From contig NZ_FNOH01000013.1 of NCBI RefSeq assembly GCF_900106535.1, positions 124,001-188,000 of the forward strand: a stretch of 64,000 bases of DNA. Direction: 5' to 3'. Of the stretch, positions 1-64,000 are shown one piece after another. The notes under the pieces are model-generated. The model saw only the letters and a program-made list of their open reading frames with translations, made no database searches and was not told the origin of the DNA. Source of the stretch: Myxococcus xanthus. GTDB lineage: Bacteria; Myxococcota; Myxococcia; Myxococcales; Myxococcaceae. How positions within the stretch are numbered: position 1 is the stretch's first letter; every line of letters starts with the position of its first letter. A program made the translations under genes and the position numbers.

Positions 1-1
1 C

Positions 2-223
2 TCGGACCCGGGAAGCCTGAGGCAGATGGTGAAGCTGTTTTCCGAGCGGGACTTCCAATGGGCCTCGGAAGGCGTGGGGGACACGGTGGACTCCGTGATT
101 GGCGGCCTCCCGCTCGACTTCGTCTTCGCCCAGGGGCTCGCTCCGCTGGAGCGCGGCGTGGACCGGCGTCCCGCGGGGAGCGACCACCATCCCGTTTGGG
201 TGCGGTTCGCATGGCCCCGATGA
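2..223 (+). CDS. endonuclease/exonuclease/phosphatase family protein, C-terminal fragment
   Basis: Only the 3' end of this gene lies in the window; the reading frame is open from base 2 and stops with TGA at 221-223. The last 73 codons carry the motif GSDHHPVWVRF at the C-terminus, which matches the catalytic SDH(H/R)PV signature closing the endonuclease/exonuclease/phosphatase (DNase I-like) fold. In that fold the Asp-His pair takes part in metal-dependent phosphodiester hydrolysis. The substrate cannot be told from the fragment. The stop codon overlaps the ATG of the next gene (ATGATG at 220-225), so the two are probably cotranscribed. Confidence 0.7.
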   Translation, partial: SDPGSLRQMVKLFSERDFQWASEGVGDTVDSVIGGLPLDFVFAQGLAPLERGVDRRPAGSDHHPVWVRFAWPR

Positions 224-891
224 TGCGAGGCTTCGGCACACGGGCACTATGGGTGGGCGGGGCGCTCGTTCTCGCTCCTGGCTGTCTGAGCGGTGCGCGG
301 AACATCGGCGCTGCGACAACCCCCGTTGGGACGACAGAGGTCGGCGTTTCATTGAACGCGCTGGCCTTCGAGCGTGGGCGGGAACAGGCGTACCTCCCCA
401 GCCCCGAGCTCACCTTCCGCAAGGGCGCTGGCGAGAACTGGGATTGGGGCGGCCGTCTCACGTTGCTGGGCCTGGAGCTTGGAACACGGCACCGGCTCAT
501 CGAGGAGTCCCGGTGGACGTGGTCCGTCGCTCCGAGCGCGGGAATCTGGTACGTGCCCGTCACCAACAACTACACGGAGCCCGTCAATCTCCGGCTCGGC
601 GCGCAGACGCTGCTCGACTATCGGCTGAGCCGCGCGTGGACTCTGACTGGTGGCGCATCGCTGACGGGCGCCTTCGCGGGACCGCTCACCGCCTTTCAAG
701 GGCGGTTCAATGGCGCGAACCTGTTGCTCGCACCGGGAGGTTCACTGGGCATCGGGTATCGCTTGAGCCCCTCCTTCGAAGTGCGAGCAGAGGGGGGCCT
801 CGAGTTTCCCCTGGGCCTGAGGGGTGGGAGCCGCCCGCCCGCCGGCTATACCGGGCTGACGTTCCGCTGGAGCCGTGCCGACCGTCGATGA
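220..891 (+). CDS. putative outer-membrane lipoprotein, beta-barrel-like
   Basis: The 223-residue product begins with a lipoprotein-type signal: hydrophobic ALWVGGALVL followed by a lipobox-like LAPGC, so Cys would be the lipidated first residue. The rest has alternating polar/aromatic strands (WDWGGRLTLLGLELGTRHRL, LGIGYRLSPSFEVRAEGGLEF) and ends GLTFRW, the pattern of an outer-membrane beta-barrel or barrel-like surface protein. I do not recognise a named family. I chose the ATG at 220, which overlaps the upstream stop; an in-frame ATG at 211 and another at 223 are alternatives. A function cannot be inferred. Confidence 0.65.
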   Translation: MMRGFGTRALWVGGALVLAPGCLSGARNIGAATTPVGTTEVGVSLNALAFERGREQAYLPSPELTFRKGAGENWDWGGRLTLLGLELGTRHRLIEESRWTWSVAPSAGIWYVPVTNNYTEPVNLRLGAQTLLDYRLSRAWTLTGGASLTGAFAGPLTAFQGRFNGANLLLAPGGSLGIGYRLSPSFEVRAEGGLEFPLGLRGGSRPPAGYTGLTFRWSRADRR

Positions 892-900
892 CGGTGCACG

Positions 901-935
901 CACCACCAGGGCCTCCCGGAGCGGCCCTGGTGGCG
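901..935. terminator. convergent-gene hairpin, likely bidirectional terminator
   Basis: An 11-bp perfect stem, CCACCAGGGCC (903-913) and GGCCCTGGTGG (923-933), with a 9-nt loop lies between the ends of the convergent genes at 891 and 947. There is no T-tract, so factor-independent termination is likely but not certain. Confidence 0.55.
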
Positions 936-946
936 CGAGCTTCAAC

Positions 947-1507
947 TCACTGCATGTTGGTGACGACCTGCGTCTGACACGTGACCGGGTCGATGGACGA
1001 CTGGGCCGCGTCGACGGTGCAGATGGCGCCGCCATAGGTTCCGAAGAAGACCTGCGCGTTGCAGGCGCCGGCGTTGTCCGTGACTTCCACGCGCCAGACA
1101 CAGGTCTTCGAGCCAGCCGGGTTCGCCGGGTCGACCGTGTAGTAGTACTGCTGGATAACCGTTGGGGCGGGGGCGGGGGCGCCGACCTGAAACCCACCAT
1201 AGGTGCTTGGGGGGACGGGGTGGGTGTTCCAGGTGCCATTGAACGAGCCCGTCAGGATCTGGATGCCCAGGTGGAGGTCGACGCCGGCCTGGTTGGAGAC
1301 GAAGAAGTCTTCAACGGCAGGGCCGATGGCCTCCACCGAGGGGCCCTTCCGCACGGGTACCTGCACCGCCCCCTCACGGAGGCTGACGTACTCGCTGCGC
1401 TGGGTGAGGAAGTCGGGGAAGTCGAGTTCGATCTGTCCGGCGAAAGCGATCGACGGGGTGAGAGACAGCAGCGAGCCAGCCAGGAAACGCTTCACGTTCC
1501 TCGTCAT
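947..1507 (-). CDS. secreted protein of unknown function
   Basis: The 186-residue product starts with a classical Sec signal peptide (MTRNVKRFLAGSLLSLTPSIAFA, cleavage expected after AFA). The mature part has four cysteines near the C-terminus (TCVW, ACNA, ICTV, TCQT), suggesting two disulfides in an extracytoplasmic compartment, plus a central Pro/Ala-rich segment. I do not recognise a family. A weak sigma70-like arrangement (TTGAAC, 18 bp, TAGTAA on the minus strand) lies just upstream of the start at about 1545-1575. It stands alone, facing the lipoprotein gene across a shared hairpin. Confidence 0.6.
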   Translation of the reverse strand: MTRNVKRFLAGSLLSLTPSIAFAGQIELDFPDFLTQRSEYVSLREGAVQVPVRKGPSVEAIGPAVEDFFVSNQAGVDLHLGIQILTGSFNGTWNTHPVPPSTYGGFQVGAPAPAPTVIQQYYYTVDPANPAGSKTCVWRVEVTDNAGACNAQVFFGTYGGAICTVDAAQSSIDPVTCQTQVVTNMQ

Positions 1508-1957
1508 GGACTACTCCTGTGTTGTTTGTGCGGGGTCGGCCGAAGCCAATTCCTTACTAGCACCGGTCTTGAATTGAGTTCAAATCAAAACGAGTAAGCG
1601 TGGTAATTCAGTGGATATGGATGATTGCGCCCTGGGCGTGGCGCACGTCATCGGGATGTCAGGCTAAGGGGTTGCCGCTGGGGCAAAGCAGACTTGTGGA
1701 GCGTCATGCCAGGAACGAGCGCGGGTGAGTGGGTCAAACACATCCCAGGTGGAGCGCGTGATGGGTTGCGAGTTTGTGATGCGCCGCGATGACGGCAGTG
1801 ATGCCTCTCATGGGTCTTCGATTCACTGTCAGCTTCATGAGCGGTCAGGTTTGTGTGTGCTGTGATTGATCGCCACGAAGGGTGACTTCCTCGTCAGGAC
1901 GAGTCCCGCCCCGAAGCCATGCCGGACACTGCCGGACTCTCCCGAGTCGTGCCTTCC
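1508..1957. other. intergenic stretch without a convincing gene
   Basis: This 450-bp stretch carries the presumed promoter region of the minus-strand secreted-protein gene at its left end. Frames on both strands are broken and short, and I see no RNA gene or clear repeat. Base composition is slightly less GC-rich than in neighbouring genes, as expected for non-coding sequence. Confidence 0.5.
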
Positions 1958-2030
1958 CTAGTCGCTCAGCGGGATGTTGAAGCGGGCGCCCACGGAGGCA
2001 ATGCCGGAGGAGTTCGACACCGGGGGCGAC
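1958..2030 (-). pseudogene. 3' tail of an outer-membrane beta-barrel protein gene
   Basis: Read on the minus strand, the last codons before a TAG at 1960-1958 give ...SNSSGIASVGARFNIPLSD. An alternating strand with a terminal aromatic (RFNIPL) is the usual end of an outer-membrane beta-barrel. Upstream (beyond about 2030) the frame runs into unrelated sequence that matches the phage-like patch, so only the tail of the gene survives. The assignment rests on about 20 residues and is tentative. Confidence 0.4.
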
Positions 2031-2072
2031 AAGTGAAGCTCGGTGCGCTCGTGCTGGCCTTGGCGCTCGCGC
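2021..2072 (+). repeat. copy 1 of a 52-bp repeat shared with 9161-9212
   Basis: By hand alignment about 45 of 52 bases match positions 9161-9212, where the sequence is the 5' end of a small phage-like lysis-module gene (GTG start, MKLGALVLA signal-like N-terminus). Here the copy begins with the same GTG at 2033 but changes within 40 bp into an Imm11-like coding sequence. It marks a recombination joint. Confidence 0.7.
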
Positions 2073-2513
2073 GCTTTTTCAATCTCAAGATGGATGTCTA
2101 TGTGAGGGGAGCGTTGGTATCTGGTGGACCCAACCAAGCCGGACGGTCGGGAGATCGAAGACTTCTGGCGGTTCAGACAGGGGAGGCCAGTCGAGGTCGA
2201 TAGGAGACTTCGGGTTCCGAGCTCTCGGCCTGGAGAGCCGCTTGATATCGAGTTCGCAGGGGTGGGGGCGACCCCTCTACTCAGTGAGCGAGCTGCATCT
2301 GTGTTTAGGAACTTGGCGCCTGGAGATATTCAGCGCTTCCCCGTGGATGTGGAGGGCGATTCGAGGCCCTATTTTCTGCTCAATGTCGCACGTCAGATTT
2401 GTTGCATCGACGAAGCGGCGCCCGAAGAGATTCAGGTTCGTACTGCGGAGGCGTTTGAGGACCGCGTTGGCGAATACCGTTCCGTTTCGGCTCTGAGGAT
2501 CGATAGGGCGAAG
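2072..2513 (+). pseudogene. Imm11-like immunity protein gene, frameshifted and truncated
   Basis: The translation shows RFFNLKMDVYVR, then after a one-base shift ERWYLVDPTKPDGREIEDFW, continuing to VGEYRSVSALRID. This resembles the Imm11 (DUF1629) family of immunity proteins, which in myxobacteria often occur as stand-alone genes and protect against polymorphic toxins. The first frame (starting at GTG 2033 or ATG 2090) and the second (in frame from 2109) join across a GGGG run at 2106-2109; removing one G restores a continuous protein. The family C-terminus is missing: homology stops near 2513 and unrelated sequence runs on into hrpA. No toxin gene is adjacent. Recognition is from memory of the family's sequence pattern. 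Confidence 0.6.
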
Positions 2514-2661
2514 TGGTGTAGCCCCCTGAAGCGTCGGACAGGCTCGTTCTGGCCGGAGTCACCGGGGGGGCGCGGCCCACCCTACCGGCCGGCGGTGGCA
2601 GTCGGGCGGCAGCACCTTGAGGACGCCGATGCGCTCGTGGCGGACGCACAGCCACCCACTT

Positions 2662-5600
2662 CTAGCGCAGCGCCGTGAGGGCCGCGCCGACCTTCGCCAC
2701 CGTCACCGACACGGGCGTCGTCACCTCCGGAGCGAAGATGGCCACGCGGAGTTCCTCGAAGGCCCACCGCAGCTCCTGCGCCGCCTCCTGGTCACGCACG
2801 GTGGCGCGCCTGGCGAGGAAGGTCTCCCACAGGGGAGTGAAGGGCGCGGCCTTCCCTGCGTCTTTGCTGGGGTTCGCCACCGCACGCGACAGCCGTGCCT
2901 GGGCCGCGCGGAGGTAGCGCGGGTAGTGCAGCAGGCGCACGAAGGGAATCCACTCGATGAGGTTCGCGGGGAACAGGTGCCCGAGCTGCGAGCGGATGTC
3001 CCGCACGGCCGCCGCGCCGCTCGGTCCCTTTGATGCCGCCTTGAGTGCCGCGAGCGTCGCGGCGAGCTCCGCGGAGGTGACAACAATGGCGTTCGCCCAG
3101 TCCCGGGCCGCACTCTCGATGCGCGGTGAGCCCTCACGGACCAGCGCCTCGAAGGCCGCCTTCGTTCGGGGCAGCGGCGCACCCGGTGCGAGCTTGAACG
3201 CATCGTCGACGCTTCGTGCGAGGACGAGTGCCCGGAAGGCGTCGGCCTGGCCCCGCGCGGGCGGCGCGCCGTCCAGGGACGGGAAGGGCAGCGGCATGCG
3301 CGCGGCGCTGACGGCCACGTGTCCGCGCGCGGCGAGCATCAGGAGCCGGCGGACCCCCGTGCGCGTGGCCGCCTCGGCGGCGGAGGATGTCTCGAGCAGC
3401 ACCAGGTCCACGGCAGCGCCCCGGTCGACGAGCGCGGGATAGCTGCGGACCTCGAGCCCGCCGACCCGCCGGGGGACCACGGGGGGCAGCTCGCCGAAGG
3501 TCCAGGCCGTCAGCCCCTTGCGCTCCCAGTCTGAAGGCGGTGCCGCGCTGCGCAGCGCCGCCCGTGCATGTCCCCCGTGCTGCTTGAGCAGCGCATCGGC
3601 GTCGCGGCTCCGCGCGAGCTCCTTTCCCCGCTCGTCGAGCACCCGGAGCGTGAGGCGCAGGTACGGCACCACGGCATCCGCCCGGAGGGACTCCTCCGTC
3701 ACGTCCATGCCGCACAGGCGGGACACCGCACGCGCGAGCGCTGGAATCATCGGCCCGCGGAAGGGCACCAGTTCCTTCTCGAGACGGTCGACCATTTCCG
3801 GCAACGGCCCCAGCTGCTTGCGCTGGGCGCGGGGGAGCTGCTCGAGCAGGGCGGTGAGTTTCTCCCGCTGCCACCCGGGGATGGTCCAGTCGAGCTCACC
3901 CGGGACCAACTGGGCGAGCAGCAGCAGCGGCACGCTCAGGGTGATGCCGTCGTCCTCGGCCGAGGGGTCGAAGGTGTACGTCACCGGCACGGACGCGCCG
4001 TGCAGGGTGATCGCGTCCGGGTAGTGCGCCGGGGACAGGTCCGGGTCGTGTGAGAGGGCGTCCTCCATCGAGAGGACGAGCACGCCGGGGTCGGCCGCCT
4101 CGGCCTTGCGGCGCCAGACCTCGAAGCCCGCTCCGTCCGTCACGTCCGCCGGGGCGCGCTGGTCGAAGAACGTCAGCAGCGCCTCGCTGTCGAGCAGCTC
4201 GCTGCGCCGGGCCTTGTCCCGCAGGCGCGCCACGCGCTCGAGCACCTGGCGGTTCTTCTCCTGGAACGCCCCCCGGGTGCGGTATTCGCCGCGCACCAGG
4301 GCATGCTCGAGGAACATCAGCCGTGCCCGGGCGGGGTCCATGCTGGCCAGGGCCACGGGGCGCTCCTTGAAGACCTGAAGCCCGAAGAGGGTCGCGTTCT
4401 CCTTCACCATGGCGCGCGCGGACTTCTCCGACCAGTGCGGTTCGGAGTAGCTGCGCTTGAGCAGGTGGGGGGCCGCCGCCGCGAGCCACTCCGGGTCGAG
4501 CTTCGCCACGGTGCGCGCGAACAGCTGGGACGTCTCCACGAGCTCGAACGCCATCACCCAGGCAGGGGGCTTTTTCGCGAGCGCCGACGAGGGGTGAACC
4601 ATGAAGCGCGTCTGCTTCGCGCCCGTAAAGTGGCGCTGCTCCGGATGCCACTGGCCGATGCGGGAAAGGAGCCCGGTGAGGAGCGCCTGGTGCAGGACGT
4701 CCCCGCGCGCCGGGGCGCCCCGGCCCTTGCGCGGCAGGCGCAGCTCGCGGACGGTCTCCTCGAGCTGGCGCTGGACGTCCCGCCACTCGCGCACCCGCAG
4801 GAAGGACAGGAAGTTGTCCCGGCACACGCGCCGCAGATGGGACGTCCCCCGGCCCTCGGCCTCGCGCACGAACGCCCACAGCTTGAGGAGCCCCGTGAAG
4901 TCCGAGTGCTCGTCACGGAAGCGCCGGTGCAGCTCGTCCGCCTTCTGCGCGGACTCGCGTGGTCGCTCGCGAGGGTCCTGCAGGTTGAGCGCCGCGGCGA
5001 CGATGAGCACCTCGTCCAGGCACCCGTACTCGGCGCCGGCGAGAATCATCCGCGCGATGCGCGGGTCCACCGGGAAGCGCGCGAGCTGCTGCCCGAGCGG
5101 CGTCAAGGTGCGCTCCTTGCCCTCGATGGCCCCGAGTTCCTCGAGCACCCGCCAGCCCTCGGCGATGGCCCTCGGCTGGGGCGGGTCGAGGAAGGGGAAG
5201 TCCTCGACGTCACCGAGGCCGAGGGACTTCATCCGCAGGATGACCCCCGCGAGCCCGGTGCGCTTGATTTCCGGGTCGGTGAAGGCGGGCCGCGTGGTGA
5301 AGCTCACCTCGTCGTAGAGGCGCACGCAGATCCCCTCGCGCACGCGGCCGCAGCGCCCTTTGCGCTGGTCGGCGCTGGCCTGGGAGACCGGCTCGATGTG
5401 CAGGCGCGTGGTGCCCGAGCGCGACTCGTAGCGCGACAGGCGCGCCACCCCCGTGTCCACGACGTACACGATCCCCGGGATGGTGACCGACGTCTCCGCG
5501 ACGTTGGTGGCGAGGATGACCCGGCGCTGGGGGATGGTGGCGAAGACGCGCGACTGCTCGGAGGCCGACAGGCGCGCGTACAGGGGTTGCACCACCGTGC

Positions 5601-6372
5601 CGCGGAGCTCGCGCGCGTTCAGGGCATTCTCGGCCTCGCGGATTTCCCGCTCCCCGGGGAGGAACACGAGGACGTCCCCATCCGGGTCGAGCGAGATCAC
5701 GTTCGCCACCGCATCGGCGACGGAGTCTGCGAGCTCGGTGTCCTCGGGAGGCGGCTCGTAGAGCACGTCCACCGGAAAGGTACGGCCCTCCACCTGGATG
5801 ACCGGAGCCCCCCCGAAGAACTGCGAGAAGCGCTCGGTCTCGATGGTGGCCGAGCTCACCACCACCTTGAGGTCGGGGCGCCTGGGGAGGATGCGCTTGA
5901 GCCACCCGAGCAGGAAGTCGATCGTGAGGCTGCGCTCGTGGGCCTCGTCGAGCACGATCGTGTCGTAGCGGCGCAGGAGTGGGTCGCTGTGAATCTGCGC
6001 GAGCAGGACCCCGTCGGTCATGAACTTCACGGCCGTCTGCCGGGACGAGCGGTCCTCGAAGCGAATCTGGTAGCCGACGTCCGTGCCCAGCTCCGTGCCG
6101 AGCTCGCGTGCCACGCGCGCCGCCACGCTCGTCGCGGCGATGCGCCGGGGCTGGGTGACGCCAATCTGGCGCGGGCGGCCGCGCCCCATGGCGAGCAGGA
6201 CTTTCGGTAGCTGCGTTGTCTTCCCCGAGCCGGTGGCCCCCGCGACAATGACCACCTGATGGGCGGTGATGGCCGCGGTGATGTCCTCCACCCGGCTCGA
6301 GATGGGGAGCTCGGGGGGGAAGTGCAGGGTGGGCAAGCCGCCGGGGGTGGGGACGGGTGAGTCGCCGGACAT
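2662..6372 (-). CDS. hrpA: ATP-dependent RNA helicase HrpA
   Basis: About 1,236 residues, close to the usual length of HrpA (about 1,300). The N-terminal DEAH helicase core shows GATGSGKTTQ (motif I), DEAHERS (II), SSATIE (III), TNVAETSVTIPG (V) and QRKGRCGRV (VI). It is followed by the helicase-associated and OB-like regions and the long C-terminal DUF3418-type region typical of HrpA. HrpA unwinds RNA using ATP and in E. coli acts in mRNA processing and rescue of stalled ribosomes. I chose the ATG at 6372; a GTG at 6390 is an alternative. The 3' end borders the recombination scar, but the C-terminus appears complete. Confidence 0.93.
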   Translation of the reverse strand: MSGDSPVPTPGGLPTLHFPPELPISSRVEDITAAITAHQVVIVAGATGSGKTTQLPKVLLAMGRGRPRQIGVTQPRRIAATSVAARVARELGTELGTDVGYQIRFEDRSSRQTAVKFMTDGVLLAQIHSDPLLRRYDTIVLDEAHERSLTIDFLLGWLKRILPRRPDLKVVVSSATIETERFSQFFGGAPVIQVEGRTFPVDVLYEPPPEDTELADSVADAVANVISLDPDGDVLVFLPGEREIREAENALNARELRGTVVQPLYARLSASEQSRVFATIPQRRVILATNVAETSVTIPGIVYVVDTGVARLSRYESRSGTTRLHIEPVSQASADQRKGRCGRVREGICVRLYDEVSFTTRPAFTDPEIKRTGLAGVILRMKSLGLGDVEDFPFLDPPQPRAIAEGWRVLEELGAIEGKERTLTPLGQQLARFPVDPRIARMILAGAEYGCLDEVLIVAAALNLQDPRERPRESAQKADELHRRFRDEHSDFTGLLKLWAFVREAEGRGTSHLRRVCRDNFLSFLRVREWRDVQRQLEETVRELRLPRKGRGAPARGDVLHQALLTGLLSRIGQWHPEQRHFTGAKQTRFMVHPSSALAKKPPAWVMAFELVETSQLFARTVAKLDPEWLAAAAPHLLKRSYSEPHWSEKSARAMVKENATLFGLQVFKERPVALASMDPARARLMFLEHALVRGEYRTRGAFQEKNRQVLERVARLRDKARRSELLDSEALLTFFDQRAPADVTDGAGFEVWRRKAEAADPGVLVLSMEDALSHDPDLSPAHYPDAITLHGASVPVTYTFDPSAEDDGITLSVPLLLLAQLVPGELDWTIPGWQREKLTALLEQLPRAQRKQLGPLPEMVDRLEKELVPFRGPMIPALARAVSRLCGMDVTEESLRADAVVPYLRLTLRVLDERGKELARSRDADALLKQHGGHARAALRSAAPPSDWERKGLTAWTFGELPPVVPRRVGGLEVRSYPALVDRGAAVDLVLLETSSAAEAATRTGVRRLLMLAARGHVAVSAARMPLPFPSLDGAPPARGQADAFRALVLARSVDDAFKLAPGAPLPRTKAAFEALVREGSPRIESAARDWANAIVVTSAELAATLAALKAASKGPSGAAAVRDIRSQLGHLFPANLIEWIPFVRLLHYPRYLRAAQARLSRAVANPSKDAGKAAPFTPLWETFLARRATVRDQEAAQELRWAFEELRVAIFAPEVTTPVSVTVAKVGAALTALR

Positions 6373-6386
6373 GGCATCATGGCCTA

Positions 6387-6817
6387 TCACTGAAGCGCAC
6401 GTTCTGCCCCTGCCGAATCGTGTGGGCGCCTGCGCGCCCGGCGTTCCTGGAGGGATTCTCTCTGCACGCCGATACGTACCTGCATGCGCTCGTAGGCCGT
6501 CCGCGGACGGAAGAGCGCCATCAGTCGCCGCCCGGTGTCAGGCGAGCGCGTCGGCGAGCGCGGGGAGCTTGCTCGCTTTGCGCGCGTGCTCAGGTTCTCG
6601 ACGTAGTCGACCGTCTCGCCCGGTCGGCTCGGAGTCTCGCCGCCGGCGAGGGGCTCGGACTCGCGAACCTTCAGCTCCGTGCTGGCTGAGTCGCCCTTGA
6701 AGCCCTCCTTCGTCCGGATGACCTCGACTTCGAGCAGGTAGCGCCCGCCGCAGCCTGCGCGGTGGCAATCTTCGTCAGTGCGTTGTTCACGTTACGTGGG
6801 TCCTTCGGCTTGGGGTG
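6387..6817 (-). pseudogene. frameshifted phage-like gene remnant
   Basis: On the minus strand, KPKDPRNVNNALTKIATAQAAAG and then, after a one-base shift at about 6740, RYLLEVEVIRTKEGFKGD, TELKVRESEPLAGGETPSRP and GETVDYVENLS form one coherent protein. The shift at GCGGCGGGCGCTACC is explained by loss of a single base. Downstream the frame decays into low-information R/S/P-rich sequence to a TGA at 6389. This resembles a small conserved protein found in myxobacterial prophages, though I name no family. Together with the helicase and lysis-like remnants to the right it indicates a decayed prophage. Confidence 0.5.
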
Positions 6818-6939
6818 CGCCAGCGGCGAAGTGCGCTGTCCCACGTCAATGTGTGCGGATTCCGGGAGTGGTTCAGGGCAGGAATGAGGAAGGCAGTCAG
6901 GTGGCGAGATGTGTCGTGCTGCCGTGTAACAGGCGGCGC

Positions 6940-6970
6940 TGACGTGTCAGTGCCTGGGGCTGACACGTCA
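6940..6970 (+). promoter_or_regulatory. paired TGACGYGTCA boxes, unit 1 (candidate enhancer sites)
   Basis: TGACGTGTCA at 6940-6949 and TGACACGTCA at 6961-6970. Each is a TGAC-N2-GTCA dyad, and the two are reverse complements of each other. Centre-to-centre spacing is 21 bp, two helical turns. They lie 61 bp upstream of the GG of the sigma54 promoter at 7030, a suitable place for an NtrC-type activator. The same arrangement recurs at 7816-7846. Confidence 0.6.
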
Positions 6971-7029
6971 ACCCGCACGCTCAGAACGGGGGATGGCCGC
7001 GCATCTCCAGAGAAACAAGGAAGTCGGAA

Positions 7030-7045
7030 TGGCACGAGTGTTGCC
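7030..7045 (+). promoter_or_regulatory. sigma54 (-24/-12) promoter, unit 1
   Basis: TGGCACG-AGTG-TTGCC at 7030-7045 gives GG-N10-GC and matches the sigma54 consensus TGGCACG-N4-TTGC nearly perfectly. Expected transcription start is near 7056, about 90 bp before the start codon at 7145. Confidence 0.8.
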
Positions 7046-7144
7046 ATGGGGCTGCCTGCGCAATAAGGGGCGAACCAATAAAATCCCCCCCTTCTGAGCC
7101 TCTGTAGCTTGTTGTCCGTTCAATCGATGCGAGGAACCTCAAGA

Positions 7145-7486
7145 ATGAAAGCAACCCTCTTGCTCGTTGTATTCGTCGCCTTCTCTGCCGCTGCTCAAAG
7201 CAAGACGGCGAACGTCACCCCCAAACGCTGCGGAGGATCCTCTGGTAAGACGTGTGTCCAGGGGGAGGTATGTGCTGGAGAAAAGACATTCAAAGACGGT
7301 CTCGGTGTCTGCGTCATGGGTGCATTTTCAAATCAATGCGCCAACGCCTTGGGCAGCCGCTGCCCGAATAGCACGGACTACTGCATTGAAGACCCGCGTA
7401 ACGCCGATTGCCCGCCTGGGGTTATGGATTGCGGTAATGGGCTTTGTATTCAGAAGAAGATAGTTGACCAGATTGGGGTGAAATGA
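7145..7486 (+). CDS. small secreted cysteine-rich protein (cassette unit 1)
   Basis: The 113-residue product has a Sec signal peptide (MKATLLLVVFVAFSAAAQ). The mature domain of about 95 residues contains 10 cysteines (RCGG, KTCVQGEVC, GVCV, QCAN, SRCP, YCIED, DCPPG, DCGN, LCIQ), so probably five disulfides outside the cytoplasm. I chose the ATG at 7145 over the upstream in-frame TTG at 7109 because GAGGAA at 7131-7136 is a good ribosome site 8 bp away and the signal peptide then starts correctly. It is transcribed from a near-consensus sigma54 promoter. No family is recognised. Cys-rich secreted proteins can be enzyme inhibitors, toxins or surface proteins, but nothing here decides between these. 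GC content is clearly lower than in the core genes, consistent with acquisition. Confidence 0.7.
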   Translation: MKATLLLVVFVAFSAAAQSKTANVTPKRCGGSSGKTCVQGEVCAGEKTFKDGLGVCVMGAFSNQCANALGSRCPNSTDYCIEDPRNADCPPGVMDCGNGLCIQKKIVDQIGVK

Positions 7487-7625
7487 GAGGGCGGCGCGGA
7501 GTCCCCGCTTGGCCAATAGATGTTAGGGCTCAAGCCAAAGGCCCAGGCCCCTCCGCGCGCCTTTGGGGTTCTCTGATATCAGCACGGTGTCGACATATAT
7601 TGAGAGTACCTCTTGCTCAAACTGC

Positions 7626-7790
7626 TCAGCCGAAATTTAGCTTCTGCGGCGTGCCTTCTGTCTCTTCGATGAACCGGGCGAAGTTGCGGGCCTTCTGGAA
7701 GGCTCCGACTGGTTCATCGGTGTGCTGGTACAGCTCGACCACCACTTCGTCGGCGAGCGGCCCCTGACGGTGACACCGGCCGATGCATCG
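7626..7790 (-). pseudogene. phage-type helicase 3' end, copy A
   Basis: Minus-strand reading gives CIGRCHRQGPLADEVVVELY, then HTDEPVGAFQKARNFARFIE and ETEGTPQKLNFG followed by TGA at 7628-7626. IGRCHRQG is helicase motif VI. It is nearly the same as the tail of copy B (8344-8790), with a few substitutions. Everything upstream of motif VI is lost at about 7790, so this is the last 55 or so codons of a helicase-like gene of the SNF2/DEAD type found in phages. Confidence 0.65.
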
Positions 7791-7815
7791 GGAGTCCTTG
7801 TGTAGCGAGGCCGGT

Positions 7816-7846
7816 TGACGTGTCAGTTTCTGCGGCTGACGTGTCA
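7816..7846 (+). promoter_or_regulatory. paired TGACGTGTCA boxes, unit 2 (candidate enhancer sites)
   Basis: TGACGTGTCA at 7816-7825 and again at 7837-7846, centre-to-centre 21 bp exactly as in unit 1. The second box ends 63 bp before the GG of the candidate sigma54 element at 7908. Here the two boxes are direct repeats, whereas in unit 1 they are reverse complements; the TGAC-N2-GTCA dyad is unchanged by this. Confidence 0.6.
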
Positions 7847-7907
7847 ACTGGCATGCTCCACAGGGGTTTTGCACCTGTTATCTGTCTTGACGCTGTCGAA
7901 GGCGGAA

Positions 7908-7924
7908 CGGCATGATCTTCGCTT
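7908..7924 (+). promoter_or_regulatory. sigma54-like promoter, unit 2 (weaker match)
   Basis: CGGCATG-ATCT-TCGCTT at 7908-7924 keeps GG-N10-GC but has C for T before GG and T and C substitutions in the flanking consensus bases. Its position relative to the paired boxes matches unit 1 within 2 bp, which supports it. Confidence 0.5.
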
Positions 7925-7956
7925 CGTGTTACTGATGTCATCCCAGGAGTGATTCA

Positions 7957-8283
7957 ATGAAAATGCATGTCGTAGTAGGTGCAGTGTTCTCGATTCTCTT
8001 TTTCTCGGCAGATGCCAAGGCTGAAGATCAAGCGGACGCTGAGTGGACGAAGCACGCCAACAATGCTTGTACCAAGGCGGCGGGGGGAAAGACCGCCACG
8101 GTTGTTCCTGATTGGTCGGTGATAAATGTTGAGAAGTGTGGTGGGGTTGAATGCAAGGCGTCTGATGGTCGCAAGTTTCAGGTGAATCTGCCTAATGGAG
8201 CCCCTTGTATCAAGTACATGATTGTCACTCCGCCCCCTCGACCAGTGAGAGGGACGTGCAGCAATAGTCAATGTAGAACGTAG
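7957..8283 (+). CDS. small secreted cysteine-containing protein (cassette unit 2)
   Basis: The 108-residue product has a Sec signal peptide (MKMHVVVGAVFSILFFSADAKA). The mature protein has six cysteines (NACTK, EKCGGVECK, APCIK, GTCSN, QCRT) and a Pro-rich segment (TPPPRP) near the end. AGGAG at 7945-7949 lies 7 bp upstream of the ATG. It shares regulatory layout, size class and position next to a helicase remnant with the gene at 7145, but the proteins are not obviously alike beyond a CGG motif. No family is recognised. GC content is low for the window. Confidence 0.7.
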   Translation: MKMHVVVGAVFSILFFSADAKAEDQADAEWTKHANNACTKAAGGKTATVVPDWSVINVEKCGGVECKASDGRKFQVNLPNGAPCIKYMIVTPPPRPVRGTCSNSQCRT

Positions 8284-8343
8284 GCGGTAAATTGGGGGCA
8301 CGTTGGCGCTAGCGCTCTGGTGTTTTACACAGTCGTGGGTCGC

Positions 8344-8790
8344 GAAGTTCTGCTTCTGCGGCGTGCCCTCTGTCTGTTCGATGAACCGGGCGAAGTCGCG
8401 GGCCTTCTGGAAGGCCCCGACAAGCTCGTCGGTGTGCTGGTACAGCTCGACCTCAACTTCATCGGCGAGCTGCCCCTGACGGTGGCGCCGGCCGATAGCC
8501 TGTTCCCACGCAACGCCATCGGCCGGTGGATTCACGAACAGCATCCGCGAGAACATCGTCAGATTCTTCCCCGTACCGCGAGCACGAAGCGAAGCGACGA
8601 TGGACCGCTTCCCACTCTCCCGGATGATGGTCGCCGACGCTTCCGGGCCGCCGCCATGGAAGGGCACGCCCGCCGCCTTTGCGATACGCTGGCCAAGTTC
8701 CGGGAACTCAACCCATGCGATTCCCGGCGCAACATGGTTGACGCTGGTGTAGTCGGGTCGAACCTCGAGGAGTTCGCGCGCCTTCTTCTC
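8344..8790 (-). pseudogene. phage-type helicase 3' end, copy B (longer)
   Basis: Minus-strand reading runs from ARELLEVRPDYTSVNHVAPG through IIRESGKRSIVASLRARGTG, KNLTMFSRMLFVNPPADG, EQAIGRRHRQGQLADEVEVE to EGTPQKQNFA. GKNLTMFSRMLFVNPP resembles motif V and QAIGRRHRQGQ is motif VI of SF2 helicases. The N-terminal two-thirds of the enzyme is missing: at about 8790 the frame meets the start of an oppositely oriented membrane-protein gene. The stop codon seen in copy A is also lost. It is a larger duplicate of the fragment at 7626-7790. Confidence 0.65.
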
Positions 8791-8796
8791 GATGCC

Positions 8797-9176
8797 GTGA
8801 CGAGCCGGAACTACGCGCTGCTCGCCGCCCTGGTGGTGGTGGTGCTCGTCGACCTGCTGCGGAAGTTCGGTGGCGGGTTCATCCCGTTCTTCAATACCGA
8901 CAGGGGCGGCGCGGTCCTCGTGCTTGGCGTCTCCCTCGCTGGAGCGGTAGCGAACGCACTTGCCGCTGGGGCGCCATTCACCCTGGCGCTGCTGCTGACT
9001 GCGCTGCAAGTCGCCCTGACGGCTGCTGGTGGCTTCACCATCATCAAGCGGATTCTATTCAGGAGTGCCGCCATTGCCCGCGCCGAACTTGCGGGAGCGC
9101 TTGCCGCTGGGCAGGTCGCGGAGAAAGCGGCGCGATTGCCGTCCTGGAGCAACTCGACTCCCGGGGCGGCAAGTGA
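8797..9176 (+). pseudogene. phage-like membrane protein (holin-like), frameshifted near the 3' end
   Basis: From GTG 8797 the frame reads VTSRNYALLAALVVVVLVDL, with hydrophobic segments ALLAALVVVVLVDLL, AVLVLGVSLAGAVANALAAG and FTLALLLTALQVALTAAGGF. At about 9110-9125 the reading frame shifts by one base. The other frame gives ESGAIAVLEQLDSRGGK and a TGA at 9174-9176 that overlaps the GTG of the next gene, the normal coupling in a phage lysis module. Two or three membrane spans and the downstream partner suggest a holin-like role, but this is inference. The gene is probably dead, unless the C-terminal shift is harmless. Confidence 0.5.
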
Positions 9177-9212
9177 AGCTCGGCGCGCTCGTGCTGGCCG
9201 TACTGCTCGCGC
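9161..9212 (+). repeat. copy 2 of the 52-bp repeat shared with 2021-2072
   Basis: This is the parental-looking copy: it spans the overlap of the two phage-like genes and the first 13 codons of the second. It matches 2021-2072 at about 45 of 52 bases, both copies in the same orientation, 7,140 bp apart. Confidence 0.7.
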
Positions 9213-9472
9213 TTCCCGCGTCGGGCTCAGAGGTCATCAGCGTCGAGCGCGCTCAGCTCTTCCCCGATGGAGGCACAGCAGCCGTAGAGGTGGAGGGCGG
9301 CTGCTGGCTGTCGGAAAGCCGCTGCATTCGAACCGCTTCGGAGATTGCGCGGCTGCGAGCCGAGAACGAATCGTTACGCCAGCAGGCGGGGGACGTGTCC
9401 TTCACGGTCGCCGTTGTGGCCTTGCTTGCCGGGCTTGGGGCCGGGTTCGCCGTTGCGAGGCTCGCGAACTGA
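9173..9472 (+). CDS. phage-like small envelope protein (lysis-module type)
   Basis: The 99-residue product starts at GTG 9173 with a signal-peptide-like MKLGALVLAVLLALPASGS. It has a short domain with two cysteines (GGCWLSESRC), a coiled-coil stretch (ASEIARLRAENESLRQQAGD) and a C-terminal hydrophobic span (VAVVALLAGLGAGFAVA). A signal, a coiled coil and a C-terminal membrane anchor is an architecture used by phage envelope/lysis accessory proteins. A spanin-type role is possible but unproven. It overlaps the holin-like gene upstream by 4 bp. The frame itself is intact. Confidence 0.55.
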   Translation: MKLGALVLAVLLALPASGSEVISVERAQLFPDGGTAAVEVEGGCWLSESRCIRTASEIARLRAENESLRQQAGDVSFTVAVVALLAGLGAGFAVARLAN

Positions 9473-9699
9473 TAGTGGGCGGCTACGGAATCGGCGCGGT
9501 TGGTCTGGGACCTCGCGACGCCGTGAACTACGTACTCACCGCAGCCGCCCGAACGCCTTCATACATAGGAGGGACCAACAAGCCAAGAGTGGGGCAGGGG
9601 GGGACCGCTCGCCACACGGGGCGTGTTGGCCTGTAGGAAATAGGCCCACTGCGCGAGTATCCGCGATGGTAGCCTTCCGATTCGGGAGGTCATGCGCCA
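9473..9699. other. intergenic stretch at the right edge of the phage-like island
   Basis: No gene is supported here. The stretch carries GGAGG at 9685-9689, serving the TTG start at 9700. The codons after 9473 in the neighbouring frames are open by GC bias only. Confidence 0.4.
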
Positions 9700-10563
9700 T
9701 TGCTCCAGCCGTCTAGATTGGCCCTTGCTCTCGCGCTCGTATGGGGCGCTGCCGTGGAGGCCCAACCTTCAGCCGCAGCCCGCATGCGGAGAGAGCGTGT
9801 TGTCACGGTTCCTGGAGCTGCGGCAGAGCCCCTTCCTGTCGTCCATGTCGCGCATGACACGCCGACACTTCTCCTGTTCCCGGCCCCTATCAACCGGAAG
9901 ACTCTGACCTTCGACGAGTCGCGGATTCGCATCCTGGATGCTGGTGAGCGGTCCGTCATCGTTCAGCCCGTGGCGGACCTTCCCGAAGGTGAGCGCTACG
10001 AAGTCGGGGTCTTCTTCGCGGATGGCCGGGCTCCTGCGCGAGCCGCCTTCTCACTGGTCACAGACCCGGCCGAAGTGGACACTCGAATTGATGTTCAACG
10101 CCCTGAGCTGGCGGATATGGCTTGCCCGGTAGACGTGCCGCGAACGCCTCGGCCCGAAGACTTCGTGCTGCTGGGGTATGTTGACAAGGAAGGCGTAACG
10201 GCGACGCCCATCAAACTCCACGCTGATTCGGAGCGAGGATTCTCAGTAATTTCAGCGATGGCTTATCGTGGACAGGGATGGGTATTAGTCGATGCTACTA
10301 TTCGAAACTATCCCGGGCGGGCACCTTGGGTGCCACGAGAGGCTATGTTGACGGGGCGAGCCGGCTTGCCGCTGCGTGCTCGGCTTGTGACAGTGGACGA
10401 AGGTGCATTCGTTCCAGGTGGATTCGGACGCATTCTCGCTGTTGCTGAGACAGCGCAGTTGAGCAATAGCCCAGTTTACACTTTGGAAGTGGTTGGAGAT
10501 GGTCGCACGCTTACGATTCCCAATGTGAGGTTGCCAAAGGCTGTCTCCGGGGGAACTCCATGA
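9700..10563 (+). CDS. DUF2381 (TIGR02268) family secreted protein
   Basis: The 287-residue product has a signal peptide (LQPSRLALALALVWGAAVEAQ). It then shows the pattern of the Myxococcus paralogous family DUF2381/TIGR02268: the tract VVHVAHDTPTLLLFPAPI, then SVIVQPVADLPEGERYEVGV, then a second half with strands such as VLVDATIRNYPGRAPWVP. The function of the family is unknown; its genes commonly pair with Ser/Thr kinase genes. I chose TTG 9700 because it gives a complete signal peptide and has GGAGG 10 bp upstream; the ATG at 9692 is out of frame. The stop overlaps the ATG of the kinase gene (ATGA at 10560-10563), so the two are translationally coupled. Confidence 0.8.
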   Translation: MLQPSRLALALALVWGAAVEAQPSAAARMRRERVVTVPGAAAEPLPVVHVAHDTPTLLLFPAPINRKTLTFDESRIRILDAGERSVIVQPVADLPEGERYEVGVFFADGRAPARAAFSLVTDPAEVDTRIDVQRPELADMACPVDVPRTPRPEDFVLLGYVDKEGVTATPIKLHADSERGFSVISAMAYRGQGWVLVDATIRNYPGRAPWVPREAMLTGRAGLPLRARLVTVDEGAFVPGGFGRILAVAETAQLSNSPVYTLEVVGDGRTLTIPNVRLPKAVSGGTP

Positions 10564-12350
10564 ACGTGATTTCGTTGTTTCCGCCCCCTGGAACGACCAT
10601 CGACGGATGGAGTGTTGTTCGGGAGCTTGGAAACGGAGGGTTTGCAGTCGTCTACCTCGTCGAGAAGCACGGTCTCAGATGCGCGCTCAAGTTGGCGCGC
10701 CACCGGGATTCGAGTGGGGACGACAAGCAGACTCACGCACGGACGCTTCGGGAGCTTTCGGCCCTCCTCCTCCTGGACCATCCGAACATCGTCAAGCACC
10801 GTGGGTATGGATACTCTGAGCAGGGGAATGTCTATCTCGCGCTTGAGTACGTAGATGGGTGGACCCTTGCCGAATGGGCGGAGCGTAAACACCCCACGGT
10901 TCAGGAGGTTTTGCATGTCTTCGACAAGATTTCCGCCGCGCTTTCGTACATGCACGGCCGTGGTGTCCTGCATCGGGATTTGAAACTGTCCAACGTTCTG
11001 ATTCGGAAGAGCGATGGAGAGCCGGTCATCATCGACTTTAGCTGTGCAAGCTACTCGTTGGCCGAAGAGCTGACGGATTGGGGCTTGCCGCCGGGAACTG
11101 ACCGCTTTCGTGCGCCGGAACAGTTCACATGGCTCCGGGAGCACAAGGCCGAACAGCGAGCGAAGTACGCCTTCCAAGTTGCGGACGAGATTTTCGCCGT
11201 CGGGGCGATGCTCTATGAGTTGCTGACCGACCCCCGACCGACGGAGGTTCAAGCGCGAGTTACGCTCAACAGCACCGTCATGAAGCCGCCTCCTGCGCGT
11301 GCGTTGAACGTGCGTGTTCCGGAAGCGCTGAACGACCTCGTTGATTGCATCCTGTCGCGTGAACCGGCAAGGCGCCCTGTCGACACTGAGGCGTTGCGCC
11401 GGGAGCTGGGCGAACTCCTGGCCTATTCGAGCGCGGAGTACCTATCCCCGGTGCATCCGCCGTCCGAACAGCGGCCATTGGAGCCGCCGGATCAGGTGAT
11501 GCCCGAAGTTGCCAACCCGCGCCTTCCTGTGTCGCCAACGCGTTCTGGTCGGGAGAGGTGGGGACTCGCGGCGGGCTTGGCTGCCCTCATCGCGCTTACC
11601 GTGGCCGGGAGCTTCTTGCTCAGCCGAGGGGAACCCACGGAGTCCGGGGCGCAGACCGTCGTTGGTGTGTCGCGCCCGCAGATCCCTCCACATTCCGCGC
11701 CGCTCACGTCGACTGCCCCTGCTATGTCACCACCAAGCCCCCCGCCCATGACGCTGACGGGCCTTGCGACTGCCGTTCCGAAGGAAGGTTCAACCGTGAA
11801 GACGCCTCCGTCACCTGAGTCCCCACTCCAAGGACGCCCGTCACGCGGGAGAACGAAGGCCGCCGCTGCTGCCGACTGCGCGACGATGACTCTCGTTGCG
11901 GCACTCGCGGCAGGTTGCCCCAGTGCCCAGATTCGACCTGAAGCGTTCACTTGCCCGGCTGGTGCGGAGGAGGTGATGCAGGAGGATCTCCGCTGGAAGG
12001 TGAATCAGAGTTTCGCGCTCACCTTGGATGCCCGCCATGAGACGGACGCCTACGTTTGGTTCACTGCGGGGGCGGAGGTGATGGGGGTCGTTCCAAAGGG
12101 CGTTCCATCAGCCCAAAGGGCGGTCGCCCCTCCCGGAACGCGCTTCTACGGCAAGGCATACTTCCTTTCCGATCGAATGGGCCGCTCTGAGGGGCCTGCG
12201 CTGGTCATCCGCTACGATCGTGTGAAGCTCCCTGGGCAGGACGAGCGCCCGGTTTGCTTCGTCGTCGAGTCGCCTTCCAAGGGGTACGAAGATGGCAGGG
12301 TGAAGGCGTACAACTTAGGTGGCGGCTACGTCGTAGACCGTTGGCCCTGA
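10560..12350 (+). CDS. transmembrane Ser/Thr protein kinase with DFS in place of DFG
   Basis: The 596-residue product has a Hanks-type kinase domain at about residues 20-285: glycine loop LGNGGFAVVY, ATP lysine in CALKLARH, catalytic loop HRDLKLSNVLI (about 138), metal motif DFSCAS in place of DFG (about 159) and APEQF. The Asp of DFG and the HRD are kept, so activity is plausible. A Pro/Thr-rich linker follows, interrupted by one membrane span (LAAGLAALIALTVAGSFLL, about 345-365), so the C-terminal part is extracytoplasmic. That part has four or more Cys and a small domain with AYVWFTAGAEVMGVVPKG. It is coupled to the DUF2381 gene, suggesting the secreted partner acts with the kinase's sensor side. 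Confidence 0.88.
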   Translation: MNVISLFPPPGTTIDGWSVVRELGNGGFAVVYLVEKHGLRCALKLARHRDSSGDDKQTHARTLRELSALLLLDHPNIVKHRGYGYSEQGNVYLALEYVDGWTLAEWAERKHPTVQEVLHVFDKISAALSYMHGRGVLHRDLKLSNVLIRKSDGEPVIIDFSCASYSLAEELTDWGLPPGTDRFRAPEQFTWLREHKAEQRAKYAFQVADEIFAVGAMLYELLTDPRPTEVQARVTLNSTVMKPPPARALNVRVPEALNDLVDCILSREPARRPVDTEALRRELGELLAYSSAEYLSPVHPPSEQRPLEPPDQVMPEVANPRLPVSPTRSGRERWGLAAGLAALIALTVAGSFLLSRGEPTESGAQTVVGVSRPQIPPHSAPLTSTAPAMSPPSPPPMTLTGLATAVPKEGSTVKTPPSPESPLQGRPSRGRTKAAAAADCATMTLVAALAAGCPSAQIRPEAFTCPAGAEEVMQEDLRWKVNQSFALTLDARHETDAYVWFTAGAEVMGVVPKGVPSAQRAVAPPGTRFYGKAYFLSDRMGRSEGPALVIRYDRVKLPGQDERPVCFVVESPSKGYEDGRVKAYNLGGGYVVDRWP

Positions 12351-12503
12351 GCGTCGCGAAAGACGTAATAGGTAGGAGGTCAACTTCGGGCCGAACGCGC
12401 CGTTTTGACCCCATGACCTGTGAGGGCGTTCCCTCAACCGGATGCCGCAGGTAGCGTTTTCCTCGTCGCGTTGGTTGCGAGTTCGCACACGAGGGGCAAC
12501 GGC
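12351..12503. other. spacer between kinase and pseudokinase genes
   Basis: This 153-bp stretch holds no gene. TTTTGACC at about 12401 could be part of a -35 element but no matching -10 is clear. GGGGCAACGGC just before the ATG at 12504 is a weak ribosome site. Confidence 0.3.
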
Positions 12504-13658
12504 ATGTCGAAGGCAATCGAGTTCAAGATCCCACGGGGGGCGATCCTCTTTTCGGCGGGCGGAGTCGGCTACGAGTACCGCGAGGACTTAGGGCCGGCTC
12601 ACCACGGGATGTCCCTGTTCGTAGCGAGGCTGCGGGCCGCGTCCGGCGCGCCGCGTGGGAAGGTGCTGCTCAAGGCGGTTCCGGCTCCATCGGAAACGGA
12701 CGGCGCCCGGGTCATGCGTGCGCGCGCGAAGCTCGACGAGCAGGTTCGCCTTGCGGCCTTCCTCAAGCACCCGGCCATCCTCAAGGTTCATGGGCTGCAC
12801 AAGGTCGAGGGCTATTGGTACGTCAGCACGGAGCACCCGGACGGCCACTCCCTGAATGAGTTGCTGACGCTCGTTGGTGAGAGTCAGCGATGGTTCTCGC
12901 CGCTCTTCGTGCTCTATGTCGGGGCGCAGGTCGCAGCGGCTCTTGAGCACGCGCACGCCGCGAAGGACGAGCAGGGACGGCCGCTAAACATCGTTCATCG
13001 AGCCGTTGACGTTGAGCACATCTTCGTCAACTGGGACGGGACGGTTCAGCTCGCCGACTTCGGCCTCGCGCTGTCCGACTTGCCGGGGCGCGTAGCTTCA
13101 TCCGCGCGCGGCCCTTTGGGGGACCACTTCTACTCATCACCGGAGATGCTGCTCGGAGGGAGCGTCGACGCCCGCGCCGACCTCTTCACGCTGGGCGTCG
13201 TGCTGCTCGAACTGGCAACGGGGAAGAACCTGCTTTTCTGCCCGGACGACATCACGCCCGACGTCATGGCCTCGTTGCCCACGAAGAAGCGTCGGCGGGT
13301 TGCTCGGGCGGTCAAGCGGGCTACGCTCGCAGGGGCGCCGCCGTTGGTGGCCGACGCAATTTGGCGCGCGGCGACACTGACGGTTGCGGACGTAGACGCA
13401 ATGACCGAAGGGCTCCCCCAGGGCCTGCGAGTGACGCTGAACCGGCTACTTCGGGTTGCCCCTCGGGAGCGTTACCAGTCGGCGGGGGAGTTGGCGGCCG
13501 ACCTGACGGCCTGGCTTGGCGGCACTTTCGCGAAGGCCGACGCCGCAGCCGAGCTGAAGTCTCGGCCTGCTCAGGCAGAAGCGGCGCTGGATTCGATGGC
13601 GACCCTGCCGCCTCGCGGTCGCGGCAAGCGCAAGCCGGATAATGTGACGACGGCGTGA
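12504..13658 (+). CDS. predicted Ser/Thr pseudokinase
   Basis: The 384-residue protein has a Hanks-type kinase fold but degenerate catalysis. The nucleotide lysine is present (KVLLKAVP) and DFG is present (LADFGLA, about 186), followed by SSPEML as the APE-like motif. The catalytic loop reads HRAVDVEHIFV (about 164) where HRDLKPENIL is expected, so catalytic Asp, the Lys at +2 and the metal-binding Asn are all replaced. The glycine loop (GPAHHGMSLFVA) is also poor. No membrane span is visible, so it is probably cytoplasmic. I predict a phosphotransfer-dead scaffold or allosteric partner, perhaps of the active kinase upstream; this is inference. Start ATG 12504 is chosen because the fold begins soon after it. 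Confidence 0.8.
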   Translation: MSKAIEFKIPRGAILFSAGGVGYEYREDLGPAHHGMSLFVARLRAASGAPRGKVLLKAVPAPSETDGARVMRARAKLDEQVRLAAFLKHPAILKVHGLHKVEGYWYVSTEHPDGHSLNELLTLVGESQRWFSPLFVLYVGAQVAAALEHAHAAKDEQGRPLNIVHRAVDVEHIFVNWDGTVQLADFGLALSDLPGRVASSARGPLGDHFYSSPEMLLGGSVDARADLFTLGVVLLELATGKNLLFCPDDITPDVMASLPTKKRRRVARAVKRATLAGAPPLVADAIWRAATLTVADVDAMTEGLPQGLRVTLNRLLRVAPRERYQSAGELAADLTAWLGGTFAKADAAAELKSRPAQAEAALDSMATLPPRGRGKRKPDNVTTA

Positions 13659-13734
13659 TTGATGTGCTTCTGAGCCAGTCGACGCAGTCGGGAAACAGGC
13701 TGCGTTGGCCCGCGAAGGAACAACACGGAGCGGC

Positions 13735-13784
13735 CAAAAACAAACGGGGTTGGACGGTTTGATCCGTCCAACCCCGCGTTTTTA
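13735..13784. terminator. bidirectional rho-independent terminator
   Basis: A perfect 13-bp stem, CGGGGTTGGACGG (13745-13757) and CCGTCCAACCCCG (13764-13776), with loop TTTGAT. It is flanked by an A-rich run on the left (CAAAAACAAA) and TTTTT on the right. It can end both the pseudokinase transcript and the tRNA-Lys/tRNA-Glu transcript from the other strand. Confidence 0.88.
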
Positions 13785-13787
13785 CAG

Positions 13788-13860
13788 TGTCCCCGACGGG
13801 ATTCGAACCCGTGTTACCGGCTTGAAAGGCCAGCGTCCTGGGCCTCTAGACGACGGGGAC
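13788..13860 (-). tRNA. tRNA-Glu (anticodon TTC)
   Basis: Minus strand. Acceptor stem GTCCCCG pairs with CGGGGAC, followed by discriminator A; CCA is not encoded. T-arm GGGTTCGAATCCC and anticodon loop CTTTCAA give anticodon TTC, reading GAA/GAG. Length 73 nt. The 3' end faces the accessory region on the left. It follows tRNA-Lys in the same direction. Confidence 0.93.
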
Positions 13861-13883
13861 AGCACACCTTCACTTCAACTACA

Positions 13884-13956
<73 letters not shown>

Positions 13957-14147
13957 GCACTATTCTTTTTTAAATTTTTCGCCACCACCCCGGAAGCCCC
14001 CGGGGCAGGCGCTTCCTACCAGCACTCGGCGACGCTTTCCACTGGCGAGCGCATGGGGCTGTTTCTGACACGCCCCGACCGCTTTCCGGTGAACGTCAGG
14101 GCCAGCGCCCTTCGCCGCGTGTCACCCCAGGGCGATATACAGGAACC

Positions 14148-14678
14148 ATGTCCCAGGACGTACATCCGGATGAACAGGAGACCGAGGACGACGCCGAGCG
14201 GGCCCCGTTCCGCCGCTACCTCACCCGGGCGGGCGCCGAGCGCCTGCACCGCGAGCTCGTCCACCTTCTCAACGAGGAGCGCCCCAAGGTGACGGCCGAG
14301 GTCTCCGCTGCCGCCGCTCAGGGCGACCGCTCCGAGAACGCCGAGTACATCTACGGGAAGAAGCGCCTGCGCGAAATCGACCGCCGCCTCCGTTTCCTCC
14401 AGAAGCGCCTGGACACCGCCACCATCGTCACGCCCGCCGAGCAGACCGACCGCTCCCGCGTCTTCTTCGGGGCGACGGTGAGCCTGGAGGACGAGGACGG
14501 CGGCCGCAGCACCTACCAGATCGTGGGTTCCGACGAGATTGACGCCTCGGGCGGGCGCATCAGCGTCGAATCCCCCATGGGGCGGGCGCTCCTTCGCAAG
14601 GCCGTGGGAGACTCGGTCGAGGTGCGGCGGCCGCGCGGGGACATCGAACTCACGGTGGTGGACATCCGCTACGAATAG
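14148..14678 (+). CDS. greB: transcription elongation factor GreB
   Basis: The 176-residue protein matches the GreA/GreB family: an N-terminal coiled-coil finger (LTRAGAERLHRELVHLLNEE and GDRSENAEYIYGKKRLREID) and a C-terminal FKBP-like domain (VFFGATVSLEDEDGG to the end). The acidic tip residues in the GDRSENAEY turn insert into the RNA polymerase secondary channel and trigger cleavage of backtracked RNA. YIYGKKRLREIDRR is the GreB version of the motif. It has a short acidic N-terminal extension (HPDEQETEDD). The next gene starts within 10 bp of its stop. Confidence 0.93.
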   Translation: MSQDVHPDEQETEDDAERAPFRRYLTRAGAERLHRELVHLLNEERPKVTAEVSAAAAQGDRSENAEYIYGKKRLREIDRRLRFLQKRLDTATIVTPAEQTDRSRVFFGATVSLEDEDGGRSTYQIVGSDEIDASGGRISVESPMGRALLRKAVGDSVEVRRPRGDIELTVVDIRYE

Positions 14679-14687
14679 GTGGAAGCC

Positions 14688-15635
14688 ATGCCTCGGATTC
14701 AGCCCATCAACCCCCGCTACCGTCGCATCTATCAGGCGCTGAGCGGGCCGGACCTGGCCGTTTCCGAGAGCGCGGGGATGACCCTGGAAGACCTGGGGCT
14801 GGGCAGCGCCGAAGCCTCCCGCGGGGACCTCGTCTTTGGCACCTACAGCCCCCAGGGCCTGGAGCGGGCCCTACGTGCCTATGGGCTGTTCCAGCGCGTC
14901 GAGGAGCGGGTGGGGCCGCTGGAGCTTCGCGTCGTGTGCACGGACCCGTACCGGCCACGCATCATCCTGTGGAGCAGGCGGTTCTACGTCCCCGTGGCGG
15001 ACCTGGACCTGCGGCGGACGACCGGGGCGGAGGTGGGGCTCGGTGACGCGCTCGCCGCCACGCCGCTGCTGTACCTGGACTCGCTGTTGCTCCAGAACCC
15101 GGGGCGCGCCTTCGACTGGAACCGGCCTCCGCTGCCCGGGCAGAACCACCCCGGGCTCAAGCTCGCCGGCCACATCCTGGACGTGCTCCTGCTGATGGCC
15201 CGCCGTATCGGCACCGAGGCCTTGGCCCTCACGCCGTCCACCTTCGCCGCCGCCTGCGTCTATGACCGCCGCTTCCTCTTCGTGGATGGCGCCGCGCAGG
15301 GCCGCTTCCTCGCGCTTCGTCAGGCGGGGCGGCACCTGCCGCGCTGGCTCCATGCGTGGGCGGTGGAGCTGCACTGCATGCGGGACGAGCACGGAGAGGC
15401 CGTGGCCTTCAAGCCTTCGCCCATGGTGTCTCCGCTGAGCTCGCGGCTGGGGCTGCACTTCGATGCGAACACGTGGGATGACGCGCTCCAACTGGATGCC
15501 CGGCGGCAGCTCACGCTCGATGAGGAGACACTCCAGCGGCGCTTTCCCTGGGAGCGGATGCCCCCGGGGCCGCCGCCCGAGCGGGTGGCGGAGCTGCTTG
15601 GATATGATCCGCTCGCGCCTGTCGTGGCGCACTGA
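14688..15635 (+). CDS. conserved protein of unknown function
   Basis: The 315-residue soluble protein has no signal peptide or membrane span and I do not recognise the family. Features include a short N-terminal motif (PRIQPINPRYRRIYQALSG), a tract rich in Arg and aromatics (RPRIILWSRRFYVPVADLDL) and a basic helix (ILDVLLLMARRIGTEALAL). I prefer the ATG at 14688, preceded by GGTGGAAG, over the GTG at 14679 that directly follows the greB stop. It is tightly linked to greB, so the two are likely cotranscribed. Confidence 0.7.
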   Translation: MPRIQPINPRYRRIYQALSGPDLAVSESAGMTLEDLGLGSAEASRGDLVFGTYSPQGLERALRAYGLFQRVEERVGPLELRVVCTDPYRPRIILWSRRFYVPVADLDLRRTTGAEVGLGDALAATPLLYLDSLLLQNPGRAFDWNRPPLPGQNHPGLKLAGHILDVLLLMARRIGTEALALTPSTFAAACVYDRRFLFVDGAAQGRFLALRQAGRHLPRWLHAWAVELHCMRDEHGEAVAFKPSPMVSPLSSRLGLHFDANTWDDALQLDARRQLTLDEETLQRRFPWERMPPGPPPERVAELLGYDPLAPVVAH

Positions 15636-15860
15636 ACGGACGGCCGCTCATGCTACAGGGTTGATCCATGGTGACTCGCAGAAAGGCGCCATGCGAACCG
15701 CCGTCATCCCCGGCGTCTGGGGCGTGGGGTTTCGGACAGCCGCACGTCCTGGCGACAAGCAGGCTGTTTCCCCTGAAGCCGGTGCCTATAGTGGTCAGGA
15801 GACTCACCGTCGCACGGTCCCTCGCGGTCGCAGCCGAACCTTCAGGTCGCGCAACCCACG

Positions 15861-17180
15861 ATGCGTAAGAACTTCATTCTCGACACCAACGTCCTTCTTC
15901 ACGATCCCCGCAGCATCTACGGCTTCAAAGACAACAACGTCATCATCCCCATCTACGTCATCGAGGAGATCGACCAGTTCAAGCGCGATCTCTCCGAGCT
16001 GGGCCGCAACGCGCGCCTGGTGGCGCGCTACCTGGATTCGTTCCGCGCCGAGGGCTCCCTGAAGGAAGGGGTGCCTCTGCCGCACGGTGGCTTGTTGCGC
16101 GTGAGCTTTACCGAACGTGCGCTGCCTCCGTCCATGGCGGACAGCAACCTGATGGACAACCGCATCCTCGGGGTGGCGCTCGACCTGATGGAGGCGGAGC
16201 CGGGCACGCAGGCCGTCTTCATCACCAAGGACACCAACCTCCGCATCCGCGCCGACGCCCTGGGCCTTATCGCCCAGGACTACGACACCGAGCGGGTGGA
16301 AATCACGGAGCTGTACACCGGCTTCGCCGAGCGGCTGGTCCCCAAGGACCTGGTGGACCAGATGTACCGCCAGGGCGCCGAGGTGGAGCCGCCGGACGCC
16401 GAGTCCCTGTTCGCCAATCAGGTGGTGCTCCTCAAGGACGAGACGAACCCGTCCCACACCGCCATGGGCCGCTTCAACGGGTCCAAGGGCCGCCTGGTGC
16501 CCCTGGTGCGGCAGATCAAGGACGGGACGTGGGGTGTCCGCCCGCGCAACATGGAGCAGGCCTTCTGCCTGGACCTGCTGCTCAACGACGACGTCAAGCT
16601 GGTCACCATTGTCGGCAAGGCGGGCACGGGCAAGACGCTGCTCGCCATCGCCGCGGGCCTGCAGAAGGTGACGGAGGAGGGGCTCTACCAGAAGCTGCTG
16701 GTCAGCCGTCCCATCTTCCCGTTGGGCCGGGACATCGGGTATCTGCCCGGCAGCGTCGAGGAGAAGCTGAATCCCTGGATGCAGCCCATCTTCGACAACG
16801 TGGAGTTCCTGATGAACCTCAGCCGCGCGGACAAGAAGGCCGGGCGCGGCTACCACGAACTGCTGGACCTGGGGCTGATGGAGATCGAGCCGCTCACGTA
16901 CATCCGTGGCCGCAGCCTGCCCAACCAGTTCATCATCGTGGACGAGGCTCAGAACCTCACGCCGCACGAGGTGAAGACCATCATCACCCGCGTGGGCGAC
17001 AACACGAAGATCATCCTCACGGGAGACCCGTTCCAGATCGACAACCCGTACGTGGACGCGACGAACAATGGCCTGGTCCACGTGGTCAACCGCTTCAAGA
17101 GCGAGAAGATCGCGGCGCACATCACCATGTCCAAGGGTGAGCGCAGCGCCCTGGCCGAGCTCGCCGCCAACCTGCTGTAG
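15861..17180 (+). CDS. PhoH-family ATPase with N-terminal PIN domain (PhoH2-like)
   Basis: The 439-residue protein has a PIN ribonuclease domain at about residues 1-135 (NFILDTNVLLHDP, IPIYVIEEID, FITKDTNLRIRA: the acidic active-site residues are kept). A PhoH ATPase domain follows at about 245-435, with Walker A GKAGTGKT (about 252) and Walker B FIIVDEAQNLTPHE (about 358) and ILTGDPFQID. Such PIN-PhoH fusions are RNA helicase/ribonuclease enzymes. It is followed closely by the DUF493 gene. Confidence 0.92.
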   Translation: MRKNFILDTNVLLHDPRSIYGFKDNNVIIPIYVIEEIDQFKRDLSELGRNARLVARYLDSFRAEGSLKEGVPLPHGGLLRVSFTERALPPSMADSNLMDNRILGVALDLMEAEPGTQAVFITKDTNLRIRADALGLIAQDYDTERVEITELYTGFAERLVPKDLVDQMYRQGAEVEPPDAESLFANQVVLLKDETNPSHTAMGRFNGSKGRLVPLVRQIKDGTWGVRPRNMEQAFCLDLLLNDDVKLVTIVGKAGTGKTLLAIAAGLQKVTEEGLYQKLLVSRPIFPLGRDIGYLPGSVEEKLNPWMQPIFDNVEFLMNLSRADKKAGRGYHELLDLGLMEIEPLTYIRGRSLPNQFIIVDEAQNLTPHEVKTIITRVGDNTKIILTGDPFQIDNPYVDATNNGLVHVVNRFKSEKIAAHITMSKGERSALAELAANLL

Positions 17181-17197
17181 CCTCTCTGGTACGAGAC

Positions 17198-17503
17198 ATG
17201 ACGAAGGAAGACGCAGGAAGCCCTCCCGCCGGCGAAGGGGAGAAGAAGCCCCTCATCGAGTACCCCTCCGTCTACACCTTCAAGGTGATGGGCGCGCAGG
17301 GGGCCGGCTTCGTGGAGCATGTCCGTGAGCTGTTCAAGCGGTTCCTGGGCACGGAGCTCTCGCCGGATTCCATTCGCGAGCAACCCAGCAGCAAGGGCAA
17401 GTACGTCTCCCTGAGCGTGTCCGTGTACCTGCTGTCCGAGGAGCAGCGGCGCGCCATCTACGATGGGCTCCACAAGGACGAGCGGGTCATCTACTACTTG
17501 TAG
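17198..17503 (+). CDS. DUF493 family protein (YbeD-like)
   Basis: The 101-residue protein has the DUF493/YbeD pattern: IEYPSVYTFKVMGAQGAGF, a helix, then SSKGKYVSLSVSVYLLSEEQ and the closing YDGLHKDERVIYYL. The fold is a small ferredoxin-like alpha/beta domain related to allosteric regulatory domains; the role is unknown. It lies 17 bp after the phoH-like gene. Confidence 0.88.
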   Translation: MTKEDAGSPPAGEGEKKPLIEYPSVYTFKVMGAQGAGFVEHVRELFKRFLGTELSPDSIREQPSSKGKYVSLSVSVYLLSEEQRRAIYDGLHKDERVIYYL

Positions 17504-17540
17504 GGGCCCGTGGCTGGAAGTCTCTGGAGGAGGCGGGTAT

Positions 17541-18311
17541 ATGGGAGCCATGAGCCCGCCTGAGCCCTTCCCGCTGTATCACCCCGCGGATGTCCGGCGC
17601 GCCTTCAGCTCGGATGATGCAACGCGGCGCTTCGCGAAGGTGGCCCAGCTGGAGCCCGGCTCGCGCGTGCTGGTGCTCGGCTGTGGCCCCGATGGAAGCG
17701 CCGCGCTGCTGTTGGCCCGGGAGATGGGCTGTACCGTCGTCGCGGCCGACACCGACGACGCCCTCCTCAACCCGGTGCGTGAGCGCGTGCGGGCACAGGG
17801 GCTGGCGGAGCAGATTGAAGTCCGCCGCGTGTCGCTGGACGCGCTGGGCCTGTCCGATGGGGAGTTCAACGGCATCCTCATCCAGGGCCGTGTGCTCTAC
17901 GCGTTGAAGGCCACGCTGGCGAACATGCGCAGTCTGCTGTCGAAGCGCGGGCGGCTGGGCTTCACGTTCCCCGCGCGGGTGGGGCGCTTTGCTCCCAAGG
18001 CCTCGCTCGACTTCTGGGAGCGCCGCATCGCCGGGCCGCTGCTGCTGCCGCGCGAGTTGCTGCAGGTGGTGGAGGGCGCCGGCTACGAGCCCGAGTCCGC
18101 CGAGTCGCTCCATGACGCGGAGCTGGACGCGCACTACCGGGACATCGAGACGTTCCTGTCGTCCGTCCCTGGCTCGCAGCCCGCCGCGCTCCGCGAGGAG
18201 CTGGCGCTGCACCGCGAGAGCAACGGCAAGGCCAGCGTCAGCTACGCCTTCGTCGTGGGCCGCCGCAAGGAGCAGGGCGAGAAGCCCCCAGCGTCCCGCG
18301 ACCGCGGGTAA
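17541..18311 (+). CDS. SAM-dependent methyltransferase
   Basis: The 256-residue protein has a Rossmann-type class I methyltransferase core: LEPGSRVLVLGCGPDGSAAL (motif I), VVAADTDDALLNPVRERVRA (motif II), RVSLDALGLSDGEFNGILIQ and LLSKRGRLGFTFPARVG. The substrate is not evident. I chose the ATG at 17541, preceded by GGAGGAGG, over upstream in-frame starts. It is 38 bp after the DUF493 gene and converges on the lipid kinase gene. Confidence 0.82.
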   Translation: MGAMSPPEPFPLYHPADVRRAFSSDDATRRFAKVAQLEPGSRVLVLGCGPDGSAALLLAREMGCTVVAADTDDALLNPVRERVRAQGLAEQIEVRRVSLDALGLSDGEFNGILIQGRVLYALKATLANMRSLLSKRGRLGFTFPARVGRFAPKASLDFWERRIAGPLLLPRELLQVVEGAGYEPESAESLHDAELDAHYRDIETFLSSVPGSQPAALREELALHRESNGKASVSYAFVVGRRKEQGEKPPASRDRG

Positions 18312-18335
18312 CCAGGAGCGGCACCCGGCGGGCGC

Positions 18336-19427
18336 TCAGTTCAGCGCGCCGGTGAAGTCCACCAACTCGACGGACTCCGGAGCCACGGACAAGGTGACCT
18401 GCTCGCGGTAGCCGGCCGCGTCGCCACCCACCTGGAAGGGCATGGGGTTGGCGAAGCGGATGGTGACCTCGCGGGCGTGGAAGTCCATCAGGCCTTCGGG
18501 GAACCAGCGGCCGTTCCATAGCTTGGGCAGGTGGGTGAGCACCTGCGTGGGCGTCACCTGCCCCAGTCGCAACTGCATGAATCCCGGGCGCTGGCCCGCG
18601 AAGGGGAACATGCGGAAGCCGTAGCCGTAGAAGGGCATGGTGCCCGCCGCCGCCATCATCAGCCGGCCGCGGAAGAGAGTGGCACCCGGGGCCAGCGGCT
18701 CGCCCATCGCGCCGCCATCCGGCCCCAGCCGGTAGGCCTCGGAGGCGCCATTGACGACCTCACACTCCACCCAGTGGGAGTGGGTGAGATAGTGAGGCAC
18801 CGTCTTGCAGGCCACCGCGGAGAAGTACCCGCCGCTGCCGCTGAGGACGCTCTTGAAGAAGCCCTTGCCCAGGTTCTCCTTCACCCAGATGTAGTCGTTG
18901 AGCACCTTGCCATCCACGCCCAGCCCGGCGAAGGGCGCGCGCTGCCCGTCCACCATCAGCAGGTCCATGGGGCGGTAGCCCGGAACCTCGCCCGTGCGGG
19001 CGCGCAGCACGTCATTGAGGATGCCGTCGCTCCGGGTTCCGGAGGCGTTGACGTAGGTGGCCAGGCCATTGCCGGTGCCCAGCTTGAGGACGCCGAAGCG
19101 AGGCGCCGTCTTCCCCGCGAACCGGCCGCGCGGACCTACCTGATGGAGGACCTCGTTCACGAAGCCCATGAAGGTGCCGTCACCGCCGCCCGTGAACAAC
19201 ATGGGGTAGCCACGCTCCAGCACCGTCTGGATGATGCGGCGGGCGTCCAGCGGCGAGCGGGAGAGGAACAGGTCCTGCTCCGGCACCACGTGGGACAGGG
19301 ACTTCACCACCCGAGCGTCGACCTTCCGGGCGTTGGCGTTCAGCAGGACCGCGACCTTGGGCTCGGCGGTGACGTCCGATGTGGGCGCACGGCGGAGATC
19401 GGGAGAGCGGAGGGGCTGGACCAGCAT
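18336..19427 (-). CDS. diacylglycerol kinase-family lipid kinase
   Basis: The 363-residue protein shows the DAGK catalytic domain: VAVLLNANARKV at the N-terminus, FTGGGDGTFMGFVNEVL (GGDGT nucleotide motif), LKLGTGNGLATYVNASG and APFAGLGVDGKVLNDY. This family phosphorylates diacylglycerol, sphingoid or related lipids at the inner membrane; the specific lipid is unknown. It is the only gene on the minus strand between the methyltransferase and dnaK genes. Confidence 0.85.
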   Translation of the reverse strand: MLVQPLRSPDLRRAPTSDVTAEPKVAVLLNANARKVDARVVKSLSHVVPEQDLFLSRSPLDARRIIQTVLERGYPMLFTGGGDGTFMGFVNEVLHQVGPRGRFAGKTAPRFGVLKLGTGNGLATYVNASGTRSDGILNDVLRARTGEVPGYRPMDLLMVDGQRAPFAGLGVDGKVLNDYIWVKENLGKGFFKSVLSGSGGYFSAVACKTVPHYLTHSHWVECEVVNGASEAYRLGPDGGAMGEPLAPGATLFRGRLMMAAAGTMPFYGYGFRMFPFAGQRPGFMQLRLGQVTPTQVLTHLPKLWNGRWFPEGLMDFHAREVTIRFANPMPFQVGGDAAGYREQVTLSVAPESVELVDFTGALN

Positions 19428-19820
19428 GAGGGCGGCTCCGAAGGTTGCGCCGGTGGGGGACCGGGCGGCGACACCCGCAGCCAGTGCACAATCCTCGCCA
19501 AGTCATGACGCAGGGCGTCGGCAGGCGGGCGGGCTTGAGATTCCAAGGGGTTGAATCGTTACCTGCTGCCCAGAAGCCCGCCCGGTTGCTACCTCGGGGT
19601 GACGGCGGTGTAGAGCGCGTTACGCACCCGTGGCGTGCGGGTGGCACGACTGTGACGCGGTGCGTGTGGGCCTGCGCACTGCGCTACGCAGCGGGGAGTG
19701 CCACCTTCAGTTGTGCGGCCCGGTGGTCCCTCTCGTTTGACAGCGAGGGGTGGGTGGTTACGTTGGGCGTACATCAGAAGTTTTCAGAAAAAACGCAGTC
19801 TTTTCCGGAGGATAGGAACC
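19428..19820. other. intergenic region upstream of dnaK
   Basis: This 393-bp stretch between divergent genes carries the dnaK promoter (separate entry). No gene is supported. TGGCACG at about 19641 is followed by TGACG, so the second half of a sigma54 element is missing. Confidence 0.5.
19737..19764 (+). promoter_or_regulatory. sigma70-type promoter of dnaK
   Basis: TTGACA (19737-19742), a 16-bp spacer and TACGTT (19759-19764). The -35 is a perfect consensus and the start of dnaK lies 57 bp downstream of the -10. Confidence 0.6.
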
Positions 19821-21731
<1,911 letters not shown>

Positions 21732-21759
21732 TTCGGAAGCGGTGAGCCGCTGAAGTAAC

Positions 21760-21804
21760 GCAGAGGGCCGGTACTCCCACGCGAGTGTGGGGCCGGCCCT
21801 TCTG
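21760..21804 (+). terminator. hairpin terminator after dnaK
   Basis: AGGGCCGG (from about 21763) pairs with CCGGCCCT (ending about 21800), with an inner CCCAC/GTGGG stem and an outer GCAG/CTGC extension. The T-tract is weak (CTTCTGCTTT). Confidence 0.55.
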
Positions 21805-21930
21805 CTTTGCGGGGCGAAAGGGTGCTCCGAAAGGGAGGATGGGGCGTACGGGAAGCGGGACGTCGGGCCTTGCCAAGGGGTTGATGGGACTGGGGCGAGG
21901 ACTGGCGGCAGGGATGCAGGGGGGCGCTCC

Positions 21931-22806
21931 ATGTCCCGCGTCCAGTCGTCACCGTCCTTCCTGCCGCCCGGTACCGCTGCCTCCGAGGGCGCCGCCGCGC
22001 CGGCGGCCGTTCCTCCTCTCACTCGCACGGCGCAGTGCCGGCCGGCCTCCGCCGTGGCGTCCTCGACGGTGGAGCCCTACCGGGGGGCTTCCTCGGGGCA
22101 TTCACCCGCGTTGTCTGTGCCCGGGCCTCGCTCGGGGCCTCGCACGGGCGCCGACAACCAGTTCGACTTCGGCGTGGGCGGCGCGTTTCCGCCCAAGCCC
22201 ACGGGCAACCTGATGGAGCAGGTGCGGCAGGGGGCGCTCACGGCCGCTCAATCCGAAGCCGCGGCTGCCAGCCGGTTGATGGGGGATAGCGCCGCTGTGG
22301 ATGGCTATGCGCGCATCCACCTGGAGCATCTGAAGCCCAGTCCGCCCATCCCCGGCGCGCCCACGTCCTTGACGGACTACACCAGCAGCATGCCGGACGT
22401 GGCGCCCGCCCAAGCCTACGCCTACTTCGTCCGTCACCCATCGGCGGTGTTCGAGGCCGCCGGCATCCGCGTCCGCCCGGCGACGGCGGCGCTGGTGGAT
22501 GGCGCGAAGTTGTTCCTGGAGGAAAAGGGTTTTCCGCCCGTGTGGGCGCCCATCACCGTGCGCCTGGAGCCGGGCGCGAACACGCTGCACATCACCACGT
22601 TGGATGGGCACCCGCTGCGCGGCACGAATCGCTTCGTCTTCGCCGAGGACGGCGCGGGGGGCACGCAGGTGCGTCAGTACTCGGCCTTCCAGGGCAGCTC
22701 GCCCGCGACGTCGGTGGGCATGACGCTGATGGACCCCATCGAGCGGCAGCACGACATCTGGCGCGCGGTGCATGCGCACCTGCATGACACGCTGAGGCCT
22801 CGCTGA
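21931..22806 (+). CDS. hypothetical protein with a proline/serine-rich N-terminus
   Basis: The 291-residue protein starts with a low-complexity Ser/Pro/Ala-rich region (about 1-75), then a folded part including FDFGVGGAFPPKPTGNLMEQ, YFVRHPSAVFEAAGIRVRPA and ITVRLEPGANTLHITTLDGH. The last part (TLDGHPLRGTNRFVFAEDG, MDPIERQHDIWRAVHAHL) has the look of a ligand-binding or START-like domain, but I cannot assign a family. I chose ATG 21931 because the upstream in-frame codons overlap the terminator. The stop overlaps the start of the next gene (TGATG at 22804-22808). Confidence 0.65.
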   Translation: MSRVQSSPSFLPPGTAASEGAAAPAAVPPLTRTAQCRPASAVASSTVEPYRGASSGHSPALSVPGPRSGPRTGADNQFDFGVGGAFPPKPTGNLMEQVRQGALTAAQSEAAAASRLMGDSAAVDGYARIHLEHLKPSPPIPGAPTSLTDYTSSMPDVAPAQAYAYFVRHPSAVFEAAGIRVRPATAALVDGAKLFLEEKGFPPVWAPITVRLEPGANTLHITTLDGHPLRGTNRFVFAEDGAGGTQVRQYSAFQGSSPATSVGMTLMDPIERQHDIWRAVHAHLHDTLRPR

Positions 22807-23216
22807 TGGCGCCCGTGCTGCGGACGACGCCTCCCGGGCATGACGTGATTCTCTATGACGGGCACTGTCGCCTGTGCGGTGGGGCGGCCCGGCAGCTCCA
22901 GCGGCTGCTGGGCGGGACGGGGACGCGCCTGCGCTCGTTTCGGGAGGACGGGGTGCTGGCAGCCTTCCCGGGTGTCACGGCGGACCGCTGTGAGCGGGCC
23001 CTGCAACTGGTCCTCCCGGATGGGGCCGTGGTGGAGGGGCTAGAGGCCATTGTCCTGGCGCTGGGCCGACGGCCGCTGGGACGGCTGCTCCGCGTGTACT
23101 ACGTGCCGGGCCTGCGGCAGCTCCTGGATGCGCTCTACCGCGTCGTGGCCCGCCATCGCTTCCGCATCGCGGGACGTCAATGCCCAGACGGGGCGTGCGT
23201 GGTCCACTTCAAATAG
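22806..23216 (+). CDS. thiol-disulfide oxidoreductase DCC family protein (DUF393)
   Basis: The 136-residue protein has the DUF393 signature YDGHCRLCGG at residues about 18-27, with CxxC as the predicted redox pair, followed by a helix and RLRSFRED. The family has a thioredoxin-like fold; its in vivo partner is unknown. Translation is coupled to the preceding hypothetical gene by a TGATG overlap. Confidence 0.85.
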   Translation: MAPVLRTTPPGHDVILYDGHCRLCGGAARQLQRLLGGTGTRLRSFREDGVLAAFPGVTADRCERALQLVLPDGAVVEGLEAIVLALGRRPLGRLLRVYYVPGLRQLLDALYRVVARHRFRIAGRQCPDGACVVHFK

Positions 23217-23266
23217 GACACGCGTGGCGGATAGCATGGCGTTTCCCCGCCACCTCGGGTTCGTCC

Positions 23267-25798
23267 GTGCAATCTCCGCCGTCCACATACCTCCAGGCCG
23301 CGCGCGCCTTCCGGCACTTCTTCACCGAGCTCCGGGATGCCTACCTGGAGCGAGAGACGCTCTTCACGCAACTGGAGCTGGCGCTCCTGGGGCGCGAGCA
23401 CGTGCTGGTGGTGGGCCCCCCCGGAACGGCCAAGAGCGCCATCGCGAGCGCCGTCCTGGGGCGCATCATCGACGAGCGCACGGGCTTGCCGTCGCTCTTC
23501 TCCAAGCAGATGGCCGAGTCCACCGTGCAGACGGACCTCATCGGCCCGGTGGACTTCAAGGTGCTCACGGAGACGGGACGCACCGAGTACCTCACCGACG
23601 AAGGCATGCTGGGCTCCGAGCACGCCTTCCTGGACGAGGTCTTCGACGGCCGGGACATGCTGCTGCGCTCCATCCTCAACGTGCTGCATGAGCGGGAGCT
23701 GAAGCACGGCCGCCGGGTGACGACGGGGCGCATCGAGTGCGTCGTCATGACGAGCAACCGGTATCTCTCCGAGGTGCTGGCGCGCTCGCCGGAGCTGCTC
23801 CTGGCCTTCGCGGACCGGCTGAGCTTCATCTGCTTCGTGCCCAAGTCGTTCGCGCGCCGGGAGAGCCGGTCGGCCATGCTGCAACGCTTCTCCCATTTCG
23901 CTCGGCCGGACCTGCGCGCGCAGCTGTCGTTGCAGCAGGTGGACCTGCTGCAGGACGCCGTGACGAAGGTGGTGGTGCCCAGCCACGTCATGGAAGGCGT
24001 GGAGTTGCTGGCGGATGCGCTGGAGCGCGCGCTCGCGGCCCAGGTGGCGAAGCTGCCGGACTACGTGCCGACGAAGTACTTCTCCCAGCGCTCCGTGGTG
24101 AAGGCGCTGTGGGCGCTGAAGGCCGCGGTGGTGCGGGACCAAATCTACCGGCGCCCCGAGCGGGCGTTGGAGGCCACTGTCGAGGACCTGGATTCGCTGC
24201 GCTGGTTCTTCCTCCTGGGCGGGCCGCCAGCGGGGGAGACGGAGGCGCTGCTCAAGTCCGTGGTGGACCCTCGGGAGCGGGCGCAGCTCGAAATCGTCCG
24301 CCTGGAGCAGCGCGCCTTCGACGAAGCGCTGGCCCAGATACAGCGGGAGCTGGGGGGCGGCGTGGAGCGCGAGGCGCAGGCGCTCGGGTCCTCCGAAGAG
24401 GTGAGTTCCGTCGAGTCCGTGAGCCGCAACTGGCAGCCCGGCGTTGTCTCCACCACGGCGCGGGCCTTGTTGGCCAAGCTGGTGCCTGGGCCGCGCCATG
24501 CGCAGAACCGGATACCGCTGGTGGCGGCGGCGCGGGCTCTGGTGGCGGCGCAGGAGCAGCGGCTGGCGCGTGGCATGGCAGGGCACGGTGAGGGGCGGGG
24601 CGGCATCGCACTGCTGGTGTCGTTCGGCGACGTGCTGACGCTCTGTCGCGGCGTCCCCGAACTGCGGCCGGGCTACGGGGCGTTGTGCGAGGCAACGGCC
24701 CGCTTTCTGGAAGGCGCCCAGGAGATGATCGCCCTGTCCGCGGAGAGCGTGGACTTCGAGGACGGGCTCAAGCTGGAGGGCCTGGTCGGGCTGGCGGACA
24801 ACCTGGAGGAGGAGCTTTCCCAGACGGGGGATCTGGCGGGACAGCTGTCGGACGGCGCCCCCGCCGCATCGGAGCGCCTGCGCACGACCGAGGCTGAGGT
24901 CCGGAGCCGGGTCGTGTCCGCGCTGCGCCGGCGCGCTGTGTTCTCGTTCCAGGGCAACCTGGCCCGGGGACGTCGAGAGCCGCTCGAAGCGCTGGCGGGA
25001 GATTCGCGCCGCCTGACGCAGTTGGAGAATGCCCTGGCTGGCCTGGACCCCACGCAACAGGGCCTCAAGCAGGAGCTGCTGCTCCCATTGGGCATCGCCT
25101 ACGCCCGGGAGGTGCTGTCCTCCACGCCCTTCGAACGCATCGAGCAGTACGGGCGCGCGGTGCAGTCGGTGGCGGAGAACCTCCGGCGCGAGGGAGTGTC
25201 CAGCGACGCGGTGTTCGCCGAGTGCCGGGAGATTATCGAGTCCCGGCTGCGCGAGCATGCCCATCTCCTCACGCGCGATGTGCCCAGCCCGCCGCCCGCG
25301 TCCACGTCGGTGCTCAACGGGGACGCCTACGTCTTCTACCGGGGCGACTTCGCGGCGAAGGCGCCTGATGGAGAGCTGGCCGCGCTGCTGGGGTTGGATG
25401 GGCAACTGGCCGCGAACCACGGTGGCGTCGCGCCTGGCTTCCTGTCGGAGGCCGTGCGTTCGGCGGTGGCCCAGGCGGAGCTCGGGTTCGTCCAGACGCG
25501 CGTCAAATACCTGCGGAGCTGGCTGACCCAACTGCTCACTTCGCTTCCACCGCCCGAATCCATGACGGAGCGCGCGGATGCCGAACGCACCGTGGACCGG
25601 CTGGTGCGCAGCCGCTTCCCGATGCTCGCGTTGAAGGAAGGCGAGCTGGTTCGGCTGCGGGGTGTCCTCGCGTTGCTGGGGACCATGCCCGGTGACCTGG
25701 GCGAGGGGGCTCGACGGCTGGAGGGGCAACTGCGCGGCATCGACGAGGACTTCGGGCGCTTCAGCCGGCAGGTGCTGGCGCGGCGGTCTACACCATGA
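23267..25798 (+). CDS. MoxR/RavA-type AAA+ ATPase
   Basis: The 843-residue protein begins with a MoxR-family AAA+ core: VVGPPGTAKSAIAS (Walker A, about 50), HAFLDEVFDGRDMLLRSILN (Walker B, about 124), GRIECVVMTSNRYLSEVL (sensor 1) and the arginine-containing LAFADRLSFICFVPKSFAR. A long helical C-terminal region of about 550 residues follows, far longer than typical MoxR (about 330) and also longer than RavA (about 500). MoxR ATPases act with VWA-domain proteins as chaperones for protein complexes. I chose GTG 23267, shortly before YLQAARAFRHFF. The VWA gene follows after 49 bp. Confidence 0.85.
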   Translation: MQSPPSTYLQAARAFRHFFTELRDAYLERETLFTQLELALLGREHVLVVGPPGTAKSAIASAVLGRIIDERTGLPSLFSKQMAESTVQTDLIGPVDFKVLTETGRTEYLTDEGMLGSEHAFLDEVFDGRDMLLRSILNVLHERELKHGRRVTTGRIECVVMTSNRYLSEVLARSPELLLAFADRLSFICFVPKSFARRESRSAMLQRFSHFARPDLRAQLSLQQVDLLQDAVTKVVVPSHVMEGVELLADALERALAAQVAKLPDYVPTKYFSQRSVVKALWALKAAVVRDQIYRRPERALEATVEDLDSLRWFFLLGGPPAGETEALLKSVVDPRERAQLEIVRLEQRAFDEALAQIQRELGGGVEREAQALGSSEEVSSVESVSRNWQPGVVSTTARALLAKLVPGPRHAQNRIPLVAAARALVAAQEQRLARGMAGHGEGRGGIALLVSFGDVLTLCRGVPELRPGYGALCEATARFLEGAQEMIALSAESVDFEDGLKLEGLVGLADNLEEELSQTGDLAGQLSDGAPAASERLRTTEAEVRSRVVSALRRRAVFSFQGNLARGRREPLEALAGDSRRLTQLENALAGLDPTQQGLKQELLLPLGIAYAREVLSSTPFERIEQYGRAVQSVAENLRREGVSSDAVFAECREIIESRLREHAHLLTRDVPSPPPASTSVLNGDAYVFYRGDFAAKAPDGELAALLGLDGQLAANHGGVAPGFLSEAVRSAVAQAELGFVQTRVKYLRSWLTQLLTSLPPPESMTERADAERTVDRLVRSRFPMLALKEGELVRLRGVLALLGTMPGDLGEGARRLEGQLRGIDEDFGRFSRQVLARRSTP

Positions 25799-25847
25799 CC
25801 CGGCTCTCCCGCGGGCGACAGGTTGAAGCGGAGAGGGGACGCTGAGC

Positions 25848-28127
25848 GTGTTCGCCCGGCGCCTCGCGGACCTCCGGCAGCGGCTGGATGCGCTCCACCA
25901 GCCCGCGCCCGCTCGCGGCGGTTGGCGGGCGTGGACGCTGCTGGGGCGACGTGCTCGCGGGCCCGAGGATGTCGCGCTGCCAATGCTGGCCTCGCTGGAC
26001 CGGGACCTGGACCGGGTGGGCGTGCACACGTCGGCGGACGCACGGCTCCTCAAGGAGCTGGGCCTGCGGAAGGGCAGGGCGGGGGCACTGGCGCAGGGGC
26101 TGCTCGACAGGGCCCGTCAAGCACTCGAGGAGGTGGAGGCGTGTCTGGTGCTCGTGGAGCGGGCCTGGCGCACGGGAGCGCCGCTTCCCGGCGCGGTCGC
26201 GGTGCTGGAGAAGGGCTTCATCCAACTGGCACGCGTGGTGAAGGTGGCGGACCTCTTCGCCCGTCCTCCCTCGGAGCCGGAGGAGGACGACGCGGAGCTG
26301 GAAATCTACGGGCGCACCGATGGGAGCACTCCGCGTCTTGCGCCCTCCAGTGCGCGTCTGGCCGTGGCGGAGTTCTTCGCGGAGCGGGCCCGGGCCAACC
26401 CCACGGACGTCAAGCAGAAGCGCCGGGACCTGGACCTGGCGCACGAACTGCTCATCCGCCTGGGCGCGGACCACGACCGCGAGCGAGGCATGGTGCTGCG
26501 GCGCCAGGTGGCCGAGGCCCGCGAGCGGGTGCGGGCCGTTCCGGCCGTGCGCTCCATGGAGGAGTTGCTGCGGCACGTGCGTCACACGGCCCGGCGCGAG
26601 CCCCAGGTGGCCTACCGCTCGTTGAAGGGGCTCTACGAGCGGGCCTTGGAGGCTGGGGACGCGGCGCTGGCGGACGCGGCCCGGGCGGCGCTGACACCGA
26701 TGTTGCCGGCACCTTCTCAGCTGTCGTCGCTGATGGAGCGCGCGGAGCTCGATGGTCTGTCGCACTGGTTCGGCGAAGCGCCCACGGCGCCTGACGAAGT
26801 CCCGGGCCCTCCGAAGGCCGATGAGCTGCTGACGGACCTGGCCTTCTCACTGGAGCCCGAGCAGCTCTCCACGTTCGAGCTGGCGGCGGGCTGTGCCCGC
26901 TACTTCGACGTGGAGGACGCGCTGTCGGAGGAAATCGTCCTGGCGGATACGCGCACCGCGCGGGCGGTGTCCCGGCGTGTCCCGTACCCGACGCAGACGA
27001 TGACCTACGAGACGACGGGCAGCCTCCATGAGGTGAACAACTTCGTCTTGACGGACCCGCGGATGCTGCTGCGCGACCTGGCCGCCAGTCACCAGTTGGT
27101 GCGCGCGTACCTGGACGACGAGCCGCCCCCGCGCCCCCGGAAGGTGAAGCGCACCGCGGTGCGGGTCTACGTCTGCGACGCGTCGGGCTCCATGCACGGC
27201 GCGCGAGCCCGCTTCCGGGATGCCATTGTCATCGCGGAGCTCAACAACCTGCGCGTCAAGGCCCGCCGGGGCGAGCACTTCGACCCGCTGTACTTCAGCT
27301 TCTTCAATGACGTGCCCACCGAGCTGGCGCGCGTGGACTCCGCGCTGGAGGCCACCCGGCAGTTGGAGAAGCTCTTCCGCGATTCACCCGCGGAGGGGCA
27401 GACGGACATCACGCTCGCGCTGATGTCCGCGTTCGACTCCATCCGCGCCGCGCAGGGGCGGGACCCGTACCTCGCTCGGGCCACGGTGGTGCTCGTCACT
27501 GACGGCGAGGACCGCGTGGACCTGGAGCTCATCCGCCGCACGCGCGCGCCCATGGGCGCGCTGGACATCGCGTTGAGCTTCGTATCCCTGGGCGAGGAGA
27601 ACCCGGACCTCCGCCTCCTCGTCCGGGAGCAGCGGGCCGCCGGAGGCCGCGCCTTCTACCACCACCTCTCCGACGAGGAGATTCTGTGGGCGCGCACGGA
27701 GTTCGACACGCCCTGGCGCACGTTGCTGCCGCGTGACGTGCCGGCGTCCGGTGATGCGCTGGAGCAGCTCACGCCGCACCTGGAGGCGCTGGAGGCGGTC
27801 GCCGCCGGGCGGGCCGCTCCGCGGACCGTGGCGGTGGACGCTTCGTTCGATGCGCTCTTCCCGGAGAAGCCCACGCCGCCCCCCGGGGCCGAGCCGACTG
27901 GCAAGGACGTCACGCACCGCGTGGCGGACATCCTGGGCGCGCTGGTGGAGGCGGCGTCGCTGGCCCCCGCGGATCGGCGCGCGGCGGAGAGCTTGCTGCT
28001 GCTTCAACACCTGCTGGGTGTGTACGGATTGACCCCGGCGCGCTACCTGTCCGCGTTGTCCGCGGGTGGGCAGGCCACGCAGGAGGCATTGCAGCGCGTG
28101 CGGCTGTTGTGCCGGCCCTTCGGGTAG
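25848..28127 (+). CDS. VWA-domain protein, partner of the MoxR ATPase (ViaA-like)
   Basis: The 759-residue protein has a long N-terminal helical region and a von Willebrand factor A domain from about residue 435. Its metal-ion-dependent adhesion site is CDASGSMHGARARFRD (DxSxS at about 441), followed by EGQTDITLALMSAFDS and VVLVTDGEDRVDLELIRRT, which supply the Thr and Asp of the site. This is the arrangement of ViaA, the partner of RavA. A GTG start is used; the gene is directly downstream of the ATPase gene and directly upstream of a coiled-coil gene, so the three likely form one operon. Confidence 0.88.
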   Translation: MFARRLADLRQRLDALHQPAPARGGWRAWTLLGRRARGPEDVALPMLASLDRDLDRVGVHTSADARLLKELGLRKGRAGALAQGLLDRARQALEEVEACLVLVERAWRTGAPLPGAVAVLEKGFIQLARVVKVADLFARPPSEPEEDDAELEIYGRTDGSTPRLAPSSARLAVAEFFAERARANPTDVKQKRRDLDLAHELLIRLGADHDRERGMVLRRQVAEARERVRAVPAVRSMEELLRHVRHTARREPQVAYRSLKGLYERALEAGDAALADAARAALTPMLPAPSQLSSLMERAELDGLSHWFGEAPTAPDEVPGPPKADELLTDLAFSLEPEQLSTFELAAGCARYFDVEDALSEEIVLADTRTARAVSRRVPYPTQTMTYETTGSLHEVNNFVLTDPRMLLRDLAASHQLVRAYLDDEPPPRPRKVKRTAVRVYVCDASGSMHGARARFRDAIVIAELNNLRVKARRGEHFDPLYFSFFNDVPTELARVDSALEATRQLEKLFRDSPAEGQTDITLALMSAFDSIRAAQGRDPYLARATVVLVTDGEDRVDLELIRRTRAPMGALDIALSFVSLGEENPDLRLLVREQRAAGGRAFYHHLSDEEILWARTEFDTPWRTLLPRDVPASGDALEQLTPHLEALEAVAAGRAAPRTVAVDASFDALFPEKPTPPPGAEPTGKDVTHRVADILGALVEAASLAPADRRAAESLLLLQHLLGVYGLTPARYLSALSAGGQATQEALQRVRLLCRPFG

Positions 28128-28142
28128 GCTGCGCCCACGCCC

Positions 28143-28700
28143 ATGTTCTTCGGCCTGCTGAGGAGACGAAAGAAGGAGCCGTCGCGCCCAGCGGACCCGC
28201 TGGCTGCTTTCGACCAGCTCATCGAAAACCTGGAGCGACAGGCCGCCGAGGTCCGCAAATCCGCGGCCACGCTGCTGGCGCTCAAGGCGGACCTGGTGCG
28301 CGCGGAGGAGCGCTACGCGCGCCGGTTGCTGGAGCTCACCTCGCGGCGTGCCACCGCGAAGGAGCGCGGTGACGCTCGGGCGGTGCGCGTGCTGGAGAAG
28401 GACCAGGCGCAGGCGGAGGACCTCCTGGCCAGCACGCGTGATTCGCTGGAGCGAGCCGAGTCGGACGGGCGGTTGTTGCTGGAGGCCGCGAGCGAGCTGG
28501 GCGATCGCGTGGTGGAGCTGCGCCATGAACGGGAGAGTGCGTCCGCGCGGCTCACCATGGGCGGGCTCGTCACCGAGTCCCTGCGCGAGCGCGTGGCCCG
28601 CTTCGACCAGGCGCTGGTGGTGGACGCGGCTCGGGATGAAATCGAGCGCGCGCACGCATTGGCGGACATCTACCGCGAGGAGAAGTCGCAGGAGGAATAA
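28143..28700 (+). CDS. coiled-coil protein, PspA-like partner of the MoxR-VWA module
   Basis: The 185-residue protein is predicted to be almost entirely helical and coiled-coil: DQLIENLERQAAEVRKSAAT, LRHERESASARLTMGGLVTE and VARFDQALVVDAARDEIERA. It starts with a short basic amphipathic stretch (MFFGLLRRRKKE). PspA-like proteins have this build and bind membranes under envelope stress. It is 15 bp after the VWA gene. Function is inferred from build and context, not from a diagnostic motif. Confidence 0.65.
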   Translation: MFFGLLRRRKKEPSRPADPLAAFDQLIENLERQAAEVRKSAATLLALKADLVRAEERYARRLLELTSRRATAKERGDARAVRVLEKDQAQAEDLLASTRDSLERAESDGRLLLEAASELGDRVVELRHERESASARLTMGGLVTESLRERVARFDQALVVDAARDEIERAHALADIYREEKSQEE

Positions 28701-28707
28701 GCGCGGC

Positions 28708-29589
28708 TCAGGTCCGGCGCGCCGTCTGGTGCAGCTCCAGGACGATGTTGCCGCCCTTGAAGAGCCGTACCGCGCCGGACGTCTGGCTCACGACCAGGGC
28801 GATGCAGCCCGTGGTGGACGTCATGCCGGCGGCGGCAGCGTGCCGCGCGCCCAGGCCGAGCGGAATCTTCACGGCCTCATCCGCCGCGGACAGGTAGCGC
28901 CCCGCAGCCAGGACGACACCGTCCTCGCGGATGACGAAGGCGCCGTCGAGCACGGAGAAGTTCTTGATGGCCTCGCGAATCTTCGGGTCGAGCACGTTCC
29001 GTTCCGCCTCGGAGAGGCCCTGGAACGGGTTGATGGTCATCTGCCGGCTCTTCTCCATCACGGTGTTGTGGGCGCCAATGGTGATGATGGTGCCAATGGG
29101 GTGGCCCTCGAAACCTTCCTGGCCAATCTGCAGCGCCAACTGGATGAGGGCGTCCACCACCTGGGAGTTGAACTCGTCGCCCAGCTTCACGCCTTCGATG
29201 GCGACGCGGTCATCGAGCGAGCCGCCGATGCGCGTCTGCATCAGCGTGTCCGGCGCGCGGCCCACCTTGCCCGTCATGCACAGGACCAGGTCGCCTTCCT
29301 TGAACGCTCCCTGGGACAGCGCGGACACGAGCGCCACTTTTACGCGCTCGGTGCGGGAGTAGTCGTACGCGGGGATGACGAGCGCGCGGACCTTCTTGGC
29401 GAGGTGCTCCTCCGCCAGCTTGGGCATCGTGACGGCGTAAACGAGCTTCTTGCGAGCAGGCCGGCCGCGAAACTCTTCAGCGGGAATGGGCGTGTCGCAG
29501 ATATATAGGAAGTGATCGACTTCGTTCTTGCCGGCCAACGAGAGAGCCGAGCGCAGGAACTCCCGATCAAACTTCGTGTTCTCGGTCAA
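28708..29589 (-). CDS. diadenylate cyclase (DAC domain protein)
   Basis: The 293-residue protein has the DisA_N diadenylate cyclase domain in its C-terminal half: VLDGAFVIREDGVVLAAGRY (DGA motif at 215-217), LGLGARHAAAAGM (RH of the RHR motif at 249-250, with Ala where the second Arg usually stands) and IALVVSQTSGAVRLFKGG. It would condense two ATP to cyclic di-AMP. The N-terminal half (IGTIITIGAHNTVMEKSRQM and the stretch before) belongs to the DacZ/CdaZ-like architecture rather than CdaA with membrane helices: no membrane span is present. It converges on the coiled-coil gene. Confidence 0.85.
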   Translation of the reverse strand: MTENTKFDREFLRSALSLAGKNEVDHFLYICDTPIPAEEFRGRPARKKLVYAVTMPKLAEEHLAKKVRALVIPAYDYSRTERVKVALVSALSQGAFKEGDLVLCMTGKVGRAPDTLMQTRIGGSLDDRVAIEGVKLGDEFNSQVVDALIQLALQIGQEGFEGHPIGTIITIGAHNTVMEKSRQMTINPFQGLSEAERNVLDPKIREAIKNFSVLDGAFVIREDGVVLAAGRYLSAADEAVKIPLGLGARHAAAAGMTSTTGCIALVVSQTSGAVRLFKGGNIVLELHQTARRT

Positions 29590-29715
29590 ACGCCCCTCCC
29601 TTCACCCTTGGTCATACCCACGTCAGCTTGACACTGAAGACCCCATGAATGAAGCTTTCGGGCCCTTTTTTTGGGGTGCAGGGCCCCAAAACCTCGCTGA
29701 ACTGGAGCGAAGGCT
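29590..29715. promoter_or_regulatory. intergenic region between the cyclase and DksA-like genes
   Basis: Divergent promoters are expected here. TTGACA at 29628-29633 is a perfect -35 for the DksA-like gene, but no good -10 is evident at 16-18 bp. GGGCCC sequences at about 29669 and 29691 flank a T-rich run and could form a leader hairpin. Confidence 0.35.
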
Positions 29716-30078
29716 GTGAACCAGAAAGATCTCAAGCGTTACAAGAAGATGCTCGAGGACAGCAAGGCGAGCCTGCTCGAGAGCGCCAAGAAGACCCTGG
29801 TGGAGGAGTCCAGTTTCGACACGGACGACCTTCCCGATGAGATCGACCTGGCGTCTTCCGAGTATGCGCAGTCAATGGTCTTCCGTCTGCGGGACCGGGA
29901 GAAGTTCCTGTTGCAGAAGATCGAAAAGGCGCTGGTCCGCATCGAGGACGGCACCTTCGGCGTCTGCGAGCGGTGTGAAGAGGACATCTCGCCCAAGCGA
30001 CTGGATGCGCGCCCGGTGACGACGCTTTGCATCCGCTGCAAGGAGGAGCAGGAGAAGAAGGAGAAATCCTACGGCTGA
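29716..30078 (+). CDS. DksA/TraR family zinc-finger transcription regulator
   Basis: The 120-residue protein has the DksA build: an N-terminal coiled coil (LKRYKKMLEDSKASLLES through DREKFLLQKIEKALVRIED), GTFGVCERCEEDISPKRLDA and a second CxxC pair (LCIRCKEE), forming a four-cysteine zinc finger. Such proteins bind in the RNA polymerase secondary channel and, with (p)ppGpp, alter rRNA and amino-acid gene transcription. Acidic tip residues (DTDDLPDEID) are present. GTG is the start, with GGAG upstream. It occurs 4 kb before rel, the ppGpp enzyme gene. Confidence 0.9.
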   Translation: MNQKDLKRYKKMLEDSKASLLESAKKTLVEESSFDTDDLPDEIDLASSEYAQSMVFRLRDREKFLLQKIEKALVRIEDGTFGVCERCEEDISPKRLDARPVTTLCIRCKEEQEKKEKSYG

Positions 30079-30091
30079 GCACCGAGGCAGT

Positions 30092-30127
30092 GAGGGCCGC
30101 GCGGGGGATACCCCCGTGCGGCCCTTG
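30092..30127. terminator. rho-independent terminator between the DksA-like and FHA genes
   Basis: AGGGCCGC-GCGGGGG pairs with CCCCGTGCGGCCCTT across ATAC, a strong GC-rich stem with a short loop, between convergent genes ending at 30078 and 30133. The T run is short (CTTGG). Confidence 0.72.
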
Positions 30128-30132
30128 GCATT

Positions 30133-30900
30133 TCAGGACGTGGGCGCTTGGATTTCCACGCGCAGCAACTGACGGCCAATGAGGAAGTGGTCCCCGTTGT
30201 CCACGAAGGTGGGGCCCGACAGGCGGATGAAGGTGCCGTTGGATGAGCCCACGTCCCGGACCTGGAGCCGGTCCTGCCGCACCTGCAGCACGGCGTGCCG
30301 CCCGGACACGAAGCCGTCGGTAGGGAAGGTGAGGTCGCCTTGCTCGCGGCCCAGGAGATTGTCGCCTTCGCGCAGGGGGAAAGCGCCGCCTCGCAGGCCT
30401 CCCTCCAGCAGTTGCACCAGCCGCAGCCGGTAGCCGGGATCCGGTGAACCCCAGACCTGGGTTCCACCCGGTCCCGTGGCCGCGGTGGGAATGGGCTCCA
30501 GCACCAACCGCTGGCGTCCCAGGCGCAGCTCGCCGCCCGGGGGCAGCTCTCGCTCCTGGCGCAGGCGGACGAAGACGCCGTTGGCGCCGCCCACGTCTTC
30601 CACGGCCAGCCGGATGCCGGAGAAGAAGAAGCGGACCTGGAGCGGCATGATGAAGGGGTCGTCCGTGAGCGAGATGTCCGCCTGCTGGCCGCAGGTGAGG
30701 GTGTCGCGCTGCATGCGGACGACGGACTCGGGGCCGCCATCGGCGCGCACCACGCGGATGGAGACCTGCGGGCGCGAAGCGACGCTGGCGACGGCCATCA
30801 CCATCGTTCCGGAGCGCAGCGGCGAGCCGCAAGCCCGGCAGACGGAGGCGTCCCGAGGATTTTCGGTGTCACAGCGGGGGCAGTATTCCATCGCGTCCAT
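30133..30900 (-). CDS. zinc-ribbon protein with two FHA domains
   Basis: The 255-residue protein starts with a zinc ribbon (YCPRCDTENPRDASVCRACG, four Cys in CxxC pairs). Two forkhead-associated domains follow: residues about 60-140 (DTLTCGQQADISLTDDPFIM, FFFSGIRLAVEDVGGANGVF) and about 160-250 (DNLLGREQGDLTFPTDGFVS, GRHAVLQVRQDRLQVRDVGS, SNGTF). FHA domains bind phosphothreonine peptides. The S-x-x-H (SGRHAVLQV) and SNG motifs are intact in the second; the first is more diverged. It is divergent from a zinc-ribbon Ser/Thr kinase gene, the likely source of its ligand. Confidence 0.88.
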   Translation of the reverse strand: MDAMEYCPRCDTENPRDASVCRACGSPLRSGTMVMAVASVASRPQVSIRVVRADGGPESVVRMQRDTLTCGQQADISLTDDPFIMPLQVRFFFSGIRLAVEDVGGANGVFVRLRQERELPPGGELRLGRQRLVLEPIPTAATGPGGTQVWGSPDPGYRLRLVQLLEGGLRGGAFPLREGDNLLGREQGDLTFPTDGFVSGRHAVLQVRQDRLQVRDVGSSNGTFIRLSGPTFVDNGDHFLIGRQLLRVEIQAPTS

Positions 30901-31005
30901 GGAGGGCTAGGGGTTGTACCAGGGCCGGGGCTCTGTTGCTCGACTTGCGTTGCACGCGGCTTGCCCCCCACCCGAGCGGCGTGATGAAGTCGGTGTCCCA
31001 CCCCT

Positions 31006-32736
<1,731 letters not shown>

Positions 32737-32839
32737 CGGGGGCGTCACGAGGGGCGGTGTCGGCTCGCCGCTCCGGGACACGGAGCTTCATGCCTTCAGG
32801 GCGCCGGGACGCATGCCCCACGGCACAGCCTGCACCGCG

Positions 32840-33973
32840 TCAGCCCAGCGTCTCCACCTGAAGCACATGCTGTCCCAGGCGGACGCGGTCTCCCGGCCGC
32901 AGCGGACGCTCGACGCCGCTCGCGAGGCGCACATAGGTGCCCAGGCCCCCGGACAAGTCCCTCAGCAGGGCACCGGTGGGCGTTGGGGACAGCTCGCAGT
33001 GGCGGCCCGCGAGGCCCTCGTCGCCGGGGAAGCTCAAGTCACAGTGGGCCAGGCCGATGGTGAGCAGCGGCGCCGCCGTCATCACCGCGCGTCCCGCACG
33101 GCCACCGACGAGCATCTCCTCCACACCGTAGACGGCCTGCCCCAGTGGCACCGGGGCGCCGTAGATGGCGGGGCGTCCCGTCACGGGGGGCTGGGGCTCC
33201 AGCCGGCCCGTGAAGCGGAACAGGCGCTGGCCCGCGCTGAAGTGGGTGCGCGGGGTGAGGGCTTCCGTGCCCCCAACGGTGACGAAGACGCCCGAGGCGC
33301 TGGACTCGTCCCGCACGTACAGCGCGCCATCCTTCACCAGGAAGGTGGCGTGTAGGGGCGACACGAAGGCGTCGTCCGCGAACAGGATGGCGCCGCGCTG
33401 GCGGCCCACGACGCAACCGGTGACAGGCAGCTTGTAGCGCTGACCCCGGGTGGAGCCCGCGATGACCGCGAGCCCGAACCGGGAGGCGGCCGGAGGGGCA
33501 GGGCGCGGCGCCGTGGTCGCCGCTCCGGCCCGGCTGGGCATCGCACTGTCCGGAACTGGCGGGGGCGGACGGGTGGTGGCCGGGCCTGACGCGCCGCCCG
33601 TACGGGCCATGATGCCCGGGGGGGCCGTGGGGGTGCGCTGCTGCGGCGGCCGTTCCACTGTCAGGCCCGCGGCGGTGGGGGGCGGCGTCCGGGCCGAGGG
33701 GCGCAGGCCCGGCGGAATGGCGCTGGGCGCGGGCGGAACCACCGGCTCCGCCACCTTGCCGCCTGGGAAATTGGACACCGCGACCGGCCGGCTGCCGGGC
33801 GGCGTACCAGGCCGGGCGACGGCGAGGGGCGGCTTCGTGGCGGCGGGGCGGGGCGCGGCAGCGGGCTCGCCCAGCGCCTGGCCGCAGAGCACACAGGCAG
33901 CCGAGCGAGGCGAGTTGTACCCGTCACAGTTCGGGCAGACCACGGCGAGGGAGGACAGCAGGAGCTGTGACAT
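32840..33973 (-). CDS. zinc-ribbon protein with two FHA domains and a proline-rich linker
   Basis: The 377-residue protein has an N-terminal zinc ribbon (VCPNCDGYNSPRSAACVLCG), then about 130 residues of Pro/Ala/Thr-rich linker. Two FHA-like domains follow: about 165-260 (SRFGLAVIAGSTRGQRYKL, GCVVGRQRGAILFADD, HATFLVKDGALYVRDES) and about 275-375 (LTIGLAHCDLSFPGDEGLAG, RHCELSP, LRDLSGGLGTYVRL). The first keeps R-x-x-x...S-x-x-H and a Gly at the SNG position; the second is diverged. I chose the ATG at 33973 over 34006. Together with 30133 it sandwiches the zinc-ribbon kinase gene. Confidence 0.86.
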   Translation of the reverse strand: MSQLLLSSLAVVCPNCDGYNSPRSAACVLCGQALGEPAAAPRPAATKPPLAVARPGTPPGSRPVAVSNFPGGKVAEPVVPPAPSAIPPGLRPSARTPPPTAAGLTVERPPQQRTPTAPPGIMARTGGASGPATTRPPPPVPDSAMPSRAGAATTAPRPAPPAASRFGLAVIAGSTRGQRYKLPVTGCVVGRQRGAILFADDAFVSPLHATFLVKDGALYVRDESSASGVFVTVGGTEALTPRTHFSAGQRLFRFTGRLEPQPPVTGRPAIYGAPVPLGQAVYGVEEMLVGGRAGRAVMTAAPLLTIGLAHCDLSFPGDEGLAGRHCELSPTPTGALLRDLSGGLGTYVRLASGVERPLRPGDRVRLGQHVLQVETLG

Positions 33974-34067
33974 GTGCGGAGGCGAATCTACGGGGCCGTA
34001 AAACACCGGGTCAACGAAAGCGAACGCACCAACTGGGGTGTCCTAGAGGAAGGTGACGTCCAGGTGT

Positions 34068-34083
34068 GGGGCAACGTTGCCCC
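34068..34083. promoter_or_regulatory. 16-bp perfect palindrome upstream of rel
   Basis: GGGGCAACGTTGCCCC is a perfect palindrome 35 bp before the rel start codon and between divergent genes. It could be an operator or part of a promoter-proximal hairpin. No known site is recognised. Confidence 0.45.
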
Positions 34084-34118
34084 TCCGTTGGTGCAAAGTT
34101 ACGATTGCTCCTCATTCG

Positions 34119-36338
34119 ATGATTCGCCTGAACGACATCCTCCAACGGGTTTCCCAGTACCACCCCGACCCCGACCTGGACATCATCAAGAAGGCCTACG
34201 TCTATTCGGCCAAGGTCCATCAGGGTCAACTCCGGAAGTCAGGCGAGCCCTACCTCGTCCATCCGCTCGAGGTCGCCGGCATCCTGGGCGAGCTCAAGCT
34301 GGACGAGGCGTCCATCGTCACCGGACTCCTTCACGACACCATTGAGGACACGCTGGCCACCGAGGAGGAGCTGACGGAGCTCTTCGGTTCGGAAGTAGCC
34401 CACCTGGTAGACGGCGTCACCAAGCTGTCCAAGTTCTCCGCATCCGCCAGCCTGTCGCAGGAGGAGAAGCAGGCGGAGAACTTCCGGAAGATGATCATCG
34501 CGATGGCGCAGGACATCCGCGTCATCCTGGTGAAGCTGGCGGACCGCACGCACAACATGCGGACGTTGGATCACATGTCGGAGGAGAAGCAGGCCCGCAT
34601 CGCGCAGGAGACGCTGGACATCTACGCGCCGCTGGCCAACCGGCTGGGCATCTCGTGGATCAAGACGGAGCTGGAGGACCTGAGCTTCCGCTACGTCAAA
34701 CCGCAGGAGTTCTTCGCGCTCCAGGCGAAGCTGAACAAGCGCAAGAAGGAGCGGGAGAAGTACATCGAGGACACGTGCGACCTCATCCGCTCCAAGCTGG
34801 CCGAGCGCGGGCTGAAGGGCGAGGTGAGCGGACGCTTCAAGCACGTCTACAGCATCTACAAGAAGATCAAGTCACAGGGCATCGACTTCGATCAGATCCA
34901 CGACATCATCGCCTTTCGCATCATCGCGCCCACCGCGCCCTCCTGTTACGAGGCGCTGGGGCTCGTGCACGAGATGTGGAAGCCGGTGCCGGGGCGCTTC
35001 AAGGACTTCATCGCGATTCCGAAGCCCAACATGTACCAGTCGCTGCACACGACCATCATCGGTCCGCTCAGCGAGCGCGTGGAGGTGCAGATCCGCACCT
35101 CGGAGATGCACAAGATCGCCGAGGAAGGCATCGCCGCGCACTGGAAGTACAAGGAGGGCAAGGCCGTCATCTCCAAGGATGACGAGAAGTTCGCCTGGCT
35201 GCGGCAGCTGATGGAGTGGCAGCAGGACCTGAAGGACCCGAAGGAGTTCCTGGAGACGGTGAAGGTGGACCTCTTCACCGACGAGGTCTTCGTCTTCACG
35301 CCCAAGGGCGACGTGCGCTCGCTGCCTCGCGGCGCCACGCCGGTGGACTTCGCCTACGCCATCCATTCGGACGTGGGCAACCGGTGCGTGGGCGCCAAGG
35401 TGAACGGGAAGATCGTCCCGCTCCGCTACAAGATGAAGAACGGGGACACGGTGGAGGTGCTCACCAGCCCCCAGCAGCACCCGTCCAAGGATTGGCTCAC
35501 CTTCGTCAAGACGAGCCGGGCGCAGCAGCGCATCCGCGGCTTCATCAAGCAGCAGCAGCGCGAGAAGAGCCTTCAGCTGGGACGCGAGCTGGCGGACCGC
35601 GAGCTCAAGCGCTTCCAGCTCAACTTCAACCGGTTGCTCAAGTCCGGCGAGATGAAGAAGGCCGCCGTGGACCTGGGCTTCCGTGTGGAAGACGACATGC
35701 TGGTGGCCATTGGCTACGGCAAGGTGACGCCGCAGCAGCTGTCGCACCGGCTCGTCCCCCAGGAGAAGCTCAACGCCGCGGAGGCCGGGGGGCGCGCGGA
35801 TGCCAACCCCGCCGCGACAACCTCCGGTGGAGCCGGCAACTCGGTGCTGCCGGGCCTGTCCCGGGTCACCGACCTGGCGAAGCGGCTGGTGGGCCGCAGC
35901 AACCGCAGCGGCGTACAGATTGGCGGCGTGGACGATGTCCTCGTGCGCTTCGGGCGGTGTTGCAACCCCGTCCCCGGAGATCCCATCGCCGGCTTCATCA
36001 CCCGGGGGCGGGGCGTCACGGTTCACACGGTCGGCTGTGAAAAGGCACTGGCCACGGACCCCGAGCGGCGCGTGGACGTGTCGTGGGACGTCCGGGGCGA
36101 CTTCAAGCGCCCCGTCACCCTGCGCGTCCTCACTGCGGACCGGCCGGGCCTGCTGGCGGACATCACCAACACCTTCTCCAAGAAGGGCGTCAACATCTCC
36201 CAGGCCAACTGCCGGGCCACCGGAGATGACCGGGCGGTGAACACTTTCGAGGTCATCATCTCCGACCTCAAGCAGCTCACCGACCTGATGCGAACCATCG
36301 AGCGGCTCCAGGGCGTCTACTCGGTCGAGCGCATCTAA
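34119..36338 (+). CDS. rel: bifunctional (p)ppGpp synthetase/hydrolase Rel
   Basis: The 739-residue protein has all the Rel/SpoT domains in order: HD hydrolase (LVHPLEVAGILGELK, LLHDTIEDTLATEEE, LADRTHNMRTL), RelA/SpoT synthetase (FKHVYSIYKKIKSQGIDFDQ, IIAFRIIAPT, RFKDFIAIPKPNMYQSLHTT, EVQIRTSEMHKIAEEGIAAH), TGS (VFVFTPKGDVRSLPRGATPV), zinc-finger (CCNPVPGDPIAGFITRG) and ACT (VLTADRPGLLADITNTF). The HD and synthetase catalytic residues appear intact, so both activities are expected. ATG 34119 is chosen because the HD domain follows at once. Amino-acid starvation signalling through ppGpp is required for development in Myxococcus. Confidence 0.95.
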   Translation: MIRLNDILQRVSQYHPDPDLDIIKKAYVYSAKVHQGQLRKSGEPYLVHPLEVAGILGELKLDEASIVTGLLHDTIEDTLATEEELTELFGSEVAHLVDGVTKLSKFSASASLSQEEKQAENFRKMIIAMAQDIRVILVKLADRTHNMRTLDHMSEEKQARIAQETLDIYAPLANRLGISWIKTELEDLSFRYVKPQEFFALQAKLNKRKKEREKYIEDTCDLIRSKLAERGLKGEVSGRFKHVYSIYKKIKSQGIDFDQIHDIIAFRIIAPTAPSCYEALGLVHEMWKPVPGRFKDFIAIPKPNMYQSLHTTIIGPLSERVEVQIRTSEMHKIAEEGIAAHWKYKEGKAVISKDDEKFAWLRQLMEWQQDLKDPKEFLETVKVDLFTDEVFVFTPKGDVRSLPRGATPVDFAYAIHSDVGNRCVGAKVNGKIVPLRYKMKNGDTVEVLTSPQQHPSKDWLTFVKTSRAQQRIRGFIKQQQREKSLQLGRELADRELKRFQLNFNRLLKSGEMKKAAVDLGFRVEDDMLVAIGYGKVTPQQLSHRLVPQEKLNAAEAGGRADANPAATTSGGAGNSVLPGLSRVTDLAKRLVGRSNRSGVQIGGVDDVLVRFGRCCNPVPGDPIAGFITRGRGVTVHTVGCEKALATDPERRVDVSWDVRGDFKRPVTLRVLTADRPGLLADITNTFSKKGVNISQANCRATGDDRAVNTFEVIISDLKQLTDLMRTIERLQGVYSVERI

Positions 36339-36417
36339 CCGCCTTCGCCTTTCGTGGTAGAGCGCCCGGAAACCCCGGCGGCCCGATTCGGGCCGCTCTC
36401 ACCCCGAGGTGCGCCGC

Positions 36418-36804
36418 ATGGCTCGCAAGGCAATCCACTCCGACCAGGCCCCCAAGGCCATTGGCCCGTATTCCCAGGCGGTGCAGGTGGACGCCGGGAA
36501 GATGACCTTCCTCTCCGGCCAGATTCCGCTCGACCCCGCCACCATGGAGATGGTGCAGGGCGACGTCGTCGCGCAGGCGGAGCGGGTGATGGAGAATCTG
36601 AAGGCCGTGCTCGCCGCCAGCGGGCTGGACTTCTCCCACGTCGTGCGCTGCACCATCTTCCTCACCGATTTGGGCGACTTCGCCCGGGTGAACGAAGTCT
36701 ATGGCCGCTACTTCACCGGCGCTCCGCCGGCCCGCGCCACCGTGCAGGTGTCCGCGCTGCCGCGTGGCTCCAAGGTGGAGATTGACGCCATCGCCGTCTC
36801 CTGA
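36418..36804 (+). CDS. ridA: RidA family deaminase
   Basis: The 128-residue protein is a full-length RidA (YjgF/YER057c/UK114): KAIGPYSQAVQVDAGKMTFL, FLSGQIPLDPAT, VVRCTIFLTDLGDFARVNEV and PARATVQVSALPRGSKVEID. The Arg in PPARATVQ, which binds the carboxylate of enamine/imine intermediates, is present. The family hydrolyses reactive 2-aminoacrylate made by PLP enzymes. ATG 36418 gives MARKAIHS; GTG 36409 is an alternative. It follows rel by 80 bp. Confidence 0.93.
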   Translation: MARKAIHSDQAPKAIGPYSQAVQVDAGKMTFLSGQIPLDPATMEMVQGDVVAQAERVMENLKAVLAASGLDFSHVVRCTIFLTDLGDFARVNEVYGRYFTGAPPARATVQVSALPRGSKVEIDAIAVS

Positions 36805-36823
36805 AGCAAGGGCTGGAAAGACG

Positions 36824-36858
36824 AAGGCCGCCGGACTCAGAGGAGTCCGACGGCCTTT
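36824..36858. terminator. rho-independent terminator between ridA and the DsbA-like gene
   Basis: AAGGCCG-C-CGGACTC pairs with GAGTCCG-A-CGGCCTT across AGAG: 14 bp of pairs with one C/A mismatch, ending in CCTTTG. It lies between convergent genes. Confidence 0.85.
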
Positions 36859-36890
36859 GTCGCGTCAGGGCGCCAGGGCCCCAGCGGGAA

Positions 36891-38861
36891 CTACTTCGAG
36901 TCGGCCACCGCGCCGCCGAGCTTCTTCAGCTCCTCGTCGATGACGCGCTTGAACGCGTCCACGGGCTGGGCGCCCACGAGCGTGCGGCCATTGATGAAGA
37001 ACGTCGGGGTGCCGGAGGCGCCCACGCTGGACGCCTGCGCCATGTCGGCCTCGATCTGCGCGTTGAACTTGCCCTGGTCCAGCGCGGCCTTGAACTTGTC
37101 CACGTTCAGGCCCAGCTCCTGCGCGTACTTCTCCAGCGAGGCGCGGTCCAGCGCGCGCTGATTGGCGAAGAGCTTGTCGTGGTACTCCCAGAACTTGCCC
37201 TGCTCGTTCGCGGCCAGCGCAGCGGCGGCGGCCAACTTGGCGTTGGCGTGGAAGGGCAGCGGCTGGTTCTTGAAGGCGACCTTGATCTTCCCGCCGTACT
37301 GGTCCTCCAACTGCTTCAGCGTGGGCACCACGCGGCTGCAGAAGGGGCACTCGAAGTCGGAGAAGGCGACGATGGTGACGGGCGCGTTCTTGTCGCCCTT
37401 CACCGGGGCGTTGCCCACGTCCACCTTCTGGACCGGGGGCTCGGCCGGAGCGCCAGGGGCCGCGGCGGGCGCCGTCGGGGCGTTGGCGACGTTCTCCGCG
37501 TTCAGCTTGGCGTAGAGCTCCTCGGGCTTGGTGCCGGCGGCGAGCAGCTTGTCCGCCTTGCCAATCTCCTCGTCGATGACGCGCTTGAAGGCCTCGAAGG
37601 GCTGCGCGCCGACGAACTCACGGCCGTTGATGAAGAAGGTCGGGGTGCCGTTGGCGCCCACGGCGTTGCCGGCGGCCATGTCGGCCTCGACCTTCGCCTT
37701 GAACTTGCCCGAATCCAGGGCGGCCTTGAACTTGGCGACGTTCAGGCCCAGCTCCTGCGCGTACTTCTCCAGCGAGGCGCGATCCATGGCCTTCTGATTG
37801 GCGAAGAGCTTGTCGTGGTACTCCCAGAACTTGCCCTGCTCGTGCGCGGCGTGCGAGGCCTCGGCGGCCAGCTTCGCGTTCGGGTGGAAGGGCAGCGGCT
37901 GGTGACGGAACACTACGCGCACGTCCTTGGCGTAGCTCTCCTTGATCTTCGACAGGGTGGGGCCCACGCGGCTGCAGAAGGGGCACTCGAAGTCAGACCA
38001 CTCGACGATGGTCACCTTGGCGTTGGCCGGGCCGAAGGAGGGCGAGTCCGAGGGGATCTCCACCTTGCGGACCGTGGCGGCGGGCTGCTGCGGCTGCGCC
38101 TTGGGCGCGGCGCGCTCGGAGCCCTTCTCGATGATCTTCGCGTACACCTGCGAGGCGGGCACGCCGCCCTTCACCAGGTTCTCCGCCTTGACCAGCTCCT
38201 CGTCGATGAGGGCCTGGAAGTTGGCGATGGGCTGCGCGCCCGACAGGAAGCGGCCGTTGATGAAGAAGGCCGGGGTGCCGCTGGCGCCCAGCTGGCCGGC
38301 CAGGGCCTGGTCGCGGGTGATGATGTCCTGGAACTTGGGGTTGCCCAGCTCAGCCTTCCACTTGTCCAGGTTGAGGCCCAGCTCCTTGGCGTACTGCTCC
38401 AGGGACACGTCATCCAGCTTCTTCTGATTGGCGAAGAGCTTGGCGTGGTACTCCCAGTACTTGCCCTGCTCGCCAGCCGCCATCGCGGCGATGGCCGCGG
38501 GCTTGGCGCGCGGGTGGAAGGAGAGGGGGTTCTGCTTCATCACCACGCGGAGCTTCTTGCCGTACTGCTCCTGGAGCTTCTCGATGGTGACGTTCGCCCG
38601 GCTGCAGAAGGGGCACTCGTAGTCGGAGAACTCGACCACGGTGACGAGCGCGTCGGCGCTGCCGTGGGTCGGCGAGTTCTCGATGGGCACCTTGAACACG
38701 GTGGGATCCACCGGACGGCGTCCACCCGGCGCCGGGGCGGCGGGAGAGTTCGGTGCGGCCTTGGCGACTTCGGACTTCGTGGACGGGCCAGTGGTGACGC
38801 GGCCGCCAACGAACCCGAGCACCAGGCCGACCAGCAGGGCCACGATGACATTGGGCTTCAT
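36891..38861 (-). CDS. membrane-anchored protein with three tandem DsbA-like thioredoxin domains
   Basis: About 656 residues. A short N-terminal membrane anchor (VIVALLVGLVLGFVGGRV) and Ala/Pro linker are followed by three DsbA/DsbC-like domains. The CPFC active sites lie at about residues 84, 292 and 504: ECPFCSRANVTI, ECPFCSRVGPTL, ECPFCSRVVPTL. Each domain also has the FINGR cis-Pro region (GTPAFFINGRFLSGA, GTPTFFINGREFVGA, GTPTFFINGRTLVGA). Linkers between domains are Ala/Pro-rich. A single DsbA-like domain is the usual form; three copies with an anchor would put three redox centres in the periplasm. ATG 38861 is used since GGAG precedes it at moderate distance; ATG 38885 is possible. Confidence 0.9.
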   Translation of the reverse strand: MKPNVIVALLVGLVLGFVGGRVTTGPSTKSEVAKAAPNSPAAPAPGGRRPVDPTVFKVPIENSPTHGSADALVTVVEFSDYECPFCSRANVTIEKLQEQYGKKLRVVMKQNPLSFHPRAKPAAIAAMAAGEQGKYWEYHAKLFANQKKLDDVSLEQYAKELGLNLDKWKAELGNPKFQDIITRDQALAGQLGASGTPAFFINGRFLSGAQPIANFQALIDEELVKAENLVKGGVPASQVYAKIIEKGSERAAPKAQPQQPAATVRKVEIPSDSPSFGPANAKVTIVEWSDFECPFCSRVGPTLSKIKESYAKDVRVVFRHQPLPFHPNAKLAAEASHAAHEQGKFWEYHDKLFANQKAMDRASLEKYAQELGLNVAKFKAALDSGKFKAKVEADMAAGNAVGANGTPTFFINGREFVGAQPFEAFKRVIDEEIGKADKLLAAGTKPEELYAKLNAENVANAPTAPAAAPGAPAEPPVQKVDVGNAPVKGDKNAPVTIVAFSDFECPFCSRVVPTLKQLEDQYGGKIKVAFKNQPLPFHANAKLAAAAALAANEQGKFWEYHDKLFANQRALDRASLEKYAQELGLNVDKFKAALDQGKFNAQIEADMAQASSVGASGTPTFFINGRTLVGAQPVDAFKRVIDEELKKLGGAVADSK

Positions 38862-39057
38862 AAGTGGGTCTTGCTCCTTCGCCATGGGGCCGGCATTGTG
38901 GGCCCGAGCGGGTTTTCAACGAGGGCAGAGGGCGGCGGTCTTAACAGAGGGAATTCCAGACGCGCAAGCAAGCCGCTCTGGCCTTCCAGGGAGCCGCGCC
39001 CCCTCAGGGGCCCCAAAACTCGGGAGTCTTCGGAAAAATTCCGTCAGAGTCCCGATC
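38862..39057. other. intergenic region between the DsbA-like and TusA-like genes
   Basis: This 196-bp stretch separates divergent genes and must hold both promoters. No convincing -35/-10 pair is visible to me, and no gene. Confidence 0.4.
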
Positions 39058-39288
39058 ATGGAAGCCGCCGTTCGCATCGACACCCGCGGGGCCTTGTGCC
39101 CCATGCCCATCCTGGAACTCGCCAAGGCCATGAGAGCACTGGCGCCAGGGACGCTCGTGGAGCTCGTCTCCACGGATCGCGGGTTGGAGGCGGACCTTCC
39201 CGCATGGTGCGAGGCTACGGGGAATCCACTGGTGCGCATGGAGCGCCGGGAGCGCCTCTACGTGGGCTGGGTGCGCAAGGCGGGTTGA
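39058..39288 (+). CDS. TusA/SirA-like sulfur-carrier family protein
   Basis: The 76-residue protein begins RIDTRGALCPMPILELAKAM, containing the CPxP motif of the TusA/YedF/SirA family. The Cys carries sulfur as a persulfide in TusA; other members have different roles. The remainder (DRGLEADLPAWCEATGNPLV) matches the second half of the fold. It is a short alpha/beta protein of normal family length. Which branch of the family it belongs to is not clear. Confidence 0.85.
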   Translation: MEAAVRIDTRGALCPMPILELAKAMRALAPGTLVELVSTDRGLEADLPAWCEATGNPLVRMERRERLYVGWVRKAG

Positions 39289-39310
39289 GTCGCCTGCCGC
39301 CAGCCCACGC

Positions 39311-39346
39311 TTTGCTTCAGAGCATCTGTTTGCTTCAGAGCATCTG
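39311..39346. repeat. perfect 18-bp tandem duplication at the ABC ATPase gene end
   Basis: TTTGCTTCAGAGCATCTG occurs at 39311-39328 and again at 39329-39346. The right copy covers the last four codons and stop of the minus-strand ABC ATPase gene (stop at 39337-39335); the left copy is downstream of the stop. Confidence 0.95.
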
Positions 39347-40243
39347 CAGGACGCGATCTTCCAGGCGCTGGCCGCGGCTGACGCCCAGGATGAGCACGTC
39401 GTGCTGCAGCAGGTGACGCACCACCTGGCTGATGACCTCTTCGGGCGCCACGCCGCCGCTGAAGCGCACGCGCAGCACGGTGTCGCTCTCCATGCGCGCG
39501 TCCGTGATGTGGGGCATCACCGTGAGCTCCGGGATGATGACGCTGCCGCGCGCAATCTGGACGCGGAACTCGGCGCCCTGGCCGGTGAGCTCATTCATGC
39601 TCCCCGCTTGGGCGAGCGTGCCCTTGTCGAGGATGGCGGCCGCGTCACACAGCTCCTCCAGCTCCTGGAGGTTGTGGCTGGAGACCACCACCGTCTGCCG
39701 GCCCTTCATGTCGCGGATGACCTGGCGCACCTGGGCGGCGACGCGCGGATCCAACCCGGCGGTGGGCTCGTCCAGCAGCACCAACGGCGGGCTGCCCATG
39801 AGGGCCTGGGCCATGGCGGCGCGCTTGGCCATGCCGTGGCTGAGCGCCTGTGTCTGGACGTTCCAGGCCTCCATGAGGCCCACCTTGTCCAGGGCCTCGC
39901 GCGCCTCACGCTCCGGCTCGGCCAGGGCGGACAGCCGCGCCCAGTACATCAGCAGCGCGCCCACTTCCCAGCCGGGCGGCAGCACCGCGTCCTGCGGCAG
40001 CGCGCCCAGGCGGCCCTTCAGGGCGCCCGGGGTGGTGGGGTCCACATCCATGACCTTGAGCGAGCCCTCGGACGGGTAGAGGTAGCCGCACATCATGGAG
40101 AAGGTGGTCGTCTTGCCGGCGCCGTTGGGGCCGATGAGCCCGTACACCGCGCCCTTGGGCACGGAGAAGCTGACGCCGTTGACGGCGACCTTGGGGCCGA
40201 AGCGCTTGGAGACGCCGAACAGTTCAATGGCCACGTCGCTCAC
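39335..40243 (-). CDS. ABC transporter ATP-binding protein
   Basis: The 302-residue protein has Walker A GPNGAGKTTT, Q-loop region GALPQDAVLPPG, signature LSHGMAKRAAMAQALMG (LSxGM variant), Walker B LVLLDEPTAGLDP and the H-loop VVSSHNLQEL. The C-terminal 60 residues form an extra domain common in ABC-2 type exporters. It is coupled to the permease gene (4-bp ATGA overlap at 40240-40243), so it drives an exporter of unknown substrate. Confidence 0.93.
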   Translation of the reverse strand: MSDVAIELFGVSKRFGPKVAVNGVSFSVPKGAVYGLIGPNGAGKTTTFSMMCGYLYPSEGSLKVMDVDPTTPGALKGRLGALPQDAVLPPGWEVGALLMYWARLSALAEPEREAREALDKVGLMEAWNVQTQALSHGMAKRAAMAQALMGSPPLVLLDEPTAGLDPRVAAQVRQVIRDMKGRQTVVVSSHNLQELEELCDAAAILDKGTLAQAGSMNELTGQGAEFRVQIARGSVIIPELTVMPHITDARMESDTVLRVRFSGGVAPEEVISQVVRHLLQHDVLILGVSRGQRLEDRVLQML

Positions 40244-41157
40244 AGGTCCCTCGCGCGCAGGATGCCGTAGGCCGCCATCAGGAAGACGAACGCGAAGACC
40301 GCGTAGGCGGCTCCGCTCGCGCCGAACTGCGCCAGGCCCGGATGCAGCAGATCGCTGGCGTAGTACGACGGGGACAGGTAGCGCAGGAAGCGCAGGTTGC
40401 CCGTGTCACCGGAGGCCCGGCCGATGGTGTCCATCAGCCAGAAGACGAACAGCAGGATGAAGTTGAAGACCAGGCTCACCGCTGGTGAGCGGAACAGGCT
40501 GGAGCACAGCGTCGTGAGGGCCACGTAGGCCAGCGAGAAGACGATGGCCGCCAGCCAGAACTTCAGCAGGTTGAGCGCCATGGCGGCGAAGCTGAAGTCC
40601 GGGTTGGCCACGCGGGCGTAGATGAAGATGGCCAGGTCGATGATGAGCACCAGGCCGAGCAGCAGCGTCGCCTGCGTCAGGAACTTGCCCAGCAGCACCG
40701 ACGAGCGCCGCGCGCGCACCGTGAGGTAGCGCATGGAGCGTGGGCCCACTTCACCGCTAATCTGATCGAAGCCCATCAGCGCGATGTACGCGGGCAGGAA
40801 GAAGAGGGTGATCTTGAAGACGATCAACACCTCCAGCGGCACCTGCGCCAGGGCCTCGATCATCGCGGAGTCGTTGCTGGTGAGGAATCCCAGCACGCCC
40901 TTGCGCATCTCCTCGTTGAGCTGCACGGAGGCGCTCGCATCCGCGCCCGCGCCCTCCAACTGCTTGGCGACGGCGCTGCGGACTTCGCCCGCGAGCCAGC
41001 CGACCACCAGCAGCACCAACGCGGAGAACATGCTGTAGAGGCCGAGCAGCACCACCGTCCGGCCGCTGCGCACGGCCCGGCGGAGCTCGGCGCTCCAGAT
41101 GACCACCGTTTCTTTCAATCCGTCCAAAGTGTGGGCGAACCTAGCGGAGTTGCACAC
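40240..41157 (-). CDS. ABC-2 type transporter permease
   Basis: The 305-residue protein has about six predicted membrane spans: GLYSMFSALVLLVVGWLAG, VFKITLFFLPAYIALMGF, LGLVLIIDLAIFIYARV, IVFSLAYVALTTLC, VFNFILLFVFWLMD and AYAVFAFVFLMAAYGIL. It belongs to the ABC-2 exporter class, with the first soluble loop after the first span. A GTG at 41157 gives the longest form; a shorter start at GTG 41106 is possible. The ATPase gene overlaps it by 4 bp. Confidence 0.88.
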   Translation of the reverse strand: MCNSARFAHTLDGLKETVVIWSAELRRAVRSGRTVVLLGLYSMFSALVLLVVGWLAGEVRSAVAKQLEGAGADASASVQLNEEMRKGVLGFLTSNDSAMIEALAQVPLEVLIVFKITLFFLPAYIALMGFDQISGEVGPRSMRYLTVRARRSSVLLGKFLTQATLLLGLVLIIDLAIFIYARVANPDFSFAAMALNLLKFWLAAIVFSLAYVALTTLCSSLFRSPAVSLVFNFILLFVFWLMDTIGRASGDTGNLRFLRYLSPSYYASDLLHPGLAQFGASGAAYAVFAFVFLMAAYGILRARDL

Positions 41158-41278
41158 CCCTCCGCCAAGTTTCTGATTTCACCGAGGGACGGAAGCGACC
41201 AGGGAGGCATCCGTGGACAGCGCGCCCCCAGCCGGTAGGATCCAGCCGTCGCTCACCCCCCCGGAGCCCCCCGTAGCA

Positions 41279-42730
41279 ATGCGCTTCCACCGCCGTCTCC
41301 TGTCCGCCGCCGCGCTGCTCCCCCTGGTCCTCGTCATTGGAGCGACCGAGCCGGAGCAGCCCGCGTCCGCCGGTGCCTCCGAAGACGGAGGGGTGGGGGT
41401 CGCCGCCCCTGACACGACGTCGCAGGCCGCCCAGGCGGACGCGGGGACGTCGGGGGCCGCCACGGCGTCCCAGGGCGCCCAGCCCGATGCGGGGACTTCA
41501 GGATCCGCCGCCGTCTCCGCCGCCGCGGTGCTCGGGGGCGAGTCGCCGGATGGTGGACTGGCGGCGCTTGCCGCGGAGCCGGGGATGGTGCCCCCCGTGC
41601 CCGTGCCCTCGCGCGAGAAGGCGCCGCCCATCGCCACGGTGAAGTCGCTTCCCAGGTCCGCGGACCTCATGGCCCGCGCGGCGCTGGAGGACGGGAAGCT
41701 GGTGGTGAAGGAGAAGGGCGGAAAGAAGAAGCAGCTCACCATCGACCCGGTGCTGCAAGCGTCGCTGACGCAGATCCTCCGCAACTACGAGACGCCCTAC
41801 GGCGCGGCCGTGGTGCTGGAGCCGTCCACCGGACGGGTGCTGGCGTTGGCGGAGCACTCGGCGGCGAGGCCGGAGCTGCGAGGGCTGCCGGTTCGCGCGG
41901 TGTTCCCCGCGGCCAGCATCTTCAAAGTCATCACCGGCGGCGCGCTGCTGGAGGCCGGCGTCACACCGGATACTGAAGAGTGCTTCCACGGCGGCAAGCG
42001 GCGCATCTCCGAGAAGCACCTGCAGGACAGCGAGCGGGACAGCTCCTGCTATTCGCTGGCGCTGGCCATGGGCAAGAGCGCCAACGTCATCTTCGCCAAG
42101 CTGACGAACAAGCACCTCACGGTGGACTCGCTGCGCCGCATGGCGGCCCGCTTCCGTTTCAACCGTGAGATTGAGTTCCCCGTGCCGACGGATGTGTCGC
42201 TCGCCGCCATCCCCGAGGAGACCTTCAGCCTGGCCAACACGGGCGCGGGTTTCGGGGACGTGTACCTGTCCCCGCTGCACGGCGCGCTCGTCGCCGCGGT
42301 GGCCGCCAACGAGGGCCGCTGGGTGGACCCCATCCTCTTCGAGCCCGAAGGACCGGCGCCGCTGCTCCCGGTGGAAGGCGAGCCCGTCCTCACGCCGGAG
42401 GTTGCGAAGGACCTCACGGCGCTGCTGGAGGAGACCGTCACCAGCGGCACCGCGCGCGCCGTGTTCCGCGAGCGTGGCTTCCGCGTGGATGACGCCGTGG
42501 GCAAGACGGGCTCACTGGCGGACCGCGAGCCCTTCCGCGACTACTCGTGGTTCGTGGGCTTCGCGCCCAAGGACAACCCGCGTGTCGCCGTGGCCGCCAT
42601 CATCGTCAATGACCCGAAGTGGCGCATCCGAGGCACCTGGCTGGGCCGCGAGGCGCTCCGCCTGGGGCTGGAGCGAATGCCCGCGCCGGTGGAGATGACG
42701 GCCCCGGCCTCCGCCGCTGGCAAGCACTGA
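41279..42730 (+). CDS. penicillin-binding transpeptidase-domain protein
   Basis: The 483-residue protein has an N-terminal signal/anchor (LLSAAALLPLVLVIGA), about 100 residues of low-complexity Ala/Ser/Asp-rich sequence, then a transpeptidase domain: SIFK (SxxK, about 212), SAN (SxN, about 266) and KTGS (about 407), with TGAGFGDVYLSPLHGALV in between. The active-site serine and the KTG are present, so it can bind penicillin. No transglycosylase or dimerisation (PBP2-type) domain is visible. I chose ATG 41279, at the hydrophobic start, over upstream starts. It probably shapes peptidoglycan; the exact reaction (D,D-transpeptidation or carboxypeptidation) is not told by the sequence. Confidence 0.85.
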   Translation: MRFHRRLLSAAALLPLVLVIGATEPEQPASAGASEDGGVGVAAPDTTSQAAQADAGTSGAATASQGAQPDAGTSGSAAVSAAAVLGGESPDGGLAALAAEPGMVPPVPVPSREKAPPIATVKSLPRSADLMARAALEDGKLVVKEKGGKKKQLTIDPVLQASLTQILRNYETPYGAAVVLEPSTGRVLALAEHSAARPELRGLPVRAVFPAASIFKVITGGALLEAGVTPDTEECFHGGKRRISEKHLQDSERDSSCYSLALAMGKSANVIFAKLTNKHLTVDSLRRMAARFRFNREIEFPVPTDVSLAAIPEETFSLANTGAGFGDVYLSPLHGALVAAVAANEGRWVDPILFEPEGPAPLLPVEGEPVLTPEVAKDLTALLEETVTSGTARAVFRERGFRVDDAVGKTGSLADREPFRDYSWFVGFAPKDNPRVAVAAIIVNDPKWRIRGTWLGREALRLGLERMPAPVEMTAPASAAGKH

Positions 42731-42738
42731 CGCTTCCG

Positions 42739-43893
42739 TCAGCGCGGCGTCAGCTTCACCAGCGTCGCGTCCACGAAGCCGGCGAAGAACTTCAGCGCAT
42801 CCAGCTCCTGCAGCGGCGACACGTGGACGATGGCGGCCACGTCGCGCCGTCCATCGATGCGTGACAGCAGGTAGCGCTCCGGCGCGGAGAGCTGGAGCGT
42901 CTTCAGGTGCCCGGGCGCGACCTGGAGCGTGGGGACCCTGGGCGGGTCGGCCAGCTCCCGCCGCAGGTGCACCAGGAGCTTCTCCTGGGCCGCCTTGACG
43001 AACTCCGCCGTGCGAGGGGAGGGCGACATCTCGTGCGCCCGCCGCGCCAGCGCCTCGCCGTCCCGCGCGTTGCCCGCGTCGAGGAAGAGCTGCGCGGCCT
43101 GGAGCACTTCGTCCGACGACGTCTCCGAGCCGATGATGCCCCGCTCTCCGTTCTCCTCCTCCACCACGGACATCTCGGACTCGGGCGGCTCGTCGGACAC
43201 CTTCACCGCGTCCAGGCGGTAGAGCGCATACAGCCGCTGGTAGAGGAAGAAGTCCGTGGCGTGCAGCGCCAGCGCGATGCCGTCGATGGTGAGGCCTTCC
43301 TTGATGAGCTGGACGATGCGCTCGTCCATGCTCCCGGGCTTTCGCTCGGGCAGCTTGCGCTCGTCCACCGAGAGCCGGACCGCGCCGGAGGGGAAGACGG
43401 CGTGGATGGCCTGCCAGGCCGTCTCCCGGAACTCGCCCTCGCGGTGGACGTCCAGCAGGTCCACGCTGACTTCCAGTCCCGCGACCTCTGGCGCCGTGTC
43501 CGCCGCCTCGAAGAGGAAGTCGCCGTCCTCCCAATGGAAGGCGTCGAGAATCATCTCCCGGAACTTGTGGCTGAGCGTGCCGCGCACGGTGGCTTCCGGC
43601 ACCAGCCCCGTCATCACCAGAATCTTCCCCAGGAAGATGCGCGTCTGCGCCTGGGTCGAAAACGCCTTCTCCAACTGGTCCTCGGTCAGGTGCCCCATAT
43701 TGATGAGGAACTGACCGAAGAACTCGCGCGGCTGGTTGGAACTGGCGCTGACCACATGGCCTTCGCGCAGTTCGAGTTGCTTGCGCACGTCCCCACGCTC
43801 CACCTTCAGGGACCCCGTCGCTCGCCGGTTCCCGAGATAGACGACGAGGTCCTTGAGAGGCATCGTCGAGAAGTCGCCAGACAAGCCACGCAT
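42739..43893 (-). CDS. DUF4388 domain protein
   Basis: The 384-residue protein begins MRGLSGDFSTMPLKDLVVYL, then RRATGSLKVERGDVRKQLEL, GHVVSASSNQPREFFGQFLI and KILVMTGLVPEATVRG, the DUF4388 (PATAN-like) domain frequent in delta-proteobacterial signalling proteins. The C-terminal half contains ERYLLSRIDGRRDVAAIVHV, a winged or partition-like domain. The family is linked to motility and signalling networks, but the role here is unknown. It is divergent from the glutaredoxin-like gene with 21 bp between start codons, so the two promoters must overlap. Confidence 0.82.
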   Translation of the reverse strand: MRGLSGDFSTMPLKDLVVYLGNRRATGSLKVERGDVRKQLELREGHVVSASSNQPREFFGQFLINMGHLTEDQLEKAFSTQAQTRIFLGKILVMTGLVPEATVRGTLSHKFREMILDAFHWEDGDFLFEAADTAPEVAGLEVSVDLLDVHREGEFRETAWQAIHAVFPSGAVRLSVDERKLPERKPGSMDERIVQLIKEGLTIDGIALALHATDFFLYQRLYALYRLDAVKVSDEPPESEMSVVEEENGERGIIGSETSSDEVLQAAQLFLDAGNARDGEALARRAHEMSPSPRTAEFVKAAQEKLLVHLRRELADPPRVPTLQVAPGHLKTLQLSAPERYLLSRIDGRRDVAAIVHVSPLQELDALKFFAGFVDATLVKLTPR

Positions 43894-43914
43894 TAACCGT
43901 TCATCCTGCCCCGC

Positions 43915-44193
43915 ATGCGCGTCGATATCTACTCGAAACCCAATTGCTCTCTCTGTGACAAGGCGGCCGCCGTCGTGGAGTCCGTGCGCGCTCGCATCCC
44001 CTTCGAGCTGCGGATCATCTCCATCCTGGAGGATGCGGAGGCCTTCACTGCCTGGCGTTACGACATCCCCGTGGTCGTCATCGAGGGGGTGCCAGCCTTC
44101 AAGCACCGCGTGGACGCCGCGGAGTTCGAGGCGCGGCTGCATGAGGTCAAAGGTGGCACAACCATTGCTAAATCCGCTGCCCAGCATGGGTAG
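43915..44193 (+). CDS. glutaredoxin-like thioredoxin-fold protein (DUF836 type)
   Basis: The 92-residue protein has the glutaredoxin/DUF836 pattern: DIYSKPNCSLCDKAAAVVES (CxxC redox pair), then RIISILEDAEAFTAWRYDIP, and VVVIEGVPAFKHRVDAAEFE. The cis-Pro of the thioredoxin fold is in DIPVVVIEG. It probably reduces small disulfides in the cytoplasm; the partner is unknown. Confidence 0.87.
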   Translation: MRVDIYSKPNCSLCDKAAAVVESVRARIPFELRIISILEDAEAFTAWRYDIPVVVIEGVPAFKHRVDAAEFEARLHEVKGGTTIAKSAAQHG

Positions 44194-44313
44194 CCAGCTT
44201 CCCTTCTCTAGTAAATCCGAGGGGATGAGGAAGTCAGGATGGGGTTCGAGGCTGTAAATCCGGGGTGGGCCTCGAAAAGCGGCGGAGAAAAGTTCACGCG
44301 GGAAGGTGGAACG

Positions 44314-45267
44314 GTGGGTGTGCGAAGGAAGCGAGTGGGCAAGGCCGGACAGCCGCCCACCGTGCTCGTCGTCGAGCCACGAGCAGCAGACCTGGAGCGG
44401 ACCCGGCTGCTCCTGGCGGAGGCCGGCTTCCGGGTGGTGCCCGTGACACGCTTCGACGCGGCGGTGCCGCTCTTCGAGGTCATCCGCCCGGCCGCGGTGT
44501 TGCTGGCCGCGCAGGCGCCTGACTTCGCGGCCGTCCAGGTCGCGCGCCGGTTGCGGCAGCTCAGCCATGGCGCGGTGCCGCTGCTCTACCTGGTGGATGA
44601 GCGGGACGCCGAGGCCCGGCGGTACTGCCTGGAGCGGGGGCAGTGCGTGGACCTGGTGCCCCGTTCGGGCAGTGGCTCGGAGCTGGCGACGAAGCTTCAC
44701 GCGCAACTGAAGCTGAAGGACGCGGTGCTGCGGGCGGCCGCGGGGGAGGAGGCCGGCACGGCCCAGGCGCTGCATGACCCGGTGACGGGGCTCTACAACC
44801 GGCCCTTCCTGCTGGAGTTCATCAGCCTGGAGGCGCGGCGGGCGGAGCGCTACGGCGGCGGATTCTCCGTGGTGGCGGCGGAAGTGGGGGGCTGGTCGGC
44901 CTTTCGCAAGGAGTTTGGGCGCGGCATGGCGGAGCGTCTGCTGGTGTACAGCGCGGTGGTGTTGGGGCAGACGGTGCGCGACGCGGACGCGGTGGCACGG
45001 GTGGGGGACTGTCAATTCGCGCTGATGCTCCCGGGAACGCCCGCGGAGTCGGTTCCGGAGGTGGTATCCCGCGTGGCGGCGCGCTTCGACACGGCCCGCT
45101 TCCAGGTGGAGGGGAAGGTGGTGCGCACGTCGCTGGAGCTGGGAACGGTGAGCTTCCCGGATTCGGTGGGCACGCCCACGCAGCTGTTGAGCGCGGCGCA
45201 GCAGGACATGCGACGCGCGCGTGAGTTTCGCCGGATGGTCGGGAGCACGTCCCGGTTGTCGGTGTGA
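44314..45267 (+). CDS. receiver-like/GGDEF-like signalling protein with degenerate active site
   Basis: The 317-residue protein has an N-terminal receiver-like domain (TVLVVEPRAADLERTRLLLA, ASKLHAQ... to about 140) without clear phospho-acceptor geometry. A C-terminal GGDEF-like domain follows: HDPVTGLYNRPFLLEFISLE is a good GGDEF start, but at the signature GGDEF position the sequence reads ARVGDCQFALMLPG. The catalytic Glu and second Gly are changed, so diguanylate cyclase activity is unlikely. GTG 44314 with GGAAGGTGG upstream is preferred over the in-frame ATG at 44239. It ends 44 bp before the next response regulator start. Confidence 0.8.
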   Translation: MGVRRKRVGKAGQPPTVLVVEPRAADLERTRLLLAEAGFRVVPVTRFDAAVPLFEVIRPAAVLLAAQAPDFAAVQVARRLRQLSHGAVPLLYLVDERDAEARRYCLERGQCVDLVPRSGSGSELATKLHAQLKLKDAVLRAAAGEEAGTAQALHDPVTGLYNRPFLLEFISLEARRAERYGGGFSVVAAEVGGWSAFRKEFGRGMAERLLVYSAVVLGQTVRDADAVARVGDCQFALMLPGTPAESVPEVVSRVAARFDTARFQVEGKVVRTSLELGTVSFPDSVGTPTQLLSAAQQDMRRAREFRRMVGSTSRLSV

Positions 45268-45311
45268 GGGTGGGTCGGACTTCGATGCAGCGGGCGAGTG
45301 GAGGCGAGGGG

Positions 45312-46973
<1,662 letters not shown>

Positions 46974-46998
46974 GTGAGCCGTAACCGTCGCTTGCACT

Positions 46999-47026
46999 GT
47001 CCCCGCGGTCTCGCTATCGCGGGGAC
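46999..47026. promoter_or_regulatory. hairpin directly abutting a start codon
   Basis: GTCCCCGCG (46999-47007) pairs with CGCGGGGAC (47018-47026), a perfect 9-bp stem, and the ATG of the next gene begins at 47027. The stem includes the GGGGA that would act as ribosome site. It may serve as a terminator for the upstream gene, a translation-control hairpin, or both. There is no T-tract. Confidence 0.5.
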
Positions 47027-48340
47027 ATGACGCCTCCTCTCGTCCTCCTGGGGTCTGGGTACACGCTCACGCGGCTCGCCGTGGCGGAGGCCCGCGCCGG
47101 GCGCGACGTGCTGGCGGCCACGCGCGACGCCGCGCGCCGCGCCGAGCTGGAGCGCGCCGGAGCCCGCGTCACCGACCTGGAAGACGCGCTGACGCGCACG
47201 GCGGGGGCTCACGTCGTCGTCTCGGTGCCGCCCGACGCGGGGTTGGACACGCGCATCGCCTCGGCGCTGGCCGGCCAGGTTCCAGCGCGGCTCGTCTACT
47301 TGTCCTCCACCGGCGTCTATGGCCGCGCGCGGGGCCACGTGGACGAGGACACCCCGGTGGAGCTGTCCACGCCGTCGTCGCGCGAGCGCATCGAGGCGGA
47401 GTCGCGCTACCTCCCGCTGGGCGCCATGGTGATGCGCATCGCCGGCATCTACGGGCCCGGGCGCGGCATTCACACGCGCCTGCTGTCGGGGGCGCTCCGG
47501 CTGCCCGAAGGCGGCGGCGGACGCATCTCCCGCATCTACGTCGATGACCTGGTGGAGTCCATTCGCGTGGTGCTGACGCGCGGCGAGCCCGGCGCCCTGT
47601 ACTGCGTCGCGGATGACCGCTCCGCGCCCTCCGAGGAGCCGGTGGCCTGGCTCAGCCAGCGCCTGGGCGTGCCGATGCCGCCCCGCATTCCCCTGGCGCA
47701 GCTCAATGAGACACTGAGAGGCGACCGCGACATCTCCAACGCGCGCCTGAAGTCGCTGGGCTGGGCACCGCGCTACCCGGACTTCATCTCGGGGTACACG
47801 GCGCTCCTGAAGGCGGAGGGCCACGGCGCCGGACCGACGCAGCTTGTCATCCGCAGGTTGGTGGCGGAGGACGCGGAGGCGTTCAAGGCGCTGCGGCTGC
47901 GGGGGCTGCGGGACAACCCCGAGTCCTTCGCGGCCTCGGTGGAGGAGGATTCGGCGCTGTCCCTGGAGGCCGTGCGTGGCTGGCTGGTGGGGGCGTCCCA
48001 GTGTGTCCTGGGTGCCTTTGACGGTGGGCAGCTCGTGGGCGCGTTGGGGCTGAATCGCGAGTCCCGGGCCCGGCTGGCGCACAAGGCGATGGTGTGGGGC
48101 ATGTACGTGGCGCCGGAGGTCCGCTCGCGGGGCGTGGGCCGACGGCTGCTGACGGCGCTCATCGACGAGGCGCGGAAGATGGGCGGCCTCAAGTGCCTGC
48201 TGCTCGCGGTCTCGGTGGGGAACGCGCCCGCGCACGCGCTGTACCGCTCGCTGGGGTTCCGGACCTATGGCGTGGAGCCCAACGCGCTGAAGGTGGGGGA
48301 GACGTTCCTCGACGAGGAGTTGATGGTCCTCACCCTGTGA
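47027..48340 (+). CDS. fusion of NAD-dependent epimerase/dehydratase and GNAT acetyltransferase
   Basis: The 437-residue protein has an N-terminal NAD(P)-binding epimerase-like domain at about 1-270: VLLGSGYTLTRLAVAEARAG, VVSVPPDAGLDTRIASALAG, LSSTGVYGRARGHVDED, MRIAGIYGPGRGIHTRLLSG. Dinucleotide binding is suggested by GSGYT. A GNAT domain follows at about 275-437: IRRLVAEDAEAFKALRLRGL, GMYVAPEVRSRGVGRRLLTA (acetyl-CoA loop RSRGVGRRLL) and ALYRSLGFRTYG. The two domains are in one frame with no sign of a stop, so the fusion looks real. The catalytic Tyr of classical epimerases (YxxxK) is not present, so the first domain may be an atypical reductase. Confidence 0.85.
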   Translation: MTPPLVLLGSGYTLTRLAVAEARAGRDVLAATRDAARRAELERAGARVTDLEDALTRTAGAHVVVSVPPDAGLDTRIASALAGQVPARLVYLSSTGVYGRARGHVDEDTPVELSTPSSRERIEAESRYLPLGAMVMRIAGIYGPGRGIHTRLLSGALRLPEGGGGRISRIYVDDLVESIRVVLTRGEPGALYCVADDRSAPSEEPVAWLSQRLGVPMPPRIPLAQLNETLRGDRDISNARLKSLGWAPRYPDFISGYTALLKAEGHGAGPTQLVIRRLVAEDAEAFKALRLRGLRDNPESFAASVEEDSALSLEAVRGWLVGASQCVLGAFDGGQLVGALGLNRESRARLAHKAMVWGMYVAPEVRSRGVGRRLLTALIDEARKMGGLKCLLLAVSVGNAPAHALYRSLGFRTYGVEPNALKVGETFLDEELMVLTL

Positions 48341-48453
48341 GCCGAGCCGGGTGACAGATTCTTGAGGGGCTGGTGTTCCAGGAGACGCGCGAGGCCGGAG
48401 GCGGCAGGACACGGGAACCGAGGGCTTTTCGCCGCGCTGGAGACGCACTGCGC

Positions 48454-49263
48454 ATGGCACCTGGCACCCCTGACTGGCTTCTGGAGCGAATCATCCTGCG
48501 CGAACTGCCGCCAGAGGCGCTGTCCGCCGCGCGAGCCCGGCTCGAGCGTGAGCCCGGTGGCGCCGCGAGGCTGGCCCGGCTGGAAGCGGACTCCCGCCAG
48601 ACACTGGCGCGTCATCCGCCCGCCGAAGTCGCCGCCGAGGTGGCCCGGCGCGAGCACGAGTCCCAGGTCCGCACGGAGACGGCACGGCGCGGCAACTCGC
48701 AAGGGTGGCATGGGCTGTCACTCAGCGTCCCCGTGGCCGCCTCGCTGGCGCTGCTCTTCATGTCCGCGCCGGAGGAGCAGCCGGAGCCGTCCAATTCACC
48801 GGTGCCGCTCATCGTGATGCTGGACACCGTGCGCATCAAGGGTGGGCCGCGCCTGCGGGTCCACCGGCAGGGCGCGGGCGAGCCGGAGTTGCTCGGTGAA
48901 CAGGCCCGGGCGCGCCGCGGTGACGTCCTGCAACTCAGCTACGTGTCGGGTGGAAGCCGCCATGGTGTCGTGGTGTCGGTGGATGGGCGCGGCGCCGTGA
49001 CGCTGCACCATCCCTCGATGCTGTCGGGAAGCACGGAGCTGGGCCCCGGCGAGGCGGTGCCGCTGGCCCATGCCTACGAACTCGATGACGCGCCGGACTT
49101 CGAGCGCTTCCTCTTCGTGACGTCCGATGCACCCCTGGAGGTGGCGTCGGTCCTGGAGGCGGCGCGCGCGCTTGCCCGGCGGCCCACCGACGCGCGCACC
49201 CTGCCGCTGCCACTTCCGGATACCCTGGGCCAGACGTCCTTCACGTTGGAAAAGGTGCGGTGA
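48454..49263 (+). CDS. DUF4384-like membrane protein, partner of the downstream caspase-like gene
   Basis: The 269-residue protein starts with a cytoplasmic helical segment (DWLLERIILRELPPEALSAA), reminiscent of anti-sigma factors but lacking a zinc motif. One membrane span follows (LSLSVPVAASLALLFMSA), then an extracytoplasmic domain with VPLIVMLDTVRIKGGPRLRV, GDVLQLSYVSGGSRHGVVVS and APDFERFLFVTSDAPLEV. The extracytoplasmic part fits the DUF4384 pattern. I chose ATG 48454. The stop (TGA 49261-49263) overlaps the ATG of the caspase-like gene, so the two are translationally coupled. No sigma-factor gene is adjacent. Confidence 0.7.
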   Translation: MAPGTPDWLLERIILRELPPEALSAARARLEREPGGAARLARLEADSRQTLARHPPAEVAAEVARREHESQVRTETARRGNSQGWHGLSLSVPVAASLALLFMSAPEEQPEPSNSPVPLIVMLDTVRIKGGPRLRVHRQGAGEPELLGEQARARRGDVLQLSYVSGGSRHGVVVSVDGRGAVTLHHPSMLSGSTELGPGEAVPLAHAYELDDAPDFERFLFVTSDAPLEVASVLEAARALARRPTDARTLPLPLPDTLGQTSFTLEKVR

Positions 49264-51518
49264 TGACGCGGTCCCTCCTGTTTTCGCTCCTGCTCGTGCC
49301 CGCCCTGGCCGCCGCGGCTCCCTCGGCCTCGGCGCCGCAGGCGTCGGTGCGCCGCTTCGCGCTGCTGGTGGGCGTCAACGACGGTGGCGAGGGACGGGCC
49401 CGGCTCCGGTACGCCGTCACGGATGCGCGCTCGTTCGGCGACGTGCTGGAGGAACTCGGAGGGGTGCAGCCGCAGGACAAGCTGCTGCTGATGGAGGGCG
49501 ACCGCGCGGCGCTGGAGTCCGCCCTGGTCCGCTTCAAGGCGATGCTGGCGGCGGCGACCACGCCGGGCACGCGCATCGAGGCGCTCGTCTACTATTCGGG
49601 CCACTCCGACGAGCAGGGGCTGCTCCTCCAGAAGGATCGCTTCGGCTACCGCGAGCTGCGCAAGGCGCTGGAGTCGCTTCCCGCCGACGTGCGCATCGCC
49701 ATCCTGGACTCGTGCGCGTCCGGCACGCTGGCCCGCCAGAAGGGCGGCGTGCGGCGTCCGGCCTTCATGGTGGATGCGTCCTCCGCGGTGCGAGGCCATG
49801 CCATCCTCACGTCGTCTTCCGAGGATGAGGTGTCCCAGGAGTCCGACCGCATCGGCGGCTCGTTCTTCACCCACAACCTGGTGTCCGGCCTGCGCGGCGC
49901 GGCGGACGTCTCAGGGGATGGCCGGGTGACGCTGCACGAGGCCTACCAGTTCGCCTTCCACGAGACGCTGGCCCGCACGGAAGAGACGCGGGCCGGGGCG
50001 CAGCACCCCGCGTATGACATCGAGCTGGCGGGCACGGGCGACCTGGTGATGACGGACCTGCGCTCCACCGCCGCGGTGCTCGTCCTGGGGGACCTGGTGG
50101 ACGGGCGGCTCTACGTCCGTGACTCCCAGGGACGCCTGGTGGTGGAGCTGAAGAAGTACGCGGGCCGCACCACCGAGCTGGGGCTGCAGAAGGGCCGTTA
50201 CTCGGTGATGCGCAAGGTGCTGGACCAGACCTCGCAGGCGGAGTTCGAGCTGGGGGAGGGCGGCCGGACGGTGCTGGCGGCCTCCGCCTTCCGCGCGGTG
50301 CAGGGGGAGCTGACGGCCATGCGCGGCGGTGGGCCCCTGCCGGCGAGTCTCTCGTCGGGCGCCGGTGCCGGCGTGGCGGAAGTCGCCGCGGCGGGCAGCG
50401 GGCACCGCTCGCGCTTCTTCAACGTGGGCCTGTTCCCCGGCCTCCAGACGAATGACCTGATGAACGCCGGCGAGCCCGTGGACAACCATCTCTCCATGTC
50501 CATGGGCGTGTCCCGCATGGCGCGGCTGGACGGCGTGGCAATGGCCCTGGGCGCGAACGTGGCCACGGACAGGGTGGACGGGTTGCAGCTGGCCCTGGGC
50601 GCCAACGTGGTGCGGGGCGACATGTCGGGCACGCAGCTGGCCGTGGGCGGCAACTGGGCGCACGGAAAGGCGGAGGGCATCCAGGCCGCGGTCGGGCTCA
50701 ATGTGGCGCGGTCCAGCGGCTCGCTCGGGCAGCTGGCGGTGGGTGCCAATGTGTCCGGCACGTCGCTGGTGGGAGCGCAATTGGCCGTGGGCGGCAACTG
50801 GACGGCGGGGAACGTCGACGGTGTGCAGGGTGCGGTGGCGTTCAACCACACGCGGGACCGGATGGCGGGCCTCCAGGTGGCCGTGGGCCTGAACTGGGCG
50901 GCGGAGGCCCGGGGCGCGCAGCTGTCCCTCGTCAATGTGGGCGGTGACGTGAAGGGCGCGCAGGTGGGGATTGTCAACGTGGCGGGGCGGATGAGCGGCC
51001 TCCAGCTCGGGCTCGTGAACGTGTCGCGGGAGCTGGATTCCGGTGTGCCGGTGGGCCTGGTGAGCATCGCGCGCAACGGCCAGTTCCACGTCGAGGCCTT
51101 CGGCAATGACTTCAACTACGCCAACACCGCCATCAAGGTGGGCAGCCGCTACCTCTACACGACGCTCGTGTTGGGCATGGGCACCATGGAGGGCGCGCGT
51201 GGCCCCAGCCACTGGTCGCTGGGCCTGGGGCTCGGCGCGCACATCCCAATCTCCGAGCGCTTCTTCCTGGACGTGGACGCGGTGACGAACACCCTCTATG
51301 GCTGGAATCTGTCCTTTGAAGGCGACCGCCGCCTGCACCAGCTCCGGCTGGTGGCGGGGTTCCAGGTGGCGCGGAACCTGGCCATCATCGGCGGGCCCAC
51401 GCTCAACGTGTTGCATGACTCGAACGGCGAGCCCGTGTCGAACCTGAGCCGTCTGTCGAACCTGGACGCAGGGGGCGTGCTCCTGTGGCCCGGTGTACAG
51501 GTGGGCCTGCGCATCTGA
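49263..51518 (+). CDS. secreted caspase-fold (C14) protease with a C-terminal repeat region
   Basis: The 751-residue protein has a signal peptide (MTRSLLFSLLLVPALAAAAP), then a caspase/metacaspase-type domain: RRFALLVGVNDGGEGRARLR, YYSGHSDEQGLLL (His about 114) and ILDSCASGTLARQ (Cys about 151). The catalytic His-Cys pair is intact. From about residue 420 to 590 there are about 11 imperfect repeats of 14-16 residues with the pattern G-x-Q-L-A-h-G-x-N, e.g. DGLQLALGANVVRGDM, SGTQLAVGGNWAHGKA, VGAQLAVGGNWTAGNV. The end (GVLLWPGVQVGLRI) is barrel-like. The protein may be a periplasmic or surface protease; nothing identifies its substrate. Confidence 0.88.
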   Translation: MTRSLLFSLLLVPALAAAAPSASAPQASVRRFALLVGVNDGGEGRARLRYAVTDARSFGDVLEELGGVQPQDKLLLMEGDRAALESALVRFKAMLAAATTPGTRIEALVYYSGHSDEQGLLLQKDRFGYRELRKALESLPADVRIAILDSCASGTLARQKGGVRRPAFMVDASSAVRGHAILTSSSEDEVSQESDRIGGSFFTHNLVSGLRGAADVSGDGRVTLHEAYQFAFHETLARTEETRAGAQHPAYDIELAGTGDLVMTDLRSTAAVLVLGDLVDGRLYVRDSQGRLVVELKKYAGRTTELGLQKGRYSVMRKVLDQTSQAEFELGEGGRTVLAASAFRAVQGELTAMRGGGPLPASLSSGAGAGVAEVAAAGSGHRSRFFNVGLFPGLQTNDLMNAGEPVDNHLSMSMGVSRMARLDGVAMALGANVATDRVDGLQLALGANVVRGDMSGTQLAVGGNWAHGKAEGIQAAVGLNVARSSGSLGQLAVGANVSGTSLVGAQLAVGGNWTAGNVDGVQGAVAFNHTRDRMAGLQVAVGLNWAAEARGAQLSLVNVGGDVKGAQVGIVNVAGRMSGLQLGLVNVSRELDSGVPVGLVSIARNGQFHVEAFGNDFNYANTAIKVGSRYLYTTLVLGMGTMEGARGPSHWSLGLGLGAHIPISERFFLDVDAVTNTLYGWNLSFEGDRRLHQLRLVAGFQVARNLAIIGGPTLNVLHDSNGEPVSNLSRLSNLDAGGVLLWPGVQVGLRI

Positions 51519-51654
51519 AGTAAGGACCAATGGCTCCCATCAGCGGGACGAAAGCGTGCCTGGGAATGACGTCTTTCCATGGGGACTTCCCCGGTGAGAG
51601 GCTGACCCTCCGGCCCAGAATCGCGGCCGGTGTCACCCTTGAGCTGGGGGAGAG

Positions 51655-52221
51655 ATGTCCAAGTTGCTGTTCGCGGCCTTCAATGACGGCGTGAGCTTGT
51701 CCATGGCGGGCAACCATGAGGCGGCCATCCTCGCTTTCGACAAGGTGCTCGCCGTGGACCCCAAGCACGTCCCGGCGCTCACCGCGAAGGGGGCGTCACT
51801 GGCCACGCTGGAGCGCTTCGAGGAGGCGCTGCGCTGCTTCGAGCGCGCCATCGAAGTGGACCCCACCGAGGCCGAGGCCCACCGCGACGCGGCCCTCTGC
51901 CAGTTGGAGCTGGGGGAGCCGGAGGCCGCCGCGCAGCTGCTCCAGCGCGCCACGCAGCTCAACCCCACGCCGGGCTACCGCGAGTCCGCCGCCGTTCAAA
52001 TCTACACCCTGGGCAACGCGCTGCTGACGCGGGGCTCCCGTCGCCCGGACAAGGCCCGCTACCGCCAGGCCCGCCATGTCTTCGAACTGGCGCTGACGCT
52101 GTCTCCTGGTTCCGCCGAGTGCGCCCGGGCCCTGGCAGACGTGTGGGAGCACCTGGGCGACCCCGTTCAGAGAGACCACTACGCCCAGCTCGCCACCCGG
52201 CTCCGCCCCGTGCCGGCCTAG
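51655..52221 (+). CDS. TPR-repeat protein
   Basis: The 188-residue protein consists of tetratricopeptide-like helix pairs: LFAAFNDGVSLSMAGNHEAA, ILAFDKVLAVDPKHVPALTA, LERFEEALRCFERAIEVDPT, DAALCQLELGEPEAAAQLLQ and ARHVFELALTLSPGSAECAR. TPRs mediate protein interactions. No signal peptide is seen; partners are unknown. GGGGGAGAG upstream of ATG 51655 is a good ribosome site. Confidence 0.87.
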   Translation: MSKLLFAAFNDGVSLSMAGNHEAAILAFDKVLAVDPKHVPALTAKGASLATLERFEEALRCFERAIEVDPTEAEAHRDAALCQLELGEPEAAAQLLQRATQLNPTPGYRESAAVQIYTLGNALLTRGSRRPDKARYRQARHVFELALTLSPGSAECARALADVWEHLGDPVQRDHYAQLATRLRPVPA

Positions 52222-52331
52222 CAGTCGGCCCGCCGGGGCCTGGATGGGACGCAGCCCCCTTCCGGTTTCAAGTCCGGACGCGGCAAAGCGGTTCGAAGTG
52301 TTACATCTGCCGCGGCCTTTTTCCGCAATAG

Positions 52332-52350
52332 TTCACGCAATTCGCGTGAA
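52332..52350. promoter_or_regulatory. 19-bp dyad upstream of the DAHP synthase gene
   Basis: TTCACGC (52332-52338) and GCGTGAA (52344-52350) form a perfect 7-bp inverted repeat with a 5-bp centre, 30 bp before the start codon. It could be an operator for aromatic-amino-acid control; no known regulator is recognised. Confidence 0.45.
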
Positions 52351-52380
52351 GTACGACAACGCCGCCCGGGAGAACTGAAG

Positions 52381-53499
52381 ATGATCGTCATGCTCGAGCC
52401 GGACTCGCCTGAGTCCGTGGTGTCCGCCGTCCTCCAGGTTGCTTCCCAGTACAAGGGAGTGACGCCGCGGACGCACGTCATCGGTGGCTCCGAGTACACG
52501 ATTACGGAGGTCTACCTGCTGGGTTCCACCGCGCAGGTGCCCGTGGAGCCCTTCGAGCAGATTCCCGGCGTGCGGCAGGTGGTGCGCGTGTCGCAGAAGT
52601 ACCGCGTCATCGGGCGGCACAAGGGCCAGCGGACGTCCGCCGGCTTCGAGTACAACGGCGTCACCTTCGACGAGCGCTCCGTGAATGTGTTCGCTGGCCT
52701 GTGTGCCGTGGACAACCCGGAGAACGTGGACACGATGATGGCGGCGCTTGCTCGCTTGGGCATCCGCACCACGCGCATGGGCGCCTACAAGCCCCGCACC
52801 AACCCCTACGAGTTCCAGGGCCTGGGCGCCGCCTGCCTGCCCTGGGTGTTCGAATCCGCGGGCAAGCACGGCATCAAGGTCATCGCGATGGAGGTGACGC
52901 ACCCGCGTCACATCGACGAGATTCGCGACGCGCTCGAGCGCTCCGGCAACGCCACGGGCGTCATGCTCCAGGTGGGCACGCGCAACGCGCAGAACTTCGA
53001 GCTGCTCAAGAGCATTGGCCAGCAGCGTGTCTTCCCGGTGCTCTTCAAGCGCGGCATGGGCATCACCCTGGAGGAGTCGCTCAACGCGTGTGAGTACGTG
53101 GCGAGCGAGGGCAATCCGAAAATCATCTTCTGCCTCCGCGGCGTGAAGACGCACCTGGGTGACCCGCACCGCAACATGGTGGACTTCGCCCACGTGCCCG
53201 TGGTGCGCCGGCTGACGCGCCTGCCGGTGTGCGTGGACCCGTCGCACGCCATTGGCCAGGCCGCGCCGCCGCCGGACGGACTGCCGGACATCTTCCACGC
53301 CATTGGCCAGGGGCTCATCGCGGGCGCGTCCATGGTGCTGGTGGACTTCCACCCGCACCCGGAGGCCGCCCTGTGTGACGGCCCCCAGGCCCTGCGCATG
53401 GAGCAGCTCCCCGCACTGCAGCGCTACGTCCAACTGGTGCGCTCCGCGTACGAGACGGCCGTGCAGAGCGGCGACGGGCTCCAGGCCACCGGCGCCTGA
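52381..53499 (+). CDS. aroF: 3-deoxy-7-phosphoheptulonate (DAHP) synthase, class I beta, diverged
   Basis: The 372-residue protein makes DAHP from phosphoenolpyruvate and erythrose 4-phosphate, the first step of aromatic biosynthesis. An N-terminal FL/ACT-like domain of about 95 residues precedes the barrel. Barrel motifs: MGAYKPRTNPYEFQGLG, VGTRNAQNFELLKSIG, FPVLFKRGMGITLEESL, DPSHAIGQAA, and a metal Cys in FAGLCAVDNPENVD. Two sites differ from typical type I-beta enzymes: GPCSVE reads GLCAVD, and CERG reads CLRG. It remains a likely enzyme, since the KR, H and DPSH residues persist, but a changed specificity or regulatory role cannot be excluded. It converges on two prephenate dehydratase genes. 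Confidence 0.82.
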   Translation: MIVMLEPDSPESVVSAVLQVASQYKGVTPRTHVIGGSEYTITEVYLLGSTAQVPVEPFEQIPGVRQVVRVSQKYRVIGRHKGQRTSAGFEYNGVTFDERSVNVFAGLCAVDNPENVDTMMAALARLGIRTTRMGAYKPRTNPYEFQGLGAACLPWVFESAGKHGIKVIAMEVTHPRHIDEIRDALERSGNATGVMLQVGTRNAQNFELLKSIGQQRVFPVLFKRGMGITLEESLNACEYVASEGNPKIIFCLRGVKTHLGDPHRNMVDFAHVPVVRRLTRLPVCVDPSHAIGQAAPPPDGLPDIFHAIGQGLIAGASMVLVDFHPHPEAALCDGPQALRMEQLPALQRYVQLVRSAYETAVQSGDGLQATGA

Positions 53500-53506
53500 G
53501 CGAGCC

Positions 53507-54328
53507 TCACACCACGCCGTAGCTTCCGAGCACCCGCAGGGTGACGCAGGCGGCCTGGGCCGCGGCCACCGCCTCGCGTACCCGCGGGTCCTCCAGCGCG
53601 CCGTCCACGTCCAGGCACCACACGTACTCCCAGGCGCGGCGCTGCGGCCGGGACTCCAGCCGCGCCACGTTGAGGCCGCGCGAGGAGAAGGCGCTCATCA
53701 CGCGGAACAGCGCGCCCGGCCCGTTCTCCACGGTGAAGGCCAGCGCCGTTTTCCGCCGCGTCCACGTCCGTTCGGGCGCGGTCCCCAGGGCGATGAAGCG
53801 CGTGAAGTTGTCCGGCGAGTCCTCCACGCCTTCCTCCAGCACGGCCAGCCCGTACAGGTCCGCGGACATGCGGCTGGCGATGGCGGCCGTGTGCGGAGGC
53901 TTCTCCTCCGCCACCTTTCGCGCGGCGATGGCGGTGTTCGCCTCCGGCAGCGGTGAGATGCCCCGCCGTCGCAGGTAGCCCGCGCATTGCGCCAGGGCCT
54001 GCGGGTGGGAGAGGGCCTGCTGGACGTCGTCCAGTGACAGGCCCGGTGGGGCCAGCAGGCAGTGGCGGATGCGCAGGGACAGCTCGCCCGTCGCCGGCAC
54101 GTCATGCTCCAGCAGCAGGTCCACCGTCTCCGCCACGGGCCCGCCCAGCGAGCTCTCCACCGGCACCACGCCGCCGTGCACGCGGCCTTCGGCCACGGCT
54201 TCGAAGACGGCGCGGAAGGTGAGGCAGGGGACGGCCTCCACGTCGGCGCCATGCAGCGCGCGCAGGGCCTCTTCTCCGTAGGCGCCAGGCTCGCCCTGGA
54301 AGGCGATGCGACGCGGCGACTCAGGCAT
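53507..54328 (-). CDS. pheA: prephenate dehydratase (monofunctional, with ACT domain)
   Basis: The 273-residue protein converts prephenate to phenylpyruvate, the phenylalanine branch. Two-lobed catalytic domain: RIAFQGEPGAYGEEALRALH, VVPVESSLGGPVAETVDLLL, HPQALAQCAGYLRRRGISPL and TAAIASRMSADLYGLAVLEE; catalytic Thr region DSPDNFTRFIALG. The ACT domain (KTALAFTVENGPGALFRVMS, LNVARLESRPQRRAWEYVW) binds phenylalanine for feedback control. ATG 54328 gives MPESPRR. The gene overlaps the next one (54321) by 8 bp. Confidence 0.9.
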   Translation of the reverse strand: MPESPRRIAFQGEPGAYGEEALRALHGADVEAVPCLTFRAVFEAVAEGRVHGGVVPVESSLGGPVAETVDLLLEHDVPATGELSLRIRHCLLAPPGLSLDDVQQALSHPQALAQCAGYLRRRGISPLPEANTAIAARKVAEEKPPHTAAIASRMSADLYGLAVLEEGVEDSPDNFTRFIALGTAPERTWTRRKTALAFTVENGPGALFRVMSAFSSRGLNVARLESRPQRRAWEYVWCLDVDGALEDPRVREAVAAAQAACVTLRVLGSYGVV

Positions 54329-55460
54329 GAGGCGACTCCGCGCGCGCATACGTCCCCAGCACGCGCAGCGACGAGGTGAGCGGACGGATGTCGTCGAGCG
54401 CCGCCGTCACCGCTGCGGAGGCGGCGTGGCCCTCCACGTCCAGGTAGAAGCGGTACTGCCACGGCTGCCCCGGGATGGGGCGCGACTCCAGCTTGCTCAG
54501 GTTCACGCCGCGCAGGGTGAGCCGCTGGAGCATCTCTCCCAACGTGCCGGGCTTGTGCTCCAGCACCACCAGCAGGGACGTCTTGCACGGCACGCCGGGC
54601 GCCAGGGGCGAGGCCTCACGGCCCACCTCCACGAAGCGCGTGTAGTCGAAGGCCGGCTGCAAATCGCCCGCGAGCACCTCCAGGCCGAAGCGCTGCGCCG
54701 CCGTCTCGCTGGCGATGGCCGCCACCGACGCGTCGTTGCGCTCGCGGACCTTCTGCGCCGCGCCGCCGGTGTCCACGTCCGGCACCGCGCGGGCCCAGGG
54801 CACCTTCTCCCGGAGGAACGTCTCGCACTGCGCCAGCGCCTGCGGATGAGACAGCACCTCCCGCAGGCCTTCCAGCTTCGCGCCCGGCAGGCCCAGCAGG
54901 CGGTGGTCCACCTGGCTGACCAGCTCTGCGGTGATGACCACGCCGCCCTCGGCGAGCAGGTCATACGTCTCGTTCATGCTGCCCGCGGTGGTGTTCTCGA
55001 TGGGCAGCAGCACCAGGTCCTGCTCGCCGCGGCGGAGCGCCTCCACGGCCTCTCGCGCATGGTCGAAGCCGGACAGCAGCACGCCGCCCGCGCGGTGCCC
55101 ATAGCGGCGGCGCGCGGCCAGGTGGCTGTAGGAGCCCTCCACGCCGGGGTAGGCCACGCGCAGGGGCGTGGTGTCCAGGCGGGTGACGAGCTCGTGTTGC
55201 CGAGCCACGGACATGTCGATGAAGAGCCGCCAGATGCGCTCCACCTCGTGCGGGTCCAGGCCGTGCTCCGCGGCGCGGGTGCGGATGCGGCGCAGGAGCA
55301 GGTCCTCGCGGCGCTGGTCCCGGAAGGGCGCGGCGGCGGCCAGCTTCGCCCGGGCGACGTCGTCCGCCAGCGCCATCCGGCGGCGGAGGGCATCGAGGAT
55401 CTCCTCGTCGATGCGCTCGATGGAGGTCCGGATGAGGTCGAGGTCGGGGAGGGTGGTCAT
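54321..55460 (-). CDS. bifunctional chorismate mutase / prephenate dehydratase (P-protein)
   Basis: The 379-residue protein has an AroQ-type chorismate mutase at about 1-90 (LIRTSIERIDEEILDALRRR, RREDLLLRRIRTRAAEHGLD). The prephenate dehydratase domain follows (VAYPGVEGSYSHLAARRRYG, VLLPIENTTAGSMNETYDLL, HPQALAQCETFLREKVPWAR, FDYTRFVEVG), then ACT (KTSLLVVLEHKPGTLGEMLQ, LSKLESRPIPGQPWQYRFYL). ATG 55460 overlaps the stop of the acetyltransferase gene. It is a paralog of the shorter prephenate dehydratase next to it; having both in one operon is unusual. Confidence 0.9.
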   Translation of the reverse strand: MTTLPDLDLIRTSIERIDEEILDALRRRMALADDVARAKLAAAAPFRDQRREDLLLRRIRTRAAEHGLDPHEVERIWRLFIDMSVARQHELVTRLDTTPLRVAYPGVEGSYSHLAARRRYGHRAGGVLLSGFDHAREAVEALRRGEQDLVLLPIENTTAGSMNETYDLLAEGGVVITAELVSQVDHRLLGLPGAKLEGLREVLSHPQALAQCETFLREKVPWARAVPDVDTGGAAQKVRERNDASVAAIASETAAQRFGLEVLAGDLQPAFDYTRFVEVGREASPLAPGVPCKTSLLVVLEHKPGTLGEMLQRLTLRGVNLSKLESRPIPGQPWQYRFYLDVEGHAASAAVTAALDDIRPLTSSLRVLGTYARAESPHA

Positions 55461-55915
55461 CACGAGGTTCCGAGGTTGCGCCACATGAGGTGGTGCGGGC
55501 CGATGCCGGGCAGGTCGAAGGGCTCGCCTCGCTGGGCGAAGCCCTGCGCACGATAGAACCCGGAGGCCGTCATCCGCGCGTTGCACCACACCTGAGAACC
55601 GCCCTGCCGCGCCGCATGCTCCATGCAGGCCTTCAGGAGGGCGGCGCCATGGCCGTGCCCACGCAGGGTGGCGTCCACCGCCATGCCTCGCAGGCGCCAG
55701 GCCGTGGTGGCGCGCAGCGCGTCCGGCGGCGGCTCCCGATACAGGGAGGCCACGCCCACCAGGCGACCCTCCGTATAGACGCCCAGGTGGAGCGTGTCCG
55801 CGTCGTCATCTCCGGGATAGACGGCCATCTCCGGAGGCTGGTTGGGACGGAGGATGGCGTGGCGGAGGCCGCGCGTGTCCTGAGCCGGAATCTTGCGGAT
55901 GTCAGTGGCACTCAC
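55460..55915 (-). CDS. GNAT family N-acetyltransferase
   Basis: The 151-residue protein has GNAT motifs: LHLGVYTEGRLVGVASLYRE, AWRLRGMAVDATLRGHGHGA (acetyl-CoA loop RGHGHGAALL) and TASGFYRAQGFAQRGEPFDL. The substrate is not evident. It shares an ATGA overlap with the chorismate mutase/prephenate dehydratase gene, so it is cotranscribed with the aromatic genes. Confidence 0.85.
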   Translation of the reverse strand: MSATDIRKIPAQDTRGLRHAILRPNQPPEMAVYPGDDDADTLHLGVYTEGRLVGVASLYREPPPDALRATTAWRLRGMAVDATLRGHGHGAALLKACMEHAARQGGSQVWCNARMTASGFYRAQGFAQRGEPFDLPGIGPHHLMWRNLGTS

Positions 55916-55963
55916 GGCGCCGGAGTATGCCTTCGAGGGTGGCGCCCCACCAGTGTCACCGTA

Positions 55964-56392
55964 CTACTTCGGTAGTACTGTCTTCCCCATCTTCAACACC
56001 TGCTTGAAGTGCGTGGCGGTGACGGGGGCCACGCTCAGCCGGCCGCGGGTGACGAGCGGAAAATCCTTCAGTGCGGCGGTGGCCTTGATGGTGGCCAGGT
56101 CCACCGGCTGCGTGAAGGGGACGACAGGCCCCATGAAGGTGGCGGCCCAGTCCTCATCAGGCACGGTGGAGTCCGGTCCCGGTGGCGTGAGCACCTGGGC
56201 CACGCCCACCACGGCCTTGTCCTCGTTGGAGTGGTAGTAGAGGCAGAGGTCCCCAGGCTTCATCGCCCGGATGTTGTTGCGCGCCTCGAAGTTGCGCACG
56301 CCGGTCCACTCCGTCTTCCCGTCCTTCTCCAACTGGGCGTAGGCGTAGACGGAGGGCTCGCTCTTGATGAGCCAGTACTGTGGCTTGGCCAT
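55964..56392 (-). CDS. EVE domain protein
   Basis: The 142-residue protein is a full-length EVE domain: QYWLIKSEPSVYAYAQLEKD, TEWTGVRNFEARNNIRAMKP, GDLCLYYHSNEDKAVVGVAQ and FKQVLKMGKTVLPK. EVE is a PUA-like fold that in other proteins recognises modified bases in DNA or RNA. No nuclease partner is adjacent, so this is a stand-alone form, as is common in proteobacteria. Confidence 0.9.
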   Translation of the reverse strand: MAKPQYWLIKSEPSVYAYAQLEKDGKTEWTGVRNFEARNNIRAMKPGDLCLYYHSNEDKAVVGVAQVLTPPGPDSTVPDEDWAATFMGPVVPFTQPVDLATIKATAALKDFPLVTRGRLSVAPVTATHFKQVLKMGKTVLPK

Positions 56393-56432
56393 GGCGGCGC
56401 ACCATATGGGTCCGAAACCGCGCGCGCCAAAT

Positions 56433-56472
56433 GAAAGAGGCCGGCGCCACGCGCGGGCGCCCGGCCTCTTTC
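56433..56472. terminator. strong hairpin terminator
   Basis: GAAAGAGGCCGG (56433-56444) pairs perfectly over 12 bp with CCGGCCTCTTTC (56461-56472), with an inner GGCGCC/GGCGCC stem. On the minus strand TTTCATTT follows. It ends the small membrane-protein transcript before the EVE gene. Confidence 0.82.
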
Positions 56473-56484
56473 GTTACATCCGGA

Positions 56485-56682
56485 CTACGCCTGCTTCGCG
56501 ACGCTGGTGGCCGCCGTCGCCGGCGCCTTGTTCGTGAGCAGCGCGCTGCTCGCGTACAACGCCAGGCCCACCACAGCGACCACCGCGGCCTCCATCTGCG
56601 TTGCGAAGGCCACACCCATCAGGGTCATGGCTCCCGTGCCCATCGCGAACGACGCCGCCACCGCCCCAGCCGCCTTCCTCAT
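56485..56682 (-). CDS. small membrane protein of unknown function
   Basis: The 65-residue protein (ATG 56682; an in-frame ATG at 56730 would add 16 residues) has two hydrophobic segments, AAGAVAASFAMGTGAMTLMG and AAVVAVVGLALYASSALL, so it is a two-span inner-membrane protein. No motif is recognised. It is monocistronic, ending in a strong terminator. Confidence 0.55.
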   Translation of the reverse strand: MRKAAGAVAASFAMGTGAMTLMGVAFATQMEAAVVAVVGLALYASSALLTNKAPATAATSVAKQA

Positions 56683-56730
56683 CCGACCATCCCCCGTTCT
56701 CGCGAACTCATCACGCGTTGTGGACTTCAT

Positions 56731-57055
56731 TGCCTCGCGCGAACTTCAGTCCAAGACGCGTGCCAGCCTCCAGCCCCGGGAAATGGGAAGCGGGAGGGGC
56801 CGCGGAGGGCAAAGTCGTTCCCTGCTCAGAGCAATGCCTGAAGAAAGCACCGGGTGCGACGCGGGTACGATGCCGGAAAAATTTCCTGAACCCCATGGGG
56901 TCTCCCAGAAGGGCACTTCGTAACCCACTGCGATCCAAGGGCTTTCCCTCCCTCCAGTACGTGGCACACGCGCTGCTAAGGCAACGCCGCCGGAAGCAAC
57001 GCCCGGCCGCGGTAGGGCCGGGAGCGCGACACACGATTTTGAGGGAGGGCTGACG
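56731..57055. promoter_or_regulatory. control region upstream of the exo operon
   Basis: This 325-bp stretch holds the sigma54-type promoter (separate entry) and a 10-bp palindrome CCCCATGGGG at 56891-56900, some 70 bp upstream of it. Sites for enhancer-binding activators are expected between 56800 and 56960, but I cannot define them without a motif. Confidence 0.5.
56962..56977 (+). promoter_or_regulatory. sigma54-type (-24/-12) promoter of the exo operon
   Basis: TGGCACACGCGCTGCT at 56962-56977 has GG-N10-GC with TGGCAC at -24 and CTGC at -12. Expected start is near 56988, about 70 bp before the first exo start codon. In M. xanthus the exo operon is known to be controlled by an enhancer-binding protein (Nla6). 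Confidence 0.75.
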
Positions 57056-57628
57056 ATGGGCAAGACGAGCGCGGGGTTCTGGACGGTGTTGGGCGTGATG
57101 CTCCTGGGGGGCTGCGCGCACCAGTCGCAGGTGAAGGTGGACAACTCGGAGCAGCCCTACCGGATTGGCCGCGAGGACGTGCTGGACATCGCGGTGTGGC
57201 GTGACGCGGAGTTGTCCCGGACGCTGCCGGTCCGTCCGGATGGCTACATCTCCATGCCCATGGTGGGCGAGGTCCACGCCGCGGGCAAGACGCCCACGGA
57301 GCTGGCCGACTCGCTGAAGGAAGCCTTCCAGCCGTACGTGCAGGAGCCGCGCGTGACGGTGATTGTCCGCGAGGTGAACAGCAGCCGCGTGTTCGTCACC
57401 GGCGAGGTGGCCAACCCGGGCGCCTATCCGCTGCGCGGCCGCGTGTCGCTGCTGCAGGCCATCGCGCTGGCGGGCGGCTTCACGGACTTCGCCAACTCGG
57501 ACGGCATCGTGGTCATCCGCACCGACAGCAAGGGCGGACAGATTCCGGTGCGCTACAGCGACCTCATCTCTCCGGATGGCGGACACGAGGTCATGCTCCG
57601 GCCGGGTGACACCGTCGTCGTTCCGTGA
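57056..57628 (+). CDS. exoA: outer-membrane polysaccharide export lipoprotein (Wza family), spore coat
   Basis: The 190-residue protein has a lipoprotein signal (FWTVLGVMLLGGCAHQ, lipobox LGGC). The poly-export domain follows (YRIGREDVLDIAVWRDAELS, VRPDGYISMPMVGEVHAAGK), then a SLBB domain (RVFVTGEVANPGAYPLRGRV, SLLQAIALAGGFTDFANSD). It is shorter than E. coli Wza (about 380), as is usual for the myxobacterial export proteins that lack the C-terminal membrane-spanning helix. It is the first gene of the exo operon, needed for spore-coat polysaccharide export. Confidence 0.92.
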   Translation: MGKTSAGFWTVLGVMLLGGCAHQSQVKVDNSEQPYRIGREDVLDIAVWRDAELSRTLPVRPDGYISMPMVGEVHAAGKTPTELADSLKEAFQPYVQEPRVTVIVREVNSSRVFVTGEVANPGAYPLRGRVSLLQAIALAGGFTDFANSDGIVVIRTDSKGGQIPVRYSDLISPDGGHEVMLRPGDTVVVP

Positions 57629-57693
57629 GGGATGGTGACGCAGTGGGCGTCGTGGACGTGGGCGGTGGTTGGCGTGCGGGACGGAGGGCGACG

Positions 57694-58839
57694 GTGAAGG
57701 GCAACTGGAAGAAGTGGCTACTCGCGGGCCTCATGTTCGGTGCGCCTGCCGCGCAGGCCGCGACGATATGGGAACCCCGGCTTCGGCTGACGGCGGAGGA
57801 GCGGTTCGACGACGACCTGCGACTGGGCGGTGGCGGCACCGGCCAGCTGATGACGAAGGTGACGCCGCGGCTGGGACTGGAGGCGAAGGACGCGCGGCTC
57901 ACGCTGGACAGCTTCTACGCGGCCGACCTGCTGATGCGGCATGGCTCGGGCAGGACGACGCTGGACCACCGGGGCGGTCTGGAGGCCCGGCACCAGATGA
58001 CGCGTCGCCTGCGGCTGGACACGGCGCTCCGGGTGTTCCGGGTCACGGACCCCAGCTCGCTGCCGCGTGCCGGCCTGGCGCGCTCCACGCTGCCCACGTT
58101 CTTCACGCAGGCGACGCTGGGCGTGACGAACCGCGTGGCGGAGCGGCTGGACGTGCGCGCGGGCTACCGCTTCGAGGCGGTGCGCATCATCGACGTGGGG
58201 CAGCGCGCGGGGTACGCGCATACGCCCTCCATCGAAGGCTGGTACCGCGCCACGCGCCGGCTCGGCCTGGGCTTGGAGTACCGGTACCAGGGCTTCCTCT
58301 ATGAGGGGGCGCTGAGCCAGTCACACGGCGCGGCGCTGGGGTTGCGGTATCGGCTGACGCGGCCAACCACCTTCACCGTGCGGGCGGGCCCCGTGCGGTA
58401 CCTGGCGCCGGTGGCCCAGCAGGGTGGCTGGGTTCCGCGAGTGAACGTGGAGCTGCAGCGCGAAGGGGAGATGTTCGACCTGGGCGTGTCGATGGGACAC
58501 GACCTGGTGGGCGCGAACGGCTTCACCAACGCGCTGTGGGCGGACTACGCGTCGGTGATGTTGGCGCGCCGTTTCACCCAGAAGTTCTCGCTTTTTGGCG
58601 CGGCCAGCTTCTTCCGCAACGGGCAGGCGCCGTCGCTGGACTGGGCCGTGTTCAGAGGAGCGCCGCGGGTGTCGCAGGGCTACGCGGTGAGTGGTGGTGT
58701 GGAGTACCGCATTGACCGGCGCCTGTCGGCGCAGGGGGCGGTGGATCGGATCGCTCAGGTTGGGCTGGCGGATTCGGCGAGCGCGGTGGACCTGACGCGC
58801 AATGTGTTCGCCGTCCGTTTGGTGGTGACGCCTTGGTAG
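57694..58839 (+). CDS. exoB: outer-membrane beta-barrel protein of the exo operon
   Basis: The 381-residue protein has a signal peptide (GNWKKWLLAGLMFGAPAAQA) and then alternating beta-strands with aromatic girdles (LGLGLEYRYQGFLYEGALSQ, FTVRAGPVRYLAPVAQQGGW, FAVRLVVTPW at the end), i.e. a barrel of 16 or more strands. It ends with VTPW, an aromatic C-terminal signal for barrel assembly. GTG 57694 is chosen since GGAGGG precedes it. In M. xanthus the second exo gene encodes the outer-membrane barrel that pairs with the lipoprotein for export. Confidence 0.85.
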   Translation: MKGNWKKWLLAGLMFGAPAAQAATIWEPRLRLTAEERFDDDLRLGGGGTGQLMTKVTPRLGLEAKDARLTLDSFYAADLLMRHGSGRTTLDHRGGLEARHQMTRRLRLDTALRVFRVTDPSSLPRAGLARSTLPTFFTQATLGVTNRVAERLDVRAGYRFEAVRIIDVGQRAGYAHTPSIEGWYRATRRLGLGLEYRYQGFLYEGALSQSHGAALGLRYRLTRPTTFTVRAGPVRYLAPVAQQGGWVPRVNVELQREGEMFDLGVSMGHDLVGANGFTNALWADYASVMLARRFTQKFSLFGAASFFRNGQAPSLDWAVFRGAPRVSQGYAVSGGVEYRIDRRLSAQGAVDRIAQVGLADSASAVDLTRNVFAVRLVVTPW

Positions 58840-58871
58840 CTACAGCGCGTGGGATGGAGGAGGAGCGGAAC

Positions 58872-60281
58872 ATGGAGCGAGGGATGACGGCAGACCAGCT
58901 TCTGGGAGCCCTGTGGCGGCGCAAGGCCCTGGTCGGTGCCATCGCAGCAGTGGTCTTCGTGGTGGGCGCAGCCATCGTGATGACCCGGCCGAGCATGTAC
59001 GAGGCTTCGGTGGTGGTCCGCGTGGAGCCGCAGCGGCCGGGTGAGGAGATGGTGCAGCGCACGGTGAGCGAAATCATCGAGCAGCGGCTGCTCACCGTTC
59101 GCCAGGAGCTGCTGGCGCGTCCGGTGCTTCAGAAGGCCATCGAGGAGATGAACCTCTATCCGGACATCGTTTCGGAGAAGGGCATGGAGTCCGCGGTCGC
59201 GCAGATGCGCAAGGACCTCACGGTGCGCGTGGAAGGTGAGACGGCCTTCGAGCTCACCTACGCCAACCGCGACCCGCAGGTGGCGGCGCAGGTGGCCAAC
59301 CGCCTGCCGACCATCTTCTCCGATGAGACGCTGAAGATTCGTCAGGCGCAGGCGGCGCGCGCCACCGACCTCTTCAACGAGGAGATGGTTCAGCTGGGCA
59401 AGGCGGTCAGCAACTGGGAGGCGAAGCTCTCCCAGTTCAAGGTGGACCACCTGGGCGAGCTGCCCGAGCAGATGGAGATGAACATGCGCGGCCTGGAGCG
59501 CGTGTCGCATCAGCTCCAGACGAAGTCGGAGGAGCTGCGTGTCGCCGAGGGCCGCCGCTCCGACCTGGCCCGCGCTCGCAACGCGGTGGACAGCGAGGCT
59601 GGCCGGCTCGAGGCCGCGGAGAACGGGCTCACCCGTTCCCTGGTCAACGCTCGCACCACCTGGACGGAGGACCACCCGGAGGTGAAGCGCCTTCAGACGG
59701 AGCTGGACGGAATGTCGGCTCGCCGCAAGGAGGCCGAAGGGCGGCTGTGGGCCGAGCGCGCCGAGCGCACCCGCGTGGCCACGCTGATTGGCAACATCCA
59801 GCAGGAGATTCAGGACCTCCAGAAGCAGGCCGAGGCGTACCAGGGCCGGCTGAACAACACCCCGCGCTGGGCGCACGAGCTGGCGGTGATGAACCGCGAC
59901 TACGAAATCGCGCGCACCAAGTACCAGAGCGTGGTGAGCCGCAAGGTGGAGGCGGAGATCGCGCAGGAGCTGGAGGCCAAGAGCGCCAAGAGCCTGTTCA
60001 ACGTCATCTCCCCGGCGGGCGTGCCGGCGACCCCGGCCCGGCCGGACCGCATGGCGGGCATGCTCATCGTCTTCCTCCTGGCCCTGGGCCTGGGGGCGCT
60101 GACGGGAGCGGTGCTGGAGATGCGTGATGACAGCCTGCGCGATGGCACCGAGGTTCGCCAGCGCCTCACGCTGCCGGTGCTCGCGGTGGTCCCGGAAATG
60201 CAGGGCAAGACGGAGCGGCGGATTCTGATGCCGGCTTCGGGGGCTCGAAACAGCGTGTCTAACCCCACGTCGTTGAACTGA
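58872..60281 (+). CDS. exoC: Wzc-type chain-length determinant (polysaccharide co-polymerase, no kinase domain)
   Basis: The 469-residue protein has an N-terminal membrane span (LVGAIAAVVFVVGAAIVM), a Wzz domain, a long periplasmic coiled coil (VSNWEAKLSQFKVDHLGELP, LRVAEGRRSDLARARNAVDS, IGNIQQEIQDLQKQAEAYQG), a Pro-rich stretch (ISPAGVPATPARPD) and a second span (MLIVFLLALGLGALTGAV). The C-terminal kinase is absent and is encoded by the next gene. GGAGGAG precedes ATG 58872. It controls polysaccharide chain length. Confidence 0.9.
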   Translation: MERGMTADQLLGALWRRKALVGAIAAVVFVVGAAIVMTRPSMYEASVVVRVEPQRPGEEMVQRTVSEIIEQRLLTVRQELLARPVLQKAIEEMNLYPDIVSEKGMESAVAQMRKDLTVRVEGETAFELTYANRDPQVAAQVANRLPTIFSDETLKIRQAQAARATDLFNEEMVQLGKAVSNWEAKLSQFKVDHLGELPEQMEMNMRGLERVSHQLQTKSEELRVAEGRRSDLARARNAVDSEAGRLEAAENGLTRSLVNARTTWTEDHPEVKRLQTELDGMSARRKEAEGRLWAERAERTRVATLIGNIQQEIQDLQKQAEAYQGRLNNTPRWAHELAVMNRDYEIARTKYQSVVSRKVEAEIAQELEAKSAKSLFNVISPAGVPATPARPDRMAGMLIVFLLALGLGALTGAVLEMRDDSLRDGTEVRQRLTLPVLAVVPEMQGKTERRILMPASGARNSVSNPTSLN

Positions 60282-60310
60282 GTCTTGCCGGAATAGGACG
60301 GAGGACGGAC

Positions 60311-61048
60311 ATGGATCAGACGATGGAGCGGGCGGGCAACTTCCTCCCCCGAGTGGATGACAACCCGACGGGCGGCAACGCGGTGGACCGCCGGGTGGTG
60401 ACGCTGACGGCGCCGGCATCGGCCGCGGCGGAGCAATACCGGAGTCTTTACTACAGGCTCGAGCGGATGCGGGACCTGCGGCCGATGAAGGTCGTCGCGC
60501 TCACCTCGGCGATGCCCGGGGAAGGCAAGACGGTGACGAGCGTCAACCTGGCGCTCGCCGCGGCCCGGGCGAACCCGGAGCGCCGCATCCTGCTGGTGGA
60601 TGCGGACCTGCGCCGGGGCGGCGTGGCGGCCATGCTGGGCATGCGCAACAAGATGGGCCTGGCGGAGCTGCTGGCGGGGGACTGTGAGGTGCGGGACGTG
60701 GTGCGGCGGTTCAACTCCACGCGCCTGGCCCTCATCCCCGCGGGCGTCACGCCCGAGGACACCGCGCAGGTGCTGGCGAGCGGTCGGATGAAGCAGTTCC
60801 TCAAGGCGGTGCGTGAGGGCTTCGACGAGGTCTACGTCGACCTGCCGCCCGCGCTGCCCTTCGCGGACGCGGCCATCCTGGGCCATCAAGCGGACGGCAT
60901 GCTGATGGTCATCCGCGCCAACGTGACGTCGGGCAAGGCGGTGCACCTGGCGGTGGAGAGCCTGGGCGGCGCGCCCATCATCGGGTGCGTGCTGAATGGC
61001 GCGGAGGTCCACTCGGCGCCGTATCTGAAGAACTACGAGAAGAAGTAG
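60311..61048 (+). CDS. exoD: bacterial tyrosine kinase (BY-kinase) of the exo operon
   Basis: The 245-residue protein has Walker A (AMPGEGKTVTSVNLAL), A' (RILLVDADLRRGG) and B (EVYVDLPPALPFADAA) motifs of the BY-kinase fold. The C-terminus ends SAPYLKNYEKK, with two tyrosines that could be autophosphorylated. It works with the preceding membrane protein, which supplies the activation domain. The M. xanthus ortholog is described as BtkA/ExoD, a tyrosine kinase in spore formation. Confidence 0.9.
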   Translation: MDQTMERAGNFLPRVDDNPTGGNAVDRRVVTLTAPASAAAEQYRSLYYRLERMRDLRPMKVVALTSAMPGEGKTVTSVNLALAAARANPERRILLVDADLRRGGVAAMLGMRNKMGLAELLAGDCEVRDVVRRFNSTRLALIPAGVTPEDTAQVLASGRMKQFLKAVREGFDEVYVDLPPALPFADAAILGHQADGMLMVIRANVTSGKAVHLAVESLGGAPIIGCVLNGAEVHSAPYLKNYEKK

Positions 61049-61105
61049 CGGTGGGTGGCTTTGGTTCCGGTTCCCGCCTCCTGGTGACAGGGGGCGGGGT
61101 CGGAG

Positions 61106-62509
61106 ATGGAAGAGGGTCGGGCGGGCAGGTTGGAGGGGCACGTGCTCCGCGTTTTTCACCATTATTTTTCTGCAAAGAAACTGACGTTCTTCCTCGCCGA
61201 GAGTTCGGCAATCGCGTTGGCCTGCGTGATGGGCGCGGCGGCCTGCGCGGCACTCTTCGCGCCCGAAGGGACGCACACGCCGCTGTCGCAACTGTGGCCC
61301 ACGCTGCTGTGGATGGGCGCGGCGTTCGTCATCACCTTCCAGTTCACGCTGTACCTGTTGGACTTGTATGACCTCCGTGTGGCCGCGGAGGACCGGGTGA
61401 GGGGATACCGGTTCCTCAAGGCCGCGGGTGTCACGGCGATGGTGGCGGGCGGCGTCATGCTCGTCACCCCGCTGGTGGTGCCGATGCAGCTTCCACCGGG
61501 CACGCTGCTGGGCGGGGCCATGGGCGCCCTGGCCGGGACGTTGATGGTGCGGGTGTCCATCCGCGCCCTGGTGGGAGCGCCGCACTCGGTGCTCATCGTC
61601 GGAGAAGGGCCCAAGGCGCGCGCGGTGGCCAGCGCGATTGACGCGGGCGGGGAGGGCACCTACCGCATCGTGGGCCTGACGGACCCCCGTACCTCGGGTG
61701 AGGCGCTGGAGGAGACGGCGGCCCGGCTGAACGCGGCCTATGTGGTGCAGGCCGCGGATGACATGCGCGGGGCCAACTGGGTGGACGGCCTGCTGCGCTG
61801 CCGGCTCCAGGGCCGGCGGGTGTATGAGGCCACGGGCTTCTGTGAGCGGGTGCTGCGCCGGATTCCGGTGCAGTTCCTGCGGGCGAGCGACTTCGCCTTC
61901 GCGGACGAGCTCACCGTGTCCCCGCTGCGCCGCACGCTGAAGCGGGGCTTCGACATCGCGGTGGCATCCCTCCTGCTAATGCTGTCCGCGCCCTTCCTGT
62001 TGCTGGTCGTGGTGGCCATCAAGCTGGATTCGAAGGGCCCCATCTTCTACCGGCAGGAAAGGACCGGGCTGTTCGGGAGCACGTATCACCTGTGGAAGTT
62101 CCGCAGCATGCGCACGGACGCGGAGAAGCATGGAGCGGTGTGGGCGAAGGCGAACGATGACCGTGTCACGCGGGTGGGCCGCTTCATCCGCCGTGCGCGC
62201 ATCGACGAGATTCCCCAGGTCTTCAACATCCTGACGGGAGACATGAGTTTCGTGGGGCCCCGCCCCGAGAGGCCAGTGTTCGTCGAGCAGTTGAAGGAGC
62301 AGATTCCGTTCTACGGCCTGCGGGAGGCCGTCAAGCCAGGCCTGACGGGGTGGGCTCAGATTCGCTACCCCTACGGCGCGTCGGTGGAGGATGCGCGGAA
62401 CAAGCTGGAGTTCGACCTGTACTACGTGAAGAACGGTTCGCTGTTCCTGGATGTGGGAATCATCTTCCACACCGTGAGGCATGTGCTTCTCGGTCGTGGG
62501 GCGCGGTAG
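61106..62509 (+). CDS. exoE: polyprenyl-phosphate sugar phosphotransferase (initiating enzyme) of the exo operon
   Basis: The 467-residue protein has four or five N-terminal membrane spans (AIALACVMGAAACAALF, LWMGAAFVITFQFTLYLLD and others), a CoA-binding-like cytoplasmic region (SVLIVGEGPKARAVASAIDA), and a C-terminal catalytic domain: KRGFDIAVASLLLMLSAPFL, SKGPIFYRQERTGLFGSTYH, LWKFRSMRTDAEKHG, VGPRPERPVFVEQ and GLTGWAQIRYPYG. Such enzymes start repeat-unit synthesis by transferring a sugar phosphate to undecaprenyl phosphate. The start codon could also be a GTG at 61142. Confidence 0.92.
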   Translation: MEEGRAGRLEGHVLRVFHHYFSAKKLTFFLAESSAIALACVMGAAACAALFAPEGTHTPLSQLWPTLLWMGAAFVITFQFTLYLLDLYDLRVAAEDRVRGYRFLKAAGVTAMVAGGVMLVTPLVVPMQLPPGTLLGGAMGALAGTLMVRVSIRALVGAPHSVLIVGEGPKARAVASAIDAGGEGTYRIVGLTDPRTSGEALEETAARLNAAYVVQAADDMRGANWVDGLLRCRLQGRRVYEATGFCERVLRRIPVQFLRASDFAFADELTVSPLRRTLKRGFDIAVASLLLMLSAPFLLLVVVAIKLDSKGPIFYRQERTGLFGSTYHLWKFRSMRTDAEKHGAVWAKANDDRVTRVGRFIRRARIDEIPQVFNILTGDMSFVGPRPERPVFVEQLKEQIPFYGLREAVKPGLTGWAQIRYPYGASVEDARNKLEFDLYYVKNGSLFLDVGIIFHTVRHVLLGRGAR

Positions 62510-62587
62510 GGCATTTCGCTTTCCCGGCCTCCGCTGAGGGAGGCCGGGAGGTGGGCCCGCCTGGGGAGGCGGGCTGGGGCGTCGTGG

Positions 62588-63682
62588 ATGGGGGTAAGCG
62601 TCATGGTGGGAATGGACATGGAAGCGCCGCTGCCCGCGGAGTGGGCGGAGGCCCGTCGCAGGCTGGAGCTGGAGCGCCAGGGCAACGAGGTGCTTCAGGG
62701 GCGGGTGGACCGGCCGACGCGCATCGTCGCCATCGGCGGAGGCACGGGGTTGCCCATGGTGCTGCGCGGCCTGGCCCGGCGCGCGACACCGAAGGCCCGG
62801 GAGCCCGGCATCGACATCACCGCGGTGGTGGCCATGAGCGACGACGGCGGCAGCTCGGGCCGCCTGCGGCGCCAACACGGCGCGCTGCCTCCGGGCGACA
62901 TCCGCAACTGCCTGGTGGCGCTGGCGGGTGGAAAGAACGCGCTCAAGGACGTCTTCCAGTTCCGCTTCGGCGGGGCGCGCGGCCTGGCGGGCCACGCGGT
63001 GGGCAACCTGCTCATCGCCGCGCTCGCGGAGCTGAAGGGTGACTTCATGGAAGCGGTGCGCATGTCCGGGGAGCTGCTGGGCGCCCGGGGCCACGTGCTG
63101 CCGTCCACGCTGGCGTCCGTGCAGCTGGTGGCGCAGATGCATGACGACACGGAGGTGGTGGGGGAGCGCAACATCTGCCGCGCGCACGGCCGGGTGCGCC
63201 GCGTCACGCTGAGTCCTCGCTCGCCGCCGCCCACCGAGGGCCTGCTGGAGGCCATCTACACGGCGGACCTCATCGCCATCGGCCCGGGCTCGCTGTACTC
63301 GAGCGTGCTGCCCAACCTGCTGGTGGACGGCGTGGCCCAGGCGCTCAAGGAGACGCGCGCGCTGAAGGTCATGGTGGCCAACCTGATGACGCAGCCGGGG
63401 GAGACGGACGGCATGTCCTGCCTGGACCACGTGCAGGCCGTCACGGACCACGTGGGGCCGGTGCTGGACGCGGTGCTCGTCAACGGCACGCTGCCCACGG
63501 AAGAGGCGACCCGGCGCTATGCCCGTCGCGGCTCGTTCGTGGTGTCGGCCAACCCGCGGGACTTGATTGGCGCGGGCGTGGTGCCGGTGCATGCGGACCT
63601 GCTCAAGGCAGGGTCCAGGATCCGACACGACAGCCGCAAGGTCGCCGCCTGCCTGCTGAAGATGGCCCGCAGCGGGTTGTAG
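62588..63682 (+). CDS. exoF: YvcK/CofD-like protein of the exo operon
   Basis: The 364-residue protein has the YvcK family core: TRIVAIGGGTGLPMVLRGL, VVAMSDDGGSSGRLRRQHGA, LPPGDIRNCLVALAGGKNA, HAVGNLLIAALAELKGDFM, ADLIAIGPGSLYSSVLPNLL, VMVANLMTQPGETDG. This fold binds nucleotide sugars (UDP-GlcNAc in YvcK) or acts as a phospholactate transferase (CofD). In this position it may gate the supply of precursor sugars. The start could also be at 62603. Confidence 0.9.
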   Translation: MGVSVMVGMDMEAPLPAEWAEARRRLELERQGNEVLQGRVDRPTRIVAIGGGTGLPMVLRGLARRATPKAREPGIDITAVVAMSDDGGSSGRLRRQHGALPPGDIRNCLVALAGGKNALKDVFQFRFGGARGLAGHAVGNLLIAALAELKGDFMEAVRMSGELLGARGHVLPSTLASVQLVAQMHDDTEVVGERNICRAHGRVRRVTLSPRSPPPTEGLLEAIYTADLIAIGPGSLYSSVLPNLLVDGVAQALKETRALKVMVANLMTQPGETDGMSCLDHVQAVTDHVGPVLDAVLVNGTLPTEEATRRYARRGSFVVSANPRDLIGAGVVPVHADLLKAGSRIRHDSRKVAACLLKMARSGL

Positions 63683-63721
63683 CCGCGAACCTTCATCACC
63701 ACCTTGGGCACCCGACACCTC

Positions 63722-64000
63722 ATGGAAGCAAGAGACCTTTCTGCCTCGCCGCGCGTCACCGAAGTGACGGGACGCGCGGCCTTCATATCTCTGGAGTCCG
63801 AGTGGAACGCGCTCGTGGAGGTCACCTCCAACGAGCTGTTCTACCGGCATGAGTTCATCCGCATCTGGATGGACAACTTCGTACCCGGTGTGATTCCGCG
63901 CGTGCTGACGCTGCGGGACACGGACGGGAGCCTCGGCGCGGTGCTCCCGCTGTGGGAGGAGCGTACGACGCTGCTGGGGGTACCGGCGCGGCAGCTGTCC
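63722..64000 (+). CDS. exoG: GNAT/FemAB-like acyltransferase, N-terminal fragment (exo operon)
   Basis: The gene starts at ATG 63722 and runs off the window. The first 93 residues include TGRAAFISLESEWNALVEVT, NELFYRHEFIRIWMDNFVPG and GAVLPLWEERTTLLGVPARQ. This is the start of a GNAT/FemAB-like (cellulose-biosynthesis GNAT) domain. In M. xanthus the gene after the YvcK-like exoF is exoG, an acyltransferase that modifies precursor sugars. It is 40 bp after exoF. Confidence 0.75.
   Translation, partial: MEARDLSASPRVTEVTGRAAFISLESEWNALVEVTSNELFYRHEFIRIWMDNFVPGVIPRVLTLRDTDGSLGAVLPLWEERTTLLGVPARQLS

What the first reader, a model, noticed from the sequence alone, without database searches (positions are those of the whole stretch)
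6940..6970. Helically phased paired TGAC-N2-GTCA boxes as an unassigned activator site
Each box is a 10-bp near-palindrome, and the pair is separated by exactly two helical turns in both units although the intervening bases differ (GTGCCTGGGGC versus GTTTCTGCGGC). Conserved spacing with diverged spacer points to cooperative binding of a dimeric regulator. The boxes do not match motifs I recall for MrpC, FruA, Nla6 or Nla28.
Basis: partly seen in the sequence, partly recalled or inferred. Interest (0 to 1): 0.7.

Follow-up and report, generated by a model that had tools for sequence, protein, structure and literature searches.

The report
Sigma-54 enhancer boxes in Myxococcus relatives
Two pairs of a short DNA palindrome in this soil-bacterium genome look like docking sites for an activator protein that switches on a scattered set of genes, many for secreted proteins and enzymes, and a probable activator can be named from sequence although no binding was measured.

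Summary
Both pairs are exact TGACRYGTCA boxes 21 bp apart (6940/6961, 7816/7837). In the window's own genome the pair pattern has 11 places against 0 for the reversed pattern; exact 21-bp pairs occur in 49 of 145 genomes of the order, all in one family. The boxes are linked to sigma-54 promoters: of 72 pair loci from other genera, 60 have a -24/-12 element within 200 bp (64 of 144 sides, against 8 of 285 control windows); the window pairs have theirs at 7030 and 7908. The box-to-promoter distance is itself helically phased (about 10.5 bp). The probable binder is an enhancer-binding protein (EBP) on another contig (C9:162918-164600). Boxes directly follow this gene or its relatives in 39 of 50 loci examined (control 33 of 1609 windows), and relatives occur in all 49 pair-bearing genomes. 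A second EBP beside boxes (AcoR-like) is confined to one genus. Putative targets include trypsin-like proteases, small secreted proteins, lipase-like and LodA-like enzymes and terpene cyclases. Spacing is not always 21: 11, 31-32 and 42 also occur. Binding, expression and signal were not measured; my paper searches found no description of the motif.

The parts
6940..6949 (.). box 1 of pair 1, TGACGTGTCA
   Evidence: exact match
6961..6970 (.). box 2 of pair 1, TGACACGTCA
   Evidence: exact match, 21 bp from box 1
7030..7045 (+). sigma-54-type -24/-12 promoter TGGCACGAGTGTTGCC, 59 bp after pair 1
   Evidence: exact match to TGGCAC-N5-TTGC; score 19.5 of 20.2
7145..7486 (+). 113-aa small Cys-rich protein with a signal-peptide-like N-terminus (by eye), putative target of pair 1
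   Evidence: ORF; homologue 88% identical behind a 21-bp pair in another genus, L149; no Pfam family
7816..7825 (.). box 1 of pair 2, TGACGTGTCA
   Evidence: exact match
7837..7846 (.). box 2 of pair 2, TGACGTGTCA
   Evidence: exact match, 21 bp from box 1
7908..7923 (+). sigma-54-type promoter CGGCATGATCTTCGCT, 61 bp after pair 2 (weaker -12)
   Evidence: score 17.4 of 20.2
7957..8283 (+). 108-aa small protein with a signal-peptide-like N-terminus (by eye), putative target of pair 2
   Evidence: ORF; no Pfam family; no homologue among the 60 ORFs from other genera

Best explanation
The paired TGACRYGTCA boxes are the upstream activating sequence (enhancer) of a sigma-54-dependent regulon of the family that holds Myxococcus, Corallococcus and relatives. 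An AAA+ enhancer-binding protein, most likely the orthologue group of C9:162918-164600, binds two or more boxes on one face of the helix and, mostly from 50-95 bp upstream and on a preferred face relative to the promoter, remodels sigma-54 polymerase at the -24/-12 element. In the window this would switch on two small, probably secreted proteins (7145-7486, 7957-8283). Shown by sequence: the boxes, their excess, the promoter linkage, both phasings, boxes directly behind the EBP gene, and an AAA+ domain with its key motifs. Inferred: that this EBP is the binder, that it activates, that binding is cooperative, and any signal or biological role (secreted enzymes and secondary metabolism; predation or competition is a guess).
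For: Excess of boxes and pairs. Promoter linkage: 60 of 72 pair loci from other genera have a sigma-54 score of at least 17 within 200 bp; counted by sides, 64 of 144 against 8 of 285 one-sided control windows, and at 18 or more 52 of 144 against 0 of 285. A stricter pattern, written after and tested on both sides alike: 26 of 59 dereplicated loci against 7 of 349 control places. Own genome: 15 of 19 box clusters but 5 of 20 single boxes have such an element; 14 of the 20 singles but 3 of the 19 clusters lie in long ORFs of high GC3. Phasing of box-to-promoter distance: period 10.6 bp, vector length 0.57, n = 42 dereplicated promoters at 30-130 bp, 0 of 5000 jittered sets as high. EBP: boxes within 90 bp behind the gene in 39 of 50 loci examined, 2 or more in 34, control 33 of 1609 windows; relatives at E <= 1e-60 in 67 of 96 family genomes, including all 49 with exact pairs, and no pair in the 29 without (rows compared by hand). 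G107, G108 and G116 have one match at that cut-off, the orthologue, and 4, 3 and 1 pairs. Sigma54_activat domain, GAYTGA or GAFTGA loop and Walker A in the alignment (motif names recalled), first C-terminal HTH as Fis-type HTH_8. Targets recur: 8 of 14 own-genome target proteins have homologues behind pairs in other genera.
Against: No binding, expression or mutant data. Co-occurrence of EBP and boxes follows phylogeny and would fit other family-specific genes. 18 of the 67 genomes with an EBP relative have no exact 21-bp pair. 11 of 50 EBP-family loci have no box within 90 bp, at least two of the 39 others (L226, L235: one mismatched box 71-77 bp away) may be chance, and the tree needs 7 changes of the label. 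Four own-genome clusters (two in L007, one each in L010 and L011) reach no promoter score of 17, and a fifth (L052, in a coding-like ORF) has a doubtful element. 12 of 72 pair loci lack an element at the cut-off, and 4 have one on both sides. No EBP was found in the 3.7-kb or shorter stretches around the 72 pair loci. The own-genome homologue of the terpene cyclase that is a target elsewhere has no boxes.
Confidence: 0.77

Rival explanations
1. The boxes are a sigma-54 enhancer, but another EBP binds them, for example the paralogue at C1:1033953-1035515 (59% identical) or one of the other EBP-like genes.
For: The paralogue has a similar second HTH; the own genome has 38 matches to the EBP at E <= 1e-45.
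Against: No TGAC-N2-GTCA box in the 4.6 kb around the paralogue, L199; G107, G108 and G116 have pairs but only the C9 orthologue at E <= 1e-60, 14 candidates scored per genome; boxes follow the gene in 39 of 50 loci of the C9 type and its relatives.
Confidence: 0.14
2. The AcoR-like EBP at C9:149632-151842, divergent from a triple box, is the binder.
For: Its ORF starts beside the triple box in L032; it has Sigma54_activat and HTH_8.
Against: Matches at E <= 1e-100 in 27 of 96 family genomes, all of genus g1, whereas pairs occur in 8 genera; several orthologues carry stops in the matched stretch.
Confidence: 0.04
3. A regulator that is not an EBP (a repressor or modulator) binds the boxes upstream of sigma-54 promoters, and the EBP acts elsewhere.
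For: Nothing here measures activation; short palindromes suit many HTH proteins (inference).
Against: Phased position upstream of sigma-54 elements and boxes behind an EBP gene.
Confidence: 0.04
4. The boxes are a dispersed repeat or chance similarity without regulatory role.
For: The two window units are part of a 43-nt repeat and lie beside a 154-nt multi-copy repeat.
Against: Spacers differ between loci while boxes and promoter phasing are kept; the genes behind them belong to different families.
Confidence: 0.01

Closest known systems
NmpR sites of Myxococcus xanthus (PMC11841059, passages seen)
   Same: Paired palindromes upstream of sigma-54 promoters, bound by an NtrC-like EBP; spacing between sites matters.
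   Different: Consensus GCGCA-N5-TGCGC, preferred spacing 14-15 bp; sequence unlike TGACRYGTCA.
Nla28 sites of Myxococcus xanthus (PMC9765219 and PMC7910581, passages seen)
   Same: Tandem EBP sites upstream of sigma-54 promoters.
   Different: 8-bp direct-repeat half-sites CT(C/G)CG(C/G)AG.
NorR enhancer (recalled)
   Same: EBP reading short GTCA/TGAC half-sites in several copies upstream of a sigma-54 promoter.
   Different: Recalled order GTCA-N3-TGAC, the reverse arrangement; the M. xanthus AM003 orthologue of the candidate scores 234.6 against a cut-off of 476 for the NorR model.

Membership tests
sigma-54 enhancer (UAS) with -24/-12 promoter | GG/GC -24/-12 element downstream of the sites | tested here: met
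   window 7030 and 7908; 60 of 72 loci of other genera, 64 of 144 sides against 8 of 285 one-sided control windows
sigma-54 enhancer (UAS) with -24/-12 promoter | two or more activator sites upstream, on a preferred helix face | tested here: met
   box spacings 21 and 31-32 prevail; box-promoter period about 10.5 bp
sigma-54 enhancer (UAS) with -24/-12 promoter | transcription depends on sigma-54 and an EBP bound at the sites | not testable with these tools
   needs binding and mutant data
bacterial enhancer-binding protein (candidate C9:162918-164600) | AAA+ sigma-54 interaction domain with GAFTGA-type loop and Walker A | tested here: met
   PF00158 E 9.5e-58; GAYTGA/GAFTGA and GETGTGKE (one of 13 rows GETGVGKE) in alignment A1
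bacterial enhancer-binding protein (candidate C9:162918-164600) | C-terminal Fis-type HTH | tested here: met
   HTH_8 27 bits, cut-off 22, on the first unit of the M. xanthus AM003 orthologue's C-terminal 97 residues; not listed for the whole own-genome protein at E <= 0.001
bacterial enhancer-binding protein (candidate C9:162918-164600) | second C-terminal HTH in tandem | tested here: inconclusive
   no HTH family reaches its cut-off on the second unit; three helices at pLDDT about 72-84 in a model that is poor overall (mean 44.9); two HTH_8 stretches in the paralogue
FHA-type EBP | N-terminal FHA domain | tested here: inconclusive
   no Pfam match to residues 45-175 at E <= 10; strands in the weak model; resemblance by eye only
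AcoR-like EBP (L032) as binder | present wherever the boxes are | tested here: not met
   genus g1 only, 27 of 96 at E <= 1e-100, pairs in 8 genera
Nla28 or NmpR sites | published consensus | tested here: not met
   consensus sequences differ

The most novel reading that the evidence does not exclude
A dedicated sigma-54 regulon for secreted enzymes and secondary metabolism, kept across the large-genome Myxococcaceae but with targets that come and go by lineage, is run by an EBP with two HTH units per protomer; the protein reads arrays of TGACRYGTCA boxes phased both with each other and with the promoter, so that a double helical ruler, not a fixed spacing, defines the enhancer.
Probability: 0.35. 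Interest if true: 0.72.

Novelty: new member of a known kind. Interest (0 to 1): 0.58.

Why it matters
Myxococcus genomes hold dozens of EBPs (38 matches at E <= 1e-45 in this one), and to my knowledge few have a known binding site. A clean motif, a promoter rule and one named candidate regulator let a regulon be predicted in genomes of the family and tested with one protein and one mutant. The double helical phasing is a natural experiment on how close-range sigma-54 enhancers are built.

Tried and rejected
AcoR-like EBP in L032 as binder: rejected as general binder by its one-genus distribution. Terpene-cyclase prediction: the own-genome homologue was expected to carry boxes and does not. 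Structure of the EBP: the 13-sequence AlphaFold model was too poor for a fold search, so none was made. FHA domain: not confirmed by Pfam. Search for EBPs next to pair loci in other genera found none.

Literature: exact-motif searches gave listings of unrelated-looking papers, 7 and 1 (PMC12442346, on BetI sites in Alphaproteobacteria, was not opened). Five other listings and passages of four papers (PMC9765219, PMC7910581, PMC11841059, PMC2875238) showed no description of this motif. Most subscription papers are not held; papers on FHA-type EBPs of M. xanthus that I recall were not seen. The M. xanthus DK1622 locus tag of the EBP was not determined.

Rows against the reading or left aside: the 2-mismatch pair in L012 has no element at the cut-off. 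L031 and L035 are near-identical loci at contig ends and may be one locus or two. One of 51 boxes was not printed. The promoter weights were set by hand after I had seen the own-genome flanks and before the 72 other loci were fetched; the stricter pattern was written. Control windows are one-sided, loci were tested on two sides; one search gives the count by sides. 14 of 60 promoter-bearing loci were dropped as redundant before the phasing test, 13 of 72. The 72 loci are the pairs that one search printed, and so leave out genera g1 and g20. The 50 EBP loci are the 30 that one search returned, 19 that I picked from its printed list (a twentieth, L218, repeats L095) and the own paralogue L199; they are not all matches. 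One search chose one ORF per promoter by length and GC3; a few (for example L136, L196) are short and doubtful.

Full report
What is there. The window holds two exact pairs of TGACRYGTCA, at 6940/6961 and 7816/7837, each 21 bp start to start. The two units form a 43-nt repeat, 81% identical. The window lies in a 9.26-Mb genome in 91 contigs, at G000:C13:124001-188000; the closest named relatives of the candidate EBP below are in Myxococcus sp. CA023 (98%) and in M. xanthus AM003 and M. vastator AM301 (97%).

Chance. In the own genome the pair pattern with up to two mismatches has 11 places and its reversed control none. Single exact boxes number 51 against 3. Across 145 genomes of the order, exact 21-bp pairs occur in 49, all in one family and in 8 genera, with 0 control matches in all rows. 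Around 50 of the 51 own boxes, other boxes with at most one mismatch were counted 35 times within 60 bp against 4 in control positions; spacing 21 prevails (12 counts), then 31-32 (9), with 11, 20, 22, 34 and 42 at 2 each. So helical phasing of boxes is real, but 21 is not a fixed rule.

Promoters. A sigma-54 -24/-12 element lies 59 bp after pair 1 (7030, TGGCACGAGTGTTGCC) and 61 bp after pair 2 (7908, CGGCATGATCTTCGCT, weaker). In the own genome 15 of 19 box clusters but 5 of 20 single boxes have an element scoring at least 17 of 20.2. Three of those five singles (L011, L013, L053) score 18.7 or more at 49-93 bp. 14 of the 20 singles, but 3 of the 19 clusters, lie in ORFs of 120 aa or more with GC3 of at least 0.8. 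One of the 15 clusters (L052) is among those 3 and its element is doubtful. In 72 pair loci taken from other genera, 60 have such an element within 200 bp; by sides it is 64 of 144 against 8 of 285 one-sided control windows, and at 18 or more 52 of 144 against 0 of 285. The weights were set by hand before these 72 loci were fetched, around a consensus that agrees with the printed TGGCACG-N4-TTGC(T/A). A stricter pattern, written later, gives 26 of 59 dereplicated loci against 7 of 349 control places.

Second phasing. Among 46 dereplicated promoters (of 60), distances gather near 50, 60, 73 and 82 bp. For the 42 between 30 and 130 bp the best period is 10.6 bp with vector length 0.57; none of 5000 jittered sets reached it. 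Most own-genome distances (48, 59-63, 70-73, 82-85; singles 49, 62, 93) agree; L006 at 145 and L052 at 97 lie apart. The nearest box therefore sits on a preferred face relative to the promoter.

Regulator. Sigma-54 promoters need an AAA+ enhancer-binding protein (established knowledge). Two EBP genes touch boxes in the stretches of the own genome that I fetched. The first, C9:162918-164600 (561 aa), is followed 7 bp after its stop by a box, and then by two small genes, each with boxes and a sigma-54-type element. The second, AcoR-like, at C9:149632-151842, starts beside a triple box. The second is confined to genus g1 (27 of 96 family genomes at E <= 1e-100). Relatives of the first occur in 67 of 96, including all 49 with exact pairs; none of the 29 without a relative has a pair. 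This co-occurrence is weak evidence because it follows phylogeny. Stronger is position: boxes with at most one mismatch lie within 90 bp behind the gene in 39 of 50 family loci examined, two or more in 34, against 33 of 1609 control windows of the same length. Most of the 34 keep 21+11 or 31-33 bp spacing. The 11 loci without a box are spread over the tree (7 changes). G107, G108 and G116 carry only the orthologue at the cut-off and still have 4, 3 and 1 pairs.

The protein. The AAA+ domain matches PF00158, with GAYTGA or GAFTGA and a Walker A motif in the alignment (motif names recalled). The C-terminus holds one Fis-type HTH above its cut-off and, less surely, a second: three helices in an otherwise poor model and two HTH_8 stretches in the paralogue. 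An FHA-like N-terminus is an impression by eye; Pfam gives nothing.

Targets. Own-genome ORFs behind boxes include a trypsin-like protease, a ferritin-like protein, a class-3-lipase-like protein, a choloylglycine-hydrolase-family protein, an ATP:guanido phosphotransferase and a flavoprotein nearest the LodB/GoxB maturases but below their cut-offs, an OmpA/TSP3 protein and a protein with Ig-like domains, and the two small window proteins, which match no Pfam family. In other genera: trypsin-like proteases, an MscS-type channel, a P450, a protein with LodA domains, a phosphoesterase, and a terpene synthase nearest an encapsulin-cargo model but below its cut-off; the LodA-domain and terpene-synthase ORFs are cut by the end of the stretch. 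Of 14 own target proteins compared with the 60 ORFs from other genera, 8 have homologues there: those of L006, L008, L011, L029, L032, L034, L053 and window 7145-7486 (88% to L149). That these genes share a role in attack or competition is a guess.

Conclusion. The finding is a real sigma-54 enhancer motif, not described in what my searches reached, with a probable regulator. It is a new member of a known kind, the EBP regulon. What would raise it is proof of the tandem HTH and of the double helical ruler.

Noticed in passing
window 7631-7784 and 8343-8496: A 154-nt direct repeat (89% identical) flanks the second unit; further copies lie at C2:132872 of the own genome and in 11 of 26 other genomes of the genus.
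   Followed up: partly
window 9700-12350: A DUF2381 protein gene directly followed by a Ser/Thr protein kinase gene.
   Followed up: no
L133, L189, L195: Box pairs with sigma-54 elements lie upstream of three homologous terpene cyclases, one of which (L189) is nearest an encapsulin-cargo model, while the own-genome homologue has no boxes.
   Followed up: partly
L032:630-2843 and its orthologues: The AcoR-like EBP is reported with stops in the matched stretch, or split into two matches, in many genomes of genus g1, as if it were decaying there.
   Followed up: no
L031 and L035: Two near-identical trypsin-like loci with the same box array lie at the ends of contigs C5 and C25; they may be recent copies or an assembly break.
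   Followed up: no
L240: A record titled Comamonas sp. KCTC 72670 encodes a protein 90% identical to the Myxococcus EBP; the record is probably mislabelled or contaminated.
   Followed up: no
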